Below, piece after piece: positions 1 through 64,000 of a stretch of 64,000 bases of DNA (position 1 is the first letter of the stretch; the number at the start of each line of letters is the position of its first letter). A program made the translations under genes and the position numbers. The notes below the pieces were generated by a model. The model was not told the DNA's origin. It saw nothing but the letters and a program-made list of their open reading frames with translations, and ran no database searches. The stretch is from Numidum massiliense (lineage in GTDB: Bacteria > Bacillota > Bacilli > Thermoactinomycetales > Novibacillaceae): the NCBI RefSeq assembly GCF_001375555.1, contig NZ_CTDZ01000009.1, positions 496,001 through 560,000 of the forward strand, in the 5' to 3' direction.

Positions 1-379
1 GGAAGAAATTGCGACGCGCGCACGCGGCACGCCGCGGGTGGCAAATCGGCTACTAAAACGGGTGCGCGACTACGTGCAAGTGCGGGGCGACGGCATTATA
101 ACCGCTGAAATGGCGCGGGAAGCGTTAGAATTAATCCAAGTGGATAAACTAGGGCTAGACAAAGTCGACCATAAACTTTTGTATGCGATTATGAAGAAGT
201 TTCGCGGGGGACCAGTCGGCCTGGATACGATTGCCGCTGTCATCGGCGAAGAGCCGCAAACGGTGGAAGACGTGTACGAACCGTATTTGCTACAGATCGG
301 GTTTATCGACCGTACGCCGCGCGGCCGCACCGTCACCGCTAACTGTTACCGCCACTTCGGATTGGAGCTACCGTCGTGA
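1..379 (+). CDS. ruvB: Holliday junction branch migration helicase RuvB, C-terminal part (truncated by window edge)
   Basis: The open frame enters from the left edge (first full codon at base 2), so only about the last 125 residues are present. The opening residues [20 protein letters not shown] are the sensor-2 and lid region typical of RuvB. The rest is the C-terminal winged-helix domain that binds DNA, ending in a short tail after residues [10 protein letters not shown]. RuvB is the hexameric AAA+ motor that drives RuvA-bound Holliday junctions. The Walker motifs lie outside the window. The stop codon overlaps the GTG start of the next gene, so the two are translationally coupled. Confidence 0.95.
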
Positions 380-594
380 ATGATTTACCGAAGCTACTCA
401 TCGGCTTGGGCGCCGTCCTGATCGTCGTCGGACTCATTTGGCAATTCGGCGGAAAGTTTTTACCTCTCGGACGGTTACCCGGTGATATTGTGGTAGAGAA
501 GGAAAACGTCAAATTCTACTTTCCGATCGTCACGTGCATCGTCCTCAGTATCGTCGTGTCGCTCGTCCTGTGGTTTGTCCGCTTGTTTCGTTAG
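376..594 (+). CDS. DUF2905 family small membrane protein
   Basis: A 72-residue protein with two hydrophobic helices (about residues 5-25 and 48-68) around the loop LGRLPGDI, the hallmark of the DUF2905 family. The start is GTG and overlaps the ruvB stop by four bases. Members of this family are commonly found next to ruvAB and queA in Firmicutes; their function is unknown. The strong coupling to ruvB suggests co-expression, not necessarily a role in recombination. Confidence 0.88.
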
Positions 595-623
595 CAAGTG
601 CCTCTTCGTTCACAACAGTTCCA

Positions 624-653
624 TTGACTCCAACTAAGCGGTATTGCTATAGT
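624..653 (+). promoter_or_regulatory. sigma-A promoter candidate for queA
   Basis: TTGACT and TATAGT are separated by 18 bases, 45 bases upstream of the queA start. This would give queA-tgt-yajC its own promoter downstream of ruvB. Confidence 0.55.
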
Positions 654-697
654 GGTACAGGTATGCAGGAAGGTGTACTGGAAAGGGACGAACGCCT

Positions 698-1726
698 TTG
701 GATGTGTCACAGTTTGACTATGAGTTACCAGAGCATTTAATTGCGCAAACGCCGCTCGAGGAGCGGTCGCAGTCGCGTTTACTCGTGTTAGATCGCACAA
801 CGGGAAAAATTACCCACCGGCACTTTACTGACATCGCTAACTATTTACATGCCGGTGACGTCCTTGTCGTCAACGACAGTAAAGTATTGCCTGCTCGCCT
901 CATCGGTAGCAAGGTAGACACCGGAGCGACGATCGAGTTGCTGTTGTTAAAGCAACTCACAGGTGACCGTTGGGAAGCGCTCGTGAAACCGGCCAAACGG
1001 GTGCGCGAAGGAACGCGCATTTCCTTCGGCGAAGGGGAGCTCGTCGCCGTCGCGGAGGAAGGGACAGAAGTGGCCGGTGGACGCGTGTTTCGCCTCGTCT
1101 ACGACGGCGTCCTACTCGAACTACTCGAGCGGTTAGGGCAAATGCCGTTGCCTCCTTACATAAAAGCGCAGTTAACGGTGCGCGACCGCTATCAAACAGT
1201 GTACGCACGCCATCTCGGCTCAGCTGCCGCGCCGACGGCTGGCCTGCACTTTACGCCCCAGTTGCTTAAACAGCTCGAGCAAAAAGGTGTGCGCATCGCA
1301 CCGATCACGTTGCACGTCGGGTTAGGGACGTTCCGGCCGGTGACGGTCGACCGAGTGGAGCAACACGAGATGCACGCTGAATATTTCGAAGTAAGTCGGA
1401 AAACAGCGGAGACGATCCGCGCGGCGAAGGCAGCGGGGAAGCGAGTGGTCGCCGTCGGCACGACGTCTTGCCGCACGTTAGAGACGGTCGTCAAGACGTA
1501 CGGCGACATGCGAGAAGCGAGCGGTTGGAGCGACATTTTTATTTACCCCGGCTTTCAGTTCCGCGCCGTCGACGCGTTAGTGACGAATTTCCATTTGCCG
1601 AAGTCGACGTTGATTATGCTCGTCAGTGCGCTTGCGAGTCGCGAACGCGTGCTGGCGAGTTATCGGGAAGCTGTGCAGCAAGAGTACCGCTTCTTTAGTT
1701 TCGGCGATGCGATGCTCATTATTTGA
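698..1726 (+). CDS. queA: tRNA preQ1(34) S-adenosylmethionine ribosyltransferase-isomerase QueA
   Basis: 342 residues, the usual family length. QueA transfers and isomerises the ribosyl moiety of S-adenosylmethionine onto preQ1 in tRNA, giving epoxyqueuosine. Recognisable parts are the N-terminus [19 protein letters not shown], the [12 protein letters not shown] segment, the [10 protein letters not shown] segment, and the C-terminal [20 protein letters not shown] block. The TTG start is supported by the GGAAAGGGA site 9-17 bases upstream and by match to the family N-terminus. tgt follows after 102 bases, so the two enzymes of queuosine insertion are adjacent. Confidence 0.95.
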
Positions 1727-1801
1727 TGCATTATTTAATGCCTGTTATTTAATGAAATTCTCGCGCGCTGTTTTATTCATTGCTATGTTAAGATATAATG
1801 A

Positions 1802-2962
<1,161 letters not shown>

Positions 2963-3003
2963 AGCAACTTTATTACTTCCCAAGAAAAGGGGGACGATAC
3001 ATA

Positions 3004-3273
3004 ATGGATCAAAACTTATTAACATCGTTGATCCCGTTTATACTTATTTTTGTCGTTTTCTACTTCTTGCTGATTCGTCCTCAGCAAAAACGGCAAAAAG
3101 AACGCAATGCGATGCTGCAAGCGTTGAAGCGGGGCGATCAAGTCGTCACGATCGGGGGACTACACGGGTCGATTGTCGACATTACGGAAGAGCAAGTGAC
3201 GCTCAAAGTGGCAGAAGGTACGAAACTCGTGTTCGAGCGCGGTGCCATCAATGCGGTGAACAGTCAGGAATAA
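3004..3273 (+). CDS. yajC: Preprotein translocase accessory subunit YajC
   Basis: 89 residues with one N-terminal transmembrane helix (about 5-25) followed by FLLIRPQQKRQKER, the signature of YajC. The remaining cytosolic part contains the conserved GDQVVTIGGLHG stretch. YajC associates with SecDF and the SecYEG channel. It is the last gene of the queA-tgt-yajC unit and is followed directly by a terminator; secDF is encoded separately 4 kb downstream. Confidence 0.95.
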   Translation: MDQNLLTSLIPFILIFVVFYFLLIRPQQKRQKERNAMLQALKRGDQVVTIGGLHGSIVDITEEQVTLKVAEGTKLVFERGAINAVNSQE

Positions 3274-3297
3274 AAAAGAACACGATCGCGTATGGAG

Positions 3298-3336
3298 ACA
3301 GGAATTTTCCCCCTCGGGAAGTTCCTGTTTCTTTAT
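3298..3336 (+). terminator. Rho-independent terminator after yajC
   Basis: ACAGGAA at 3298-3304 pairs with TTCCTGT at 3322-3328, with an inner TTCCC/GGGAA stem, followed by a T-rich tail. It closes the queA-tgt-yajC unit. Confidence 0.85.
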
Positions 3337-3382
3337 TAAGGAAAGAGGGCGTTAGGAAAAGCAATAGAAGAAGGTCTAGAAG

Positions 3383-3446
3383 AGGGGGCAGGGTGAAGGT
3401 AGTAAGGGGGGGAGGGGTGAAGGCTTAGGGAGGGGGTAGGAGGGGG
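3383..3446 (+). other. G-run-rich intergenic tract (possible G-quadruplex)
   Basis: Between convergent yajC and the TIGR04086 gene the plus strand is almost purely purine, with G runs of 5, 3, 7, 4, 3, 5 and 5 bases. Four or more runs of three or more G lie close enough for a G-quadruplex, with one longer loop of about 10 bases. No gene is seen here. Confidence 0.5.
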
Positions 3447-3451
3447 AAGGC

Positions 3452-3482
3452 GTCAACGGTTATGCGCGCGTGTTGACGCCGA
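3452..3482 (-). terminator. Hairpin at the end of the TIGR04086 gene
   Basis: On the minus strand GGCGTCAAC and GTTGACGCC form a 9-bp stem that overlaps the last codons of the gene. The following sequence is pyrimidine-rich but C-rich, not a clean T tract, so termination efficiency is uncertain. Confidence 0.5.
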
Positions 3483-3831
3483 TGGCTCCCCCTAAGGCAC
3501 CAGTGACGAGGGCGCCGCAGAGGTGGAGCACGTTCTGCCAACCGAAAGGGGAATCAAACGCCAGCAGCCCGATCACAAACACTAACAGTGCGTAACAGAG
3601 CGCCGTCACAGCTCCGTGGTACCAACCGCGGCGTCCGCTCCGACGCCCGGACATCCAGCCACCAGCGAGCAAGGCGACGATGTTAATTCCGTAACTAAAG
3701 GAATAAAAGCTCGCTTCAGACACACGGGTGTAATTGAGGACGAGCGACGTTAAAAACGAGCCGACGATGACGAACAACCACACAGTGAGTAGCCCGGCTA
3801 GCAGCGGCGAGCGCGTGAGAAAGCGATCCAT
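3460..3831 (-). CDS. TIGR04086 family membrane protein (YrzE-like)
   Basis: 123 residues from the ATG at 3831, which has GGAGGT seven bases upstream; the frame extends ten codons further but without a ribosome site. Four hydrophobic helices and a glycine/arginine loop (SGRRSGRRGWYHG) match the TIGR04086 family, whose B. subtilis member YrzE sits in the same place between yajC and spoVB. Function is unknown. The position next to spoVB is conserved. Confidence 0.75.
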   Translation of the reverse strand: MDRFLTRSPLLAGLLTVWLFVIVGSFLTSLVLNYTRVSEASFYSFSYGINIVALLAGGWMSGRRSGRRGWYHGAVTALCYALLVFVIGLLAFDSPFGWQNVLHLCGALVTGALGGAIGVNTRA

Positions 3832-3895
3832 CTTTTTACCTCCGACATTGTCAGACTTCACTACATCGTATGACAGCCTGTACGCGTTTAGACCG

Positions 3896-5485
3896 TTATT
3901 TTTTTGGGAAAAGACGCGCTAAATATTTGCCGACGAGCGGCATGTACTGCACGTCGTTTTGTGCGAGGAGGCGCAACCAAACGACGACACCGAAGTACAC
4001 AATGGCGCTGCAGAGGAGTGAGAGTGCAACGGCTAGCGGTAACGGGTACGAAGCGAACCAAAGGGATACACATAAATAGCACGTCCATCCAGTGACGAGC
4101 ATCGCTAGCAGCACTTTTGCGATTTCGCGCAAGTCGAACGTAAAGTTTACGATTTTAGCAATCGAGCCGATGTGTAACAAGGTGACAATGACGATGCCCG
4201 TGTTGATCGCGATGACGACGCCGTCGATGCCGAGCGACGGCTGTGAACCGAGTAGCAAAATGAGCACCGATTTGGCGACAGTTCCGACAATTGAATTGCG
4301 CGTGGCGTCCTTGGCGCGGTCTAATCCTTGTAGAACGGCAGCAAACGGCGCTTGTACGTACGCCAAAATCGTAAAAGGCGCCATCAATTGCATCAGGCGG
4401 CCCGCATCGGCGTTGCCGAAGATGAGTAGGCACAGCGGTTCCGCTAGCACGACCATGACAGCGGCGCACGGGGCGCCGACGAACAGCGACAGGCGGAAGG
4501 ACTGTTTAAGGCGCCAGTGAATGGCCAGCTCGTCTTGTCGCGCTGCTGCCTCGGCAATCGCGGGTACGAGCGATACGGAGAGCGCATTCGTGAGAAAGCC
4601 GGGAAAAAAGACGAGCGGTACAACCATGCCTGCTAACTGCCCATACAGCGATGTCGCAGTCGCCGTCGCTAAACCGGCCAACGCTAAGCTCTGTGCGACG
4701 AGAATCGGTTCAGCGGCATATGTCACGTGTCCGATGAGGCGGCTGGCGGTGACAGGTCCGGAGATACGAAACATGTCGCGCAACAATCCGGACGGCGGTG
4801 GCCAGCGCTTCTGTCCGCTGACGCGTGGGCTGCGCGGCCGCTCCGGATCTTTTTGATAAAAATAGATCATGAGACAGAGGCCGGTAAACTCGCCGACGAC
4901 CATGCCGATCATGCCGCCGGCAGCAGCGAATTCAATGCCGCGGGGCAGTAGCAGCGAGGCAAAAAATAACACGGTAAAAATGCGCACGACTTGCTCCAGT
5001 ACACTAGCGGAAGCGGAAGGGAACATGTTTTGTTTCCCTTGAAAGTAGCCGCGAAAAATGTGAGAGACGGCGACGATCGGCACCATCGGCGCGATCCCCA
5101 TTAAGGCGTATATCGCCCGCTGATCAGTGAGTGCGTAGCGGGCGATGAGAGGTGAGGCGACGAACATGAGCGTCGTAAGTATTGCACTCGTCACGACGAC
5201 GACGCCGGTCGACACGTAAAGAACCGCGTACACGCGCCGTTCATCCTTTAACGCTTCAGCTTCCGAAACGAGTTTGGATATGGTAATATTTAAACCGACG
5301 GTAGCGAGCGTGATGACGAGCATAGCGAACGGGAAGGCCATTTGAAATAATCCCATTCCTTCGTCCCCGATCAAGCGCGTTAACGTGATGCGGTAGACGA
5401 AACCTAACACTTTATTTAAAAAACCGGCAGCTACCAAAATAAGTGTACCTTGCAAAAATGTTTGTTTGCGCAACCTTTCGGCCAT
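3896..5485 (-). CDS. spoVB: Stage V sporulation protein B / MurJ-like flippase
   Basis: 529 residues from the MAERLRKQTFLQG start. It is a polytopic protein with about 14 predicted helices of the MOP/MurJ-like exporter superfamily; the N-terminal LQGTLILVAAGFLNKVLGFVYRI and the IFRGYFQGKQNM loop are typical of SpoVB. The family is needed for spore cortex synthesis and is thought to move lipid-linked peptidoglycan or polysaccharide precursors. The start is uncertain: AGAAGGG abuts the ATG with no spacer, and the frame stays open for 68 more codons upstream, but homologues begin near this methionine. Confidence 0.9.
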   Translation of the reverse strand: MAERLRKQTFLQGTLILVAAGFLNKVLGFVYRITLTRLIGDEGMGLFQMAFPFAMLVITLATVGLNITISKLVSEAEALKDERRVYAVLYVSTGVVVVTSAILTTLMFVASPLIARYALTDQRAIYALMGIAPMVPIVAVSHIFRGYFQGKQNMFPSASASVLEQVVRIFTVLFFASLLLPRGIEFAAAGGMIGMVVGEFTGLCLMIYFYQKDPERPRSPRVSGQKRWPPPSGLLRDMFRISGPVTASRLIGHVTYAAEPILVAQSLALAGLATATATSLYGQLAGMVVPLVFFPGFLTNALSVSLVPAIAEAAARQDELAIHWRLKQSFRLSLFVGAPCAAVMVVLAEPLCLLIFGNADAGRLMQLMAPFTILAYVQAPFAAVLQGLDRAKDATRNSIVGTVAKSVLILLLGSQPSLGIDGVVIAINTGIVIVTLLHIGSIAKIVNFTFDLREIAKVLLAMLVTGWTCYLCVSLWFASYPLPLAVALSLLCSAIVYFGVVVWLRLLAQNDVQYMPLVGKYLARLFPKK

Positions 5486-5716
5486 CCCTTCTATGCGGTT
5501 GTCTCTCAATGGGCAGGTTGGAACGCCTTTTTTGCATGAGTTGCTAAGATTTTTTATACGTCTCGGTAATACAAGCCTATGCGCGGGCGGGAGCGGTTCA
5601 TGACGACTTTTCCCCATGGGGAACGTTTGTGGCAATTTTTCAAATGTAGCAGGAGCTTGGTGGATTTTGTCGAATATGATATTCCGCAAAAAAAGTATGA
5701 GAAAGCAGGGACTAAG

Positions 5717-5983
5717 GTGACAGATTACGATCTTAACACATCTTGGGAGAAGGAAGACTTGGAAGACGTCATCGAAAAGTTATGTGCGAGCAAAGCGGAG
5801 GAATTTGAATTTTACGGGTACGAAAACATTTCCGGTCGCGAGATTTGGTTGTGCGTATCCAAGGGGTATGAGGAACAGTTGCCAGCATTACATAAGTTAG
5901 TGAACGATATACTATCGCTAAAAGTCACGGACTTCATGAACTGGATGACCGTGAACGCGTATAAAGGAGTCGACCTTACGTAG
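5717..5983 (+). CDS. comN: ComN-like post-transcriptional regulator
   Basis: 88 residues from the GTG at 5717, which has GCAGGGA about five bases upstream; longer in-frame starts back to 5579 add sequence overlapping the spoVB upstream frame and unlike the family. The segment EEFEFYGYENISGREIWLCV and the later KLVNDILSLKVTDFMNW match the Post_transc_reg family (PF13797), whose B. subtilis member ComN (YrzD) binds comE mRNA and also lies next to spoVB. The stop codon lies inside the terminator hairpin. The ComN assignment rests on sequence pattern and synteny. Confidence 0.75.
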   Translation: MTDYDLNTSWEKEDLEDVIEKLCASKAEEFEFYGYENISGREIWLCVSKGYEEQLPALHKLVNDILSLKVTDFMNWMTVNAYKGVDLT

Positions 5984-5997
5984 GTCGACTTTTTTTC
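5968..5997 (+). terminator. Terminator overlapping the comN-like stop codon
   Basis: A 9-bp perfect stem AGTCGACCT/AGGTCGACT with a 5-base loop is followed by seven T. The TAG stop at 5981-5983 is in the loop and 3' stem, so a ribosome reaching the end of the gene would cover the hairpin. Confidence 0.9.
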
Positions 5998-6087
5998 TGT
6001 GAAAGACGACGTTGACCTTAAAAATAGTCATAAGGTTGTCTTAAGTTATTTGGCAGGAAATAACCGGGAAAAATGATTGCAAATACA

Positions 6088-6116
6088 TTGACATATATAC
6101 AAATAAAGGATATAGT
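6088..6116 (+). promoter_or_regulatory. sigma-A promoter for the secreted protein at 6241
   Basis: TTGACA and TATAGT are separated by 17 bases in an AT-rich stretch, 125 bases upstream of the gene. The transcript would have a leader of about 120 bases. Confidence 0.75.
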
Positions 6117-6240
6117 AAGCGCTAACAGGATACCAAATGCTTGCAATTCAAAAATAACGTGAAAGACAAGTGGACGTTTAAGCGAAAATAAAGGACAACG
6201 GCCTACACAAGGGCGTATTTTGAAAGGAGATGTGAAAGTG

Positions 6241-6924
6241 ATGAAAAAGATTCGCGAGTCTCTCTTACTTGCCGGTTGCCTCGCGCTTCTATTGGGTGGT
6301 ACGTATGCTGTCGCTAACTCCAATTCTACAGTGAAAGACTCTAACCAGTCCCTCGATCAGTTGTTTGGCGAACTAAAGCAAAAAATGCACCACGCTGACG
6401 ACCGCAACGGTGCGAAGGTCGTCGCGCAAGGGAAGGGCATTCAAATAACGCAGCGAGAGTTTTTACAGTACAAGGCGAACAAAGAACTGATCGCCGCATG
6501 GAACAATCTGCAAACGACACCCTCCAACGAGGAGCTGCTAGCGGAGCTTGCGCAAGAAAAGTTGGCCGTCGCCCAGGCGACGAAACGGGGCATTACTGCG
6601 TTGGACGAAGAAGTAAAAGCGTTTATCTCTGAGCAGCGGGATGTGCTCGCACACGAATTGTCGGGCGATGTAAAGGACGAGGTGCAAAAGGTACAGCAGC
6701 ATTTGTACGACATCCGCGGGCTATCCGAGGACGCCTATTGGCGCGACCCGGAAGTTGTGCAAAACTATAAGGACTTGCTGTTAACGCAAAAACTGGTGGA
6801 GGAGCTGTTCGCGGCGGGTGAACTGAACGAAGCAGACTTTTCCTTCGAAGACTATAAAGTAAAGTTGTGGCAAAATGTGAAAGGCAGCATCAAAGTGAAC
6901 TTGCAGGCTCTCAATGCCCTGTGA
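6241..6924 (+). CDS. Secreted SurA/PrsA N-terminal-like protein without a PPIase domain
   Basis: 227 residues from ATG 6241 (GTG 6238 is also possible; AAAGGAG lies at 6223-6229). An N-terminal signal (KKIRES, a hydrophobic core, then a likely cleavage after TYAVA) predicts export. The mature part is hydrophilic and helical and contains QGKGIQITQREFLQYKANKEL and AQEKLAVAQATKRGI, the pattern of SurA/PrsA chaperone N-domains. There is no parvulin PPIase domain. A LAGC sequence at residues 10-13 is too early in the signal for a convincing lipobox. Exact family is not recognised; a role in protein folding outside the membrane is an inference. It has its own promoter and lies upstream of secD. Confidence 0.65.
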   Translation: MKKIRESLLLAGCLALLLGGTYAVANSNSTVKDSNQSLDQLFGELKQKMHHADDRNGAKVVAQGKGIQITQREFLQYKANKELIAAWNNLQTTPSNEELLAELAQEKLAVAQATKRGITALDEEVKAFISEQRDVLAHELSGDVKDEVQKVQQHLYDIRGLSEDAYWRDPEVVQNYKDLLLTQKLVEELFAAGELNEADFSFEDYKVKLWQNVKGSIKVNLQALNAL

Positions 6925-7238
6925 CAGTTACGCACGCTCGCCTACTCTGTATGACTCACCTCCCGTTACCTGTCGATCATATGAACAAAAAGGCGTTGGT
7001 AACAGTTGTAAGCGAGTCGTAGTGACTTCCTTTTTACTAAAGGAGAGGAGATCCCCCCTAGCCGACGGTTGCTCAACGTCGGGAAGGGGATTTCGCATTT
7101 TTCAGCGGGTATACCGTTTGACACGGAGTTGTCGCTGGCTCCATTACGAACCGAGTAGGCAGAAAAGTATAAAGGCAGGTTTCTGGCAGGAGGGTGATGG
7201 CCCCGCAGCCTGACAGTGAAATGTTCCCTTGTCTGTAA
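6925..7238. other. Intergenic region before secD
   Basis: About 310 bases without a convincing gene. It holds the terminator at 7051-7101 and, at its end, the secD promoter. Open frames crossing it lack ribosome sites and resemble no family I know. Confidence 0.6.
7051..7101 (+). terminator. Two-part hairpin terminator
   Basis: Outer stem ATCCCC/GGGGAT and inner stem CCGACG/CGTCGG enclose a 9-base loop, followed by TTTCGCATTTTT. It probably ends transcription from the 6241 gene. Confidence 0.65.
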
Positions 7239-7267
7239 TTGACATCGCTTGTCCGACTTGCGATAAT
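7239..7267 (+). promoter_or_regulatory. sigma-A promoter for secDF
   Basis: TTGACA and GATAAT are exactly 17 bases apart, 36 bases upstream of the secD ATG. Its position rules out the longer in-frame start at 7229. Confidence 0.8.
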
Positions 7268-7303
7268 TGTTGTGTTGGACAAGAGGGAGGTAGCGTTTTT
7301 AAA

Positions 7304-8536
7304 ATGATCAAATGGGGTAAACTGATGACATTTATCGTCCTCGTCCTCGCCCTGTTCGGCGTCATCGGCTGGACAGCGGGAGATGTAGCGAAAAATGTCA
7401 CGCTCGGATTAGATTTACAGGGCGGATTCGAGGTACTATACGAAGCGAAACCGCTCAACAAAGGAGAAAAAATAACAGAGGATACGATGAAAGCAGCGGT
7501 AGCTGCTGTCAATAAACGGATCGACGCCTTAGGCGTACAAGAGCCGATCGTCTCCATCGAAGGGAAAGACCGCATTCGCGTCCAGCTGGCCGGGGTGAAA
7601 GACGAAGACCAGGCGCGGCGCATATTGGGCACGCCGGCGAAACTGACCTTTCGGCTCGATAACGGAGAAGTTGTATTAACCGGTAACGATTTAAAAAAGG
7701 CAGAACCGGGAATCGAAGAAAAATCTGGCCAACCTGCCGTTATGCTTAAGTTGAAAGACGCTGAGAAATTCGCCAAAATTACACGCGAACACATCAATGA
7801 AACGTTAGCTATTTATTTGGATGAAACACCGCTCAGCACACCTTATATTAGAGAACCAATTCCGACGGGGGAGGCCTCGATCAGCGGCGAAATGACGGTG
7901 GAAGAAACGCAAGAAATTGCTCAGTTACTTAACTCCGGGGCACTGCCGGTCGACATGAAAGAAATCCAGTCGCTGTCAGTCGCCGCCAGTCTCGGGCAGT
8001 TGTCGCTCACGCAAAGCTTAAAAGCGGGGCTTTACGGGACGCTCGTCGTCCTCATCTTTATGATCGGTTACTACCGCATTCCTGGTTTAGTCGCCTCGAT
8101 CACCCTCATTGCCTACGCCTACTTAGTGCTGCTGACGTTCTCGCTCCTACACGTCACGCTGACACTTGCGGGTATTGCCGCGTTTATTTTAGGGATCGGG
8201 ATGGCCGTGGACGCGAACATTCTCATGTACGAGCGGATTAAAGACGAGATCCGGCACGGGAAATCGATTCCGTCGTCGATTAAAGCGGGCTCGCGGCGCT
8301 CCTTCCTTACGATTTTTGATGCCAATATTACGACGATCGTCGCGGCGGCGGTACTGTTTTACTTCGGCTCCTCGAGCATTAAAGGCTTCGCCGTCTCGCT
8401 CATCGTCAGCATTTTAGTGAGCTTCATCACTGCAGTTGCCGGATCGCGTTTGCTTATGAACTTGTTGCTCAAAGCGCGCGTCATTCAAAAGCCGAGTCTG
8501 TTCGGAGTGAAAGGGGAGGAAATCGGTGAACTATAA
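7304..8536 (+). CDS. secD: Protein translocase subunit SecD
   Basis: 410 residues from ATG 7304. GGAGG lies 13 bases upstream, but the next residues (MIKWGKLMTFIVLVLALFG) are a proper first membrane helix. The protein has the LGLDLQGGFEVLY motif, a large extracytoplasmic P1-type region (about 35-230), then five helices in the C-terminal half including the conserved GMAVDANILMYERIKDE segment. SecDF uses the proton motive force to pull exported proteins through SecYEG. In B. subtilis SecD and SecF are fused; here they are separate genes overlapping by 11 bases. Confidence 0.96.
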   Translation: MIKWGKLMTFIVLVLALFGVIGWTAGDVAKNVTLGLDLQGGFEVLYEAKPLNKGEKITEDTMKAAVAAVNKRIDALGVQEPIVSIEGKDRIRVQLAGVKDEDQARRILGTPAKLTFRLDNGEVVLTGNDLKKAEPGIEEKSGQPAVMLKLKDAEKFAKITREHINETLAIYLDETPLSTPYIREPIPTGEASISGEMTVEETQEIAQLLNSGALPVDMKEIQSLSVAASLGQLSLTQSLKAGLYGTLVVLIFMIGYYRIPGLVASITLIAYAYLVLLTFSLLHVTLTLAGIAAFILGIGMAVDANILMYERIKDEIRHGKSIPSSIKAGSRRSFLTIFDANITTIVAAAVLFYFGSSSIKGFAVSLIVSILVSFITAVAGSRLLMNLLLKARVIQKPSLFGVKGEEIGEL

Positions 8537-9440
8537 ATTAGATATCGTCGGTCACCGCAAAGCGTATTTCCTTGTTTCGGCCTTGCTGCTGTTGGTCGGC
8601 ATCGTCTCCCTCCTCGTCTCCGGGCTCAACTTAGGGATCGACTTCGTCAGCGGGACGCGGCTCGACGTTGAAATTAAAAAAACGTTCAAGGTCGAAGACG
8701 TGCAGACGCTGTTAGAGAAGCAAAAAATGACTGACGCCCAAGTGCGTGCTGGGGGGAACAACAACACGTTTGCCATCGTGAACGTGCCCCATGCACTGGA
8801 CAAAAATCAAGTCGACGGGCTTACAAAAGCGTTCCGCGACGCCTACGGCAAACAAGTGAACGTGCAAGCGGAAGTCGTCTCGCCCGTCGTCGGGCGGGAA
8901 CTGGCGCGCAACGCCTTATTTGCGACGCTCATCGCCTTGGTCGGCATTATCATTTATGTCGCGATCCGCTTTGAATACCGTTTTGCGGTCGCGGCAGTGC
9001 TCGCACTCGTGCACGACGCACTGTTTACCGTCGGCATGTTCTCCTTGCTGCAAATAGAGGTCGACTTGACGTTTAACGCTGCGATTTTGACCATCGTCGG
9101 ATACTCGGTCAACGACACGATTGTCATCTTTGACCGCATTCGCGAAAATATGAACGGCTTTAAGTTGAAGACGTTCGACGATTTGCGGGATCTGGTCAAC
9201 GTCAGTATTCAGCAAACGTTGGCTCGCTCCATTAACACGGGTTTGACGGTGTTGTTTATGGCTGGCGCCATTTTCTTGTTCGGCGGTGAATCGATCGCCA
9301 ACTTCGCCCTCGCCTTGCTGTTCGGACTGACGATCGGGATGTATTCGTCCATCTTCATCGCCAGCCAAATTTGGGTGCTGTGGAAGTGGCGCTCCATGGA
9401 AAAAGAGCGCATGCAACCAGCCAAAGCGGCGGCAGAATAA
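8526..9440 (+). CDS. secF: Protein translocase subunit SecF
   Basis: 304 residues, GTG start within the end of secD (11-base overlap), preceded by GGGGAGG. Features: first helix, GIDFVSGTRLDVEI motif, a periplasmic-side domain to about residue 125, then five helices with GYSVNDTIVIFDRIRENM, the signature of SecF, and ALALLFGLTIGMYSSIFIA at the end. It acts as a complex with SecD. A 41-bp tandem repeat begins 26 bases after its stop. Confidence 0.96.
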   Translation: MNYKLDIVGHRKAYFLVSALLLLVGIVSLLVSGLNLGIDFVSGTRLDVEIKKTFKVEDVQTLLEKQKMTDAQVRAGGNNNTFAIVNVPHALDKNQVDGLTKAFRDAYGKQVNVQAEVVSPVVGRELARNALFATLIALVGIIIYVAIRFEYRFAVAAVLALVHDALFTVGMFSLLQIEVDLTFNAAILTIVGYSVNDTIVIFDRIRENMNGFKLKTFDDLRDLVNVSIQQTLARSINTGLTVLFMAGAIFLFGGESIANFALALLFGLTIGMYSSIFIASQIWVLWKWRSMEKERMQPAKAAAE

Positions 9441-9466
9441 GGGCAGTGTGCAGGTGGTCGACATGT

Positions 9467-9626
9467 GCGCGATAGAAGTTAAACGCCGAGCGCCTGGCTG
9501 TCCAACTGCGTGATAGAAGTTAAACGCTGAACGCCTGGCTGTCCAACTGCGTGATAGAAGTTAAACGCCGAGCGCCTGGCTGTCCAACTGCGTGATAGAA
9601 GTTAAACGCCGCTCGCTTGGCTCAAC
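9467..9626 (+). repeat. 41-bp tandem direct repeat, four copies
   Basis: Copies begin at 9467, 9508, 9549 and 9590, an exact 41-base period. Each starts GCGTGATAGAAGTTAAACGC (first copy GCGCGATAG) and continues with a CGCCTGGCTGTCCAACT segment; the last copy diverges after its first half. Copy 2 differs from copies 1 and 3 by two bases. GCGT and ACGC within each unit can pair across 12 bases. There are no unique spacers, so this is not CRISPR. It lies between secF and the convergent gerKC-like gene. Confidence 0.9.
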
Positions 9627-9693
9627 TTACACGAGATCTTCAGAGGCTCTCCCCGACCGAATTGTTCTATTAGTCGCGGGCGGGCTTCTTTGC

Positions 9694-10806
9694 CTAATCA
9701 ATAATGCCGCGCTTGACGATTTCTACGGTGACGTGAGGGGTGATTGTCATGTGCGGGTACGTTTTTTTCCAGTCTAATTTCTTCCACGTGTCAAAGTGAA
9801 AGGCGATGAGTCGGCGGCCGATGCCGAGGGCATCGCAGTTGGCCTGTTGCAGTTTGCGAACGACCGCTTGCGCCCGTTCGGTAAAGTAACGGGACAGCTG
9901 TTCATTTAACGCTTGCACTTCGCGCGCATTGTTCAACTGGTCGCGCGGAAACTCGATGACGTTGACGCGCAATAAAAGACGCAAGTCAGATGACGGTTGA
10001 CCCGTTTTAGACACGGACACTTTCAATTTTCGTTTCATGCTTTCGACGTTAACTGTAATGAACGGGTTTAGGTCACGTTTTTTGCCACCCATTTTTACCC
10101 GGTGCGTCAGTTTTGCTTCCCTTCCTTTGCGATCGGCGAGCAGTAAAAAGAGCATCGCTTCGTCAAACGACAACTTTCCTGACAACCGCTGCCCGTTGAA
10201 CAGTGCGATGCCGTTAACGCTTGCTTCATTGTCATGGCACTGTACGTACGGGAGGAAGGCGTCTTCGCCCGGGTTAAAAAAGAGGGGGGATACCGACTGC
10301 ACGTTGACAATCGGGATTTGCGTCGATAGTTCCGCACTTTTGATCAAATCGTCTAAGTAGTCGGCGAGTAGCGTCGCTTCCCCGACTTGCGCTTTTTTAA
10401 AGTCGTTTGCCCTTCCTTGGACGATGGCGAGGTGGGCGTTCAAAGAGTCTCGTGGACTGCGGTACAAAAAATCTAACAACGGGTACATGCCCCTTTTTTT
10501 TACTAGTTCCTCGCCGATAAAGATGAGCCGGTTATTCGAACGGTCGATTTCTTTCGCTACTTTGCGGTCAATGACTTCGAACGCATCCGCCGGCGTGTCG
10601 CCGACTCCACTGACGACAATTGACTGCGACTGAACCATTTTCGTAAAGTTAGGCAACGAACACGTCACTAAGATGCGCCCGTCTGCGGCGAGATCGAGCC
10701 CAAACCCGCGTACGATCGTGTAGTCTCGCAACATGCGCTGATCCCAACACCCTGCTGTACAAACGAGGCTCACACAAAGGAATACGCTCACAATTTTCGC
10801 CTTCAT
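9694..10806 (-). CDS. gerKC: Ger(x)C family spore germination lipoprotein (GerKC-like)
   Basis: 370 residues from ATG 10806. The signal peptide ends in a lipobox with cysteine at residue 20 (CTAGC), followed by WDQRMLRDYTIVRGFGLDLA, the standard opening of GerAC/GerKC proteins. The remainder is the Ger(x)C domain, ending with the KLDWKKTYP element typical of the C-terminus. It is the lipoprotein subunit of a nutrient germinant receptor in the spore inner membrane. The ATG overlaps the stop of the B subunit gene (ATGA). AGGAGG directly abuts the start, so expression may depend on coupling. Confidence 0.92.
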   Translation of the reverse strand: MKAKIVSVFLCVSLVCTAGCWDQRMLRDYTIVRGFGLDLAADGRILVTCSLPNFTKMVQSQSIVVSGVGDTPADAFEVIDRKVAKEIDRSNNRLIFIGEELVKKRGMYPLLDFLYRSPRDSLNAHLAIVQGRANDFKKAQVGEATLLADYLDDLIKSAELSTQIPIVNVQSVSPLFFNPGEDAFLPYVQCHDNEASVNGIALFNGQRLSGKLSFDEAMLFLLLADRKGREAKLTHRVKMGGKKRDLNPFITVNVESMKRKLKVSVSKTGQPSSDLRLLLRVNVIEFPRDQLNNAREVQALNEQLSRYFTERAQAVVRKLQQANCDALGIGRRLIAFHFDTWKKLDWKKTYPHMTITPHVTVEIVKRGIID

Positions 10807-11909
10807 CCTCCTGCCCCCTTTGTCTCCGTACGTATGAAAATATACGAAATGATCAACAGTGACACCGGAACAATCCCGAAAAAAACGAGGTCTAAACGTT
10901 CGACCCACTGCGCGTAGTGGGCAACGGCAAGCGTATTGCCCGAGAGCAGTCCAATGACAAAGCAGGCGACGGCGGTGTACGGCACTGTTTTCCCAAAAGT
11001 GTTCGTCTGGAACACTTGCTGTACCCCTTTTGCCGCGAGAAATAAGTAACTGGCGAACGTCGTCGCAATCGACACGGTCCAGATAGAAAAGAAGAACAAA
11101 TCGAGCCGTTCGACCACTCTGATCGTAAAACCTTTTAGCATGTACAGGACTGGCTCGGGAATGAGCGCCAGTTCGTTCGGGCCAAAGAAAATGATGACGG
11201 TGAAGACGACAAACGTATAAAAAACGGTGACGACCAAATTAGCGAGTGAAGCAGCTTTTAGTTTTGCTTTGTCACTGCCGGTCGTATACGGGTAGGCGAC
11301 TAACAGTAGTTCGAAGCCGAGGAAGTACAAGGACGCTTCTTTGACACCAGTCATAATACCGCTCAAGCCAGCATTTCCGACGGGCAAAATGTAATAGACG
11401 TTCAAGATGCCTAATGTGTAGGAACTGATCATTTGTAAGAGCGGAATAGCGAGTAAGCATGACACGAGCACATAAAAACGGGCCATAATGCGCAAATTGC
11501 TCATGACGAGGTACAAACAGACCGCGACAAACACGGCGAGGATCACCCAACGCGGTGTGAGTGGCAACATCCACGCACTAACCGTGAAACTGTACACTTG
11601 TAACACGTATGCCCCGACCACAGCGAAATGGCAAATGTACAAGAGGCCCAACCCTTTTCCGAGGAATCTCCCTAACAACTGCGGCAAGTAATCATACAGT
11701 GTCAGCGACGGAAAGCGTCGCCCGAGCGCCCAGTAAAGGATGAGCACAACTTGGACGCAGGCGCCCGACAACAGTACCGCTATCCAGCTGTCCTCTTTTG
11801 CTTTTGTAAACACGGCATAGGCGAGCGACGTTAACCCGATGCCGGCTTGCGTCTGCAACAGTAAAAAAAACAGTTGGTTTGGTGTGATACTATTTTCGGC
11901 GTTTTTCAC
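10803..11909 (-). CDS. gerKB: GerAB/ArcD/ProY family spore germination permease (GerKB-like)
   Basis: 368 residues with about ten membrane helices. The opening NSITPNQLFFLLLQTQAGIG is typical of GerB subunits of the APC superfamily. GerB proteins bind the nutrient germinant. The start lies 20 bases inside the end of the A subunit gene, and the stop overlaps the C subunit start, so A-B-C is a tightly coupled operon. Confidence 0.93.
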   Translation of the reverse strand: MKNAENSITPNQLFFLLLQTQAGIGLTSLAYAVFTKAKEDSWIAVLLSGACVQVVLILYWALGRRFPSLTLYDYLPQLLGRFLGKGLGLLYICHFAVVGAYVLQVYSFTVSAWMLPLTPRWVILAVFVAVCLYLVMSNLRIMARFYVLVSCLLAIPLLQMISSYTLGILNVYYILPVGNAGLSGIMTGVKEASLYFLGFELLLVAYPYTTGSDKAKLKAASLANLVVTVFYTFVVFTVIIFFGPNELALIPEPVLYMLKGFTIRVVERLDLFFFSIWTVSIATTFASYLFLAAKGVQQVFQTNTFGKTVPYTAVACFVIGLLSGNTLAVAHYAQWVERLDLVFFGIVPVSLLIISYIFIRTETKGAGG

Positions 11910-13446
11910 GTCGTTTCCACCCTCTCGAATACCACTCGCGGCGCAGTCGCTGTGGGCGACTGTCTAGCGGACGCGTGTTCATTAACCAGAGTGGTACTCG
12001 CATAAATGTATCTTTAATGTCTTGTGCCCGTAACGGGGCTAGTGGTGCAAAGTAAGGTGAACCAAACGGCTCTAGCTTGCACAAGTGGATAAACATCACC
12101 ATAAAGCCGAACACGATACCGAGTAGACCGAATGTCGCCGCCGCTAGCATGAGCGGAAACCCTAACAGACGGACGAGTGTACTCATTTCGAACGTTGGGA
12201 TGACGAAAGAAGCAAGAGCTGTCAAGGCGACGACAATGATCATTTGCGACGAGATGAGGCCAGCTTTGACGACGGCATCGCCGATGACTAAACCGCCGAC
12301 GATGCCGATCGTCTGCCCAATCGGCGTCGGCAAACGAATCCCGGTCTCCCGGATTAACTCTAGCGTCACTTGCATCCCCATCGCTTCGAGTAGCGGCGGT
12401 AGCGGGACTTTATCGACTGATTCTTTGAACACCAATACTAACCCGTCGGGAATAATTTCAAAGTGAAACGAGACGATCGCAATATAGAACGCGGGTAAGG
12501 CGAGCGCCATAAAAAAGCTAATTAAGCGGATAAAGCGAAAAAAAGTGCCCATGTACCAGCGGTTGTTGTAGTCGTCCGGCGTTTGAAAAAAGGAGAAAAA
12601 CGAGACGGGCATAATAAACGCCCCAGGCGCCCCTTCCGCTAACAGGGCGACCCTCCCTTCTAACAAATTCGCGACCGTTCGATCAGGGCGTTCCGTGCGC
12701 AACAGTTGCGGAAAGGGGGAAAGTGGCTCGTCTTCGATATAATCTTCGATCGTACCGACCGCAATGATACTGTCGGTCGCAATATCTTCGAGCCGATGTG
12801 TCACTTTAGCGACGGTGTCCGGGTCGGCGAGATGGCGTAAATAGATGAGGGCGACTTTTGTATGTGTCTCTTGTCCTAACGAAAAATAGCGCACGGTGAG
12901 TGACGTATTTTCCAATTTGTTGCGGATTAAATACGTGTTAATTGTTAAACTTTCCACAAAGCCATCGTGTGCCCCGGAAATGACCTTTTCTTCTTCTGGC
13001 TCATCGATGTTTCGCTGGTGATTCGCTCCGACGTCCAGCAAGTGCAGCTGATCGCTACCGTTCAGACAAAGGGCACACTTGCCGTTGACCATTTGTGCGG
13101 CGGTCTGTCGTAAGTCGTTAGTGACATCCATCGTTGTCGTCGTCAATATAGCGTCGAGACCGCTACCGATTGTTCCGTCTTCAACGACGGGATCGCGCGC
13201 GTACACTTGCGCGAGCGGGGTCAAAATACCGTGTTGCACTTTCTGTTCATCGATCAGTGTCGCAATGTAAAAGAGGGCTCCAACACGTCCGTTAAAGACT
13301 ATTTTGCGCTCTGAAAAGTCGTCGCTGTTACCAAACAGCTCGCGCAGTTGTGCCGCGTTCTGTTGTAGCGACGTGGAAGCCGGCTGCTGTTGCTGTTTTT
13401 GCTCCGTCTGCCCTGGATGCGGTCGTTGGACGTAGCGATTAGCCAC
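11890..13446 (-). CDS. gerKA: GerA family spore germination protein (GerKA-like)
   Basis: 518 residues from a GTG at 13446 that has GGGGAG six bases upstream. The open frame continues 53 codons further to 13605, but those residues lack a ribosome site and do not look like the family. After a glutamine-rich N-terminus comes the soluble GerA N-domain (LRELFGNSDDF onward), then four or five helices with LLEAMGMQVTLELIRETGIRLP and PIGQTIGIVGGLVIGDA, highly conserved in GerA proteins. It is the A subunit of a nutrient receptor, with B and C downstream. Confidence 0.92.
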   Translation of the reverse strand: MANRYVQRPHPGQTEQKQQQQPASTSLQQNAAQLRELFGNSDDFSERKIVFNGRVGALFYIATLIDEQKVQHGILTPLAQVYARDPVVEDGTIGSGLDAILTTTTMDVTNDLRQTAAQMVNGKCALCLNGSDQLHLLDVGANHQRNIDEPEEEKVISGAHDGFVESLTINTYLIRNKLENTSLTVRYFSLGQETHTKVALIYLRHLADPDTVAKVTHRLEDIATDSIIAVGTIEDYIEDEPLSPFPQLLRTERPDRTVANLLEGRVALLAEGAPGAFIMPVSFFSFFQTPDDYNNRWYMGTFFRFIRLISFFMALALPAFYIAIVSFHFEIIPDGLVLVFKESVDKVPLPPLLEAMGMQVTLELIRETGIRLPTPIGQTIGIVGGLVIGDAVVKAGLISSQMIIVVALTALASFVIPTFEMSTLVRLLGFPLMLAAATFGLLGIVFGFMVMFIHLCKLEPFGSPYFAPLAPLRAQDIKDTFMRVPLWLMNTRPLDSRPQRLRREWYSRGWKRREKRRK

Positions 13447-13643
13447 TTCGATCTCCCCTAGTCTGAAAGTATACACATCACGCATCGTCCGGTGTCGTCC
13501 CGATGCCGCCTCAAGTTGTGGACACACCTGTTTGTTCGCTTCCACGATTCGTTCCGTTAGTTTTGTTCCGTTACTAGGTGCTACACGTGGACATACTGTT
13601 AACATGCGGCTGAGCTGCCTGTTTTATGTATTGCAAAGGAGTA

Positions 13644-13673
13644 TTGCCCCTCAATCTGCTCGTTAGCTATAAT
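13644..13673 (+). promoter_or_regulatory. sigma-A promoter candidate for recJ
   Basis: TTGCCC and TATAAT are 18 bases apart, ending 28 bases before the recJ GTG start. Confidence 0.6.
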
Positions 13674-13701
13674 AGAGAGGTTAGGGAAGGGGGAATACAT
13701 C

Positions 13702-16275
13702 GTGTACCACCCCAAGACACGGTGGACCTTAGCCGCGGCAGAGCAAGCGGAAAACAGTGAGACGGAAGCGCTGGCCGCGGTAACGGGCGTTCATCCGATC
13801 ATCGCCCGCCTCTTGCAAGCGCGCGGCTTGGACAGCAGAGAGCAAGTGGCGCAATTTCTCGACGTGTCGCCAGAGGCGTTTAACGATCCGTTTGCCATGT
13901 ACGGCATGGACGTCGCGGTCGACCGCATTCGCCGCGCCGTCGATCACCGCGAAAAAATATGGATTTACGGAGATTACGATGTTGACGGAGTAACTAGTAC
14001 GAGCTTAATGCTGGAGACGTTTCGTGCCCTCGGGCACGAGGTCGACTTCTACATACCGAACCGCTTTACCGAAGGGTACGGCTTAAACGGCGCCGCACTC
14101 AACTCAGCGGCTGAGCGTGGCGTCACGCTCGTCATCACTGTCGATACAGGTATTTCGGCGGTTAAAGAAGCGGAAATCGCCCGTGCGCTCGGACTCGATC
14201 TCATCATTACTGACCATCACGAGCCGCCGCCGGAATTGCCGGACGCTTACGCCGTCATTAATCCGAAACACCCGTTGTGCCGCTACCCGGACCACATGCT
14301 GGCTGGGGTCGGAGTCGCGTTTAAAATGGCGCACGCGTTACTCGGGCGCGTGCCGGAAGAACTGTTGCCACTCGCAGCCGTCGGGACGATTGCCGACCTC
14401 GTACCGCTAGCGGACGAGAACCGCTTGCTCGCGGCACTCGGGTTAAAAAAACTAAACGAACGGCGGCACATCGGTTTGACCGCACTGTTAGAGGTCGCCG
14501 GCATCGATGCAAACAAAGAAGTGACGGCGGGACATATCGGCTTTTCTATCGGGCCGCGCCTCAATGCGAGCGGACGCTTGCACGTCGCTGATCCCGCAGT
14601 TAAACTGCTCACGACCCGCGACCGCAACGAGGCTTACGCATTGGCACAGCAGTTAGATGCGATTAATCGCGAGCGACAACAAATTGTCGACGAGATCACG
14701 AAGGAAGCGATCGCCCTCGTCGAAAAAGACAAAAGCGATAACCAATACGCGATCGTCGTGGCGCGACCGGGCTGGAACGCCGGTGTGATCGGCATCGTTG
14801 CCTCCCGTCTCGTGGAGCGTTACTACCGGCCGACGATCGTGCTCGCCATCGACGAAGCGAGCGGGCAGGCGAAAGGTTCGGCCCGTAGCATCGAAGGGTT
14901 TGATATGTTTCAAGCACTTTCCGAATTACAAGAACTGCTGCCGCACTTCGGCGGCCATACGATGGCAGCGGGTATGACTCTCGCCGTGGACGACATTGGC
15001 GAGCTGCGGCAGCGGTTGAACGGGATTGCTGCAGATTGGCTCTCCGAGGAAGACTTTATCCCGTCCACCACCGTCGATCTGTCTTGTACACTCGCCGACC
15101 TTTCCCTCGAGTGGGTGGAACAACTGTCACTGCTCGAACCGTACGGGATCGGCAACCGTACGCCGCGTTTCTGCTTGACGGGTGGACAGCTCGGCGAGGT
15201 GAAGCGGATCGGGCGGGATCAAAGTCACTTGCGCCTGTCACTCCGGACGGATGCTGACAGTGTCCAAGCGGTTGCCTTTCAAATGGGTGCAGCGGCAAAC
15301 GAGCTCGCTGTCGGGGCAGAGGCGGAAGTTGTCGGCGAATTGTCTGTCAACGAATGGAATGGCCACCGTTCGGTGCAATGTATCGTCCAGGACATAGAAG
15401 TGGCCCACTTGCAACTGTTCGACTGGCGCGGTCGCAAGGTGACGTCTGAGGATTGGCAGCAACTAGCTGATAACGGCACGGTCTTCAACTGTTTTCATCC
15501 GCTGAGTGCGGCCGAGGCACGCAGGCAGTTGCCGGGGCGCGAGGCGTCGCTTGTTCTGTGGGACGGGTACGGCCATGTCGTAGGCGACGGTAGTGACGGG
15601 ACGAGCTGGGGCGATACGAATCGCGTTGAGGACGGCGATCGCTCCGAAGTCTATACCGCTGGCACTGTTGGCGAAAGTAGCCTTAAGGAAGAAGCTAGTG
15701 CCGACAAGCACACGACAGCTGTCCCGCCGGCGCTTGCGGACAGTTGCTGTCTCGCCTTTGTCGACTACCCGACAGACAAGGCGACGTATCACCGTATATT
15801 GCGTGCCGTACCGACGTTAGAGCGCGTCTACTTTTTTGGTGCGGACGAAGCGCTTTACGCCGTCCCGAGCCGCGACGACTTTAAAAAAGTGTACGCTGTT
15901 TTGCATAAAGAGCGGCGCATGCATAAAGGTGACTTGCACCGGGTGGCACGGGGCATCGGTATGGCGACTCCGACGGTCGCACTCGCGCTCGACGTGTTTA
16001 ACGAACTAGGGTTTACTGTAGAAAAGGGACAAGTAGTAGCACTTCAGGCCAAAGCGCCGAAGCGGTCGCTAAACGAGTCCGCGATCCTCGCCCGGCAGCG
16101 CAGGCGCAAAAAGGCGTACGATGCGTTTTACTATGCATCTCAGCGCCAGCTGCTCGAGGAGATTACGAAAGTGAGGGCGGAACAGGCTGCCCACATTCCA
16201 GGAGGAGACGACCATGGATTTCAAAGAGAAAATACGCGTCATTCACGACTTTCCCCAACCGGGAGTTCGCTTTAA
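13702..16275 (+). CDS. recJ: Single-stranded-DNA-specific exonuclease RecJ
   Basis: 857 residues; GTG start after AGGGAAGGGGGA. RecJ degrades single-stranded DNA 5' to 3' in recombination and repair. Motifs: YGDYDVDGVTS (aspartates 91, 93 and 95), VDTG (148), DHH (171-173) and the DHHA1 FGGH near 415, so all catalytic metal ligands appear present. An OB domain follows to about 570. Residues about 630-680 form an acidic, low-complexity linker before the Firmicutes RecJ C-terminal domain. The last about 20 residues are encoded inside the start of apt, an unusual 62-base overlap. Confidence 0.96.
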   Translation: MYHPKTRWTLAAAEQAENSETEALAAVTGVHPIIARLLQARGLDSREQVAQFLDVSPEAFNDPFAMYGMDVAVDRIRRAVDHREKIWIYGDYDVDGVTSTSLMLETFRALGHEVDFYIPNRFTEGYGLNGAALNSAAERGVTLVITVDTGISAVKEAEIARALGLDLIITDHHEPPPELPDAYAVINPKHPLCRYPDHMLAGVGVAFKMAHALLGRVPEELLPLAAVGTIADLVPLADENRLLAALGLKKLNERRHIGLTALLEVAGIDANKEVTAGHIGFSIGPRLNASGRLHVADPAVKLLTTRDRNEAYALAQQLDAINRERQQIVDEITKEAIALVEKDKSDNQYAIVVARPGWNAGVIGIVASRLVERYYRPTIVLAIDEASGQAKGSARSIEGFDMFQALSELQELLPHFGGHTMAAGMTLAVDDIGELRQRLNGIAADWLSEEDFIPSTTVDLSCTLADLSLEWVEQLSLLEPYGIGNRTPRFCLTGGQLGEVKRIGRDQSHLRLSLRTDADSVQAVAFQMGAAANELAVGAEAEVVGELSVNEWNGHRSVQCIVQDIEVAHLQLFDWRGRKVTSEDWQQLADNGTVFNCFHPLSAAEARRQLPGREASLVLWDGYGHVVGDGSDGTSWGDTNRVEDGDRSEVYTAGTVGESSLKEEASADKHTTAVPPALADSCCLAFVDYPTDKATYHRILRAVPTLERVYFFGADEALYAVPSRDDFKKVYAVLHKERRMHKGDLHRVARGIGMATPTVALALDVFNELGFTVEKGQVVALQAKAPKRSLNESAILARQRRRKKAYDAFYYASQRQLLEEITKVRAEQAAHIPGGDDHGFQRENTRHSRLSPTGSSL

Positions 16276-16726
16276 AGACATTACGACGTTATTGCAAGAC
16301 GGAGCCTGCTACAAAGCGGCTATCGATCAAATGGCGAGCGAGCTTCAAGGCTTAAACATTGACCTCATCGCCGGACCGGAAGCGCGGGGGTTCGTCGTCG
16401 GCGCTCCCCTTGCCTACGCCCTCGGCACCGGCTTCGTTCCGGTACGCAAAGCAGGCAAGCTGCCTGGAGAAGTCGTTGAGGCGGAATACGACCTCGAGTA
16501 CGGAAAAAGTAAGCTCGCCATTCACCGCGACGCCATTCAACCAGGGCAGCGTGTCCTCATCGCCGACGATTTGTTGGCGACAGGTGGAACCATCAGCACG
16601 ACAGTCGACTTAGTAGAGCGCGTCGGCGGCGAGGTTGTCGGGGTCGCTTTTCTCATTGAACTGACTTACTTAAACGGGCGAGACAAGTTAGGTGACCACC
16701 CCATTTTTACGTTAGTGCAGTATTGA
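16214..16726 (+). CDS. apt: Adenine phosphoribosyltransferase
   Basis: 170 residues, normal length. It converts adenine and PRPP to AMP. The PRPP-binding motif VLIADDLLATGGT is at residues 114-126, and the GPEARGFVVGAPLA block is at 54-67. The start ATG has AGGAGGAG eight bases upstream, within the recJ coding region. The recJ-apt-relA order is conserved in Bacillales. Confidence 0.97.
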   Translation: MDFKEKIRVIHDFPQPGVRFKDITTLLQDGACYKAAIDQMASELQGLNIDLIAGPEARGFVVGAPLAYALGTGFVPVRKAGKLPGEVVEAEYDLEYGKSKLAIHRDAIQPGQRVLIADDLLATGGTISTTVDLVERVGGEVVGVAFLIELTYLNGRDKLGDHPIFTLVQY

Positions 16727-16771
16727 CGTAGGTGTCGTTTGAAGCGCTTGGCGACCCTGACGCGGTATGTC

Positions 16772-16800
16772 TTTACATTCCAGCGTCTATCGCCGATAAT
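16772..16800 (+). promoter_or_regulatory. sigma-A promoter for relA
   Basis: TTTACA and GATAAT are separated by 17 bases in the apt-relA gap, ending 38 bases before the relA ATG. Confidence 0.7.
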
Positions 16801-16838
16801 GATTAGACTAAGGTTTTCGTTGTAGATAGGTGAATCCG

Positions 16839-18998
16839 ATGATGACGATCGAACGCTTACTAGAAAAAGCGGGCCAGTACATGACCGCGGATGATCTGTC
16901 GCGCATAGAGGAGGCGTACGAGGTCGCCCGCGAAGCGCATAGCGGGCAAAAACGGGAGTCTGGCGAGCCGTTTATATGTCACCCGCTAGCGGTGGCTTAC
17001 ATTTTGGTCGAGTTAGGGATGGATACGTCGACGGTTATGGCTGGGCTGTTACACGACGTCGTCGAAGATACAGAGGTGACACTCGAGGAAATCGAAGAGG
17101 CGTTCGGTCCGACCATTGCGCGCTTAGTCGACAGCGTCACGAAAGTGACGAAATTAGGACGAATGAAGTATAAGTCTAAAGAGGAGCAGCAGGCGGAAAA
17201 CCACCGCAAAATGCTCGTGGCAATGGCGCAAGACGTCCGCGTCATCCTTATTAAACTGGCGGATCGTCTGCACAACATGCGTACCCTCAAATACCAACCG
17301 TGGGAAAAACAGCAGCGGACGGCGAGTGAAACGTTGGAAATTTTTTCCCCGCTGGCACACCGGTTAGGCATTTCCGCTATCAAGTGGGAATTAGAAGATA
17401 TCGCCTTGCGTTACAAGAGTCCGCAAGAGTACTACCGCATCGCTAATTTGATGCAAAAAAAGCGGGCCGAGCGGGAAGAGTATTTGAATGACGTGATCGA
17501 AAAAGTGCAACAGCGCTTACAAGATATGGACATAGAAGCCGACATTTCCGGTCGGCCGAAGCACATTTATAGCATTTATCGCAAGATGAAGCTGCAAAAC
17601 AAGCAGTTTAACGAAATATACGATTTGTTGGCCGTACGAGTGATCGTCAACAATATTAAAGACTGTTACGCCGTATTAGGTATTATTCACACGTTGTGGA
17701 AGCCGATGCCGGGACGGTTCAAAGATTATATCGCCATGCCGAAGGCAAATATGTATCAGTCGTTGCACACGACGGTGATCGGTCCGAAGGGTGAACCGCT
17801 AGAGGTTCAAATTCGGACGTGGGAAATGCACCGCACGGCTGAGTACGGCGTCGCTGCCCACTGGGCTTACAAAGAAGGGAAGCAAAAACAAGAGCCGTCG
17901 TTCGAAGATAAACTGACGTGGTTCAGGCAAATTCTCGAGTGGCAACAAGACGTCTCCGATGCGCAAGAATTTATGGAATCGATGAAGATGGATATTTTCT
18001 CCGACGTTGTGTTCGTGTTTACGCCAAAGGGGGACGTTATCGAACTGCCGGCGAATTCGGTGCCGCTCGATTTTGCCTATCGCATTCATACAGAAGTCGG
18101 CAACCGGACGATCGGGGCGAAAGTGAACGGGAAAATCGTCCCCCTCGACCACAAGTTAAAAACGGGTGACATTGTAGAAATCTTAACGTCAAAACATAGC
18201 TACGGGCCTAGTCGCGATTGGCTTAAAATCGCTCAATCGTCACACGCGCGGAGCAAGATTCGCAATTGGTATAAAAAAGAGCGCCGCGAGGAAAGTGTCG
18301 CTAAAGGGCGGGAAGCGCTGGAGCGCGAAATTAAAAAATACGGCTTTGATGTCGACAACGTGTTAACGGAAGATGCCGTTGCCGAAGTGATCGCCAAGTT
18401 TAACTTCCAAGGTGAAGAAGACATGCTGGCCGCGATTGGTTACGGTGGCATTACGGCAGCGCAAATTGCGAACCGTCTGACGGAGAAGTTGCGCGCAGCA
18501 GAAGATGCCGCGATCCCCCCCGAGGCTAAAGTCGTGCCAAAACCGCACAAAAGCGTCGCGCAAGGCGTCCGGGTGAAAGGGGTCGACAACTTACTCGTCC
18601 GCTTTTCTAAATGTTGCAATCCGGTGCCCGGCGATGACATCGTCGGTTTTGTCACGCGCGGTCGCGGCGTTTCCGTGCACCGCTCGGACTGCCCCAACAT
18701 TCGTACGGACGAAACGGAGCGGTTAATCGATGTCGAGTGGGAAGAGCGGTCCAACCAGTCGTTCAACGTCGACTTAGAAGTATACGGGATGGATCGGCGC
18801 GGTATGATGCACGAAGTGTTACAAGTTGTCGCTGAATCGAAGACGAACATGACTGCTGTAGCGGGCAAAGTGACGCGCAACAACATGGCCGTCATTAACG
18901 TTTCCATTATGGTGCAAAACTTGGACCACTTACACGCCGTCGTAGAAAAAATAAAGCAAATCAAGGACGTATACAGTGTGACGCGCGTGATGCAGTAA
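16839..18998 (+). CDS. relA: Bifunctional (p)ppGpp synthetase/hydrolase RelA/SpoT
   Basis: 719 residues from ATG 16839, which follows TAGGTGA; a GTG nine bases earlier is inside that site. Domains in order: HD hydrolase (HPLAVAYIL and LHDVVEDTEV, histidine-aspartate at 72-73), synthetase (RPKHIYSIYRKM and YQSLHTTVIG), TGS (DVVFVFTPKGDVIELP, about 385-445), zinc-finger/helical region with FSKCCNPVPGDDIVGF, and a C-terminal ACT domain (VDLEVYGMDRRGMMHEV onward). The intact HD motif predicts both synthesis and hydrolysis of the alarmone. Followed by dtd. Confidence 0.97.
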   Translation: MMTIERLLEKAGQYMTADDLSRIEEAYEVAREAHSGQKRESGEPFICHPLAVAYILVELGMDTSTVMAGLLHDVVEDTEVTLEEIEEAFGPTIARLVDSVTKVTKLGRMKYKSKEEQQAENHRKMLVAMAQDVRVILIKLADRLHNMRTLKYQPWEKQQRTASETLEIFSPLAHRLGISAIKWELEDIALRYKSPQEYYRIANLMQKKRAEREEYLNDVIEKVQQRLQDMDIEADISGRPKHIYSIYRKMKLQNKQFNEIYDLLAVRVIVNNIKDCYAVLGIIHTLWKPMPGRFKDYIAMPKANMYQSLHTTVIGPKGEPLEVQIRTWEMHRTAEYGVAAHWAYKEGKQKQEPSFEDKLTWFRQILEWQQDVSDAQEFMESMKMDIFSDVVFVFTPKGDVIELPANSVPLDFAYRIHTEVGNRTIGAKVNGKIVPLDHKLKTGDIVEILTSKHSYGPSRDWLKIAQSSHARSKIRNWYKKERREESVAKGREALEREIKKYGFDVDNVLTEDAVAEVIAKFNFQGEEDMLAAIGYGGITAAQIANRLTEKLRAAEDAAIPPEAKVVPKPHKSVAQGVRVKGVDNLLVRFSKCCNPVPGDDIVGFVTRGRGVSVHRSDCPNIRTDETERLIDVEWEERSNQSFNVDLEVYGMDRRGMMHEVLQVVAESKTNMTAVAGKVTRNNMAVINVSIMVQNLDHLHAVVEKIKQIKDVYSVTRVMQ

Positions 18999-19116
18999 CG
19001 CCGCGCGGCTTCATTTCTTGCAGATGATGCTGGAGCAGTGTACGCGGAGAACGCCATGCGTGGGAAATACCGCGGGCAATATTAAGTAACTTTGGCAGTC
19101 GGAAGGGGGGTCCCAT

Positions 19117-19557
19117 GTGCGCGTCATTATTCAACGCAGCGGGCCAGCGCGAGTGACGGTCGACGGCGAGGTGACAGGGGAAATCGCGCACGGCCTCGTC
19201 TGCCTCGTCGGGTTCACCCACGGTGACGACGCCGACGCAATCGCCTATGTCGCGGACAAAATCGTTAATTTGCGCATTTTTACCGATGACGAAGGGAAGA
19301 TGAATCACTCCTTGCTAGACAGCGGGGGAGAGATCCTCAGCGTTTCCCAGTTTACCGTTTACGGCGATTGCCGGAAGGGGCGGCGACCCAGTTTTACACA
19401 AGCGGCGGCACCTGACCGCGCTGCCGCGCTGTACGATGCGTTTAACGAGCGACTCCGTTCGTACAGCGTCCGCGTCGCCACCGGCGTTTTTGGCGCTAAT
19501 ATGCAAGTGTCGCTAACGAACGACGGGCCGGTCACCTTCATTGTCGACAGTAAGTAG
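19117..19557 (+). CDS. dtd: D-aminoacyl-tRNA deacylase
   Basis: 146 residues, full length; GTG start after GGAAGGGGGG. Dtd removes D-amino acids (and glycine) mischarged onto tRNA. The catalytic [17 protein letters not shown] motif is at about residues 77-93, and the C-terminal [13 protein letters not shown] includes the NxGP cross-subunit motif. relA-dtd adjacency is common in Firmicutes. It ends with TAG, showing that TAG is an ordinary stop here. Confidence 0.97.
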
Positions 19558-19645
19558 CGCAAATGCCGCGGGTGAGCCCCCACGAGATGGTTCGTGCTGG
19601 GGCAAATGCCGCGGGTGAGTCCCCACGAGATGGTTAAGTGCTGGG
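19558..19645 (+). repeat. 43-bp direct repeat, two copies
   Basis: CAAATGCCGCGGGTGAG and the following CCCCACGAGATGGTT recur at an offset of 43 bases (19560 and 19603), with only one substitution in the first 32 positions. It starts at the dtd stop codon. Neither copy is coding. Confidence 0.8.
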
Positions 19646-19694
19646 TGATTCACTGCGAGACGGATGTCTACATACATGATGTATCGTCGTAGGA

Positions 19695-19800
19695 CGTATG
19701 AAGTATCACAGTAAGACACACGTATGAAGTAACACTACTGTAAGATACGCGTATGAAGTATCACAGTTAGGTACACGTATGAAATATCACTGTAAGACAT
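19695..19800 (+). repeat. Degenerate 26/29-bp tandem repeat, four copies
   Basis: CGTATGAARTAT(C)AC units start at 19695, 19721, 19750 and 19776, each followed by a TGTAAGAC/AGTAAGAC-like segment. Spacing is 26, 29 and 26 bases. No spacers and no cas genes, so not CRISPR. Confidence 0.75.
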
Positions 19801-19829
19801 GTGATGTATAACCTTGAGACGCATACAGG

Positions 19830-19876
19830 AAGGGCTGTCCATTAGCCGGGTTAACCGACGATTGGACAGCCCTTCG
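19830..19876 (+). terminator. Strong terminator between dtd and the antiporter gene
   Basis: AGGGCTGTCCA pairs with TGGACAGCCCT around an inner loop containing CGGGTTAACCG, followed by CGACTTTTT. Placed between convergent genes. Confidence 0.85.
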
Positions 19877-19944
19877 ACTTTTTCCACAAACAACTACAGG
19901 ACATGCGATCGTTTATCTACTCCATAGGACATGCCTGTTCGCCT

Positions 19945-21774
19945 TCACTCTAATTCGGTGCGCATTTCTTGCATATGTTCCGGACTGCCGGTAACGAGTA
20001 GCCGATCGCCGAGTGCAATGCGTGTATCGCCGTGGGGAATGATCGAGTCTCCGCCACGGTGAATGCGCAGGACGAGCGTGTCTCCGAGGAAGGGGAGCTG
20101 GCGCAAAAGCACGCCGTCATAGCGCCGATTGCCGACGACGATCTCTTGTAAGTCATCGCCTTTATCTGTCAGTAAAGCGACGGCGGCCGGATACTCGATC
20201 AAACCGCGCAGCAACGTATTCGTCGCAAAAAGACTCGAAAAGGACGTAATGTTGTGTTCCGAGAGTTGTTCTTGCGTCGCTGCTTGGTCAGACAGCACGA
20301 TGATGCGCTGTTCCGGATCGCGTTCGCGGGCGTAAAGGGCAACGTCCTTGTTAAACGTGTCGTTTCCGGTGGCGAGAACGAGTACGTCGGACGCGAAGAC
20401 GTCGTGTTGCACTAGGTCTGGTAGCGTCATTTTTTCAAGATCGACGAGCGGAAATTTAACTTCCTGGGTGACGGATTCCGGTGCAATCTTCTGTTGACTC
20501 GCGCCGTAAAGTGTGACGTGATAAGCCCTCTTTTTTAGGGCTAGTCCGACAGGTAAGGTCGCACCGTTAACCCCCACAATAGAAACAGTCGGCATTTCCT
20601 CCTGCGGCTGTTCCGGTTTGACGCGGTTGAACGCGATCGGCGATATGAGACACGTCAGTACCGCGACGACAATGAAGGCGTCGTGAACGGCCGGTCGGAT
20701 TAACTCTAGCTTAAGGGCAATCGTAGCTGCCGCGATGACGAGGCTGAGCGTCGCCGAAAGTAAAATACCAGCTGACCAAGCTTCACGCCAAGAAAACCAT
20801 TTGCGCAAAAAGAGGAGCGGCACAATTTTCGAAGCGAACAAAGAAAATAACAAGTACGGGACGAGTAGGAGCACGAGCGGGTCAGCGAATAAGGTGCGCA
20901 AATCGAGATTGACGCCGACCATGACAATAAAGATCGGTATTAAAAACCCGTAGCCGAACGATTCCAGTTTGTGTACAAGTTCCGGCTTAGGCGACATGAG
21001 CGAGACGAACAGCCCCGCTAAAAACGCTCCGAGGATGTTTTCCGCCCCGACCGTTTCCGACAGCGCGACGAAAAACAAGATAAGGGTGAACGCGCCGCGC
21101 GTACCGATTTGTACCGTTCCTTTGGCCAGTCGCTGCAGCCAATCGCGTTCGGCGAGCGGTTTGGTAATGCGGTACAAGGCGAAAAAGGCGAGTACGAGGG
21201 TAAACATCAACAACGGGTGCGGCCCGCTGTGAGACGTAATGGAGACGAACACCGCAAGTAAAATCATCGTGACAAAATCGGCGATGACGGCGATCAACAA
21301 AATTGTTTGTCCGAAGGGTGTGTTCGTTAAATTATTCTCTTTTAAGACTGGTAAAACAATACTAAGCGAGACGGTGGCGATCATGAGCGTCATCAAATAC
21401 GGTTGTTGCGTCAAGTTTAACGGGACCATTAGTAGCCCCAAGCCAAAAGAGACGATTAAAATGAGGCCGAAGGCGACGGTCGCAATTTTTAGGGGACTGG
21501 CGGTGTTACTTTTGCCTCTGGAGCGGAAGCTGTCGAAGTCGACTTCCAGACCGCTGAGGAAGAGTAAGTATATGAGCCCGAGTGTCGACAGTAGTTGTAA
21601 CGTCGCATCTTGTTGAACGATGTTGAAGCCAGTCTTACCGATGAGGATGCCGGCTAGTATTTCCGCGACGACGACGGGCATAAATGTCCACTTTAAACGG
21701 TTGATGACAATCGGTACGACGAAGGACACAGAGACGACGATCATGAGTGAGGTTAACGATACGTGGTTGTCCAA
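19945..21774 (-). CDS. CPA2 family monovalent cation:proton antiporter with TrkA domains
   Basis: 609 residues, TTG start with an AGGGGGG site upstream. The N-terminal 380 residues are a 12-13 helix Na/H-exchanger domain (LLSTLGLIYLLFLSGLEVDF, GAFLAGLFVSL). A TrkA-N Rossmann-like domain begins at TVSIVGVNGATLPVGLALKK, and a TrkA-C domain (residues about 525-605, ending VTGSPEHMQEM) follows. The family exchanges K+ or Na+ for protons under nucleotide control. The Rossmann loop reads GVNGATLPVG, not the classic GxGxxG, so nucleotide binding could be altered. Substrate cannot be decided. Confidence 0.88.
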   Translation of the reverse strand: MDNHVSLTSLMIVVSVSFVVPIVINRLKWTFMPVVVAEILAGILIGKTGFNIVQQDATLQLLSTLGLIYLLFLSGLEVDFDSFRSRGKSNTASPLKIATVAFGLILIVSFGLGLLMVPLNLTQQPYLMTLMIATVSLSIVLPVLKENNLTNTPFGQTILLIAVIADFVTMILLAVFVSITSHSGPHPLLMFTLVLAFFALYRITKPLAERDWLQRLAKGTVQIGTRGAFTLILFFVALSETVGAENILGAFLAGLFVSLMSPKPELVHKLESFGYGFLIPIFIVMVGVNLDLRTLFADPLVLLLVPYLLFSLFASKIVPLLFLRKWFSWREAWSAGILLSATLSLVIAAATIALKLELIRPAVHDAFIVVAVLTCLISPIAFNRVKPEQPQEEMPTVSIVGVNGATLPVGLALKKRAYHVTLYGASQQKIAPESVTQEVKFPLVDLEKMTLPDLVQHDVFASDVLVLATGNDTFNKDVALYARERDPEQRIIVLSDQAATQEQLSEHNITSFSSLFATNTLLRGLIEYPAAVALLTDKGDDLQEIVVGNRRYDGVLLRQLPFLGDTLVLRIHRGGDSIIPHGDTRIALGDRLLVTGSPEHMQEMRTELE

Positions 21775-21989
21775 GGAGAGACCCCCCCTGTTTTCTTATG
21801 GAGTAAATGAGACCCATAAAATTCAAATACGGTTATTATACCATTTACGGCTGTGAATCGCGTACTATTTTTGGATGTCGCTTTGGTCTGTCACACACGA
21901 ACCGTATTGCCGTGTTCTCGTTGGGGGGAGCGGTGCCGTGGGGGTGGGGCTGCCGGTGCGGGAGCGATCAAGGGGCTATGAAACGCAAA

Positions 21990-22014
21990 GACCCGTCACT
22001 ATTTGTGACGGGTC
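21990..22014 (-). terminator. Terminator of the DUF2621 gene
   Basis: A 10-bp perfect stem GACCCGTCAC/GTGACGGGTC with a 5-base loop. Read on the minus strand it is followed by TTTGCGTTT. Confidence 0.7.
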
Positions 22015-22042
22015 ACTGTGCCTAGCTATTTCGACGTGTCTG

Positions 22043-22471
22043 TTACCGGTCTAACAACGCGCGGTACGGCGTAATGTCGATTTGCTTTTCCTGTAAATGG
22101 GCGACGAGCCATTTGTGATCGCGCTTCGGTGTCGCTTCGATGTACCCTCTAAGGATAATGTCCATCGTCATCGCGGGTGCTTTTTCCTCGAGTGCAATCT
22201 GACTAATTTTCGCGGCGATCGAGTGTCGTGCCGTGTCGCGGAACAACTGCGGGACCGGTTGCACGAGCTCTTCCAGAAAGGCGAGCGTCTCTTCTGTCCA
22301 CAAGTGTCGTGCCTTACTGACGTAGTGATCTTGCCAATCGAGAGCCGACTTGCCGTCTTTCTTTGGCATGCTCTTCAAAAACTTGCGGAACATGAAGTAG
22401 CCGCCAATCGCGAACATGGCAACTAAAAATAACATCCAGAACACGATAAAGGTGCCAAACATGTCCGACAT
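22043..22471 (-). CDS. DUF2621 family protein (YneK-like)
   Basis: 142 residues from ATG 22471, which has AGGGGTG upstream; a GTG three codons earlier is inside that site. One N-terminal transmembrane helix (about 6-28) is followed by a soluble domain starting FRKFLKSMPKKDGKSALDWQDHYV, typical of DUF2621. Function unknown; probably a membrane-anchored cytosolic domain. Own terminator downstream. Confidence 0.75.
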   Translation of the reverse strand: MSDMFGTFIVFWMLFLVAMFAIGGYFMFRKFLKSMPKKDGKSALDWQDHYVSKARHLWTEETLAFLEELVQPVPQLFRDTARHSIAAKISQIALEEKAPAMTMDIILRGYIEATPKRDHKWLVAHLQEKQIDITPYRALLDR

Positions 22472-22759
22472 GTGATTCACCCCTGTATCAATAAGCGCTT
22501 TTTATAATACCAAACTCATCGTATCAGATTCACTACATTAAACGTATGGGATCGTATACTTGTCCACAGAAACGACCGTGCTCTATTATACCATTTTTTC
22601 ACCATTTTTTCGTGGACTGAGACGTATCTCCGTCTCGAGGCGGAGACGAAATCGTGCTGTGGCCAGTTATGGGGGATGCGCTTTTTAGTTAAGATAAAAG
22701 CAAGCTCAAAGGATACTGCTTTGAGAATACAGAGTAAGCGTCTTGGAAGGAGGTTAAAC

Positions 22760-23266
22760 ATGGCACATAAACATTCCGGATCTTACGCTTTCGGGGTTAT
22801 CCTCGTGATCCTAGGCGCGATGATGTTGTTAGGGCAGTTTGGGATCGGGATCGGCAGTCTCCTCATGTTTGCGATCGCACTATTCTTGATCGTCAAAGGG
22901 TGGGGCATGTTAAACAGTTCGGGAGGTGGTGCTAGGCGGATGCTAGGGATTTTTCTTATCGTATTCGGCGTACTCTGGATGACAGGGTTACTTCCTTTTT
23001 TGTTCGGCTTAGCGATTGCGGTGCTCCTCATTTATTACGGTTGGGGAAAAATTAAAGGTAGCGCGAAGGATGTGGCCCCAGCGAGTGCGCACAGTTCTTA
23101 TGCGGGTGACAGTGGGATGTTCGGGCACAACGGCGATGGGGAGGCGTATGACCGTCACTGGTACGCAGGTAACGACTACGGCCAGCCAAGAAGAGGACAT
23201 CGGCCAGCTGGCGACGATTTGGACGACTGGGAACGGGACGTGAGAAGGCGAGACCGCGATTATTGA
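22760..23266 (+). CDS. LiaI/LiaF-TM-like small membrane protein
   Basis: 168 residues from ATG 22760, with AGGAGG six bases upstream; the frame is open earlier but lacks a site. The first 95 residues contain four short glycine-rich helices (FGVILVILGAMMLLGQFGIG, LLPFLFGLAIAVLLIYYGWG), the LiaI/LiaF transmembrane pattern. The tail is hydrophilic, rich in D, R, Y and G. In the Lia system such a protein is the membrane anchor of the PspA-like LiaH. It heads the module ending at 27497. Confidence 0.75.
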   Translation: MAHKHSGSYAFGVILVILGAMMLLGQFGIGIGSLLMFAIALFLIVKGWGMLNSSGGGARRMLGIFLIVFGVLWMTGLLPFLFGLAIAVLLIYYGWGKIKGSAKDVAPASAHSSYAGDSGMFGHNGDGEAYDRHWYAGNDYGQPRRGHRPAGDDLDDWERDVRRRDRDY

Positions 23267-23346
23267 CCATAGGTGTGAAACGTAGCTGTGAAACGAGCGA
23301 TTGAGTAACGGCTAGCTGAATTAACTAACTTTAGGAGGTACACATA

Positions 23347-24048
23347 ATGAGTATTTTTAAACGGTTCCGCGACATAACGGTGGCGACGATTAACGAGGCG
23401 TTGGATAAAGTAGAAGATCCGGTAGCGATGCTCAACCAATACATGCGCGACATGGAAAGCGAGATTTCGCGCGCAGAAGTAGCGATTGCCCGGCAAAACG
23501 CGATGGAAAAAAGGTGGCGCGCGCTTACGGAAGAAATGGAGCATCGCGCGAGCAAACGGACGCGTCAAGCTGAGCTTGCCGTCGACACTGGCGACGACGA
23601 GATTGCCCTGCGCGCACTGTCCGACAAAGAATACTGCCTATCCAAAATAGAAGAATACCGCCGCCAACACGAAACGGCGAAAGAACAGAAGCGCCAGCTT
23701 TTGGAACAGTTACAGGAGTTAAAGGATAAGTATTATGAACTGAGGAGCAAAAAGTTCGCCCTCGTCGCACGCGTGAACGTGGCGCAAGCGACGAAGCAAA
23801 TGAATTCGGCGATGAGTGCGATCGATACAGACAGTGCTGCCAAAGGATTTTCGCGCATTGAAGAGCGCGTCATGATGATGGAGGCAGACGCTGACGCGAG
23901 CCGATCATTGCGGACGACCTTCCAACCCGATCATTTTGGGCGAACGAGCTTTGCATACAGTGAAAAAGTAGAGGCGGAACTAGCAAAAATAAAAGCAGCG
24001 AAAAAAGGAGCGGTCGAAGAGAAAGATGGCCCTACTTCGTTGAGCTAA
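23347..24048 (+). CDS. PspA/IM30 family protein (LiaH-like)
   Basis: 233 residues, ATG after AGGAGG. It is almost entirely helical coiled coil, with MSIFKRFRDITVATINEALDK at the start and EDPVAMLNQYMRDME, the PspA signature. PspA/LiaH proteins oligomerise on stressed membranes and preserve them. It lies between a LiaI-like and a LiaF-like gene, as in the Lia operon. A terminator hairpin follows it within the operon. Confidence 0.9.
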   Translation: MSIFKRFRDITVATINEALDKVEDPVAMLNQYMRDMESEISRAEVAIARQNAMEKRWRALTEEMEHRASKRTRQAELAVDTGDDEIALRALSDKEYCLSKIEEYRRQHETAKEQKRQLLEQLQELKDKYYELRSKKFALVARVNVAQATKQMNSAMSAIDTDSAAKGFSRIEERVMMMEADADASRSLRTTFQPDHFGRTSFAYSEKVEAELAKIKAAKKGAVEEKDGPTSLS

Positions 24049-24075
24049 CGTTACGGGCTATGATATAGTAAGCTT

Positions 24076-24110
24076 AGCCATAGCTTGGCAACGGGCTATG
24101 GCTGCTTTTT
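24076..24110 (+). terminator. Internal terminator/attenuator between pspA-like and liaF-like genes
   Basis: Perfect 9-bp stem AGCCATAGC/GCTATGGCT, 10-base loop, then GCTTTTTC. It lies 28 bases after the pspA-like stop and 29 bases before the liaF-like start. It would let the first two genes be made in excess over the sensor genes. Confidence 0.8.
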
Positions 24111-24138
24111 CTTCCTGCTAGCGGAGGTGAGCGAAACG

Positions 24139-25653
24139 GTGAAAAACTCGAGGATATCGACTTACTTTCTCGGAATCGTCTTGATCGGCGTCGGTGCCGC
24201 TGTTTTATTAAAAAATTTAGGTATCATCGATTTGCACATTAGTTCATTCATTGCGCCGGCGATTTTACTTTATTTCGGGCTTAAACTGTTGGATCAAGGG
24301 CAATCGACGGGTGGCGGCGTTTGCCTCCTAATCGGGATCGGTTTACTACTCAGAGTGTTCGGCATTCATATTGGCAGTATATTCGGGTTTGCTCTATCGC
24401 TTGCGATTATTTATTTTGGCTACCGCATGATCCGGACGAAAAAAACGAAGCTCACTGTTTCACCTAAGGAGCAGGACGATAGTACAAGTGGTGACACTAC
24501 CGACGGCGAGCGCCCCTGGGAAGACGATCTACTTTGGGAGGAGTTATCCGGCGAACGCGCCAAAGGCAGCGATCATCGGGAGGCGGGGAGCGGTGACACC
24601 GATGACCGCGATGACCGCGATCACCGCGATCGTGGCAACAACGGCGATCCGTCGGGCGGGAATAACGGAAAGTATGGCAATGATCACTCCTATACGACGG
24701 ATGGTCAATATTACAAAAGTTTTACCGATAATATAAAGGACTTCTCTAAGGACATTAGGCGCGACATTGAAGAAAATATCCGCCCGGAAGAGTTGAAACA
24801 AACGCTGAAGCAGGGCGTTGAGCAATTGAAAAAGAACTTCGGGGCGACGTTTGGGAACCGTTACGAGACACCGAACGACAATCGACGAGACGAGCCGTTC
24901 GACGAAGAGCGGCGGGGAGAGCAGTTTAGCGACGCAGCAGAAGGTGAGCGCCAGTTTTACCGCGACAGTGTGGACGATGCTAACCGCCGCGATTACCGTC
25001 GGGACGAGAGGGGCGGTCGCGCGGAGTTCGATGGCGACGCCAACGGTGAGTACCGCGGCGCGTACAGGAAAGGCGACGCGCGCCGCGAGCACCGGAGTGA
25101 GTACCGAGATGCGGACGACCGGCACGAGTATTACGAGTATCACAGCGACAGCGCGGATTGGCGCAGCGAGCGGACTGAAGACGACTGGCAACGAGAGGAA
25201 CAAGACTATTACTACCGTACAGATCCGAGACGCGGTGAGTTTCGCCGCGCGCGTTCGCGGGCACGGGCATTTGCCGACCGTTCACCGAAGGTGACGCACT
25301 CGCTCATCGGTAACTTATATTTGACCGGGCCGCGGTGGGAACTTACCGATATGGACATTTGGCACGGGATTGGCGATGTGAAGATCGACCTGTCGCGCGC
25401 CTTCGTGCACGAGGGAGAGACGGTCGTCATTGTGAACGGCTGGATCGGCGACATCGACATTTTTGTCCCGTACGATTTAGATATGGCGGTATCCTGTCAC
25501 GTCAACATCGGCGATATTAATGTGTTCGGCAACGAAGACGGCGGTCTTAACCGAAGTGTGACGATCGAGACAGCCGACTATCAGACATCTACGAGACGCG
25601 TCCGCATTGTCATTAATTTGATTATCGGCGACGTCGACGTCATTTACGTGTAA
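24139..25653 (+). CDS. LiaF-like envelope stress protein with a long charged linker
   Basis: 504 residues from GTG 24139 (GGAGG 11 bases upstream; a GTG at 24127 overlaps that site). Residues 1-100 form four short helices of the LiaF-TM type. Residues about 100-380 are a polyampholytic low-complexity segment rich in D, R, E, G and Y with one amphipathic helix near DFSKDIRRDIEENIRPEEL. Residues about 382-504 match the LiaF C-terminal domain (cell wall-active antibiotic response), with repeated IGD turns in a beta-strand pattern. LiaF normally inhibits LiaS and is about 240 residues; the extra length is the linker. Confidence 0.8.
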   Translation: MKNSRISTYFLGIVLIGVGAAVLLKNLGIIDLHISSFIAPAILLYFGLKLLDQGQSTGGGVCLLIGIGLLLRVFGIHIGSIFGFALSLAIIYFGYRMIRTKKTKLTVSPKEQDDSTSGDTTDGERPWEDDLLWEELSGERAKGSDHREAGSGDTDDRDDRDHRDRGNNGDPSGGNNGKYGNDHSYTTDGQYYKSFTDNIKDFSKDIRRDIEENIRPEELKQTLKQGVEQLKKNFGATFGNRYETPNDNRRDEPFDEERRGEQFSDAAEGERQFYRDSVDDANRRDYRRDERGGRAEFDGDANGEYRGAYRKGDARREHRSEYRDADDRHEYYEYHSDSADWRSERTEDDWQREEQDYYYRTDPRRGEFRRARSRARAFADRSPKVTHSLIGNLYLTGPRWELTDMDIWHGIGDVKIDLSRAFVHEGETVVIVNGWIGDIDIFVPYDLDMAVSCHVNIGDINVFGNEDGGLNRSVTIETADYQTSTRRVRIVINLIIGDVDVIYV

Positions 25654-25666
25654 GGGAGGGCAGCGT

Positions 25667-26767
25667 ATGCCAGTCAAGCGTCTGCCTAACATTCAGTGGC
25701 AATACATGCGCCAACTGCTGTGGGCGTGTCTTAGTGCCGTGACGCTCGGAGCGATACTCTTTTTTTACGCGTGGTACGCCTTAGCGGAAATTGCCTCACT
25801 CAAGTCGTGGATGGACACGCAGTGGGGATGGTCGCTACCGGCGTTTCCTGGGATCGCTTTTGCCTTTATTTCTATCGTCATCTTTTGGCTTGCTGCCGTC
25901 GTCGTCGGGGCGCCAATTGGCTACATTAGAGGTAACTTGTTGAAAAAAAGGCTGGAAGTCGTGTTACAGTCGACGCTGCGTTTAGAACGGGGCGATTTAT
26001 CGGCGCGTATACCCGATTTAGGGGAAGATGAAATCGGGCAACTCGGGCGGCAATTAAACGACATGTCGGCGCGTTTTCAACAGCAAGTCGCTTCGCTACA
26101 ACGGTTGTCGACGACGAATGTCGAACTGACCGACCAAGTGAAACAAGGGGCCATTCTGGAAGAGCGGCATCGCCTCGCCCGCGAATTGCACGACGCCGTC
26201 AGTCAGCAGCTGTTCGCCATCTCGATGACGATGGCCGCCTTAAAGCGCACGTTCGCACACAATCCGGACAAGGCGGTACAGCAAGTGGCATTAGTGGAAG
26301 AGATGGCAGTTGCCGCCCAGTCGGAAATGCGGGCGCTGTTGCTCCATTTGCGACCAGCGCATTTGGAAGGGAAGAGTCTCACGCAAGGAGTCGGGGAGCT
26401 GTTAAGCGAACTACAAGGGAAGCATACGCTCGACTTTGTGTGGTCGATTGGCGAACTACCCGAATTGCCTAAAGGTGTGGAAGACCACCTGTTCCGGATC
26501 TTACAAGAAGCGCTCTCGAATGCGCTGCGCCACGCGAAGGCGAAAAAAATCGAGATCAAACTGTCAGTCGTCCGGCAAAACATCCGCTTAAAAATAACGG
26601 ACGACGGTGTCGGTTTTTCTGCAGAGGAAAACAGTAAGGCGTCTTCGTACGGGATGATGCTCATGCGGGAGCGCGTTGCCGAAATTGGCGGTGTTTTAAA
26701 CATTTCTTCTGCGCCGGGGAAGGGAACGATGGTCGAAGTGACCGTCCCGCTCGTCGTCAAAGAGTGA
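25667..26767 (+). CDS. LiaS-like sensor histidine kinase
   Basis: 366 residues, ATG after GGGAGGG. Two transmembrane helices (about 14-40 and 55-85) enclose a very short external loop, as in intramembrane-sensing kinases. A HAMP domain (LERGDLSARIPDLGEDEIGQL) follows, then HisKA_3 with LARELHDAVSQQLFAISM containing the phospho-acceptor histidine, then an HATPase with DDGVGFS and GMMLMRERVAEIGG. It should phosphorylate the LuxR-type regulator downstream. LiaF-S-R order supports a LiaS-like role. Confidence 0.92.
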   Translation: MPVKRLPNIQWQYMRQLLWACLSAVTLGAILFFYAWYALAEIASLKSWMDTQWGWSLPAFPGIAFAFISIVIFWLAAVVVGAPIGYIRGNLLKKRLEVVLQSTLRLERGDLSARIPDLGEDEIGQLGRQLNDMSARFQQQVASLQRLSTTNVELTDQVKQGAILEERHRLARELHDAVSQQLFAISMTMAALKRTFAHNPDKAVQQVALVEEMAVAAQSEMRALLLHLRPAHLEGKSLTQGVGELLSELQGKHTLDFVWSIGELPELPKGVEDHLFRILQEALSNALRHAKAKKIEIKLSVVRQNIRLKITDDGVGFSAEENSKASSYGMMLMRERVAEIGGVLNISSAPGKGTMVEVTVPLVVKE

Positions 26768-26852
26768 CATAAAGAGAAACAGGAGAATAGACGCCGCCGA
26801 GCGAAGACTTAACGGTTGTCGTGTAACAACTCACCTTGCGGGAGGGCTAGAC

Positions 26853-27497
26853 GTGGAAGAAAAGGTAAAGGTATTGCTTGTCGACGACCACGAAATGGTG
26901 CGTATGGGCCTAGCTGCTTTTTTATCGACGGAAGAAGGGATTGAAGTCGTCGGTGAAGCGTCGAGCGGCGCGGAAGGGGTGAAACTTGCCGTGCAGACGA
27001 AACCGGACGTCATTTTGATGGATTTAGTAATGGAAGGGATGGACGGAATTGCCGCGACGAAAGAGATCAAAAAAGTGTATCCCGAGGCAAAAGTCATCGT
27101 CCTGACAAGCTTTCACGACGACGATAAAGTCTACCCGGCAGTTGAAGCCGGCGCGTTCAGTTACTTACTGAAAACGGCGCGCGCTTCGGAAATTGCCCAA
27201 GCGGTACGACAAGCGTATCGGGGGCAATCCGTGTTTGAGGCACAAGTTGCGGGCAAACTCATCAACCGCTTTGCACGTGGGAAGCAAGAGCCTTTGCCAC
27301 ACGAACAGTGTACGGCACGGGAGCTAGAAGTGCTTTCCTTAATTGGCGAAGGGCGCTCCAATCAGGAAATTGCCGATCAGCTCTTTATTGGCATTAAAAC
27401 GGTGAAAACGCACGTTAGCAACATTTTAAGTAAACTGGGCGTCGAGGACCGTACGCAGGCGGCGATTTACGCCCATCGCCACGGTATTAGCAGTTAA
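26853..27497 (+). CDS. LiaR-like LuxR-family response regulator
   Basis: 214 residues; GTG start with GCGGGAGGG upstream. A receiver domain with phospho-acceptor D57 (VILMDLVM) and acidic DDH at 11-13 is followed by a LuxR-type HTH (residues about 147-207, TARELEVLSLIGEGRSNQEI, then TVKTHVSNIL). It is probably phosphorylated by the kinase encoded just upstream and activates the envelope-stress genes. The next gene, a CitA-type kinase, starts 14 bases after its stop. Confidence 0.93.
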   Translation: MEEKVKVLLVDDHEMVRMGLAAFLSTEEGIEVVGEASSGAEGVKLAVQTKPDVILMDLVMEGMDGIAATKEIKKVYPEAKVIVLTSFHDDDKVYPAVEAGAFSYLLKTARASEIAQAVRQAYRGQSVFEAQVAGKLINRFARGKQEPLPHEQCTARELEVLSLIGEGRSNQEIADQLFIGIKTVKTHVSNILSKLGVEDRTQAAIYAHRHGISS

Positions 27498-27511
27498 GGT
27501 GGCGAGGGAAA

Positions 27512-29374
27512 ATGATCAGGACGACAACTTCAATTGGAAGAACAACAGCGACCGCCCGCCGCCGGACAGTCACCCTCCAAACAAAAATCGTCATTTTGAC
27601 GATTCTTTTATTAGCCGTTGTGTTAGCGGTTACAAGTGTATATTTTATCCATATGTTTACGGCTACATTAGAGGAACATATCGGTGAAAACGCGCTCGAT
27701 GTGGCGCGGACGGTCGCTGAAATGCCGGAAGTAAAAGAGGCGCTCGCACGAGGTGATTCAGCGTCATCGAAGGTGATCCAGCCGTTGGCGGAACACATCC
27801 GCACCGCGACCGAGGCTGAGTTTGTCGTCATCGGCGACGTGAACGGGATCCGTTATTCGCATCCGGTTCCAGAGCGGATCGGGGCGCACATGGTCGGCGG
27901 CGACAACGATCAAGCGCTTGCCTTCGGGGAAGCTTACGTCTCCGTGGCAACGGGGACACTCGGGCGCTCGATGCGCGGAAAAGTGCCAGTCAAAGACGAG
28001 CAGGGTAACATCGTCGGCATCGTGTCGGTCGGCTTTCTCATGAAGAACATACAGGAGGCGACGATGGCTTACGTGCAAAAAATTGTTCTCATTAGCCTCG
28101 CTTGTTTACTAGCTGGCATTGCCGGGGCCGTCGCACTTGCGCGGCGCATCAAACGGGACATTTTCGGACTGGAACCCGTCGAAATCGCTGATTTGTTACG
28201 GGAACGCAACGCCATGCTGAAAGAGCGCAGCGCGATTTTGCAGTCGGTGCGGGAAGGTCTCGTTGCGATTAATCAAGAGGGGGTCATCACGGTGGCGAAT
28301 CAGGCAGCGGAACACATTTTGCAAGTGCTAGGCGAACTAATCGGCAGGCACATTCAAGCAGTCATTCCGAATACGCGCATGTTGGACGTGCTGGCGACGG
28401 GGGAACGCATTCCGGACGAAGAGATGATGATCGGTTCGCGGCTCATCGTGGTCAACCGCGTGCCGATATACGAAAGAGGTGCCGTCATCGGTGCCGTCTC
28501 CAGTTTCCGTGAAAAGTCTGATCTCGATCGCGTTCATCAAGAACTGTCCAGTATCAAGCGATACGCCTAGGCGCTACGGGCGCAAACACACGAGTTTGAC
28601 AACAAATTACATACGATTGCCGGTATGGTGCAAATTGGCGATTACGACGAAGTGAAGGCATACATTGCCGAATTGCAAAAAGACCACCAAGACATGATTG
28701 CATTTTTGCGGGAGCGCATTCCGGATAAAATGATCGCTGCCGTCATCATCGGAAAATACAGCCGAGCCCAAGAGTTAAAAGTCAACTTACAGATCGAACC
28801 CGAAAGTTCGCTTTGTCACGTTGCAGCAGAAATCGACCGCCACAAATTAGTGACGATCTTGGGGAACTTGTTGGAAAATGCGTTAGAAGCGGTGAGCCAC
28901 TCACCCCCGCGCGAACGCCGGGTCGATATGTTTGTGACCGACGGCAATGACGACATATACATCGAAGTGAGTGACAGTGGGCCGGGAATTGCTCCGGAGC
29001 ATTTGCCGTACGTTTTTTCGAGCGGTTTTTCGACGAAGAGTGGGGAACACCGCGGGATCGGCCTCGCGTTGACCAAAAGCGCCGTAGAGGAGTTAGGCGG
29101 TACGATTCACGTGAACAACCAACACGAAGGCGGAGCCCTATTTACCGTCGTCATTCCACAGCAGGGAAACGCACCATTGATGCGGAGCATTCCGCAGGGG
29201 GAAAACATTCCATTAGAGGGCAGCATTCCGCAGGGGGAAAACATTCCGTTAGAGGGCAGCATTCCGCAGAGGGAAAACATTCTATTAGAGGGCAGCATTC
29301 CGCAGAAGGGAAGCATCTCTCAGAAAAGGAGCACTCTACAGGAGGGCAATATTTCACAGGAGGGAAACAATTGA
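27512..29374 (+). pseudogene. CitA/DcuS-type sensor histidine kinase interrupted by an in-frame TAG
   Basis: A single frame runs from ATG 27512 to the TGA at 29372-29374 (620 codons) and is broken only by TAG at 28568-28570. Before the stop: a first helix (about 26-50), a PDC/sCache extracytoplasmic sensor (HIGENALDVARTVAEMPEVKEAL), a second helix near 190 and a PAS domain. After it: ALRAQTHEFDNKLHTIAGM, carrying the phospho-acceptor histidine of the HEFxNKLH box, and an HATPase domain (NLLENALEAV, DSGPGIAPEHLPYVFSSGFSTK). An ATG restart at 28625 would miss the histidine, so neither half should be a working kinase. The tail carries a hexapeptide-repeat array. A suppressed stop or a sequencing error are alternatives. 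The partner regulator and tctCBA follow. Confidence 0.85.
29186..29315 (+). repeat. 36-bp tandem repeat encoding a hexapeptide-type tail
   Basis: Units begin at 29186, 29222, 29258 and 29294 with an exact 36-base period. Each encodes GSIPQGENIPLE or a variant, itself two six-residue half-units of the form xGxxIP. More degenerate half-units continue to the stop codon. The array is appended to the HATPase domain of the interrupted kinase. Confidence 0.9.
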
Positions 29375-30078
29375 TGGAGCTCATCCGCGTCTTAATTGTG
29401 GAAGACGACTTTCGCGTCGCTCATCTCAATCGGGAGTTTACCGAACGCATCGAAGGGTTTACCGTCGTCGGAGTCGCTGGAACGGGCAACGAGGCGTTAC
29501 AGCTACTCAGGGCAACTGAGCTAGATCTCGTCTTGTTGGATGAATACGTTCCCGAATTATCGGGCAGTGACTTGCTGCGGGAGATACGCCGGAAACAGTT
29601 AAAAATCGATGTTATCTTCATTACGGCGGCGAAAGAAATTGACACAGTCCAGTCGGCCTTGCGCGGCGGTGCGCTCGAATATATTATCAAGCCGTTTACG
29701 TTCGAACGCTTTCAAGAAACACTCATCGCTTACCGGCAGTACCGACGGGAACTATTGCAGCGTGGGAGTGTGGGGCAACGGGAAGTCGATCAGCTGTTTC
29801 AAAAGCTCGCGCGACGAAGGCAACGTGAAATACACGCGAAAGGGATCGACCCGGCGACGTTGCGGCAAGTGCGCGCGATCGTTGCAGCTAAGGCGGAGTC
29901 GGAAGCGGGGGCGCTAACGGCGGAACGAGTCGGGCGCAAGCTCGGGGCTAGCCGGACGACAGCGAGGCGCTATTTAGAATATCTCGTCGCCGAAGGCGAA
30001 CTCGAGACAACGATTTCCTACGGTACTGTCGGGCGGCCGGAGCGAAAGTATATCGTACGCAGCTTGAAACATATGTGA
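29374..30078 (+). CDS. CitB/DcuR-type response regulator
   Basis: 234 residues from ATG 29374, which shares one base with the kinase stop and has AGGAGGG nine bases upstream. A receiver domain (IVEDDF, phospho-acceptor D56 in LVLLDEYVP) is followed by a linker and a helix-turn-helix C-terminal domain (TAERVGRKLGASRTTARRYLEYLVAEGELE) as in CitB, DcuR and MalR. It should regulate the tctCBA genes downstream. With its kinase broken, it may be unphosphorylated or receive phosphate from elsewhere. Confidence 0.9.
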   Translation: MELIRVLIVEDDFRVAHLNREFTERIEGFTVVGVAGTGNEALQLLRATELDLVLLDEYVPELSGSDLLREIRRKQLKIDVIFITAAKEIDTVQSALRGGALEYIIKPFTFERFQETLIAYRQYRRELLQRGSVGQREVDQLFQKLARRRQREIHAKGIDPATLRQVRAIVAAKAESEAGALTAERVGRKLGASRTTARRYLEYLVAEGELETTISYGTVGRPERKYIVRSLKHM

Positions 30079-30080
30079 GA

Positions 30081-30109
30081 GGCACTCGCCAAAAGTGAGT
30101 GCCTTTTTT
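30081..30109 (+). terminator. Terminator after the CitB-type regulator
   Basis: GGCACTC/GAGTGCC stem with a 9-base loop and six T. It separates the regulator from tctCBA, so the transporter has its own promoter. Confidence 0.9.
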
Positions 30110-30133
30110 CATACACTTTATGCACAAAATGAT

Positions 30134-30167
30134 GTTTATACTCATTAAGCCGTTTAAGTGTATAAAC
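30134..30167 (+). promoter_or_regulatory. Inverted repeat upstream of tctC
   Basis: GTTTATAC and GTATAAAC form an 8-bp inverted repeat with 18 bases between arms (centres 26 bases apart), about 130 bases before tctC. The position suggests a binding site for the adjacent regulator, but this is inference. Confidence 0.4.
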
Positions 30168-30206
30168 TAGGCAAACAATCTGCGACACAGTATAGTAAAA
30201 CAATCA

Positions 30207-30221
30207 TTGAAAGCGCTTTGC
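30207..30221 (+). promoter_or_regulatory. Catabolite-responsive element (cre) candidate
   Basis: TTGAAAGCGCTTTGC matches the cre consensus core (TGAAAGCGCTTT), with one mismatch at the final conserved C. It is 78 bases before tctC. CcpA repression of citrate or tricarboxylate uptake by preferred sugars would be typical of Bacillales. Confidence 0.55.
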
Positions 30222-30298
30222 TTTTTGTGTGCGATCGTTCCCTTCTAAGCGGTAGCGATGCGAAGTGATCGACGCGCGATTATTGAGGAGGTTATGTA

Positions 30299-31375
30299 AT
30301 GGGAAGAAGGCGTTATATTAGTGTCGTATTTAGTTTCCTTCTTGCGATGGCACTCGTATTAGCCGCCTGCCAGACAGCAGATAACAGCGAGAGTGAACAA
30401 GGGAAAGGCGATTCGGGAAAAAAGGAGGCCAAGTCCGCCACGGCGCAAGGAAATGCCGTGTGGGAGCCGGAAAAGCCCATTGAATTCGTCGCGCCTGCTG
30501 GAGCTGGCGGTGGATGGGATACGACGGCACGTACGGTGCAACAAGTGTTGTCGGAAGAAGGGCTCGTCGAAAAAAATATTATGGTCGTGAATAAACCGGG
30601 CGGTGGCGGAGCGATCGGTTGGACATACATTCACGATCAAAAAGATGGGGATCCACACACGTTGTTCGTCACGTCGCCACCGATTATGTTCGTGCCGCTT
30701 AACGGCCAGTCCGAGTATAACCATAAAGACTTCACCCCGATTGCCGGGCTCATCGCCGATTACGCGGCGTTCGTCGTGAAAGCGGATGCGAAGTGGCAGA
30801 CGATGGAAGATCTCGTCGTCGATCTAAAAAAGAACCCGCGCGCCATTTCCGTCGTCGGCGATTCGGCACCCGGCAGTATGGATCACATGCAGTTTGTAAA
30901 AGCGGTACACGCGGCGAAAGTCGATGCAAAGAACATTAAATTCGTGTCTTCGCAAGACGGTAACGGGATGGCGATGTTACTCGGCGGGCAGGTTGACGTG
31001 TATTCGACCGGTCTCGCCGAAGCGACGGAACAAGCGAAAGCTGGTAAAGTGCGCGTCCTCGCCATTACCGCACCGGAGCGGTTGAAGGAGGAGACGGTAT
31101 CCGAGTTTCCGACACTAAAAGAACAAGGCATTGACGATGAGTTTATCGTATGGCGCGGTTTTATGGGGCCTCCGAATATGGATCCCGCAGCCGTAAAGTA
31201 TTGGGAAGAAACGTTAAAGAAGATGACGGAAACTGATAAATGGCAAGAGAAATTGGAAAGTTACGGTTGGGAAGCGAACTTTATGACAAGTGAGGAGTTT
31301 GGCAACTTCTTGGATAAAGAGTATGACGTGTTTGAAAAACTGATGCAGGAGATCGGCTTAAAGAAAGGCAATTAA
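30299..31375 (+). CDS. tctC: Tripartite tricarboxylate transporter substrate-binding protein TctC
   Basis: 358 residues, ATG after GAGGAGG. A lipoprotein signal ends at LVLAAC (cysteine 24) and is followed by a low-complexity S/E/G/K linker. The binding domain starts PIEFVAPAGAGGGWDTTAR and continues with NKPGGGGAIGW, typical of the Bug/TctC family. It captures citrate or another carboxylate outside the membrane for TctAB. First gene of tctCBA. Confidence 0.93.
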   Translation: MGRRRYISVVFSFLLAMALVLAACQTADNSESEQGKGDSGKKEAKSATAQGNAVWEPEKPIEFVAPAGAGGGWDTTARTVQQVLSEEGLVEKNIMVVNKPGGGGAIGWTYIHDQKDGDPHTLFVTSPPIMFVPLNGQSEYNHKDFTPIAGLIADYAAFVVKADAKWQTMEDLVVDLKKNPRAISVVGDSAPGSMDHMQFVKAVHAAKVDAKNIKFVSSQDGNGMAMLLGGQVDVYSTGLAEATEQAKAGKVRVLAITAPERLKEETVSEFPTLKEQGIDDEFIVWRGFMGPPNMDPAAVKYWEETLKKMTETDKWQEKLESYGWEANFMTSEEFGNFLDKEYDVFEKLMQEIGLKKGN

Positions 31376-31419
31376 GCGGGTAGATCTTGTTTATATTCAA
31401 GAGAAGGGGCAGATGTAGA

Positions 31420-31875
31420 GTGTCGCTATCCACCGATCGCAAAATTGCAATCGTGTTGTTTGCCGCCGCGGTTTTTTATTTGTGGGGAGCCTACCGTTTA
31501 CCTGAATTTCCGTATACGCCGATGGATGCTGACGTCATCCCGAAAGGGTTAGGCTACTTGCTTGCGCTACTTTCTGTCATATTATTTGTGCAAAGTAAAC
31601 CTACCAGCGTCGCCGCGGAGCGACGCCGGTTGGACAAACAAGATATAGGTGTGCTCATAAGTATGTTTGGGGCGATGCTGCTTTACGTCTTTTTGCTGGA
31701 ACGCGTTGGCTTTTTGTTGACGACTGTAGCTTTTCTCATCTTCGCGACGCGTTTTCTCGGCTACCGCAAGTGGTCGGCTAACGTGCTCGTTAGTTTCATT
31801 TTTTCCGGCGCGATGTACTACACGTTTAATTACGTACTACTCATTTATTTGCCGCGCGGCATCTTGCCTTTTTGA
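31420..31875 (+). CDS. tctB: Tripartite tricarboxylate transporter small membrane subunit TctB
   Basis: 151 residues from GTG 31420 (GAAGGGG ten bases upstream); the frame is open 11 codons earlier without a site. Four hydrophobic helices and the IPKGLGYLLALLSVILF region match the TctB family. It partners TctA in the membrane. The tctC stop is 44 bases upstream. Confidence 0.88.
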   Translation: MSLSTDRKIAIVLFAAAVFYLWGAYRLPEFPYTPMDADVIPKGLGYLLALLSVILFVQSKPTSVAAERRRLDKQDIGVLISMFGAMLLYVFLLERVGFLLTTVAFLIFATRFLGYRKWSANVLVSFIFSGAMYYTFNYVLLIYLPRGILPF

Positions 31876-31973
31876 ATGCGACACGTATTTGAGCAGGGGT
31901 GTACATTAAACCATGAACGTTTGTTGTTATTTATGCAATATGAAGGGAATGTTCCGGTTAGTGAGGTGAAACG

Positions 31974-33485
31974 ATGGATGCATTAGATGGTTTATTAACA
32001 GGCCTACAAGTGGCGGTTGCGCCGGAAAATATTTTGTTCGTGTTTCTCGGCGTATTAGCAGGCACGGTGATCGGCATGTTACCTGGGCTCGGGCCGATAA
32101 GTGCGATCGCGATTATGATTCCGATTAGTTATCAAATGAGTCCAGCCTCAGCGTTAATTATGATGGCCGGTGTGTATTACGGCGCGATTTTCGGCGGCTC
32201 GACGTCGTCCATTTTGTTGAATGCGCCGGGGGTCGCCGGTACGGTGGCGACGTCCTTTGACGGTTATCCGATGGCACAGCGGGGCGAAGCGGGTAAAGCG
32301 CTCGCGGTCGCAGCGATTTGTTCTTTTGCCGGGGGGACAATCGGCGTCGTGTTACTGATGATGGTGGCGCCACTCATGGCGGATTTTGCCGTTTCCTTCG
32401 GACCTACTGAGTATTTTGCCCTCATGTTGATGGGGCTGACGGCGATTGCCAGTTTGTCCGACGGATCGACAGTAAAGGCCCTCATTGCCGGTGTCGCTGG
32501 ACTCATGTTGGCCACTGTCGGGGTCGACGGGCAAACGGGGACGCAGCGGTTCATGTTTGGCTCGACGCACTTGGCCGACGGGATCGACTTTCTCGTCATT
32601 GCCCTCGGTGTGTTCGCTTTGGCGGAAGTCGTGTTTTTAATTTTGGCGCGGCACGAGAAGTTTGCCCATAAAAAGAGCATTGGCAGTTTGCGCTTGAACA
32701 AAAAAGAAGTGAAGCAGCTGGGTGGCCCGGTCACACGGCATTCGCTGTTCGGGTTCGTCGTTGGGGTGCTGCCCGGCGCCGGGGCGACGATCGCTTCCTT
32801 TTTATCGTATTTGACAGAAAAGCGGTTAGCGAAAGACCCGTCCCAGTTCGGCAAAGGAGACATACGCGGTGTCGCGGCGCCGGAGACGGCGAACAACGCG
32901 GCGTGTAGCGGGGCGTTCGTGCCGCTGTTGACGTTAGGTATTCCCGGGTCGGGGACGACGGCTGTGCTATTAGGGGCATTGCTCGTCTTCGGCATTCAAC
33001 CAGGGCCGCTCTTGTACGAGCAGCATCCGGACATTTTTTGGGGCGTCATTGCCAGCATGTACGTCGGCAACATCTTTTTGCTCATTCTCAACTTGCCGCT
33101 CATCCCGTATTTTGCGCGCATTTTACTTATTCCGCGCCCAATGCTCATCGCGCTCATTATCATTTTTTGTTTTATCGGCGTGTTCGGGGTGAATTTTAAT
33201 ACGTTTGATTTGTTTTTGTTGCTAGCTTTAGGTGTGGTCGGCTTTTTGATGCGCATGTTTGAGTTTCCGGCACCGCCCTTTATTCTCGCCTTCATTCTAG
33301 GGGGGATGATGGAGCAGTCGCTGCGGCAGGCGCTAACGATTTCGAACGGTGATTGGTCCGTGTTCGTGACGAGTCCGATTGCGCTCGTACTGTTCGTCTT
33401 GACCGTTTTGTCGCTGTTGTTTCCTTACTTGCGGCAATGGGTGGTACGGCGTTTGGGTGGTAATGGGGAACAGGCCTCCGTTTAA
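31974..33485 (+). CDS. tctA: Tripartite tricarboxylate transporter large membrane subunit TctA
   Basis: 503 residues, ATG after GAGGTGA. About 11-12 helices. It carries the two conserved family motifs, [21 protein letters not shown] near residue 30 and its repeat [20 protein letters not shown] near 258, plus [19 protein letters not shown]. TctA is the transport channel driven by cation gradient. Last gene of tctCBA; no clear terminator follows. Confidence 0.95.
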
Positions 33486-33683
33486 AATCCTTAAGAGCCG
33501 CGAGCGTGTGATCGGAAGGATCGGTAGCTGGAACACATATGTACAAGTGCTACTAGATGTTTCTATTGCACAAGGGATAATTTTTCGCAGGTGTTTTTAG
33601 AGCTTGCGTCGTGCGAGTCTTCGCGTACGTGGGGGATCGTTCCGGTTTCGTATCGCAGGCTGGGTTGTGCTGGTGTAGCGTTA

Positions 33684-33717
33684 TGTCGTAAAATGGTGGT
33701 ACACATTTTATACGACA
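33684..33717. promoter_or_regulatory. Long imperfect inverted repeat upstream of the ccdC-like gene
   Basis: TGTCGTAAAATG and CATTTTATACGACA are arms around GTGGTACA. The repeat ends 34 bases before the ccdC-like start. It may be an operator or an mRNA hairpin. Confidence 0.45.
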
Positions 33718-33750
33718 ATATTTCGCAACGTACAACTAAGGAGAATTGAC

Positions 33751-34266
33751 ATGGCCTTACCCTTACCGGCAGGAGTGAACTATCAGCTCTTGTTGACGAT
33801 CGGCGCAGCGTGCATGGCGTTATTCGTCATCGTGTTACGCCTGAGGGCGACGAAAAAGCCGACGTCCGCAAAGAAAATTTTAATGCCACCGATCGGGATG
33901 AGTACCGGGTTTTTCATGTTCGTCTTCCCCCAGACGCACATCCCACTCACTTATGCCCTTTTTGCGTTGCTCGTCGGTTGTCTCTTTGCGGTCCCCCTCA
34001 TTAAAACGAGCAAAATGGCCGTTGACGGGGGAGACGTATACTTGAAGCCCTCGAAAGTGTTCCCCTTCATACTGTTAGGTTTTCTGGCGATTCGCATCGT
34101 GCTCCACGATGTTGTGCAAAACTACGTCAGTTTGGAACAGACGGCGAGTATCTTTTTTATTTTGGCCTTCGGGATGCTAGCGCCGTGGCGGCTCGCGATG
34201 TATGCGCGCTTTCGTAAATTGCTGTCTGACGAGGGCAATGGGCAGCTGAACGTGACGGACAGCTGA
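33751..34266 (+). CDS. ccdC: CcdC family membrane protein
   Basis: 171 residues; ATG after AAGGAG. Five hydrophobic helices; KKILMPPIGMSTGFFMF and LKPSKVFPFILLGFLAIRI are typical of the CcdC/DUF1453 family. In B. subtilis ccdC lies beside the thiol-redox gene ccdA of cytochrome c maturation but is not essential for it. Here it stands alone, with a terminator downstream. Confidence 0.75.
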   Translation: MALPLPAGVNYQLLLTIGAACMALFVIVLRLRATKKPTSAKKILMPPIGMSTGFFMFVFPQTHIPLTYALFALLVGCLFAVPLIKTSKMAVDGGDVYLKPSKVFPFILLGFLAIRIVLHDVVQNYVSLEQTASIFFILAFGMLAPWRLAMYARFRKLLSDEGNGQLNVTDS

Positions 34267-34406
34267 TTCGGCAGGAGACGAAAAAGGCAAACGCCATGAC
34301 AGGCGCAAGCACAGGTGACAGCTTACAAGGATAACTAGTCAATGGTAACAAGTACGGAAAAATAGCATACGGGATAATGATTGACGAAATAACAGCATAT
34401 GAAAAG

Positions 34407-34440
34407 AAAAACAGACGGGGAACTCCCGTCTGTTTTGTAT
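34407..34440. terminator. Bidirectional terminator between ccdC-like and hydrolase genes
   Basis: 12-bp stem AAAACAGACGGG/CCCGTCTGTTTT with a 6-base loop; A-rich on one side and T-rich on the other, fitting both convergent genes. Confidence 0.85.
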
Positions 34441-34525
34441 GTCACCTTAACGAGCGAACGCGCTTGGTGCACGCTGTAGGGTTGTGAAATCTACGGTGTT
34501 GTCGCACGTTGTCTCAGCGTATCGG

Positions 34526-35236
34526 TTAGGCAGGGAAAGTCTGCTCGAGCCAGCGGCGTACCGTCTTTTTCGCGTCTTCCGGCAAGTCTTGGTGACTCGT
34601 CTCTAAAATCTCGACAGCCGTCGGTCCGCTGGCTAGTGCTGCTAACTGTTTCACGCTCGACACGGGGATAATAAAATCTTTCGTCGCACCGACGACGAGC
34701 GCGGGGACAGTGACGTCTTGTATGCGGGGGAGGAGTTCTTTTTTCATGTGCTGCAAAAACTGTTCACCGTCTAAGTCCTCGACGTACATCGAGCCCCACT
34801 TTAACGCACTCGTCACGTACTTATTGTTAAAACGCGCTTCCGGATTCGCACCCATCCCGAGAGTGACCAACCCGACGACACCGTCGATTTGCGTGGCCGC
34901 ACCGACCGCAGCCGCCGCACCCATACTGTGCCCGAGGAGGACGACGCGCGATTGCTCCGTACTGCGGCGCGCTAATTGCACCGCCTCGATTAAGTCCTCT
35001 GGATGGGTCAACTTACCGCGACTGGCGCCCATTTTGTGACCGGGGAAGTCGAGGTTGACGACTTCGTAACCGATGTAACAGAGGTACGAAGCTAAGCCGT
35101 CGAGGTGGTGCTTAGAAACACTGAAGCCGTGCCCCATGACGATGCCCAGATTGCGTGCTTTACGCGCGTCGGGTGTGTAGCGCAGTGTGTTAATCGTAAA
35201 ATTGTCGTTCGTCTGCTCGATCCGTTGTATGTCCAT
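34526..35236 (-). CDS. Alpha/beta hydrolase
   Basis: 236 residues. The fold signature includes GIVMGHGFSVSKHHLDGLA, the nucleophile elbow GHSMG (serine near residue 104), a late aspartate in GATKDFIIP and a histidine in ETSHQDLP, so a complete triad is visible. No signal peptide, so cytosolic. Substrate unknown; it may be an esterase or acyl hydrolase. It is a single gene on the minus strand. Confidence 0.85.
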   Translation of the reverse strand: MDIQRIEQTNDNFTINTLRYTPDARKARNLGIVMGHGFSVSKHHLDGLASYLCYIGYEVVNLDFPGHKMGASRGKLTHPEDLIEAVQLARRSTEQSRVVLLGHSMGAAAAVGAATQIDGVVGLVTLGMGANPEARFNNKYVTSALKWGSMYVEDLDGEQFLQHMKKELLPRIQDVTVPALVVGATKDFIIPVSSVKQLAALASGPTAVEILETSHQDLPEDAKKTVRRWLEQTFPA

Positions 35237-35330
35237 TGGCTAATCTTCCTTTAGTTATAGTTCAGCCCTATTTTAACATACTTGCTTATCCGAGTTACAA
35301 AAAGCCGCCAAGAGATGCTTACGAACCCCC

Positions 35331-36476
35331 TCAACTTTCCGCGGATTGGATAAATCGGTTGAAGCGGAGTAAGGCGAGTGACACGCCGACGAAACTAAAC
35401 GCGAGTAAGATGACGAGCGACAACCACACGTCTCCGGTGTGGGCGCCGCGGAGCATGACGTCCTGCAACCCGCGCTGGGCCCAATACTGCGGCGTAAATT
35501 GGCCAATTGCTTGCATAATGCGCGGCATGAATTCGAACGGAAACCACAGCCCCCCGAAGACGGCGCCACCCATAGCGATAATTTGCGTAAAGGCGACCCC
35601 TTGGTTTTCGTTTTTGACGAAGAGCGCTAAGGCGAGGCCGAGGCCAGTGGCGCACACGTTTAGACATACGATGAGCAGTGATACGGCGAGCACGTCACCG
35701 ACGTGTAAATCGTACACGAAATAGCCGAACGCAAGGAGGACAACACATTGGATACACGTGACGATAAACGGCGGGACCCACATGCCGACGAGATAGTCGA
35801 GCGGCTTCATCGGCGTGCTGCGCAGTCGGGCGAGGGTGCCACCTTCTTTATCTTTTAGCATGCGGTTAGCCATCGTAATCATGATGAAGAAGACAAACAT
35901 GACGGTGTAACCGGGGACGACTTGGGTGACCATGTCGAGTTTCACCGCGTTTTCTTTTACTTCTTCTATGCGGATCGGTGCAGCTAGCAGTTGTTCTGAG
36001 TCTTTTTGCCCAATGCCCATCTCGCCGAATACTGCCTTTAGCTTTGCGTTGCGGTAGTGACTCTCCATGTTTTTTAGCACGGCTTCGATTGGCGCGACGC
36101 TTTGGTCCGCCGCGGCGTCGCGGTAAAATGTGATGGTCGCCGGCTCCTTCCGCGCGTCAAATGCTTTTCCGAACCCTTTTGGAATGACGATGAGCGAATT
36201 CGTTTTTCCCTTTTTGAGTTGCGTGACCTGCTCCTCGATTGATAGCTTATCGTTTTGTTTTACGGCAAATCCCTTAATTTTTTCCAAACCTTTAACAAAA
36301 GCAGCTGATGCTTCCGATTGGTCCTCGTCGACGTAGTGGATCGTAATCGTATCGGCGACACTCCCGAACACGGTGGCAAACAAGACGATGAACACGATCG
36401 GAAGCACGAACAACCAAAAAAAGTTTCCCTTTTCCCGCAATAGTATTTTTAGTTCTTTTACAATAATACTTTTCAC
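35331..36476 (-). CDS. ABC-2 type transporter permease
   Basis: 381 residues. One N-terminal helix (about 20-40), a large external domain (about 45-175), then five helices, the layout of ABC2_membrane_3 exporters (YhgE/NatB/LinrG-like). The ATPase gene is immediately upstream with a 12-base gap, so the pair forms an exporter. Substrate unknown; relatives pump ions or antimicrobial peptides. Confidence 0.88.
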   Translation of the reverse strand: MKSIIVKELKILLREKGNFFWLFVLPIVFIVLFATVFGSVADTITIHYVDEDQSEASAAFVKGLEKIKGFAVKQNDKLSIEEQVTQLKKGKTNSLIVIPKGFGKAFDARKEPATITFYRDAAADQSVAPIEAVLKNMESHYRNAKLKAVFGEMGIGQKDSEQLLAAPIRIEEVKENAVKLDMVTQVVPGYTVMFVFFIMITMANRMLKDKEGGTLARLRSTPMKPLDYLVGMWVPPFIVTCIQCVVLLAFGYFVYDLHVGDVLAVSLLIVCLNVCATGLGLALALFVKNENQGVAFTQIIAMGGAVFGGLWFPFEFMPRIMQAIGQFTPQYWAQRGLQDVMLRGAHTGDVWLSLVILLAFSFVGVSLALLRFNRFIQSAES

Positions 36477-36488
36477 GCTAACTCCTCC

Positions 36489-37427
36489 TTACTCGTCGCG
36501 CAACGACGTACCTGTTAAATTGAGAAACACTGTCTCTAGTGAGGGGCGGACGACTTCGAGTCTTTTCACGGTAAACTTTCGTTCGATTGCAGTGCGCATC
36601 ACGTGTTGCATCGTCTCTTGCACGGCATCACTCTCTAACTTCCAGCCGCGGCCTTGCGCGGTCGCTTTTGTCACCGCTCGGAACTGCGGTAACTGCTCCA
36701 TGTTACCCGCTTCTAAATCGTCCGCCTCAAAGTAGATCGCGTTCTCGCCGTAGCGCTCCAGCAATTCGTGCAAGGCGCCTTGGGCGATGACGCTGCCGCT
36801 GTCGATAATCGCGATTTCATCGCAAAGGGCTTCCACTTCTTCCATGTAGTGGGTCGAGTAGACGATCGTCACCCCTTCCGTTTGCAACTTGCGAATCATG
36901 TCAAAGATCAAGTTGCGCGACTGTGGATCGATCCCGACCGTCGGCTCGTCGAGGATGAGCAATTCGGGGCGGTGGAGGAGAGCAGCGGCGATGTTTATGC
37001 GTCGCTTCATCCCACCGGAAAAATTGCGTACCGGTTGTTTCGCGCGGTCGGCAAGGCCGGTGAACTGTAACACGTCGTCAATGCGCGCCTTCAGTTCCTT
37101 GCCACTCATCCCGTACATTTCGCCGAAAAAAATGAGGTTATCGTAAGCGGTAATTTTTTCATACAACGCAATCGCTTGTGGGACGTACCCGATTTTGCGG
37201 CTAATGTGTCGGCGTTGTTTTTCGCTGTCAAACCCGAGGACGTTGGCCGTACCGCTGTCAGCGTCGACAATGCCGGTCACAATTTTCATCGTCGTCGACT
37301 TTCCGGCACCGTTCGGCCCGAGTAAGCCGACACACGACCCGCGCCGCACGGAAAAGGTCACGTCGGTAAGCGCGCGTTTGCTACCGTATGCCTTTGTTAG
37401 TCTGTTTACATGTAAAACTGTTTCCAC
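36489..37427 (-). CDS. ABC transporter ATP-binding protein
   Basis: 312 residues from GTG 37427, which has GGGAG eight bases upstream; an in-frame ATG five codons earlier overlaps that site. Walker A GPNGAGKST, signature FSGGMKRR, Walker B LLILDEPTVGID and switch histidine in YSTHYMEE are all intact. The C-terminal about 90 residues are the regulatory extension of DrrA/NatA-type exporters. It energises the permease downstream. Confidence 0.93.
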   Translation of the reverse strand: METVLHVNRLTKAYGSKRALTDVTFSVRRGSCVGLLGPNGAGKSTTMKIVTGIVDADSGTANVLGFDSEKQRRHISRKIGYVPQAIALYEKITAYDNLIFFGEMYGMSGKELKARIDDVLQFTGLADRAKQPVRNFSGGMKRRINIAAALLHRPELLILDEPTVGIDPQSRNLIFDMIRKLQTEGVTIVYSTHYMEEVEALCDEIAIIDSGSVIAQGALHELLERYGENAIYFEADDLEAGNMEQLPQFRAVTKATAQGRGWKLESDAVQETMQHVMRTAIERKFTVKRLEVVRPSLETVFLNLTGTSLRDE

Positions 37428-37566
37428 AACTTTCACTCCCATATCGTTTTGTTTATGTTCAGTTAACGGAGCGGCTAAATCTTTATGCTGCAGTTGCGTA
37501 CTTCCAGCAGTCCGCGCGGTTTATGTTGCACGGGCGAACGCATGTCGCGGGACGTTCACCGTAACA

Positions 37567-38346
37567 CTATATGTCGAGATGCCGTTCGAGGACGCGCGCC
37601 GTCGCACGGACGAGGCAATAAGCGGCAAGCCAACTCGCGGTGACGACGAACGGTAGGCCGGGCGGATAAGGGAACGACGCGGTGACACTTTCCGCACCGG
37701 AAAATAGGAGAAACAAATTGTGGGTGTCGTCGGCGCTCCCAAAGTAAGTGTATAGCCCGCTAGCTGCGAGAAAAAACAAAATCCACAGCAGTGGTGTGAG
37801 CGGCTTTACCCGCGACCTGCCGACGATTCCGATGAACATACCGAGGGCGATCAGGAGCGGATAGAGCGCGATCAATATAACCGACCACGATGCGCCTGTT
37901 AACAGGAATCGAATGAGTGTGTCAGCGTCGACCACATCACTCGTTACGGCGGTATATGCACCAAGAATTGAAGCTACCGCAAACGAGACGACAGTAACTA
38001 GTAACGCTTGTAACAAACTCGCAACATATTTTGCGGCGACGAGATGGAGGCGCGAATGCGGGAGCGCTAACCACCAATCGCGCGTACCGTTTTTCCATTC
38101 GCGTATCACGTTACCGTAACTAATAAAGAAGGCCATGTAAGGAAAGCCGAGCGTGAAATACCAAACGTTGTGCAGCTTGACGCTGCCGGTGTTTATTAAA
38201 TACGTCCAGAGTGGCAGCCATAACAGTGTGAGTAGAATCGCGTAAACGAACCACCACTTATTTCTGCCCTCTCGGTAATGCTGTCGCTCGTGGCGCCACA
38301 TATACTCGTGCTGGAGCAGTGGAAGAAACACGCGCTGTTCCGGCAT
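37567..38346 (-). CDS. ABC-2 type permease subunit (YtrC/YtrD-like)
   Basis: 259 residues with six helices and few charged loops. The N-terminal LLQHEYMWRHERQ and the YGNVIREWKNGTRDWWLALPHSR segment resemble membrane subunits of exporters governed by YtrA-type repressors. The ATPase gene lies 83 bases upstream and the GntR gene beyond it. Substrate unknown; relatives respond to cell-wall antibiotics. Confidence 0.78.
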   Translation of the reverse strand: MPEQRVFLPLLQHEYMWRHERQHYREGRNKWWFVYAILLTLLWLPLWTYLINTGSVKLHNVWYFTLGFPYMAFFISYGNVIREWKNGTRDWWLALPHSRLHLVAAKYVASLLQALLVTVVSFAVASILGAYTAVTSDVVDADTLIRFLLTGASWSVILIALYPLLIALGMFIGIVGRSRVKPLTPLLWILFFLAASGLYTYFGSADDTHNLFLLFSGAESVTASFPYPPGLPFVVTASWLAAYCLVRATARVLERHLDI

Positions 38347-38429
38347 AGCAATACCTCCTCATAATAACGAACAGTGTCCCTATGGACCGGACTTAAGTAA
38401 ACGTCTCAAATCGTCTATATGACAATGAG

Positions 38430-39137
38430 TTACAAGCGATCGCGGAACGTTTCTCTAAACAGAGAGTCCATCGAACCGTGTGCGCGGCGTAAGTCGTCGA
38501 CGTCGCCGGCTAATTTCACCTTGCCACGGTCGAGAAAGACGACATGGTCGAATAGGCTTTCCACTTCGTAAATGTCGTGCGTACTAATTAGGATTGTCTG
38601 TTCACTAGTCCCGATATGGTCGATTAATCCCCTCACGATGCGGTCGCGCGAAACGACGTCGATGCCGGCGAACGGTTCGTCGAGCAAGAGCAGTGGCACG
38701 TCGCGAGCGACACACAAAGTGAGCATGAGGCGCGCTTCTTCGCCCCGCGACATGCCGGCTGCCCGCGATTCCAGGTCGATGTGCATGAAGTCGGCCAGCT
38801 CCTCCGCTTTTTCCGCGTTAAAACCAGGTAAAAAGTGGGCTGCCCACTGGAAAGCGTCGCTGACGGTGTGATCGGGAAACCAGCGCGCCCGGTCGGGTAA
38901 ATAGGCGATTTTGCCGTTCGTTTCCCATCCCGGCGGCTGACCGAGTACAGAAATGTCGCCGCTGTCGGGCCGGCTTAAGCCCATCGTCAAACGAAAAAGC
39001 GTCGATTTCCCCGAGCCGTTCGGACCGAGCACGCCGCTGACGCGGCCACCAGGGATCGCTAACTCGAGAGAGTCGAGCGCGCGCTTGGCGCCGTATGTTT
39101 TCGTGACGTTGTGGCAGTGCAAGGCATAGTCGGTCAT
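38430..39137 (-). CDS. ABC transporter ATP-binding protein (YtrB-like)
   Basis: 235 residues. Walker A GPNGSGKST, signature MSRGEEARL (a variant of LSGGQ), Walker B LLLLDEPFAGID and STHDIYEVE switch are present. Gene order GntR-ATPase-permease matches Ytr-type exporters. It starts three bases after the regulator stop. Confidence 0.9.
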   Translation of the reverse strand: MTDYALHCHNVTKTYGAKRALDSLELAIPGGRVSGVLGPNGSGKSTLFRLTMGLSRPDSGDISVLGQPPGWETNGKIAYLPDRARWFPDHTVSDAFQWAAHFLPGFNAEKAEELADFMHIDLESRAAGMSRGEEARLMLTLCVARDVPLLLLDEPFAGIDVVSRDRIVRGLIDHIGTSEQTILISTHDIYEVESLFDHVVFLDRGKVKLAGDVDDLRRAHGSMDSLFRETFRDRL

Positions 39138-39140
39138 GTT

Positions 39141-39557
39141 TTAATTTCCCTCCTCTGTGTTGTCAATGCCTGTTGACAATCCCTTTCGTAGGACGTACGA
39201 CTGGATATCGGCCCAATCGTATCCTAAGCGGGCCATCTTCGTAAGAAATTCCTCGATCAATTGCTGGGCTAACGCCGTGCGAAAGGCGTGCACGCGTTCT
39301 TCCGAGGTCGTAATAAATGTGCCCTGTCCACGGCGCGTCTCGGTTAGCCCGTCGCGCTCTAACTCTTGGTAGGCGCGCATGACAGTGTTCGGATTAACTT
39401 TCAACGCGTGCGCCATCTCGCGCACGGACGGTATTTTCGCCCCCAACGCAATCTCCCCTTTAGCAACCGAACTTTGCATTTGCTCTAAAATTTGTTCGTA
39501 GAGCGGTTGGCTAAGATCGAGGCGAAACAGTAAGTTGTCAACTCGCCGCTCATCCAT
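39141..39557 (-). CDS. YtrA-type GntR family transcriptional repressor
   Basis: 138 residues from ATG 39557, with GGAGGG upstream; an open frame to 39647 has no site and crosses the promoter. A GntR winged-helix domain (LDLSQPLYEQILEQMQSSV, IPSVREMAHALKVNPNTVMRAYQELERDGL) is followed by the short C-terminal domain of the YtrA subfamily. It should repress its own operon through the inverted repeat at 39602-39626, relieved by a cell-envelope signal. Confidence 0.92.
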   Translation of the reverse strand: MDERRVDNLLFRLDLSQPLYEQILEQMQSSVAKGEIALGAKIPSVREMAHALKVNPNTVMRAYQELERDGLTETRRGQGTFITTSEERVHAFRTALAQQLIEEFLTKMARLGYDWADIQSYVLRKGLSTGIDNTEEGN

Positions 39558-39601
39558 TGGCCACCCTCCGATCAACAAGTTCAAGCGTGTGGTGTGTGAT
39601 A

Positions 39602-39626
39602 AGTGTATTATATCACCTAATACACT
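39602..39626 (-). promoter_or_regulatory. GntR/YtrA operator
   Basis: Perfect 9-bp inverted repeat AGTGTATTA-N7-TAATACACT. It covers the -10 box and part of the spacer of the minus-strand promoter, the geometry of an autorepressor site. The AGTGTA/TACACT half-sites resemble known YtrA sites. Confidence 0.8.
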
Positions 39627-39634
39627 GAGTGCAA
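39607..39634 (-). promoter_or_regulatory. sigma-A promoter of the GntR-ABC operon
   Basis: On the minus strand TTGCAC and TATAAT are 16 bases apart, about 50 bases before the GntR start, overlapping the operator. Confidence 0.7.
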
Positions 39635-39947
39635 GAGTTATTTTCACTCAGCGCACAAAAAAGGCTTTGTTCACAATGGGTTACAACTACGGTAGAGGGT
39701 GCTTTTTGGCCTACCCTTTCTGTACGGCTATAGTATAATGAATACAAATGGAAAGATTTGCGCTGTAGAAACTTTCGACTTTTAGACGGTTGCAACTAGG
39801 CCGTTTAGCTTTTTATGTCTTTTTTTACAATGATTTAACGAGTGATGTGTCATACTTATGCCGTCGCGCGCTGTCGTCGGGTGACAGCGTCACACATATA
39901 GATTGGTGTAATAAAAGGGGGTTACCACGATACAACAAGGGCATGAG
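39627..39947. other. Intergenic region upstream of the ECF sigma factor
   Basis: No gene seen. It holds a CTGAGTG/CACTCAG hairpin, a GGTAG-containing hairpin near 39691-39715, a TATAAT at 39734-39739 without a good -35, and a GAAAC-N14-CGGT arrangement (39768-39790) that could be an ECF-type autoregulatory promoter. Confidence 0.4.
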
Positions 39948-40472
39948 TTGCAGCGCATTTTGTTTGAAATGTTTTATCAACGCGTCTATAAAACGGCCTA
40001 TTACATCGTTAAAGACGAGCATTTAGCACAGGACGTGTTGCAAGATACGTTTATAAAGGCATTTCGCCACATTGAGCAATGTCCGGACGGGGAACGGGCC
40101 GGGGCGTGGTTGGCGACCATTGCGTCGCGCACTGCGATTGATTACATAAGAAAGCAAAAAAGAAGGAACGCTTTGCCCTTCGATAACGTCTTAATAGAAA
40201 ATAATGCTTTTCAGCGGGAAGTCGCTTCTTCGGTGGAGCAAACGGTGGAAGATGCGTTTGCGATCGAAGAAATTTTGCGGGAAATCGATTCGCTTGACGC
40301 GGATTCACGCGTAGTCCTGATTTTGAAGTATTTGCATGAACTGAAGGATCAAGAGATTGCAGAGGCGCTCGATGTAAAACTCGGCACAGTCAAATCGAGA
40401 ATATTTCGCGCAAAACAAAAACTGAGTGCGATACTGCAAAAAAACCGCTTAATGGACGGTGAGAGCTTATGA
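39948..40472 (+). CDS. ECF-type RNA polymerase sigma factor
   Basis: 174 residues from TTG 39948 (AAGGG six bases upstream). Sigma-70 region 2 (VYKTAYYIVKDEHLAQDVLQDTFIKAF) and region 4 (DSRVVLILKYLHELKDQEIAEAL, then GTVKSRIFRAKQKL) are complete. In the same frame, ATA at 39930 has AAAGGGGG at ideal spacing, so the original start may have been an ATG there. The next gene overlaps by ATGA and is probably its regulator. Confidence 0.92.
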   Translation: MQRILFEMFYQRVYKTAYYIVKDEHLAQDVLQDTFIKAFRHIEQCPDGERAGAWLATIASRTAIDYIRKQKRRNALPFDNVLIENNAFQREVASSVEQTVEDAFAIEEILREIDSLDADSRVVLILKYLHELKDQEIAEALDVKLGTVKSRIFRAKQKLSAILQKNRLMDGESL

Positions 40473-41227
40473 ACGATCGCAACCAACGTGCGGGGCAGTT
40501 ACTGAAAGCGGCAATCGAAGAGGGGATGGCGCGGGCGCCTGACGCTCTGCTGCCGAAAGAAGAGGCGTGGCAAAATATAATTGACGCACTCGAGCAACAG
40601 GAAGCCCCGAAGGAAAGGCGCAAGCCCTTCAGGCGGTTCTGGAAACCGTTAGGCATCGTCGTCGCTGCGGCGTCGCTCCTGTTTATCGTGTTCATGTTGC
40701 CGCAGACTGGTTCGGCGTTTAACTGGTTTAAGAATCTTGTTCTCAAACCGGAGGGAGATGGGGTTAGCTTATTCACGTCTTTCGGTTCGGACGAGTCGGA
40801 TGAGGATATCGAGATTGTAGGCGAGAGCGAAGAAGTGAGGACGAAGAGTCTCGAACGGGCGAAAAAAATGACTTCCTTTCAGATTAGGTTGCCGCAATAC
40901 ATGCCGGATGGCTACAAACTGCACGAGATAATGCTCGATGTCATCCCTGGTGTGAAAAGTGACTCGGTGACCCTTTATTATAGGAAAGGGAAAAACACTT
41001 TAGAGATTCGGCAGGAATATTCCGGCGAAGGAGCTGGGACTTACTATTTCAATGGCTCGAAAACAAAGTCGAAGATTGTGCGCATTCATTCGGAGAAAGG
41101 CGCCTTAGTCGAGCAGGAGAACGGGGCTGTCAATCTCGTATGGTTAGCCAATAAGGTAAGTTTTGATATGTCGGGCTATTTGCCGCCAATGGAAATGATT
41201 CGCATTGCCGAATCGTTGCGCCCTTAA
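40469..41227 (+). CDS. DUF4367 domain membrane protein, likely partner of the sigma factor
   Basis: 252 residues, start overlapping the sigma stop. A cytosolic N-terminus (about 1-60), one helix (about 62-80, PLGIVVAAASLLFIVFML), then an external region whose C-terminal part (about 130-250, FQIRLPQYMPDGYKLHEI, GYLPPMEMIRIAESL) matches DUF4367. Such proteins coupled to ECF genes act as anti-sigma factors or sigma-dependent sensors. The role is inferred from position and topology. Confidence 0.8.
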   Translation: MNDRNQRAGQLLKAAIEEGMARAPDALLPKEEAWQNIIDALEQQEAPKERRKPFRRFWKPLGIVVAAASLLFIVFMLPQTGSAFNWFKNLVLKPEGDGVSLFTSFGSDESDEDIEIVGESEEVRTKSLERAKKMTSFQIRLPQYMPDGYKLHEIMLDVIPGVKSDSVTLYYRKGKNTLEIRQEYSGEGAGTYYFNGSKTKSKIVRIHSEKGALVEQENGAVNLVWLANKVSFDMSGYLPPMEMIRIAESLRP

Positions 41228-41235
41228 GCGGGCGG

Positions 41236-41260
41236 GGGACCTATTTTAGGTCCCTTTTTT
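41236..41260 (+). terminator. Terminator of the sigma factor operon
   Basis: GGGACCTA/TAGGTCCC stem, 3-base loop, six T. It abuts the stop codon of the convergent gene. Confidence 0.9.
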
Positions 41261-41787
41261 CAGCTGTAGTAAATCGTGTTGGAATAAGTAGTGCGCGTTT
41301 CGCTCTGTCCTTTCTGATTGACGTAGTGGGTCGCTTTTGTGCGGTATTTCCGCTTTTTTTTCGCATTGAGTATCACTGTTTTACTCACTGAGGAACTGTT
41401 GTGCCGTTCGTATTTCTTTGTCGTAAACACACTTTTCCACTGCTTAGAGGTATAACATTGCAGTGTGTATGTAATGGCGGCGGTGGTTACTTTTGTGGTC
41501 GTTTGTGTCATTCCGCTAATTTGCAGTTTTCCAGCGGTGTTTTTTGATGTTTTGCTCGTGCATTTACTGATGAGGCTTTTAGCGGCGGTTGCCTTCGCAG
41601 GTGAGCTCGCGGCACCGTGTGCGAGTGTATGAGCCTCTTCACCTACCTTCTCTAGCGCCGTTTGTTCCACTTGGTCTGTGTGCGTGGCATCGTCCGTGCG
41701 CATGTCAGTGTCAACGATTTCGTCGCCCAACTCCGCGACGATTTCGACAGCCGGTAGCTCTTCGATACTAAAAATTCTTTTTTTCAT
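41260..41787 (-). CDS. Unrecognised Thr/Ser/Lys-rich protein with leader-like N-terminus
   Basis: 175 residues from ATG 41787 (AAAGGGG 12 bases upstream). There is no signal peptide or membrane helix. The N-terminus MKKRIFSIEELPAVEIVAEL is acidic and leader-like. A small-residue stretch (HGAASSPAKATAAK) follows. The C-terminal 90 residues alternate hydrophobic and polar (beta-rich) with the ending YRTKATHYVNQKGQSETRTT. That ending resembles small secreted proteins of the DUF6147 type, but I am not certain. Function unknown. It has its own promoter. Confidence 0.6.
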   Translation of the reverse strand: MKKRIFSIEELPAVEIVAELGDEIVDTDMRTDDATHTDQVEQTALEKVGEEAHTLAHGAASSPAKATAAKSLISKCTSKTSKNTAGKLQISGMTQTTTKVTTAAITYTLQCYTSKQWKSVFTTKKYERHNSSSVSKTVILNAKKKRKYRTKATHYVNQKGQSETRTTYSNTIYYS

Positions 41788-41832
41788 TTTCGTGGACTGC
41801 CCCTTTCTTGAATTGTATCTTTCTTGAGGTAT

Positions 41833-41861
41833 TGTATAATGGGAAAAAAGTTCCCTCACAA
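41833..41861 (-). promoter_or_regulatory. sigma-A promoter of the 41260-41787 gene
   Basis: On the minus strand TTGTGA and TATACA are 17 bases apart, about 45 bases before the start codon. Confidence 0.6.
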
Positions 41862-42015
41862 ATATAGACGTTTGTCATTGTAAAAGGTTACACTATTGCC
41901 GCATAAACGATTGCTTTCGTCAATGAAAGCAGTTAACAGTTTATACAGAAACATGGGTATAATAATAGTGATAGGCTGGCTAGGGGTAATTGCGTCATAT
42001 GTTCGGGGGCTTGAC

Positions 42016-42044
42016 TGGACAAGGTGCGGCGGTGGTAGGATAAT
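42016..42044 (+). promoter_or_regulatory. sigma-A promoter candidate for the LLM oxidoreductase
   Basis: TGGACA and GATAAT are 17 bases apart, 30 bases before the ATG. Confidence 0.55.
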
Positions 42045-42074
42045 ACGGGTATGGAGTATAGGAGGGGAAGTTAG

Positions 42075-43070
42075 ATGCTGACGTTAAGTATTCTAGACCA
42101 GTCACCGATTTCTTACGGTAGCAATGCGCGAGAAGCGCTACAGCAAACAGTAGAACTGGCGCAAGTTGCCGAGAAGCTTGGCTATAAACGGTTCTGGGTA
42201 TCTGAACACCACGACTCGACGACACTGGCCGGTTCGACGCCAGAAGTGCTCATTGCCCACCTTGCGGCGAAGACGAACCACATTCGCATTGGATCGGGTG
42301 GGGTGATGTTGCCCCACTACAGTGCGTATAAAGTAGCGGAGAATTTTCGCATGCTGGAGGCGTTGTACCCGGAGCGGATCGATCTCGGGGTCGGACGCGC
42401 TCCGGGTGGGATGCCGCGGGCGACAATTGCGCTTAATGGCGACCGAAGACGGAACGTTGACCAATATCCCGATCAAGTTGCACAGTTAAAAGCTTATTTA
42501 ACCGATACATTGCCGACTGACCATCCGCTGCACGGTTTGAAGGTGTCCCCGCTCATCGATACGGTGCCGAAATTATGGCTCCTCGGTTCAAGCGGCGGAA
42601 GCGCGGCCGTTGCCGCAGAACAAGGGGCCGCTTATGCCTTTGCTCACTTCATTAACGGTGAGGGGGGGCAGGCGGCGGTGCAAGCGTATAAGGAACGCTT
42701 TCAACCGTCAGCCTTTTGCGAGCAACCACAGGCGAGTGTCGCCGTGTTCGTCATTTGCGCTGATACCGACGAAGCAGCTGAACGGATCGCATCAAGCCTC
42801 GATCTATCCTTACTCATGCTGGAGAGCGGCCAGCCATCTTTGGGCACGCCGCCGATCGAGATGGCCGAGGCGTATGCATACAGCCCGTTCGAACGCGCCC
42901 GCGTTGCGGCTAACCGGCAGCGCATGGTCGTCGGCAGTCCGCGTACTGTGAAAGACGAGCTGACGGCAATGGCCGCCGCTTACGGCGTCGAGGAAGTGAT
43001 CGCCGTCACGATTACGTATCGCCATGAAGACCGGCTGCGCTCCTACGAATTGCTCGCCGACGCGTTTTAA
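42075..43070 (+). CDS. LLM class flavin-dependent oxidoreductase
   Basis: 331 residues, ATG after AGGGGAAG. It is a luciferase-like monooxygenase TIM barrel of the MsnO8-like group: LSILDQSPISYGSNAREAL at the start, FWVSEHHDSTTLAGSTPEV, IRIGSGGVMLPHYSAYKVAE and IDLGVGRAPGG. It probably uses reduced FMN from a separate reductase. Substrate unknown. Monocistronic, just upstream of the hisS leader. Confidence 0.9.
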   Translation: MLTLSILDQSPISYGSNAREALQQTVELAQVAEKLGYKRFWVSEHHDSTTLAGSTPEVLIAHLAAKTNHIRIGSGGVMLPHYSAYKVAENFRMLEALYPERIDLGVGRAPGGMPRATIALNGDRRRNVDQYPDQVAQLKAYLTDTLPTDHPLHGLKVSPLIDTVPKLWLLGSSGGSAAVAAEQGAAYAFAHFINGEGGQAAVQAYKERFQPSAFCEQPQASVAVFVICADTDEAAERIASSLDLSLLMLESGQPSLGTPPIEMAEAYAYSPFERARVAANRQRMVVGSPRTVKDELTAMAAAYGVEEVIAVTITYRHEDRLRSYELLADAF

Positions 43071-43106
43071 TCTGATCCCACCTTTACAGGTGGGGAGGTT
43101 TAACAG

Positions 43107-43135
43107 TTGACAAATGCACACAAGTTGCCTATAAT
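43107..43135 (+). promoter_or_regulatory. sigma-A promoter of hisS-aspS
   Basis: Consensus TTGACA and TATAAT with 17-base spacing. The start point would be near 43142. Confidence 0.9.
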
Positions 43136-43141
43136 GTGGGA

Positions 43142-43496
43142 CATTATAATTGAACAGTTACTGCCAGTGATGAGAAGAGTAGCTATGTCCACTTAGCGAG
43201 AGAGAGGGTGTCGTAGGCTGGAAGCACCCTTCTAACGTGCCATAGTGAACGACCTCTCGGAGGACTTTCACTGAACCCGGATTGGTGCACTTAAGAGCGG
43301 TAAACTTGGCGGTCCGCATAGAAGCGCAGTGCATAGAATGCCGGCAGTAGGTGACAGCGTCGTCCCGGACGTTACCCGGTTAAAGTGGGAGCAGACTTGC
43401 TCCAACAAGGGTGGTACCACGGGAAATGTGTGCACAATAAGACAAAGTAATCTCTCGTCCCTGACTAAACGAGTCAGTGGCGGGAGATTTTTTATG
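43142..43496 (+). promoter_or_regulatory. T-box leader of hisS-aspS
   Basis: The T-box consensus AAGGGTGGTACCACGG is at 43407-43422. It is followed by a terminator (43449-43493; outer AATCTC/GAGATT, inner CTGACT/AGTCAG, T run), which competes with the antiterminator stabilised by uncharged tRNA. Stem I lies at about 43160-43290. GAC at 43251-43253, in GAACGACCTCTC next to a GAGAGG/CCTCTC helix, is a plausible specifier (aspartate). That fits aspS being in the operon, but I have not folded the RNA. Confidence 0.92.
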
Positions 43497-43585
43497 TTCT
43501 GCACGCGACCCTTTTTCCATATCTGAACATGCGGTAATTTTTCGTTTGGCGTTCGTTGCGAGCTTTTCAAAGGAGGAGATGACTG

Positions 43586-44863
43586 ATGAGCTTTAAAGCA
43601 CCGCGCGGTACAGTTGACCAGTTACCGGGCGAAGTAGAGAAGTGGCAATACGTCGAGGACAACATACGCGCTGTTTGCCGAGCGTTTAACTACGGTGAAG
43701 TGCGTACGCCCATTTTTGAGCACACGGAGCTGTTTCGCCGCGGTGTCGGGGAGACGACCGACATTGTGGAAAAGGAAATGTACTCGTTTCGCGATCGCGG
43801 CGACCGGGATATCACGTTGCGTCCAGAAGGGACAGCGGGTGCTGTTCGCGCCTTCGTCGAGCACAAATACGACAAACAACCGCTCCCGACAAAATGGTAT
43901 TACATGGGGCCGATGTTTCGCTACGAACGGCCGCAAGCGGGGCGAATGCGCCAATTTCACCAGTTTGGGATCGAATTGCTCGGCACGAAAGAGCCAGCTG
44001 CTGACGCTGAAGTAATCGCCTTAGCGCTCGAAGTCGGACGCGCGCTCGGCCTGACACAGCTACGCACGGAAATTAACAGTGTCGGCTGCCACGTGTGCCG
44101 GCCCGTGTACCGCGAAGAGCTGATCGCGTACTATACGAAGCATAAGGACGCGTTGTGTCCCGACTGCTTAGCGCGCCTTCACCGCAATCCGCTCCGCCTG
44201 CTCGACTGTAAAAAAGAACGATGCCGCGCCATTTCCAAGGACGCGCCATCGATTCTAGACTACTTGTGCGACAGTTGTGAGCCACACTTTGCCGCTGTGC
44301 AGGCGCAGCTAAAAGCGATGGACATTCCGTTTGTCGTTAACGACCGCATGGTACGCGGACTCGACTACTACACAGAGACGGCGTTTGAAATTGTCGGTGA
44401 AGGTCTCGGCGCGCAAGCGAGTACGATTTTTGCTGGCGGCCGCTATAACAACCTCGTGCGGGAAATTGGCGGCGACGACTTGCCTGGCGTCGGTTTTGCC
44501 GTCGGGCTCGAGCGGCTCTTGCTGGCGATGGAAAAGGAAGGAGTACAGATTCCGAGCGCGGTTGGCATCGATTGTTACGTCGTCGCGATCGGCAAGGCGA
44601 CGGATGACAAGGCGAGCGCACTCGTGCAGACGCTGCGGCAAAACGGGTTCCGTACCGAACGGGATTACATGGCGCGAAAAATGAAAGGACAAATGAAGGC
44701 CGCTAACCGACTGAACGCGCGCACGGTCGCCATACTCGGCGAAGATGAACTCGCACGCGGCACCGTACAGGTGAAACAGTTGGCGAGCGGTGGGCAAGAA
44801 GAAGTGCCTGTAGACAATCTCGTGCACTATTTACAGCAATGTCTCGAACAGGAGGAACAGTAA
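43586..44863 (+). CDS. hisS: Histidyl-tRNA synthetase
   Basis: 425 residues; ATG after AAAGGAGGAG. Class II motifs: [14 protein letters not shown] at the N-terminus, motif 2 [18 protein letters not shown], the histidine-binding [12 protein letters not shown] (histidine A box) and motif 3 [17 protein letters not shown]-terminal anticodon domain follows (about 330-420). The T-box leader adjusts expression to uncharged tRNA. aspS starts one base after its stop codon. Confidence 0.97.
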
Positions 44864-44864
44864 C

Positions 44865-46649
44865 ATGTCTTTTTTAGAGCGAACGCATTTTTGCGGTGAA
44901 TTAAACGACTCACATATCGGCGAACAGGTGCAATTAAACGGCTGGGTGAACAACCGGCGCGACTTGGGCGGGGTTATTTTCCTCGACGTGCGCGACCGCT
45001 ACGGCATTGTGCAAGTCGTGTGCAACCCGGAGTATTCCCCGGAAGCTGCCGCGATCGCGGACAGCGTGCGCAGCGAGTACGTCGTCTCCATTACCGGTTC
45101 CGTCGTCGCCCGCGCAGCCGAAACAGTCAACGAGAAACTGGGAACCGGAAAAATCGAGGTGCGTGCGACGAAGATCGACATACTGAACAAGGCAAAAACG
45201 CCGCCGTTTACCCTGAACGATTCTCGCATCGATGTCGACGAAGCGGTGCGGCTCAAATACCGCTACCTCGACTTGCGCCGCGAATCGATGCAGCGCGCCC
45301 TCATTGTACGCCACCAAACGGCACAAGTGATCCGCCAGTTTTTAAACGACAACGGCTATTTGGAAATCGAGACGCCAATGCTCGGCAAGAGCACGCCGGA
45401 AGGGGCACGCGACTATCTCGTGCCGAGCCGCTTGTACGCTGGCGAGTTTTACGCCTTGCCGCAGTCGCCGCAAATTTACAAGCAGTTGTTGATGGTCGCT
45501 GGCTTGGAACGGTATTACCAAATTGTACGCTGTTTCCGCGACGAAGACTTACGCGCCGACCGACAGCCGGAATTTACGCAGCTCGACTTGGAAACGTCGT
45601 TTTTGCATCCGGAATCGCTGCAACAGCAGTTGGAGCAAATGATGGCGAAGTTGCTGAAAGAGACGGTCGGCTACGAGGTGCAGCTGCCGTTCCCGCGTCT
45701 CACGTACCGCGAAGCGATGGATCGCTACGGTTCCGACAAGCCGGACTTACGCTTCGGGATGGAGCTCAATGACGTGACCGACATCGTGAAACAGTGTAAG
45801 TTCCAAGTGTTTGCAAAAGCGGCGCAGTCGGGCGGACAAGTGAAAGGGATCAACGCTAAAGGGTGTGCCGGTTACAGCCGCAAGGACATCGATGTATTGA
45901 CGGATTACTTAAAGCCGTACGGGGCGAAAGGACTCGCGTGGATCGCCGTTAAAGAGGACGGGCTGAAAGGTCCTATTGCGAAGTTTTTCACGGAAGAAGA
46001 ACTGGCGCAACTATCGACGGAACTTGCGGCTGAGACGGGTGACCTCTTGTTGTTCGTCGCCGACAAGCCGCAAGTCGTTGCGGATTCACTCGGCCAACTG
46101 CGTTTAAAACTCGGGCGCGACTTAAACCTCATTCCGGAAAACACGTTTGCGCTAGCGTGGGTGACGGAATTTCCGCTGCTCGAGTATGCGGAAGAAGAAG
46201 GGCGCTACGTGGCGATGCACCATCCGTTTACGATGCCTGTCGCCGAAGACCTCGACAAACTGGAAACCGATCCGGGAAGCGTACGGGCGGAAGCGTACGA
46301 CATGGTGTGTAACGGCTACGAACTCGGCAGCGGCAGCATGCGCATTTATGAGCGGGACGTGCAAGAACGGATGTTTAAGGCGCTCGGGTTAACGGAAGAA
46401 GAGGCGCACGACAAGTTTGGCTTCTTACTGCAGGCGTTTGAATACGGGACACCGCCACACGCCGGCATGGCCTTAGGACTCGATCGAATCGTCATGTTGC
46501 TCGCCGGCCAAAGCAACTTGCGCGAAGTCATCGCTTTTCCGAAGACGGCGAGCGCCCGCTGCTTAATGATGAACGCGCCGAGTGCGGTAGACGAAAAACA
46601 GTTAGAAGACTTGCACCTTAAGGTCAGTGAAGAAGAACCGTTCGCGTAG
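44865..46649 (+). CDS. aspS: Aspartyl-tRNA synthetase, bacterial type
   Basis: 594 residues. N-terminal OB anticodon domain (about 1-110, [23 protein letters not shown]), class II core with [13 protein letters not shown], motif 2 [20 protein letters not shown], a bacterial GAD insertion (about 300-410), and motif 3 [11 protein letters not shown]. This is the bacterial form; discrimination versus non-discrimination is not judged. Coupled to hisS and governed by its T-box. Confidence 0.97.
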
Positions 46650-46771
46650 TGATGGGGCAGTTTGCACACAATAAGCGACCCTGCGCAGCGGACAGCGTTA
46701 AATTGATTTGCCTTTCAATAGAAAAAGTTAAACTACATCGACGTAAGCGATGTCCATCCTATCTGGGTGCG

Positions 46772-46793
46772 GTTCTTTTAATACTAAAAGAAC
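46772..46793. promoter_or_regulatory. Inverted repeat just upstream of the 6S RNA promoter
   Basis: GTTCTTTTA-ATAC-TAAAAGAAC, a perfect 9-bp inverted repeat 16 bases before the -35 box. No T tract follows. It could be an operator or a weak aspS terminator. A second stem ACATCG/CGATGT lies just before it (about 46735-46753). Confidence 0.4.
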
Positions 46794-46809
46794 AATTTAA
46801 GAATATTTA

Positions 46810-46838
46810 TTGACGAGCGTAAAAGAAACGCTTGCATA
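46810..46838 (+). promoter_or_regulatory. Promoter of the 6S RNA
   Basis: TTGACG and TGCATA are 17 bases apart; the -10 box is poor, but CATAAA two bases later could serve. Confidence 0.5.
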
Positions 46839-46841
46839 AAA

Positions 46842-47062
46842 GTCGCCCGCGTGGTAACATGAAGTTACAAAAAGATGAGCCCTGCGATGTACGTGATACC
46901 CCGACAGTTTTGAGCCAACACTTTATCAACGGGATTCTGGACGTCACGATCAGGATTGGATGCCGTGTCATACGCGGACCCGTGAATGGCCGTGCAGGAA
47001 ACCCACCTGCCTAGGCAGGTTCAAAACTAAGGAGCCACGGCATAATGGGGCTCTCTTTTTTT
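46842..47062 (+). ncRNA. ssrS: Probable 6S RNA (SsrS/BsrA-like)
   Basis: A non-coding transcript of about 215 bases between promoter and terminator. It is in the place of bsrA in Bacillales, between aspS and rarA. It shows a long-range pairing CCTGC/GCAGG and the block AACCCACCTGCCTAGGCAGG followed by TTCAAAACTAAGGAGCC, which I associate with Firmicutes 6S RNAs. The 3' end is an intrinsic terminator (GAGCC/GGGCTC, T run 47056-47062). 6S RNA binds sigma-A holoenzyme and mimics open promoter DNA. No comparison was run. Confidence 0.75.
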
Positions 47063-47078
47063 GATGTTTTTTTCCGTC

Positions 47079-47396
47079 TTATGCGGTCATTAATTTTAAC
47101 CCAGCGGCAGCTGCGATAATGACGCTGATCCATAAGATTCTCCGCCAGTCCCTCGCCTCACCGTAAAACAGCATCCCGACGACGGCGCCACCCGCTGCAC
47201 CAATCCCGGTCCAAATCGCGTACGCCGTCCCCATCGACAGTGTTCGCATCGCTACGTGCAGGAAGAAAAAACTTAAGCTAAAGCCGACGATTAATAGCGC
47301 ATAAGCGTACCACTTGCGCGTTTTTGCCGCTTCGTTTATCATCGTGACACCGAATACTTCAAACAGCCCCGCGACGATGAGTAAGATCCACGCCAT
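47079..47396 (-). CDS. Small multidrug resistance (SMR) efflux protein, subunit 2
   Basis: 105 residues, four helices. The opening MAWILLIVAGLFEVFGVTMINEA carries the essential membrane glutamate near residue 13, and GTAYAIWTGIGAAGGAVVGM is the SMR signature. Start ATG overlaps the stop of the previous gene by one base. Paired SMR genes such as ykkCD form heterodimers for drugs or guanidinium. Confidence 0.9.
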   Translation of the reverse strand: MAWILLIVAGLFEVFGVTMINEAAKTRKWYAYALLIVGFSLSFFFLHVAMRTLSMGTAYAIWTGIGAAGGAVVGMLFYGEARDWRRILWISVIIAAAAGLKLMTA

Positions 47397-47767
47397 TACG
47401 AGTTAGCTCCTTCCGGTGTTTTTTCTTCGGTGACAACTTTCAACCCAATCACACCGCTCAGCAAAACGAGAATGAGTAGCACTTTGACAAGTTCGAACGG
47501 TTCGCCGAAAATCGTCATCTCGGCGAGTACGGTACCGACGGTACCTAGTCCGACATAGACGGCGTACGCTGTGCCGACGGGCAAGACGCGCCCAGAGACG
47601 ATTAATAAATAGTTGCTCACGACCATAGCGACAAATGTGCCGCTCCACGCCCATACCCCTTCCGCGTGCTTCAGCCCGATCACCCAAAAAACTTCAATGA
47701 CTGCAGCTACGATGAGGACGAACCAATGTCGATTCAACGGTCTTTGCAATGTGTTCTCTTTTTTCAT
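47396..47767 (-). CDS. Small multidrug resistance (SMR) efflux protein, subunit 1
   Basis: 123 residues from ATG 47767; AAGGTGA lies about 11 bases upstream, and TTG six bases earlier is an alternative. Four helices with LIVAAVIEVFWVIGLKHAEG (membrane glutamate) and GTAYAVYVGLGTVGTVL. Forms a pair with the downstream SMR gene. The promoter and a palindrome directly upstream suggest local repressor control. I saw no guanidine riboswitch consensus in the 95-base leader. Confidence 0.88.
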   Translation of the reverse strand: MKKENTLQRPLNRHWFVLIVAAVIEVFWVIGLKHAEGVWAWSGTFVAMVVSNYLLIVSGRVLPVGTAYAVYVGLGTVGTVLAEMTIFGEPFELVKVLLILVLLSGVIGLKVVTEEKTPEGANS

Positions 47768-47834
47768 ACGCAATGTGTTCACCTTTCTCGTGTAGCAGAT
47801 TGCCAATAAAAACATTCCATGCAGAAGTCATTCT

Positions 47835-47859
47835 CCGTTCGAACGGCTTAGATCCGCCG
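47835..47859 (-). promoter_or_regulatory. Palindromic operator candidate of the SMR operon
   Basis: CCGTTCGAACGG is a perfect 12-bp palindrome (47835-47846), and an overlapping CGGC/GCCG pair extends to 47859. It sits just downstream of the predicted minus-strand start point, where a TetR- or MarR-type repressor would bind. No such repressor gene is adjacent. Confidence 0.5.
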
Positions 47860-47860
47860 T

Positions 47861-47889
47861 ATTGTACGATGGATTGTATGGCGTGTCAA
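47861..47889 (-). promoter_or_regulatory. sigma-A promoter of the SMR operon
   Basis: On the minus strand TTGACA and TACAAT are 17 bases apart. Confidence 0.8.
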
Positions 47890-47902
47890 TAACACATACT
47901 AT
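47874..47902 (+). promoter_or_regulatory. Divergent promoter candidate for the HAD phosphatase
   Basis: TTGTAT and TACTAT are 17 bases apart and overlap the SMR promoter on the other strand. Confidence 0.45.
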
Positions 47903-47946
47903 AATAACAATAACAGTTGACAGTAACTGCGATCGGGGGGGTGACC

Positions 47947-48528
47947 ATGTTGAGGATCGGTGTCGACATTGACGGCACGATTGAACAGACGCAGCGCGCC
48001 GCCGTCGAAATTTTTAACAAAAAGTTACATAGAGAGGTGCGGTTAGAAGATGTGCGCACCTTTCACTTGGACGAAGCGTACGGTTTGGAGAAGAAGGAGA
48101 GCAAAAAGCTGTGGCGGAAGCTGGAGCCGAAAATATACTCGCTCGGAGTACCCCTCGAGCACGCCGCCGAAGTGTTAACTAATCTAAATGAGACGGGACA
48201 TTTGATCTATTTTATTACAGCGCGGCCCGGCTTTCCACACATCACAAAAATTACCGAGTCGTGGCTGAAGAAGCATCGCTTTCCTTTTAACGGTGTCAAT
48301 TTGTTTATGAACATGCAAAACAAAGCTAAAAAAGCTAAGGAGTTGCAGCTCGATTTGTTTTTTGAAGACGCGCCGGACCACATTGAGCGCTTCGTGCAAG
48401 AGGGAGTTCCGGTCGTCGTCGTGGACGCGGCGTACAACCGTAAGCTAGCTTACAACGTACCGCGCATCACCGCTTGGCGCGATGTACCGGAATTAATTGC
48501 GCAGATGACGTCTGAAAATAGGAATTAA
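47947..48528 (+). CDS. HAD superfamily 5'(3')-nucleotidase-like protein (NT5C family)
   Basis: 193 residues from ATG 47947 (G-rich site GGGGGGTGA just upstream). HAD motif I is VDIDGT (nucleophile D), motif II lies in FITARPG, and motif III/IV in DLFFEDAPDHIERF. The layout matches NT5C-like nucleotidases such as B. subtilis YqfW. Probably dephosphorylates nucleoside monophosphates; substrate not established. Confidence 0.8.
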   Translation: MLRIGVDIDGTIEQTQRAAVEIFNKKLHREVRLEDVRTFHLDEAYGLEKKESKKLWRKLEPKIYSLGVPLEHAAEVLTNLNETGHLIYFITARPGFPHITKITESWLKKHRFPFNGVNLFMNMQNKAKKAKELQLDLFFEDAPDHIERFVQEGVPVVVVDAAYNRKLAYNVPRITAWRDVPELIAQMTSENRN

Positions 48529-48590
48529 TCGCTAATCGATGCCAAAAGTGAGCGCTGGGACCCTTTCGACGTAAAAACCGTGTAAACACA

Positions 48591-48620
48591 TTGAAGGACA
48601 ACCACTTCTTCTTATATAAT
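48591..48620 (+). promoter_or_regulatory. Promoter directly ahead of a hairpin upstream of rarA
   Basis: TTGAAG and TATAAT are 18 bases apart. Transcription would start near 48627, at the first bases of the following hairpin. Confidence 0.6.
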
Positions 48621-48624
48621 AGAG

Positions 48625-48680
48625 GCGACCCATCTGTCATCGTACACGAGTCGATGCATTGTGTGGGTCGCTTATTTTAT
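48625..48680 (+). terminator. Long hairpin with T-rich tail upstream of rarA
   Basis: GCGACCCA/TGGGTCGC outer stem, inner CATCG/CGATG stem, then TTATTTTAT. It could end transcription from the HAD gene, attenuate rarA, or be a short RNA by itself. Confidence 0.6.
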
Positions 48681-48793
48681 GGTAAATGAGTGTGTCACCA
48701 ATTGTGATACCGTCACGTAAATACGTTTTTAGTTGACAAAACAGGTATGAATTCGCAGTTTTTGGAGAGTTTTCTTCAAGGGAGAGATGCGCG

Positions 48794-50125
48794 GTGGATT
48801 TATTTTCCTATTTAGCAGAAAACGATAAGAAACAAACAGCCCCGCTAGCAGCGCGCATGCGCCCGCGTACGTTAGCGGAGTATATCGGGCAGACGCACAT
48901 TGTCGGTCCCGGTAAAATGTTGCGTCGGGCGATTGAAGCAGACCGCGTCTCTTCATTAATTTTTTACGGACCTCCGGGCACGGGAAAAACGACGTTAGCG
49001 CGCGTCATCGCTGCGACGACGAAGTCACATTTCACCGATTTGAACGCTGTCATCGCTGGCGTCGCCGATATCCGCAACGTCGTCCGCGAGGCGAAAGAGC
49101 GGCGCGGTATGTATGAGCAGCGGACGACACTGTTTATCGATGAAATTCACCGCTTTAATAAGTCGCAACAAGACGCATTGCTTCCGTATGTCGAGGATGG
49201 AACGATCATTTTAATCGGCGCGACGACGGAAAATCCGTTTTTCGAAGTGAATGCAGCCCTCTTGTCGCGGTCGCAAATTTTTCAACTGCATCTACTCAGT
49301 CACGAAGAATTAGCCGCCATTATGGCGCAAGCGTTAGACGATGCGGATCGCGGCCTCGGCATGTACGACGTCCGCTTTGACGACGATGCGAAGGAGCATC
49401 TGCTGTATTTTTCCGACGGCGACGCGCGGCGCCTGCTTAACGCGATAGAATTGGCGGTGACGACGACTGCGCCACAGAATGACGGGGCGATCCATATCGA
49501 TTTAGCTACTGCGGTCGAAAGTATTCAGCGCCGTGCGGTGCGCTACGACAAAACTGGCGACAACCACTACGATACGATTTCTGCGTTTATTAAGTCGATT
49601 CGCGGCTCTGACCCCGACGCCGCCCTCTATTGGTTGGCGCGAATGATCGATGCCGGGGAAGACGGGCGGTTTATCGCGCGGCGCCTCGTTATCGCCGCAG
49701 CCGAAGATATCGGTAACGCCGATCCACTAGCACTGCAAGTGGCGATGAGCGCGTTCCAAGCTTACGAATTAGTCGGGATGCCGGAGGGGCGGATTCCACT
49801 CGCTCAGGCGACGACGTATCTCGCCTCTGCCCCGAAGAGCAACGCCGCTTACGTCGGCATTAATGAGGCGTTAGCCGATGTGAAGCGAGAAGGACACGGA
49901 CCCGTACCGCTCCACTTGCGCGATGCGAGTTATAAAGGGGCAGAGAAACTCGGCCACGGCAAAGGGTATCTCTATCCGCACGATTACCCGGGAAATGTCG
50001 CAAAGCAAACGTATTTTCCCGAGGGCGTCCGTAAATCGTATTACCGACCCGTCAACCACGGGGTAGAGAAAAGGTTACGCACGTATTTGGAACGAGTCGC
50101 GGAGCTCACGAAAGAGAGTCCGTAA
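48794..50125 (+). CDS. rarA: Replication-associated recombination protein A (AAA+ ATPase)
   Basis: 443 residues, GTG start after AAGGGAGAG. AAA+ motifs: [20 protein letters not shown], Walker [12 protein letters not shown], Walker [16 protein letters not shown], sensor IGATTENP. The C-terminal tetramerisation part includes [24 protein letters not shown]. RarA (MgsA) acts at stalled forks together with SSB. The neighbours cymR and iscS follow as in Bacillales. Confidence 0.96.
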
Positions 50126-50351
50126 CTGTAAATTGTCGGCCTTTCATCGATATGGAATATCGCCTTACACGAGTAACGAATGACGCAAGTAAGGAGCATC
50201 ACGCAGTCTTCGTGAGAAAATCAAGTTCGTGACAAGAAAGTCAAGTTGTCACATAAGGGCAACTGTTAACGAGAAAAGGTGCCTGTTACGAGAAAAGGTA
50301 CCCGGTAACGAGAAGTGTTTGTTGGAACAAATAGAGAGGTAGGGAAAAAAG

Positions 50352-51041
50352 ATGGAGAGGGCCAGAGAGTTACTTTTGCGCAGCGCCATGTTTTTCGTCG
50401 GGATGGCGCTTATCAGTTTAGGGAGTGTGCTAGCGATTAAAGGGAGCCTCGGCGTCGTCTCTTGGGACGTCTTACACGTCGGCCTAGCGGAGGTGACGCC
50501 ACTTTCGATCGGTACGTGGACGATTTTAGTCGGTGTGATCCTCATCATTTTTACGATGCTACTCGGGAGGCGTCCATCTCTCGGATGTATCGTCAACATG
50601 CTTTACATCGGCCCCTGTATCGACTTGTTTCTCATGCTCGGCATTCCCACACCAGACTTTTGGCTATGGCGGGTATTGTTAATGCTTGCGGGAATCTTTG
50701 TCGTCGGCTTCGGGACGGGAATGTACGTCGTGGCGAAATTTGGGGAAGGACCGCGCGACGGTTTTACACTTGCGCTCGCCAAGCGCATCGATTGGCCGAT
50801 CGGGCGTACGCGTATCGCCATCGAAATTGTCGCCCTTACGATCGGCTGGATGTTGGGCGGCCCGGTGTTTGTCGGAACGCTAGCGGCCGCGCTAGGGATC
50901 GGGCCGATTATGCATTGGTCTCTAAAAATGTGGCAAAAATGGATAACGTACTTAGTGGGAGGGAATTTTGCCGTTGAAAATTTCGACCAAAGGCCGGTAC
51001 GGGCTAATCATCATGATGGATTTAGCCAACCATTACGGTAA
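50352..51041 (+). CDS. YczE/YitT family membrane protein
   Basis: 229 residues, ATG after GAGGTAGGG. Five or six helices; SLGVVSWDVLHVGLAEVTPL and FGTGMYVVAKFGEGPRDGF are typical of the YczE family. Function unknown. The last about 25 codons overlap the cymR start by 74 bases and are hydrophilic, so the natural stop may have been lost. Confidence 0.8.
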   Translation: MERARELLLRSAMFFVGMALISLGSVLAIKGSLGVVSWDVLHVGLAEVTPLSIGTWTILVGVILIIFTMLLGRRPSLGCIVNMLYIGPCIDLFLMLGIPTPDFWLWRVLLMLAGIFVVGFGTGMYVVAKFGEGPRDGFTLALAKRIDWPIGRTRIAIEIVALTIGWMLGGPVFVGTLAAALGIGPIMHWSLKMWQKWITYLVGGNFAVENFDQRPVRANHHDGFSQPLR

Positions 51042-51393
51042 AGGACCGGTTGCGTTAAAGAGCATTGCCGAACGTCACAACTTGTCTGATCACTATTTAG
51101 AACAGTTAGTGATTCCACTCCGCAATGCCGGATTAGTGAAAAGTATACGTGGCGCTTACGGCGGTTACAAATTAAACCGCGCGCCACAGGATATTACCGC
51201 TGGCGACGTCATTCGCGTCTTGGAAGGTCCGATTCGTCTCGTTGAATGTTCGGAAGACGAAGACCCTGCGACACGCCATTTGTGGCTGCGTATCCGCGAC
51301 AGTGTGAACGAGGTGCTCAATTCGACGACGCTACAGGATTTGATTACGTTCGAGGACAAAGGAAATAACGACTATTATATGTTTTACATTTAA
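50968..51393 (+). CDS. cymR: Rrf2 family regulator CymR
   Basis: 141 residues from TTG 50968 (GGGAGGG five bases upstream); TTG 50974 gives the family start KISTKGRYGL. The winged-helix domain (KSIAERHNLSDHYLEQL, RNAGLVKSIRGAYGGYKL) and ITAGDVIRVLEGPI are complete. The position next to a cysteine desulfurase and the missing cysteine cluster indicate CymR, the repressor of cysteine metabolism acting with CysK, not the Fe-S sensor IscR. Confidence 0.93.
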   Translation: MPLKISTKGRYGLIIMMDLANHYGKGPVALKSIAERHNLSDHYLEQLVIPLRNAGLVKSIRGAYGGYKLNRAPQDITAGDVIRVLEGPIRLVECSEDEDPATRHLWLRIRDSVNEVLNSTTLQDLITFEDKGNNDYYMFYI

Positions 51394-51461
51394 AAGTATT
51401 TGTCTATATTTGTAGCCGATTTAGTGGCCGATTATTTAATTCTGAACGAAGGATGGCTTTT

Positions 51462-52598
51462 ATGAGTATATACTTAGATCACGCTGCGACGACGCCGCTT
51501 CATCCCGCCGTACGTGAGGCGATGCTGCCGTATTTGGACGAGCGTTTCGGCAATCCGTCGAGTATTCACCGCTATGGCCGGCAAATTCGGGCGGCGATCG
51601 ACAAGGCGCGCGATCAGGTGGCAACAAGTCTTAACTGCGACTCGCGCACGATTGTGTTTACGAGCGGCGGCACAGAGGCAGACAATACCGCGCTCATTGG
51701 GGCGGCCTTAGCGTTGCGGGCGCGCGGCAAGCACATCGTCACGACGGCGATTGAACACCAAGCAGTACTCGATACGTGTCGCTTCTTAGAGGAGATTGGG
51801 TACCGCGTGACGTACATACCGGTCGACGGGACGGGAATGGTGCACGTAGAGGAAGTTGCCGCCCACTTAACAGATGAGACGGTTCTCGTCAGTGTCATGT
51901 ACGGCAACAACGAAGTTGGGACGGTGCAACCGATTGCCGAACTCGGCGCGCTCGCACGCGAGAAGGGGGTTCTCTTTCATACCGATGCGGTGCAAGCCTT
52001 TGGTAGTATTCCTCTCGATTTACAACGACTTCCGGTCGATTTACTAACGGTTGCCGCGCACAAAATAAACGGGCCAAAAGGTGTCGGCGCCTTGTACGTC
52101 GCACCGAAGGTGCACCTTGCGCCACTACAGTTCGGGGGCTCACAAGAGCGTCAGCGGCGTGCCGGAACGGAGAACGTCCCTGGCATTGTCGGCTTTGGGG
52201 AAGCGGCAGCAATCGCTGCAGCACAAGTCGAAGAAAAGCGATTACACTGTGCGGCATTGCGGCGGACGATGCTCGCGGTATGGGAGGAGAACGGCATCGA
52301 TGTTGTCATCAACGGACACCCGACAGCGCATTTACCGCACATCTTAAATATTAGCTTCCGCGGGGTCGATACAGAAGCGATGTTGATGAACCTCGATTTG
52401 GCGGGCATTGCTTGTAGCAGCGGCTCTGCCTGTACAGCCGGTTCTTTGCAACCGTCGCACGTGCTTCAGGCGATGCAGCTTTCCGACGAGGTGATCGCTT
52501 CGGCGATCCGCATCAGTTTCGGGCGGGGGAATACGGTGGAAGATGTGACGCGGGCTGCGGAAGAAATGGTAGCGGTCGTGAAGCGGTTGAAGAAGTGA
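51462..52598 (+). CDS. iscS: Cysteine desulfurase (IscS/NifS family)
   Basis: 378 residues from ATG 51462; an ATG three codons earlier overlaps the ribosome site. PLP enzyme of class V: YLDHAATTPLHPAV, TSGGTEADN, the HTDAVQAFG block, PLP lysine in AAHKINGPKG, and the active cysteine in CSSGSACTAG. It supplies sulfur for tRNA thiolation or Fe-S clusters. No mnmA follows, unlike B. subtilis; pncB and recD2 come next. Confidence 0.93.
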   Translation: MSIYLDHAATTPLHPAVREAMLPYLDERFGNPSSIHRYGRQIRAAIDKARDQVATSLNCDSRTIVFTSGGTEADNTALIGAALALRARGKHIVTTAIEHQAVLDTCRFLEEIGYRVTYIPVDGTGMVHVEEVAAHLTDETVLVSVMYGNNEVGTVQPIAELGALAREKGVLFHTDAVQAFGSIPLDLQRLPVDLLTVAAHKINGPKGVGALYVAPKVHLAPLQFGGSQERQRRAGTENVPGIVGFGEAAAIAAAQVEEKRLHCAALRRTMLAVWEENGIDVVINGHPTAHLPHILNISFRGVDTEAMLMNLDLAGIACSSGSACTAGSLQPSHVLQAMQLSDEVIASAIRISFGRGNTVEDVTRAAEEMVAVVKRLKK

Positions 52599-52612
52599 AC
52601 GTCGCGTATGCA

Positions 52613-52660
52613 AAATAGGCTAACAGATGGCGGCCGACGGCTCACGCCTGTTAGCCTATG
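52613..52660 (-). terminator. Hairpin between iscS and pncB
   Basis: ATAGGCTAACAG pairs with CTGTTAGCCTAT; on the minus strand TTTT follows, so it suits the convergent pncB. The plus-strand side lacks a T tract. Ends may be off by a base. Confidence 0.65.
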
Positions 52661-52877
52661 TCTCCAGGAATGCTTACTTTTCATTTCCGTAAGACACATA
52701 CAATGTTGCTAGCATGAAGAAAAAGGCGAGTCCCCTTAGATGATAAAGGAACTCGCTAAGCTTATTATTATCGTAAATCTGCTTTTTCTGTATGACGGTG
52801 CGGAAGTTATGCGGTTCCTGCTTTTCGCCTAGTGCTTAAACGTAAAATCTCGTGTCATCGCTAACGAACCGCCGCTT

Positions 52878-54344
52878 TTACTCCTCTGGCGCCTCTTGTT
52901 CGCGGCGCACTTTTTCCCGCGTTTCAACGAGCAGGTTTTGTTTCGTTTGCCACACGTGTTCGCTCATATCGACCGGGTATACTGCCGGGTTTAAGTTGCG
53001 CAAATACTCTTCCCAGAACTGTGACAGTTGTTCGGAATGGTATTTGCGTATGGCGGCGAGTGTCGGCTGATCGTAGACGAGCTTTCCGTCGAGGAAGATC
53101 GGTTGCAACAACTCTTGGATCACATAACTGCTAACGACCTTTTTGCGGTACGTATGCACCGGGTGAAAGAGGGTTAACGGTTTACTTACGTCCACTCTTT
53201 CCTCCACCGAAGCGATCAAATCGCCACTCGCTTTGTTCGTTTCCCTGTCGATAATGCGGTAAACTGTTTTGCGCCCCGGCGTCGTCACTTTTTCCGGGTT
53301 AGAAGAAATTTTAATCGTCGGAAGCCATTTTCCCGCTGTTTCTTTTGCGACCATTTTATAGACGGCGCCGAGTGCGGGCTGGTCAAAGGCGGTGATTAGC
53401 TTCGTCCCGATGCCCCAAGAGTCGATCTTCGCCCCTTGCGATTTTAAGTGTAGGATCGTATGCTCGTCCAAATCGCTGGAAGCAAAAATTTTCGTCTCGG
53501 TCAAACCGGCTTCGTCGAGCATACGTCGCGCGATTTTTGACAAGTAAGCGAGGTCGCCGCTGTCGAGACGAATGCCTTTTAACTCTTTCCCTTGCTTTTC
53601 GAGTTCCTTGCCGATCTTGATCGCGTGTGGGAGTCCGCTTTTTACGGTGTTGTACGTATCGACTAACAGTGTCGTCTGCGACGGCAGTGCGTCGACGAAC
53701 GTCCGAAAAGACTCGATTTCATCGTCGAACAGTTGTACCCAGGCGTGGGAATGCGTCCCTTTGCACGGAATGTCGAACAATTGTGCCGCACGCACGTTGG
53801 ACGTGCCGTCAAAACCCGCTAAATACGTGGCACGTGCTCCCCAGATCGCCGCGTCGACTTCTTGGGCGCGGCGCGAACCGAATTCCAGCAACACGTCGCC
53901 CGGAGCGACGTGGCGGACGCGAGCCGCCTTCGTAGCGATGAGGGTTTGGTAGTTGATCATGTTCAGTAGCGCTGTCTCGATGAGTAACAGTTCGAAGATC
54001 GAACCTTCGACGCGCACGAGTGGTTCGTTTGGGAAGACGAGTGTCCCTTCGGGCATCGCGTAAACATTGCCAGTGAAGCGCCACTCCTTGAGCTCTTTTA
54101 AGAAGGCCTCATCGTACTTTTCTTCTTCGCCGCGCAAAAAAGCAATTTCCTCGTCGGTAAACGCAAGCTCCGACAAGTACGTGATCGCCCGTTCTAACCC
54201 GGCAAACACGGCGAAGCCATTGTGAAACGGCAATTCGCGAAAATATACATCGAACACACAGCGCGTGCGATGGGAGCCGTTTTTCCAATGCGCGTACATC
54301 ATGTTTAATTGGTATTTGTCCGTATGAAGTGCGGGGGTGTGCAT
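52878..54344 (-). CDS. pncB: Nicotinate phosphoribosyltransferase
   Basis: 488 residues. N-terminus ALHTDKYQLNMMYAHWKNG, the LEFGSRRAQEVDAAIWGAR block and IRLDSGDLAYLSKIARRML are diagnostic. It converts nicotinate, PRPP and ATP to nicotinate mononucleotide in NAD salvage. GAGGAGATG precedes the ATG. Single gene on the minus strand, divergent from recD2. Confidence 0.95.
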   Translation of the reverse strand: MHTPALHTDKYQLNMMYAHWKNGSHRTRCVFDVYFRELPFHNGFAVFAGLERAITYLSELAFTDEEIAFLRGEEEKYDEAFLKELKEWRFTGNVYAMPEGTLVFPNEPLVRVEGSIFELLLIETALLNMINYQTLIATKAARVRHVAPGDVLLEFGSRRAQEVDAAIWGARATYLAGFDGTSNVRAAQLFDIPCKGTHSHAWVQLFDDEIESFRTFVDALPSQTTLLVDTYNTVKSGLPHAIKIGKELEKQGKELKGIRLDSGDLAYLSKIARRMLDEAGLTETKIFASSDLDEHTILHLKSQGAKIDSWGIGTKLITAFDQPALGAVYKMVAKETAGKWLPTIKISSNPEKVTTPGRKTVYRIIDRETNKASGDLIASVEERVDVSKPLTLFHPVHTYRKKVVSSYVIQELLQPIFLDGKLVYDQPTLAAIRKYHSEQLSQFWEEYLRNLNPAVYPVDMSEHVWQTKQNLLVETREKVRREQEAPEE

Positions 54345-54399
54345 CCCTTCATCTCCTCTCGCCTAAAAAAACAACTAGTCACACACCGTTTTTTCTTAT

Positions 54400-54427
54400 A
54401 CTATATAGTGGAAGAAGAAAGTGTTAA
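54400..54427 (-). promoter_or_regulatory. sigma-A promoter candidate for pncB
   Basis: On the minus strand TTAACA and TATAGT are 16 bases apart, about 55 bases before the start. Confidence 0.5.
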
Positions 54428-54442
54428 GTAGGTGTTTCACTC

Positions 54443-56722
54443 GTGCATCAACAACGATTATCCCTTTTTGATGAAACATTTGTCAAGGGTTGTATCGTGA
54501 GGGGAATTTTTTATAATAGCGAAAACAATTATGGTGTTTGTTTATTTCGCGTGGACGAAAGCTCCGAACCGCTTGAGGAGAAAGAAGTAACGATCGTCGG
54601 TTACATGGGACTCCCGCAAGAAAATATGTCGTACACTGTTTACGGTCACTGGCAAACACACCTGCGTTTCGGACGCCAGTTTTACGTTGAGCGCATGGTA
54701 CAGGAATTGCCACAGTCGCGGGAGTCCGTGATCAAATATTTGTCTAGTGACCTTTTTCCAGGTATCGGTCCGAAGACGGCGACCTACATCGTCGATCAGC
54801 TCGGGGACAATCCGCTGCAACAAATCATGCGGCAACCACACAGGTTGTCCGAGCTGCCGAAGTTGTCGCGGAGGCGCGCGGAGATCGTCACCGAGAACTT
54901 GCAAAAACATGCCGATTTCGAACAAGTACTGTTGTTTTTATACGAGTGTCATATCGGTTACGCGTTAGCGTTAAAAATTTATCAGACGTATCAACGGGAA
55001 ACGATACACGTGCTGCGGACGAATCCTTATCAGCTCATTTACGACATTGAAGGAATCGGGTTCGCTCGCGCCGATGCGATTGGCCGTGCCGCAGGCGTCA
55101 CGGAGGAGGCACCGGAGCGGGCAAAGGCGGCCATTGTGTACGTGTTAACGCAAGCAGCGCACGCGGACGGGCACGTCTTTTTGCCAAAAGGACAGCTCGC
55201 GCAAGATGTCGCAGAGCTGCTCGCGCGCAGCAGCGACGATGAGGCGTGGCAAAGTGCTTTTACGACGTATGTGCTCGAAATGAGCGAAGAAGGCCACCTC
55301 GTCGTCGATGACGATGCTGTTTATTTGCCGAGTTTGTATTACTCCGAATGCGGGATCGCCAAAAAAATTCAGCTGTTGGCGCTGCAAGATAAGGCAGAAT
55401 ACGCTGCCGACGACATATTCCGCATCGTCGGGGAACTGGAAGAGGCGTTTTCGCTGTCCTTTGCCGACGCGCAACGGGAAGCACTGCTAACGGCGGCGGC
55501 GCAGCCGCTCATGGTGTTGACGGGTGGTCCTGGGACAGGGAAAACGACCGTCATCCGCGGCATTTGCCATTTATTATCCCACCTCGAAGGTTTTTCACTC
55601 GATCAAGTGACGGACAGCGAGGAGGATCCGTATCCTGTGCGTTTAGTGGCTCCCACGGGACGGGCAGCTAAACGGATGGCTGAAGCGACAGGGCTGCCAG
55701 CGATGACGATCCACCGCCTTCTCGGCTGGCGCGGCGACTTCTTTGAACGCGACGCTGAACATCCGTTGACGGGACGCGTCCTCATTGTCGACGAGGCGTC
55801 GATGATGGACGTGTGGCTCGCATACCAGTTGCTGCGTGCGGTTCCCGAGGGGATGAAAGTGATCGTTGTCGGCGATGCCGACCAACTCCCTTCCGTCGGA
55901 CCGGGACAAGTGTTCAGTCACCTGATCCAAAGCGGGGTCGTCCCGTGCATCCATTTAGACCACATTTACCGCCAAGACGAAGGTTCTTCCATCATTGAGC
56001 TCGCCCACGAAGTGAAGGCGGGAAAATTGCCGCCTAAGCTCACGGCACCGACGGACGATCGGCGGTTTCTTACGTGCCGCAAAGAAGAGGTCGCACCGCT
56101 CGTCGTCGAACTCGTCCATCAAGCGCTGAAGCGCGGCTATACGATTTTTGATGTACAAGTACTCGCGCCGATGTACCGCGGTCCGGCAGGAGTAGACCGC
56201 TTAAACCGCGCGCTGCAAGAAGTCGTCAACCCGAAACGAAAAGGGAGTAAGGAGGTCGCTTGGGGCGACAACGTTTTTCGCCTCGGGGATAAAATGTTGC
56301 AGCTAACGAATAACGCCGAGAAGTCGGTGTACAACGGCGATATCGGCGAAGTGATCGCCATCGGTGCCCCTGGCGGCAGTGGTGGTGGTAGCGGCAAAAA
56401 CGGCGACAGTAACGATATTTGTTTATGGGTCCGTTTCGACCAGACCGAGGTCGGTTACACGCGGGCACAGCTCAACCAATTGAGTTTGGCGTACTGTACG
56501 TCGATCCACAAAGCGCAAGGATCCGAATTCCCGATTGTCATTTTGCCCATCGTCAGTGCCTACCGGCGCATGCTGCAGCGAAACCTTGTCTATACGGCGA
56601 TTACGCGGGCGAAGGCGTACCTTATGTTGTGTGGAGAAGTACAAGCTTTCGCCGACGGCGTGAAAAAAGTGAGCGGCTTCGACCGCAACAGCCGCCTCGG
56701 TGAACGTTTAAAACAGGCGTAA
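54443..56722 (+). CDS. recD2: ATP-dependent RecD2-like DNA helicase
   Basis: 759 residues, GTG start. N-terminal OB-like domain, helix-hairpin-helix region (SSDLFPGIGPKTATYIVDQL, IEGIGFARADAIGR), then superfamily 1B helicase: Walker A GGPGTGKTTVI, LIVDEASMMDVWL, GDADQLPSVGPGQVF, and UvrD_C_2 YCTSIHKAQGSEFPIVILP. RecD2 is a 5'-3' helicase of genome maintenance, without RecBC partners. A GGSGGGSGKNGDS insert near 650 is a flexible loop. Confidence 0.95.
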   Translation: MHQQRLSLFDETFVKGCIVRGIFYNSENNYGVCLFRVDESSEPLEEKEVTIVGYMGLPQENMSYTVYGHWQTHLRFGRQFYVERMVQELPQSRESVIKYLSSDLFPGIGPKTATYIVDQLGDNPLQQIMRQPHRLSELPKLSRRRAEIVTENLQKHADFEQVLLFLYECHIGYALALKIYQTYQRETIHVLRTNPYQLIYDIEGIGFARADAIGRAAGVTEEAPERAKAAIVYVLTQAAHADGHVFLPKGQLAQDVAELLARSSDDEAWQSAFTTYVLEMSEEGHLVVDDDAVYLPSLYYSECGIAKKIQLLALQDKAEYAADDIFRIVGELEEAFSLSFADAQREALLTAAAQPLMVLTGGPGTGKTTVIRGICHLLSHLEGFSLDQVTDSEEDPYPVRLVAPTGRAAKRMAEATGLPAMTIHRLLGWRGDFFERDAEHPLTGRVLIVDEASMMDVWLAYQLLRAVPEGMKVIVVGDADQLPSVGPGQVFSHLIQSGVVPCIHLDHIYRQDEGSSIIELAHEVKAGKLPPKLTAPTDDRRFLTCRKEEVAPLVVELVHQALKRGYTIFDVQVLAPMYRGPAGVDRLNRALQEVVNPKRKGSKEVAWGDNVFRLGDKMLQLTNNAEKSVYNGDIGEVIAIGAPGGSGGGSGKNGDSNDICLWVRFDQTEVGYTRAQLNQLSLAYCTSIHKAQGSEFPIVILPIVSAYRRMLQRNLVYTAITRAKAYLMLCGEVQAFADGVKKVSGFDRNSRLGERLKQA

Positions 56723-56824
56723 CGTAAGCGCACGTGACTTAGGCGTCTTGACAGTGGCAATAATGTGCATCATAAGGGACAAGCTCCCGCCGCATACTAC
56801 ACGTGCGGGAGGGAGGCGTTCCTT

Positions 56825-57337
56825 TTGCGCAAGTCCCAAGATGTCATTGGGTTACCAGTGTATTGCCTTCGTTTCGGCAAACAAATCGGTGTCGTCCAAG
56901 ACCTGCTGTTTAACCGCGAGCAACACTTGTTTGGGTTGCTATTGGCAAGCAAAGGGTGGTTTACGCGGGGACGCTACATTCCCGCAGACCGCATCGCCTC
57001 GCTCGGTCTGGACGCAGTGACAGTGGACAGTGAAGACGTGTGCGAGTCCTTCGAACAGTGTGACGACGTGATGGGGGTTTGCTCGGGGCAGCGTAAGCTT
57101 AAAGGGTTACCGGTCGTGACGGCGACTGGACGAGCGTTAGGAACTTTGGAGAACGTTTATTTTATGGAAGAAATGGGCACGTTAATAGGGTACGAATTAA
57201 CGGACGGGTTGTTGAGCGATCTAAGGGAAGGGCGAAAGGCGCTCTGTACGATGGAACCTCTCACGTGGGGGACTGATGCAGTGATCGTACCGGGGAATGT
57301 TTCGTCCGATCTTAAGCCGGTCTCCACCAGAAAGTGA
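56825..57337 (+). CDS. PRC-barrel domain protein (YrrD-like)
   Basis: 170 residues from TTG 56825, with GGGAGG upstream; the longer frame back to 56765 has no site. Two PRC-barrel-like halves: SQDVIGLPVYCLRFGKQIG and LKGLPVVTATGRALGTLEN. Likely cytosolic. The neighbour of recD2 in B. subtilis (YrrD) has the same architecture. Function unknown. Confidence 0.75.
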   Translation: MRKSQDVIGLPVYCLRFGKQIGVVQDLLFNREQHLFGLLLASKGWFTRGRYIPADRIASLGLDAVTVDSEDVCESFEQCDDVMGVCSGQRKLKGLPVVTATGRALGTLENVYFMEEMGTLIGYELTDGLLSDLREGRKALCTMEPLTWGTDAVIVPGNVSSDLKPVSTRK

Positions 57338-57347
57338 GGGAACGCAA

Positions 57348-57566
57348 GTGGTACGCTGTCCAAACTGTAAGTCACACGATTTGGGAAAAGTCGGAACGAA
57401 TCAATATTACTGCTGGAGTTGCTTTATCGAACTCACCGTTGTCAACGGCGAAATCGGCGCGGTGTATCAAGTGGAAGAAGACGGGAGTCTCAGTTCGTTA
57501 GATGATCTGTTTATTCAAGATGATGCGGGTAACTCCCTCGGTATACAGGGGGAAAAGGGGGCATAG
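57348..57566 (+). CDS. Small zinc-ribbon-like protein
   Basis: 72 residues from GTG 57348 (GAGGGA six bases upstream), overlapping no other gene. CPNC-x16-CWSC forms a two-knuckle zinc ribbon in the first third, followed by an acidic tail. I recognise no named family. It may be part of a unit with the YrrD-like and DUF3918-like genes. Confidence 0.7.
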   Translation: MVRCPNCKSHDLGKVGTNQYYCWSCFIELTVVNGEIGAVYQVEEDGSLSSLDDLFIQDDAGNSLGIQGEKGA

Positions 57567-57569
57567 TGA

Positions 57570-57758
57570 ATGAACGGTCGGGGGTTACTGTGGACAACGT
57601 TAATCAGTACGGCGGCTGCCGTCATTATGCGGCGCATGAACAAGCGGCGCAGGAAAATGACGCAGCGCAATTGGTTGCAGCGGCTCACACAGGCAATTAT
57701 TCCACCGATGCAAAACATCCGCCCATTTAGGAAAATGATGCGCCGTATGGCTCGGTAA
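57570..57758 (+). CDS. DUF3918-like small basic protein
   Basis: 62 residues, ATG after AAGGGGG and one codon past the previous stop. An N-terminal short hydrophobic helix (LLWTTLISTAAAVIM) precedes a very basic stretch (RRMNKRRRKMTQR) and a basic tail. This is the layout of the DUF3918/YrzQ family near alaS in Bacillales. Function unknown. Confidence 0.6.
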   Translation: MNGRGLLWTTLISTAAAVIMRRMNKRRRKMTQRNWLQRLTQAIIPPMQNIRPFRKMMRRMAR

Positions 57759-57786
57759 ACGACCGATAAGTTCTGCAACACCACCA

Positions 57787-57849
57787 GGGGCTGCTCCAAA
57801 CACTTCGCGAACGGTTTGAAGTGTTTGGGGGCAGTCCCCCTTCTTTTTT
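57787..57849 (+). terminator. Strong terminator after the small genes
   Basis: A 19-bp stem (GGGG, CTGC, CCAAACACTTC with complements) with two or three small irregularities, followed by TTCTTTTTT. Confidence 0.92.
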
Positions 57850-57976
57850 ATCGGTATCGTGATTCGACATGCGTAAGCGGCACGGTTTGTACATATACTT
57901 GGAACAACAGCAAACAGGCGACTGCACAGACAAGCTCTTCGTCGCACGCGCCTGTTACCGCTTGGGGAGAACGAAA

Positions 57977-59041
57977 ATGGAACCCAATAAACGACGTTCA
58001 CTGTTGTTCATGGCGCTTCTTTCACTGCTCGTACTCGCGAACCTTTATTTACTCATGCAAGTTAGCCCACTCATCGGTAAACTGTTTCAATTTCTGAAAA
58101 CGGTGTTGTTACCTTTTTTTGTTGCTGTCATTATTTCTTACGTGTTACATCCGATCGTGACGCTTCTCAGCAGCCGCATGGTACCGCGGGCAGTCGCAGT
58201 GTTGTTAATTTACGCCACCTTTATCGTCTCCACATTCATTATTCTCATGAATATTCTTCCGCTTTTATCACAGCAATTTCGCGAACTGGCGGAGAATTTA
58301 CCAGCGTGGAACGATCGGTTACAATCGTGGATCCACCGCGTCTTGGACGGTAAAAGCGCCCTTCCCGAGACGATTCAACACGGGTTAGACGACGCGCTGC
58401 AAAATATGGGAGACAACGTGTCCGAAAGTGTGGAACTGTTTATGACGAGCGCGACGGGTGCCTTAAGTCGTGTGCTGGTGTTGTTATTAATTCCGTTTAT
58501 CGCGTTTTACATGCTAAAAGACTTTAAGGGCGTCGAGCGGTACTTGCTGCAGCTGCTGCCGCGCAAAAACCGAAAAAATTGGTTTCGATTGCTGCGCGAC
58601 ATCGACGAGGCGCTCGGGAATTACATTCGCGGTCAAATACTCGTATGTGTCGTCGTCGGTGGCCTCGCTTACGTCGGCTATTTGCTGATCGGACTGCCCT
58701 ATGCATTTTTAATGGCGGCGATTGTCGCCTTGACGAACGTCATTCCGTATATAGGCCCGTACATCGGAGCCGCGCCAGCGGCCGTCGTCGGGCTGAGCGA
58801 GTCGTGGCAGCTGGCCGTGCTCGTGCTCGTCGTCAACGCCATTGTGCAAATACTCGAAGGCAATCTCGTCTCACCGCAAATTGTCGGCCGCACGCTAAAA
58901 CTACACCCTCTGTCAATCATACTCGCCTTACTCGTCGGCGGGGAATTAGCCGGTATCGTCGGTATGATTTTTGCGGTACCGTTGTTGGCTGTCGGAAAGG
59001 TGATCGTCAGTCACATCGTGCTCTATTATACGGAAGGATAA
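57977..59041 (+). CDS. AI-2E family transporter (YrrI-like)
   Basis: 354 residues from ATG 57977 with GGGGAG eight bases upstream; 36 further codons are open upstream but unlike the family. About seven helices with FLKTVLLPFFVAVIISYVLHPIV at the start and NVIPYIGPYIGAAPAAVVGL near 255, the AI-2E family hallmark. Relatives export small molecules or exchange Na+/H+. It is next to alaS, as yrrI is in B. subtilis. Confidence 0.9.
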   Translation: MEPNKRRSLLFMALLSLLVLANLYLLMQVSPLIGKLFQFLKTVLLPFFVAVIISYVLHPIVTLLSSRMVPRAVAVLLIYATFIVSTFIILMNILPLLSQQFRELAENLPAWNDRLQSWIHRVLDGKSALPETIQHGLDDALQNMGDNVSESVELFMTSATGALSRVLVLLLIPFIAFYMLKDFKGVERYLLQLLPRKNRKNWFRLLRDIDEALGNYIRGQILVCVVVGGLAYVGYLLIGLPYAFLMAAIVALTNVIPYIGPYIGAAPAAVVGLSESWQLAVLVLVVNAIVQILEGNLVSPQIVGRTLKLHPLSIILALLVGGELAGIVGMIFAVPLLAVGKVIVSHIVLYYTEG

Positions 59042-59054
59042 TTCGCTGGAAAAA

Positions 59055-59083
59055 TTGACATCCTTACACGCGAACGGTATAAT
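59055..59083 (+). promoter_or_regulatory. sigma-A promoter of alaS
   Basis: TTGACA and TATAAT are 17 bases apart. Confidence 0.9.
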
Positions 59084-59089
59084 ACAAGC

Positions 59090-59454
59090 AAACTTGACAT
59101 GTGAGCGACGGTGACAGAACCTGAGTATGCTTGCACACCGGACAGAGAGGGACTTCCGAGGTTGAGAGAGGCCCCCCGGACAGGCAACCGTACGGCCAGT
59201 TCTCGAGTTGCAGCAGTGGCGATTGGGACAACGGTCAAATGCGTCAGCTCAACTGTTAGGCACCGTAGACAGCAGGCAAACAGTCGGGCGCATCCGTTCT
59301 TTAACGATCGCGAACCCGCTGCCGGTTAACCGACCGTTAAACGATGAGTGACCGTTCGTTGTAGGCGATACAGCGAAGGGTAATGAGGGTGGTACCGCGG
59401 GAAAAACAACCTTCTCGTCCCTAACCGAACGTTGGGGAGGAGAAGGTTGTTTTG
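59090..59454 (+). promoter_or_regulatory. T-box leader of alaS
   Basis: The T-box AGGGTGGTACCGCGG at 59386-59400 is followed by a terminator: AACAACCTTCTC (59405-59416) pairs with GAGAAGGTTGTT (59440-59451), then TTTTG. Stem I would be within about 59110-59250. I could not place the alanine specifier with confidence. Confidence 0.92.
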
Positions 59455-59497
59455 TATGCAATGCGGCGAATCGCTCCGAAGGAGGCAGAAAAATAGG

Positions 59498-62122
59498 ATG
59501 AAATCGTACGAAATACGTCAAAAGTTCCTTGATTTCTTCGTAGAAAAAGGACACCGGGTCGAGCCGAGCGCCTCGCTCGTGCCGTATGACGATCCGACAT
59601 TGCTGTGGATCAACAGTGGGGTAGCCACGTTAAAAAAATACTTTGACGGGCGGGTCACGCCAGATAACCCGCGCATTTGTAACGCGCAAAAGTCGATTCG
59701 CACGAACGATATCGAAAACGTCGGAAAAACACCGCGGCACCATACGTTTTTCGAAATGCTCGGCAACTTTTCCATCGGCGACTACTTTAAAGAAGAAGCG
59801 ATTTTATGGGCGTGGGAATTTCTTACCTCGCCGAAGTGGATCGGCTTTGCACCGGACAAGTTGTCCGTGACGATCCATCCGGAAGACGATGAGGCGCTCC
59901 GCATTTGGCGCGATCAGGTCGGCGTGCCAGCAGAGCGGATTGTTAAGTTGGAAGACAACTTTTGGGACATTGGCGAAGGGCCGAGCGGGCCGAACACGGA
60001 AATTTTTTACGACCGGGGCGCCCACCTATGCGATCCGGATGACCCCGAATGCTACCCGGGAGGGGAAAACGACCGTTACTTAGAAGTGTGGAACCTCGTC
60101 TTTTCCCAGTTTAACCACAATCCGGACGGCACGTACACGCCGCTTCCGAAGAAAAACATCGATACGGGTATGGGGCTGGAACGGATGTCATCTGTGTTAC
60201 AGGACGTCGAGACGAACTACGATACGGACTTGTTCCGTCCACTCATTGAACAGACGGCTGCCATCGCCGGAGTGCGTTACGGTGAAAACAGTGATACGGA
60301 CGTCGCTATGCGCGTCATTGCCGACCACGTGCGTACGGCTTGCTTCGCCATCGGCGACGGGGTGTTGCCGGGCAACGAAGGGCGTGGTTACGTCATCCGC
60401 CGTTTATTGCGGCGCGCCGTCCGCTACGGGAAAACGCTCGGGATCGAGGGAGCGTTCATGTACCAGCTCGTGCCGACCGTCGCTGAGTTGATGGGCATGT
60501 TTTACCGCGAAGTTGTCGACAAACAAGATTTTATCGCCAAAGTGGTTAAAGGCGAGGAGGAGCGTTTCCACGCGACGTTACACGACGGATTAGTCATTTT
60601 AGAGCAAATCGTAGCACGCACGAAAGCGGAAGGAAAGAACCAACTGTCCGGGGAGGATGCCTTTACACTGTACGATACGTACGGCTTTCCACTCGATTTA
60701 ACGGTCGACTTTGCCGCCGATCACACCCTCGACGTCGATCGGGAAGCGTTTGAGCGGGCGATGGAAGCACAGCGGGAACGGGCCCGCGCGGCGCGCGAGC
60801 ACGTCGACAGCATGCAAGTGCAAGGCGGCGCACTCAGTTCGTTAAAGGTTAAAAGCGAATTTGTTGGTTATAATGAAGTGGTGACAAGTGCGCACGTTGC
60901 AGCGCTCATTAGCGAGAATGATAGCGTAGAGGTCGTTTCGAGCGGCGAGCGGTGCTTGCTCGTACTGGATCGGACGCCGTTTTACGCTGAGAGCGGCGGT
61001 CAAGTGGCTGACCGGGGGACGGTTACTAGCGGTAAGTCACAATTAACAGTTGAAGATGTGCAAAAAGGGCCAAACGGCCAGCACATTCACCACGTGCTCG
61101 TCGAATCAGGGACAATTCGCGTGGGAGATGCCGTGGAGGCGGCGGTCGACCAGGCCATGCGCCAAGATGTTGTGAAAAACCATACCGCGACTCACCTTTT
61201 ACACAAGGCGTTAAAAGAAATCGTCGGCGAACACGTCAACCAAGCGGGCTCACTCGTTGCACCCGACCGCTTGCGCTTCGATTTTTCGCATTTTGCAAGC
61301 TTGAGCGCCGAACAACTGGCCACGATTGAACAGCGTGTCAATGCGCGTATTTGGTTAAACGAACCGGTCGACACACTCGTCAAGCCGCTCGCTGAAGCGA
61401 AAGAAATGGGTGCAACGGCGCTCTTCGGAGAAAAATACGGTAACGTCGTGCGCGTCGTCAAAGTCGCTGACTACAGCTTAGAATTGTGCGGTGGGACACA
61501 CGTATCCCGTACGGCGGAAATCGGCTTGTTTAAAATTGTGAGCGAAGGCAGCATCGGCTCTGGCGTACGCCGCATCGAGGCCGTGACTGGGCAGCACGCG
61601 TACCGTTATTTGAGTGACCAGTTACAATTGTTGAAGCAGTCGGCCGAGCTCGTCAAAAGTAAAGTAGCGGAAGTGCCGGAACGAATTGAGGCGTTGCAAC
61701 ACACACTAAAACGAGTCGAACGCGAGAACGAGTCACTGAAGGCGAAGTTGACGCAAGCGGAAGCGCAACAAATCGTCCGCCAAGTGCAAGACGTCGCCGG
61801 CGTGCCTGTACTTGCCGCCCGCGTCGACGCGGCGGACATGAACAGCTTGCGCAATACGGTCGATGCTCTGAAACAGCAGTTACCGCAAGGGATCGTCGTA
61901 CTCGGTGCAACTGTCGGTGATAAAGTGCAACTCGTCGCCAGCGTGTCCCCCGATTTGGTGCAGGACGGCTACCACGCGGGTAAACTTGTAAAAGAGGTTG
62001 CGACCCGCTGCGGCGGTGGTGGCGGTGGCCGCCCAGATCTAGCGCAGGCTGGCGGGAAGGAACCGGATAAATTGCAAGCGGCGTTATCCGAAGTGCCAGC
62101 ACTCGTCGCCCGTATGGCGTAA
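59498..62122 (+). CDS. alaS: Alanyl-tRNA synthetase
   Basis: 874 residues from ATG 59498 (AAGGAGG about 12 bases upstream); the start fits [19 protein letters not shown]. Class II catalytic core ([20 protein letters not shown]), the zinc editing domain with [11 protein letters not shown] and CGGTHVSRT (metal ligands His and Cys), and the C-terminal DHHA1 domain ending [16 protein letters not shown]. It aminoacylates tRNA-Ala and edits Ser/Gly errors. T-box regulated. Confidence 0.97.
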
Positions 62123-62212
62123 GTTCACAAATATTACACGGCTGAGGCAGGAGAAACAAGTAGAGAGCGAGAAAGAGTTTTTAACTACTTTTTCAGGTAA
62201 GGGGTGGCTAGG

Positions 62213-62473
62213 TTGAGTTCGATGGACAAAACGATGAAGTTTAGTTTTAAAGATGATGAACAACCAGTTGACGTACGTGAAGTGTTGTTGAGCGTTTTCG
62301 CAGCACTTGAGGAAAAAGGATACAACCCGATCAATCAAATCGTCGGATACTTGCTATCCGGCGACCCGGCCTACATTCCCCGCCACCAAAACGCCCGTAA
62401 CATGATTCGCAAATTGGAGCGGGACGAAATAATCGAGGAGTTAGTGAAGTCGTATTTAGAGAACCACAAATAA
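62213..62473 (+). CDS. ireB: IreB family regulatory phosphoprotein (YrzL)
   Basis: 86 residues from TTG 62213 with AAGGGG upstream; matches the family start [32 protein letters not shown] is nearly invariant in this family. IreB in Enterococcus faecalis is a substrate of the PrkC-like kinase IreK that affects cephalosporin resistance. The alaS-yrzL-ruvX-yrzB order is conserved. A role here is inferred from family. Confidence 0.93.
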
Positions 62474-62514
62474 GTAGGCGCAATGTTGGATAATATACAC
62501 GATAGGGGTTCATC

Positions 62515-62940
62515 ATGCGTATTATCGGATTAGACGTCGGGGAGAAGACAATCGGGGTAGCGCTCAGTGACGGACTCGGTTTGACTGCGCAAGGTGTGGA
62601 AGTGATCCGCCGTGCCAGCCGTGCGCAGGACATCGCGCGTCTACAAGAACTTATTGAAGCTAACGACGTGAGCCAAATCGTCGTCGGGCTGCCAAAAAAT
62701 ATGGACGGGTCGATCGGCGCGCGCGCGCAAACGTGTCAGTCGTTTGCGCTAGAGATGGAAAAAGCGCTCGGATTGCCCGTTATCTTATGGGATGAGCGGT
62801 TGACGACCGTCGCGGCGGAAAGGACGTTGTTATCGGCCGACGTCAGTCGCAAAAAGCGGAAACAGGTAATCGATAAGCTTGCTGCATCCCTCATTTTACA
62901 AGCTTTTTTAGACGCGCAAAGGAGGAATACGCATGCCTAA
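62515..62940 (+). CDS. ruvX: Holliday junction resolvase-like RuvX (YqgF)
   Basis: 141 residues. RNase H-like fold: LDVGEKTIGVALSD (first aspartate), VVGLPKNMDGSIGARAQ, WDERLTTVAAER and IDKLAASLILQAFLD. In bacteria it functions in 16S rRNA 5' processing and possibly recombination. Overlaps the next gene by eight bases. Confidence 0.95.
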   Translation: MRIIGLDVGEKTIGVALSDGLGLTAQGVEVIRRASRAQDIARLQELIEANDVSQIVVGLPKNMDGSIGARAQTCQSFALEMEKALGLPVILWDERLTTVAAERTLLSADVSRKKRKQVIDKLAASLILQAFLDAQRRNTHA

Positions 62941-63253
62941 AAATGGGGCTAGCGATGAGCGGGAAGTCATTTATATTCCCGACGACGAAGGTAATGACGA
63001 AGCATTTGAAGTGGTCATGACGTTTGAACGGGATGACAACGGCAGTAAATATATGATGGTCACTCCGGCCGACGGCGAAGTTGACGAGGACGGGCATACA
63101 GAGGTGTACGCGTTTCGGTACACCGACGACGATGACCATCTCCACCTCTACCTTATCGAGGACGAGGACGAATGGGCGGTCGTCGAAGAGACGTTCAACA
63201 CGCTGCTCGGTGATCAAGAAGAAGACGACGGTGAGCAGGATGCAACCTTATAA
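62933..63253 (+). CDS. DUF1292 family acidic protein (YrzB-like)
   Basis: 106 residues, ATG after AAAGGAGG and overlapping the ruvX end. Strongly acidic; EVYAFRYTDDDDHLHLYLIED then EDEWAVVEETFNTLL fits DUF1292. Same place as yrzB in B. subtilis. Function unknown. Confidence 0.88.
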   Translation: MPKNGASDEREVIYIPDDEGNDEAFEVVMTFERDDNGSKYMMVTPADGEVDEDGHTEVYAFRYTDDDDHLHLYLIEDEDEWAVVEETFNTLLGDQEEDDGEQDATL

Positions 63254-63521
63254 GGTGTGCCACTGTTTAACAGACGCGTTCGGTACAGAACTCGTATTGG
63301 AAAATGGTGGATCGAAAGGCGAACGTTACCGCATACTGGCGGAGATGGAAATCGACGAACAGCCGTACGCCGTGCTACAGATGCACGGCGATCCGCGTGA
63401 AGACGCGTATTTATTTCGCGTCCTGCGGCACGAGGAGGGCGGGTATGTCGTCGAAGACGTTGCCGACGACGACGAATGGGAGCGCGCTGCCGATGCGTAC
63501 TATCGAATGATTTGCCAGTAA
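63240..63521 (+). CDS. Second DUF1292-like protein
   Basis: 93 residues from ATG 63240, 14 bases inside the previous gene in another frame; GTG 63231 is an alternative. The pattern FGTELVLENG, then DAYLFRVLRHEEGGYVVEDV and DDDEWERAADAYYRM matches the DUF1292 layout of the gene before it. A tandem paralogue, diverged. It ends with TAA and is followed by a terminator. Confidence 0.78.
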   Translation: MQPYKVCHCLTDAFGTELVLENGGSKGERYRILAEMEIDEQPYAVLQMHGDPREDAYLFRVLRHEEGGYVVEDVADDDEWERAADAYYRMICQ

Positions 63522-63572
63522 CAGTAGGTGAGGTTGCACGAATTGTCGAGACGTGGCCTAGACGGAGCAAGG

Positions 63573-63630
63573 AAAACGTCGGGCGGGATGGTCGGGTAAC
63601 CCCCCTTTTTTGTCCGACGTTTCTTTTTTG
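63573..63630 (+). terminator. Terminator after the DUF1292 pair
   Basis: AAACGTCGG pairs with CCGACGTTT around a loop containing a second small hairpin (GGGTAACCC), followed by six T. Confidence 0.85.
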
Positions 63631-63698
63631 TGCCGCCGGTGTAAGGGCCACTTATGTGTTTAAAATGGTTAATCGCCATACATACACCATGGTACGGT

Positions 63699-63717
63699 AA
63701 ACCCCTAATAGGGGTTT
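63699..63717. other. Short palindrome with a distal complementary arm
   Basis: AAACCCC-TAATA-GGGGTTT is a 7-bp inverted repeat. AATAGGGGTT in it can also pair with AACCCCCTATT at 63766-63776, just at the stop of the minus-strand ABC gene. Either fold may act as its terminator. Confidence 0.4.
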
Positions 63718-63774
63718 GACGCTCCGGGGCGGCGAGCGACCAGCCCGTACAGTTACAAGTTCGATAACCCCCTA

Positions 63775-64000
63775 TTACACGAGTTTGACCCACGGTCGAT
63801 CTTTCTGCCATTCTACTTCCAGCGGCATATCGAACAATGTACTTAATTGACAGTCGGTTAACGACTGTTTTTTTTCGCCACTCGTTAACACGCACCCGTC
63901 TTTTAGCAGTAGCGCATGTGTAAAGAGCGGTAAAATCTCTTCGACGTGGTGCGTGACGTAGACGATTGTCGGTCCGTCAGGTTGTTCCGCAAGGCGTTCA
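63775..64000 (-). CDS. ABC transporter ATP-binding protein, C-terminal end (truncated by window edge)
   Basis: On the minus strand a frame without a start enters from the right edge (first full codon at 63999) and ends with TAA at 63775-63777. The residues TIVYVTHHVEEILPLFTHAL contain the switch histidine and D-loop-adjacent helix of an ABC ATPase of the YlmA/ModF-like type. About 74 residues are present. Walker motifs are outside the window. Confidence 0.85.
   Translation of the reverse strand, partial: ERLAEQPDGPTIVYVTHHVEEILPLFTHALLLKDGCVLTSGEKKQSLTDCQLSTLFDMPLEVEWQKDRPWVKLV

Follow-up and report, generated by a model that had tools for sequence, protein, structure and literature searches.

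A CitA/DcuS-type sensor histidine kinase gene lying directly upstream of an intact citB-tctCBA gene set is interrupted by a single in-frame TAG codon. We consider it highly probable that a recent nonsense mutation at this codon removed the signal input of the tricarboxylate-uptake operon. The case is that of an ordinary gene disruption, with no sign of a new mechanism.

One kinase frame interrupted by a TAG codon

Read directly along the window (the whole 64-kb stretch of DNA analysed), positions 27512-29374 of the plus strand form one 620-codon frame whose sole interruption is the TAG at 28568-28570. An ATG at 27512 opens 352 codons, followed by the TAG, 267 further codons and a TGA at 29372-29374. 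The TAG is thus codon 353, with the phospho-acceptor His360 of THEFDNKLH seven codons further on, and apart from it the whole frame contains neither a second stop nor a frameshift. An earlier sequence-only reading had placed the stop at these positions and held that the domains on either side belong to one protein, and both statements agree with what we find. In profile searches with NF008298 (DcuS/MalK, NCBIfam), the 5′ half matches positions 1-330 (E 1.7e-82) and the 3′ half matches positions 332-527 (E 8.2e-56), adjoining the first match without overlap. Because the two halves correspond to adjoining, non-overlapping parts of one profile, they represent one gene cut by one codon rather than a chance arrangement. 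Together they span 1 to 527 of the 529 positions of the family that includes E. coli DcuS (of DcuSR) and MalK, the stop costing no more than position 331; unlike those genes, the window copy is TAG-interrupted and linked to tctCBA, and its ligand is only presumed. Across the 64-kb window, long open segments lie in the same frame on both sides of one stop in nine cases. The next largest after the kinase pair, at 36491, was set aside as two adjacent ABC-transporter genes rather than halves of one protein.

The features of the kinase gene and its neighbours are as follows.

27512..28570, + strand: citA-type kinase gene, 5′ part, with TM helix, sCache_3_2 ligand domain, second TM helix and PAS; ends at the premature TAG
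28568..28570, + strand: premature in-frame TAG, codon 353, seen in the sequence; residues at this column in 107 homologues: E 74, D 23, N 7, Q 3
28571..29374, + strand: citA-type kinase gene, 3′ part, translation not expected; histidine helix (His360 at 28589-28591), HATPase_c and repeat tail (Pfam SPOB_a and HATPase_c)
28625..28627, + strand: next in-frame ATG, 3′ of the phospho-acceptor His, with no Shine-Dalgarno (anti-SD pairing -2.6 kcal/mol)
29186..29305, + strand: 36-bp tandem repeat, 3.3 copies (TRF, 95% matches), encoding a 12-residue repeat in the C-terminal tail
29371..30078, + strand: citB/dcuR-type response regulator, intact (Response_reg 1-109 of 111, HTH_64; DcuR profile E 1.1e-47)
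30299..31375, + strand: tctC, substrate-binding protein of a tripartite tricarboxylate transporter, intact (PF03401 2-274 of 274)
31387..31875, + strand: tctB, small membrane subunit, intact (PF07331 4-137 of 137)
31974..33485, + strand: tctA, large membrane subunit, intact (PF01970 1-423 of 423)

Upstream of the stop, the frame encodes an extracytoplasmic sCache_3_2 domain (PF17203, 2-134 of 140, E 6.8e-32), which also matches CitA periplasmic-domain structures (E 3e-35 for the histidine kinase structure 8bgb), and a cytosolic PAS domain (PF00989, E 1.3e-5) that is likewise recognized through DcuS and CitA PAS structures (5fq1, E 1.9e-21; 8bjp, E 9e-21). Downstream, in the same frame, Pfam finds the histidine helix (SPOB_a) and HATPase_c. 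Unbroken translation through the histidine and ATPase regions, as a functional kinase would need, is not encoded, given the TAG at codon 353 and the finding of no suppressor tRNA. The gene does show a single disabling change in a frame that relatives keep intact, the mark of a pseudogene made by nonsense mutation.

The residues that are invariant in the alignment are all retained (R114, H117, R155, K157, H360, N452, N456, D488, G490, G492, G515 and G517), as are the motifs on both sides of the TAG, including DSGPG and GIGL. R114 and H117 (within GIRYSHP), R155 and K157 are residues expected to contact ligand, and H360, N452, N456, DSGPG and GIGL are expected to serve catalysis. Going by the motif, the counterparts of R114 and H117 in Geobacillus thermodenitrificans CitA are R93, which was mutated in the study of that protein, and H96 (PMC11754779). 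The window protein resembles this CitA (PDB 8bjp, PAS domain; PMC11754779) and related CitA structures in its Cache/PASp ligand domain and cytosolic PAS; unlike it, the window copy ends before the histidine helix and carries a unique 7-residue pre-PAS insertion and a repeat tail. The insertion (28202-28222, residues 231-237) places ERNAMLK beside ERSAILQ, is exactly one heptad long, sits in the helix between the second TM segment and the PAS domain, and occurs in 0 of 107 homologues. The tail, a 12-residue repeat after the kinase core, appears in the insert columns of the alignment only for the window copy and is absent from homologues.

Conserved columns are departed from at 4 of 71 sites upstream of the stop and at 5 of 45 beyond it, no more than intact homologues also show. 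The mean divergence downstream is slightly above the value predicted from the upstream part (z 1.42, rank 7 of 108), a difference that is not significant. Since motifs are retained on both sides, the 3′ half shows no significant excess of divergence and no second lesion is present, the lesion looks recent, as judged against genomes of which the nearest (G001) shares the family, belongs to a different genus and has a kinase 41-43% identical.

The interrupted position in homologues

Relatives of the kinase were gathered by several routes. Among named genomes a single-protein query did not find the relatives, and an alignment query gave 80 homologues; the 209 residues around the stop served as query against 399 genomes of the class. 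An uninterrupted kinase frame is present in the 29 homologues taken from the nearest genomes and in 79 of the 80 from named genomes. The one exception, in a metagenome-assembled Denitrovibrio (L134), has an in-frame TAG at about 4133-4135, early in the Cache domain and ~300 codons upstream of the site corresponding to codon 353. Within the 209-residue region, no stop was found among the other matches listed in the class scan. From these intact frames it follows that, among all homologues compared, the stop is private to the source genome; the source species is represented by one genome, and the stop may be private to one strain or culture.

The interrupted column lies within YxEALRAQTHEF; across the 107 intact homologues that were aligned, it holds E in 74, D in 23, N in 7 and Q in 3. 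The proposal that the TAG replaced an E or Q codon therefore fits a column that is mostly Glu, with Gln in few homologues and Asp and Asn also accepted. In the citA-citB-tctC(B)A loci of relatives such as Paenactinomyces, Kroppenstedtia and Brevibacillus, gene order is alike in most and the kinases are 41-48% identical to the window copy, and, unlike it, they are uninterrupted at the position of codon 353.

Alternatives to a broken gene

A base-call or assembly error, which would leave the kinase intact in the living organism, is unlikely. A clean frame with no second lesion and with conserved motifs on both sides is what such an error would give, but the site lies outside any homopolymer or repeat, the assembly is 100% complete in 9 contigs, and substitution errors that happen to create a stop are rare compared with ordinary pseudogenes. 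If UAG were decoded as a sense codon, whether through a suppressor tRNA or through programmed readthrough, full-length kinase would result, perhaps as a minor form. The frame 3′ of the TAG is open and motif-complete, as this would require, and a 5-bp hairpin begins directly 3′ of the TAG. The machinery for recoding is nevertheless absent. The anticodon CUA occurs in 0 of the genome's 55 tRNA genes, all loci having been checked, so that the search for a UAG-reading suppressor proposed in the sequence-only reading came back empty. A tRNA-Leu with anticodon UAG was dismissed as a suppressor (it reads CUA, not UAG), as was a weak tRNA missed by ARAGORN (L068, G000:C9:2436757-2436828), whose anticodon is UGU and which adjoins small unknown genes. 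The PylS profile scores 26 bits inside a 647-residue frame, far short of its cut-off (178 bits), and gives no sign of pyrrolysine use. The gene for release factor 1, the factor that reads UAG, is intact, in keeping with the remark in the sequence-only reading that TAG serves as an ordinary stop in dtd and the comN-like gene. The hairpin falls in the conserved ALRA coding stretch, and the RNA fold 3′ of the TAG is unexceptional (z -1.76, with 13 of 200 shuffles as good). Rfam gave no match in 20-40 kb, our literature search found no paper joining stop codon readthrough, histidine kinase and amber, and no relative among the matches listed in the 399-genome scan has a stop at this site. Recoding of the kinase gene is not supported by these data, and we regard it as very improbable. 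Slimmer still is the prospect of regulated, low-level amber readthrough, by which the cell would make chiefly a membrane sensor lacking the kinase part, along with a small amount of the full-length protein; if true, signal gain would be set by translation.

Restart of translation downstream fares no better. No ATG, GTG or TTG stands in frame in the stretch from the TAG to the His codon, and the next ATG, at 28625, pairs with the anti-SD at only -2.6 kcal/mol, versus -8.7 to -12.7 kcal/mol at other starts tested. The claim that this ATG could not rescue the kinase holds, as it lies after the histidine and is without Shine-Dalgarno pairing. With no CUA tRNA, PylS below its cut-off, RF1 intact, an unremarkable RNA fold and a weak SD at 28625, both readthrough and restart of the kinase are unsupported. 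The two open segments are each bounded where domains begin or end, which might suggest separate sensor and kinase proteins that reassemble. Such a split kinase is exceedingly improbable, however, given the lack of a start codon before the His and of a Shine-Dalgarno at 28625, and the comparison with relatives also speaks against it: separate sensor and kinase genes divided at the codon-353 site, named beforehand as an observation that would overturn the loss of the kinase, occur neither in the near or named homologues nor among the matches listed in the 399-genome scan. One CitA homologue (G010:C15:23188-24755) is split into two frames at another place, near residues 173-183.

Operon context and expected consequence of the lesion

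The adjoining genes had been described as looking intact, and domain matches show citB, tctC, tctB and tctA to be complete. The start of citB lies at or close to 29374 and is served by a strong Shine-Dalgarno of its own (-11.4 kcal/mol), which sits just past the 36-bp repeat, inside the C-terminal tail of the kinase frame. Kinase and regulator occur together in 80 of 80 named loci, and in 63 of these tctC and tctA are present too, in the order citA-citB-tct. This linkage in relatives suggests that the ancestral role was very probably control of the tctCBA transporter by its tricarboxylate substrate, the presumed ligand.

Under the nonsense mutation that we favour, the ancestor would have been an ordinary CitA/DcuS-type sensor histidine kinase governing the adjoining tctCBA via the response regulator. 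A single change at codon 353 would have ended the protein after the PAS domain and short of the histidine helix, leaving a membrane-bound Cache-PAS stub that may still bind ligand. Because it would lack the histidine and the ATPase domain, the stub is predicted to be unable to phosphorylate CitB. CitB itself is probably still made, from its own strong ribosome-binding site, and would have lost its cognate phosphate donor; tctCBA would then be expected to stay at its uninduced expression, unless cross-talk or acetyl phosphate drives it. Of the recent loss of signal input proposed earlier, the nonsense codon, the intact neighbours and the lack of rescue stand, and its recency is an appearance drawn from the retained motifs. 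Significance beyond this genome is small. The tricarboxylate-uptake operon is probably without its cognate signal input, so the presence of the genes is by itself no sound basis for predicting growth on the substrate, and automatic annotation may enter the two kinase fragments as separate genes.

On its upstream side (window 24085-29374), the kinase begins only 14 nt past the stop of liaR and is for that reason probably co-transcribed with the liaFSR-like genes; a LiaS match near the kinase was found in 0 of the 80 named relatives. Elsewhere in the genome, a second citAB pair at G000:C9:94 kb is intact (kinase paralogue at G000:C9:94280-95857) and has genes for a DctP-type binding protein and a DASS-type transporter as neighbours. 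If the orphaned CitB is cross-phosphorylated at all, this pair would be the most obvious source, though this is speculation. A short kinase at C9:1917726 was considered as a second broken gene and rejected, as it has its own start and response regulator. In the same-family genome G001 (L023, about 4170-4225), the kinase is intact and tctC is frameshifted, so that the same operon is damaged in a different gene.
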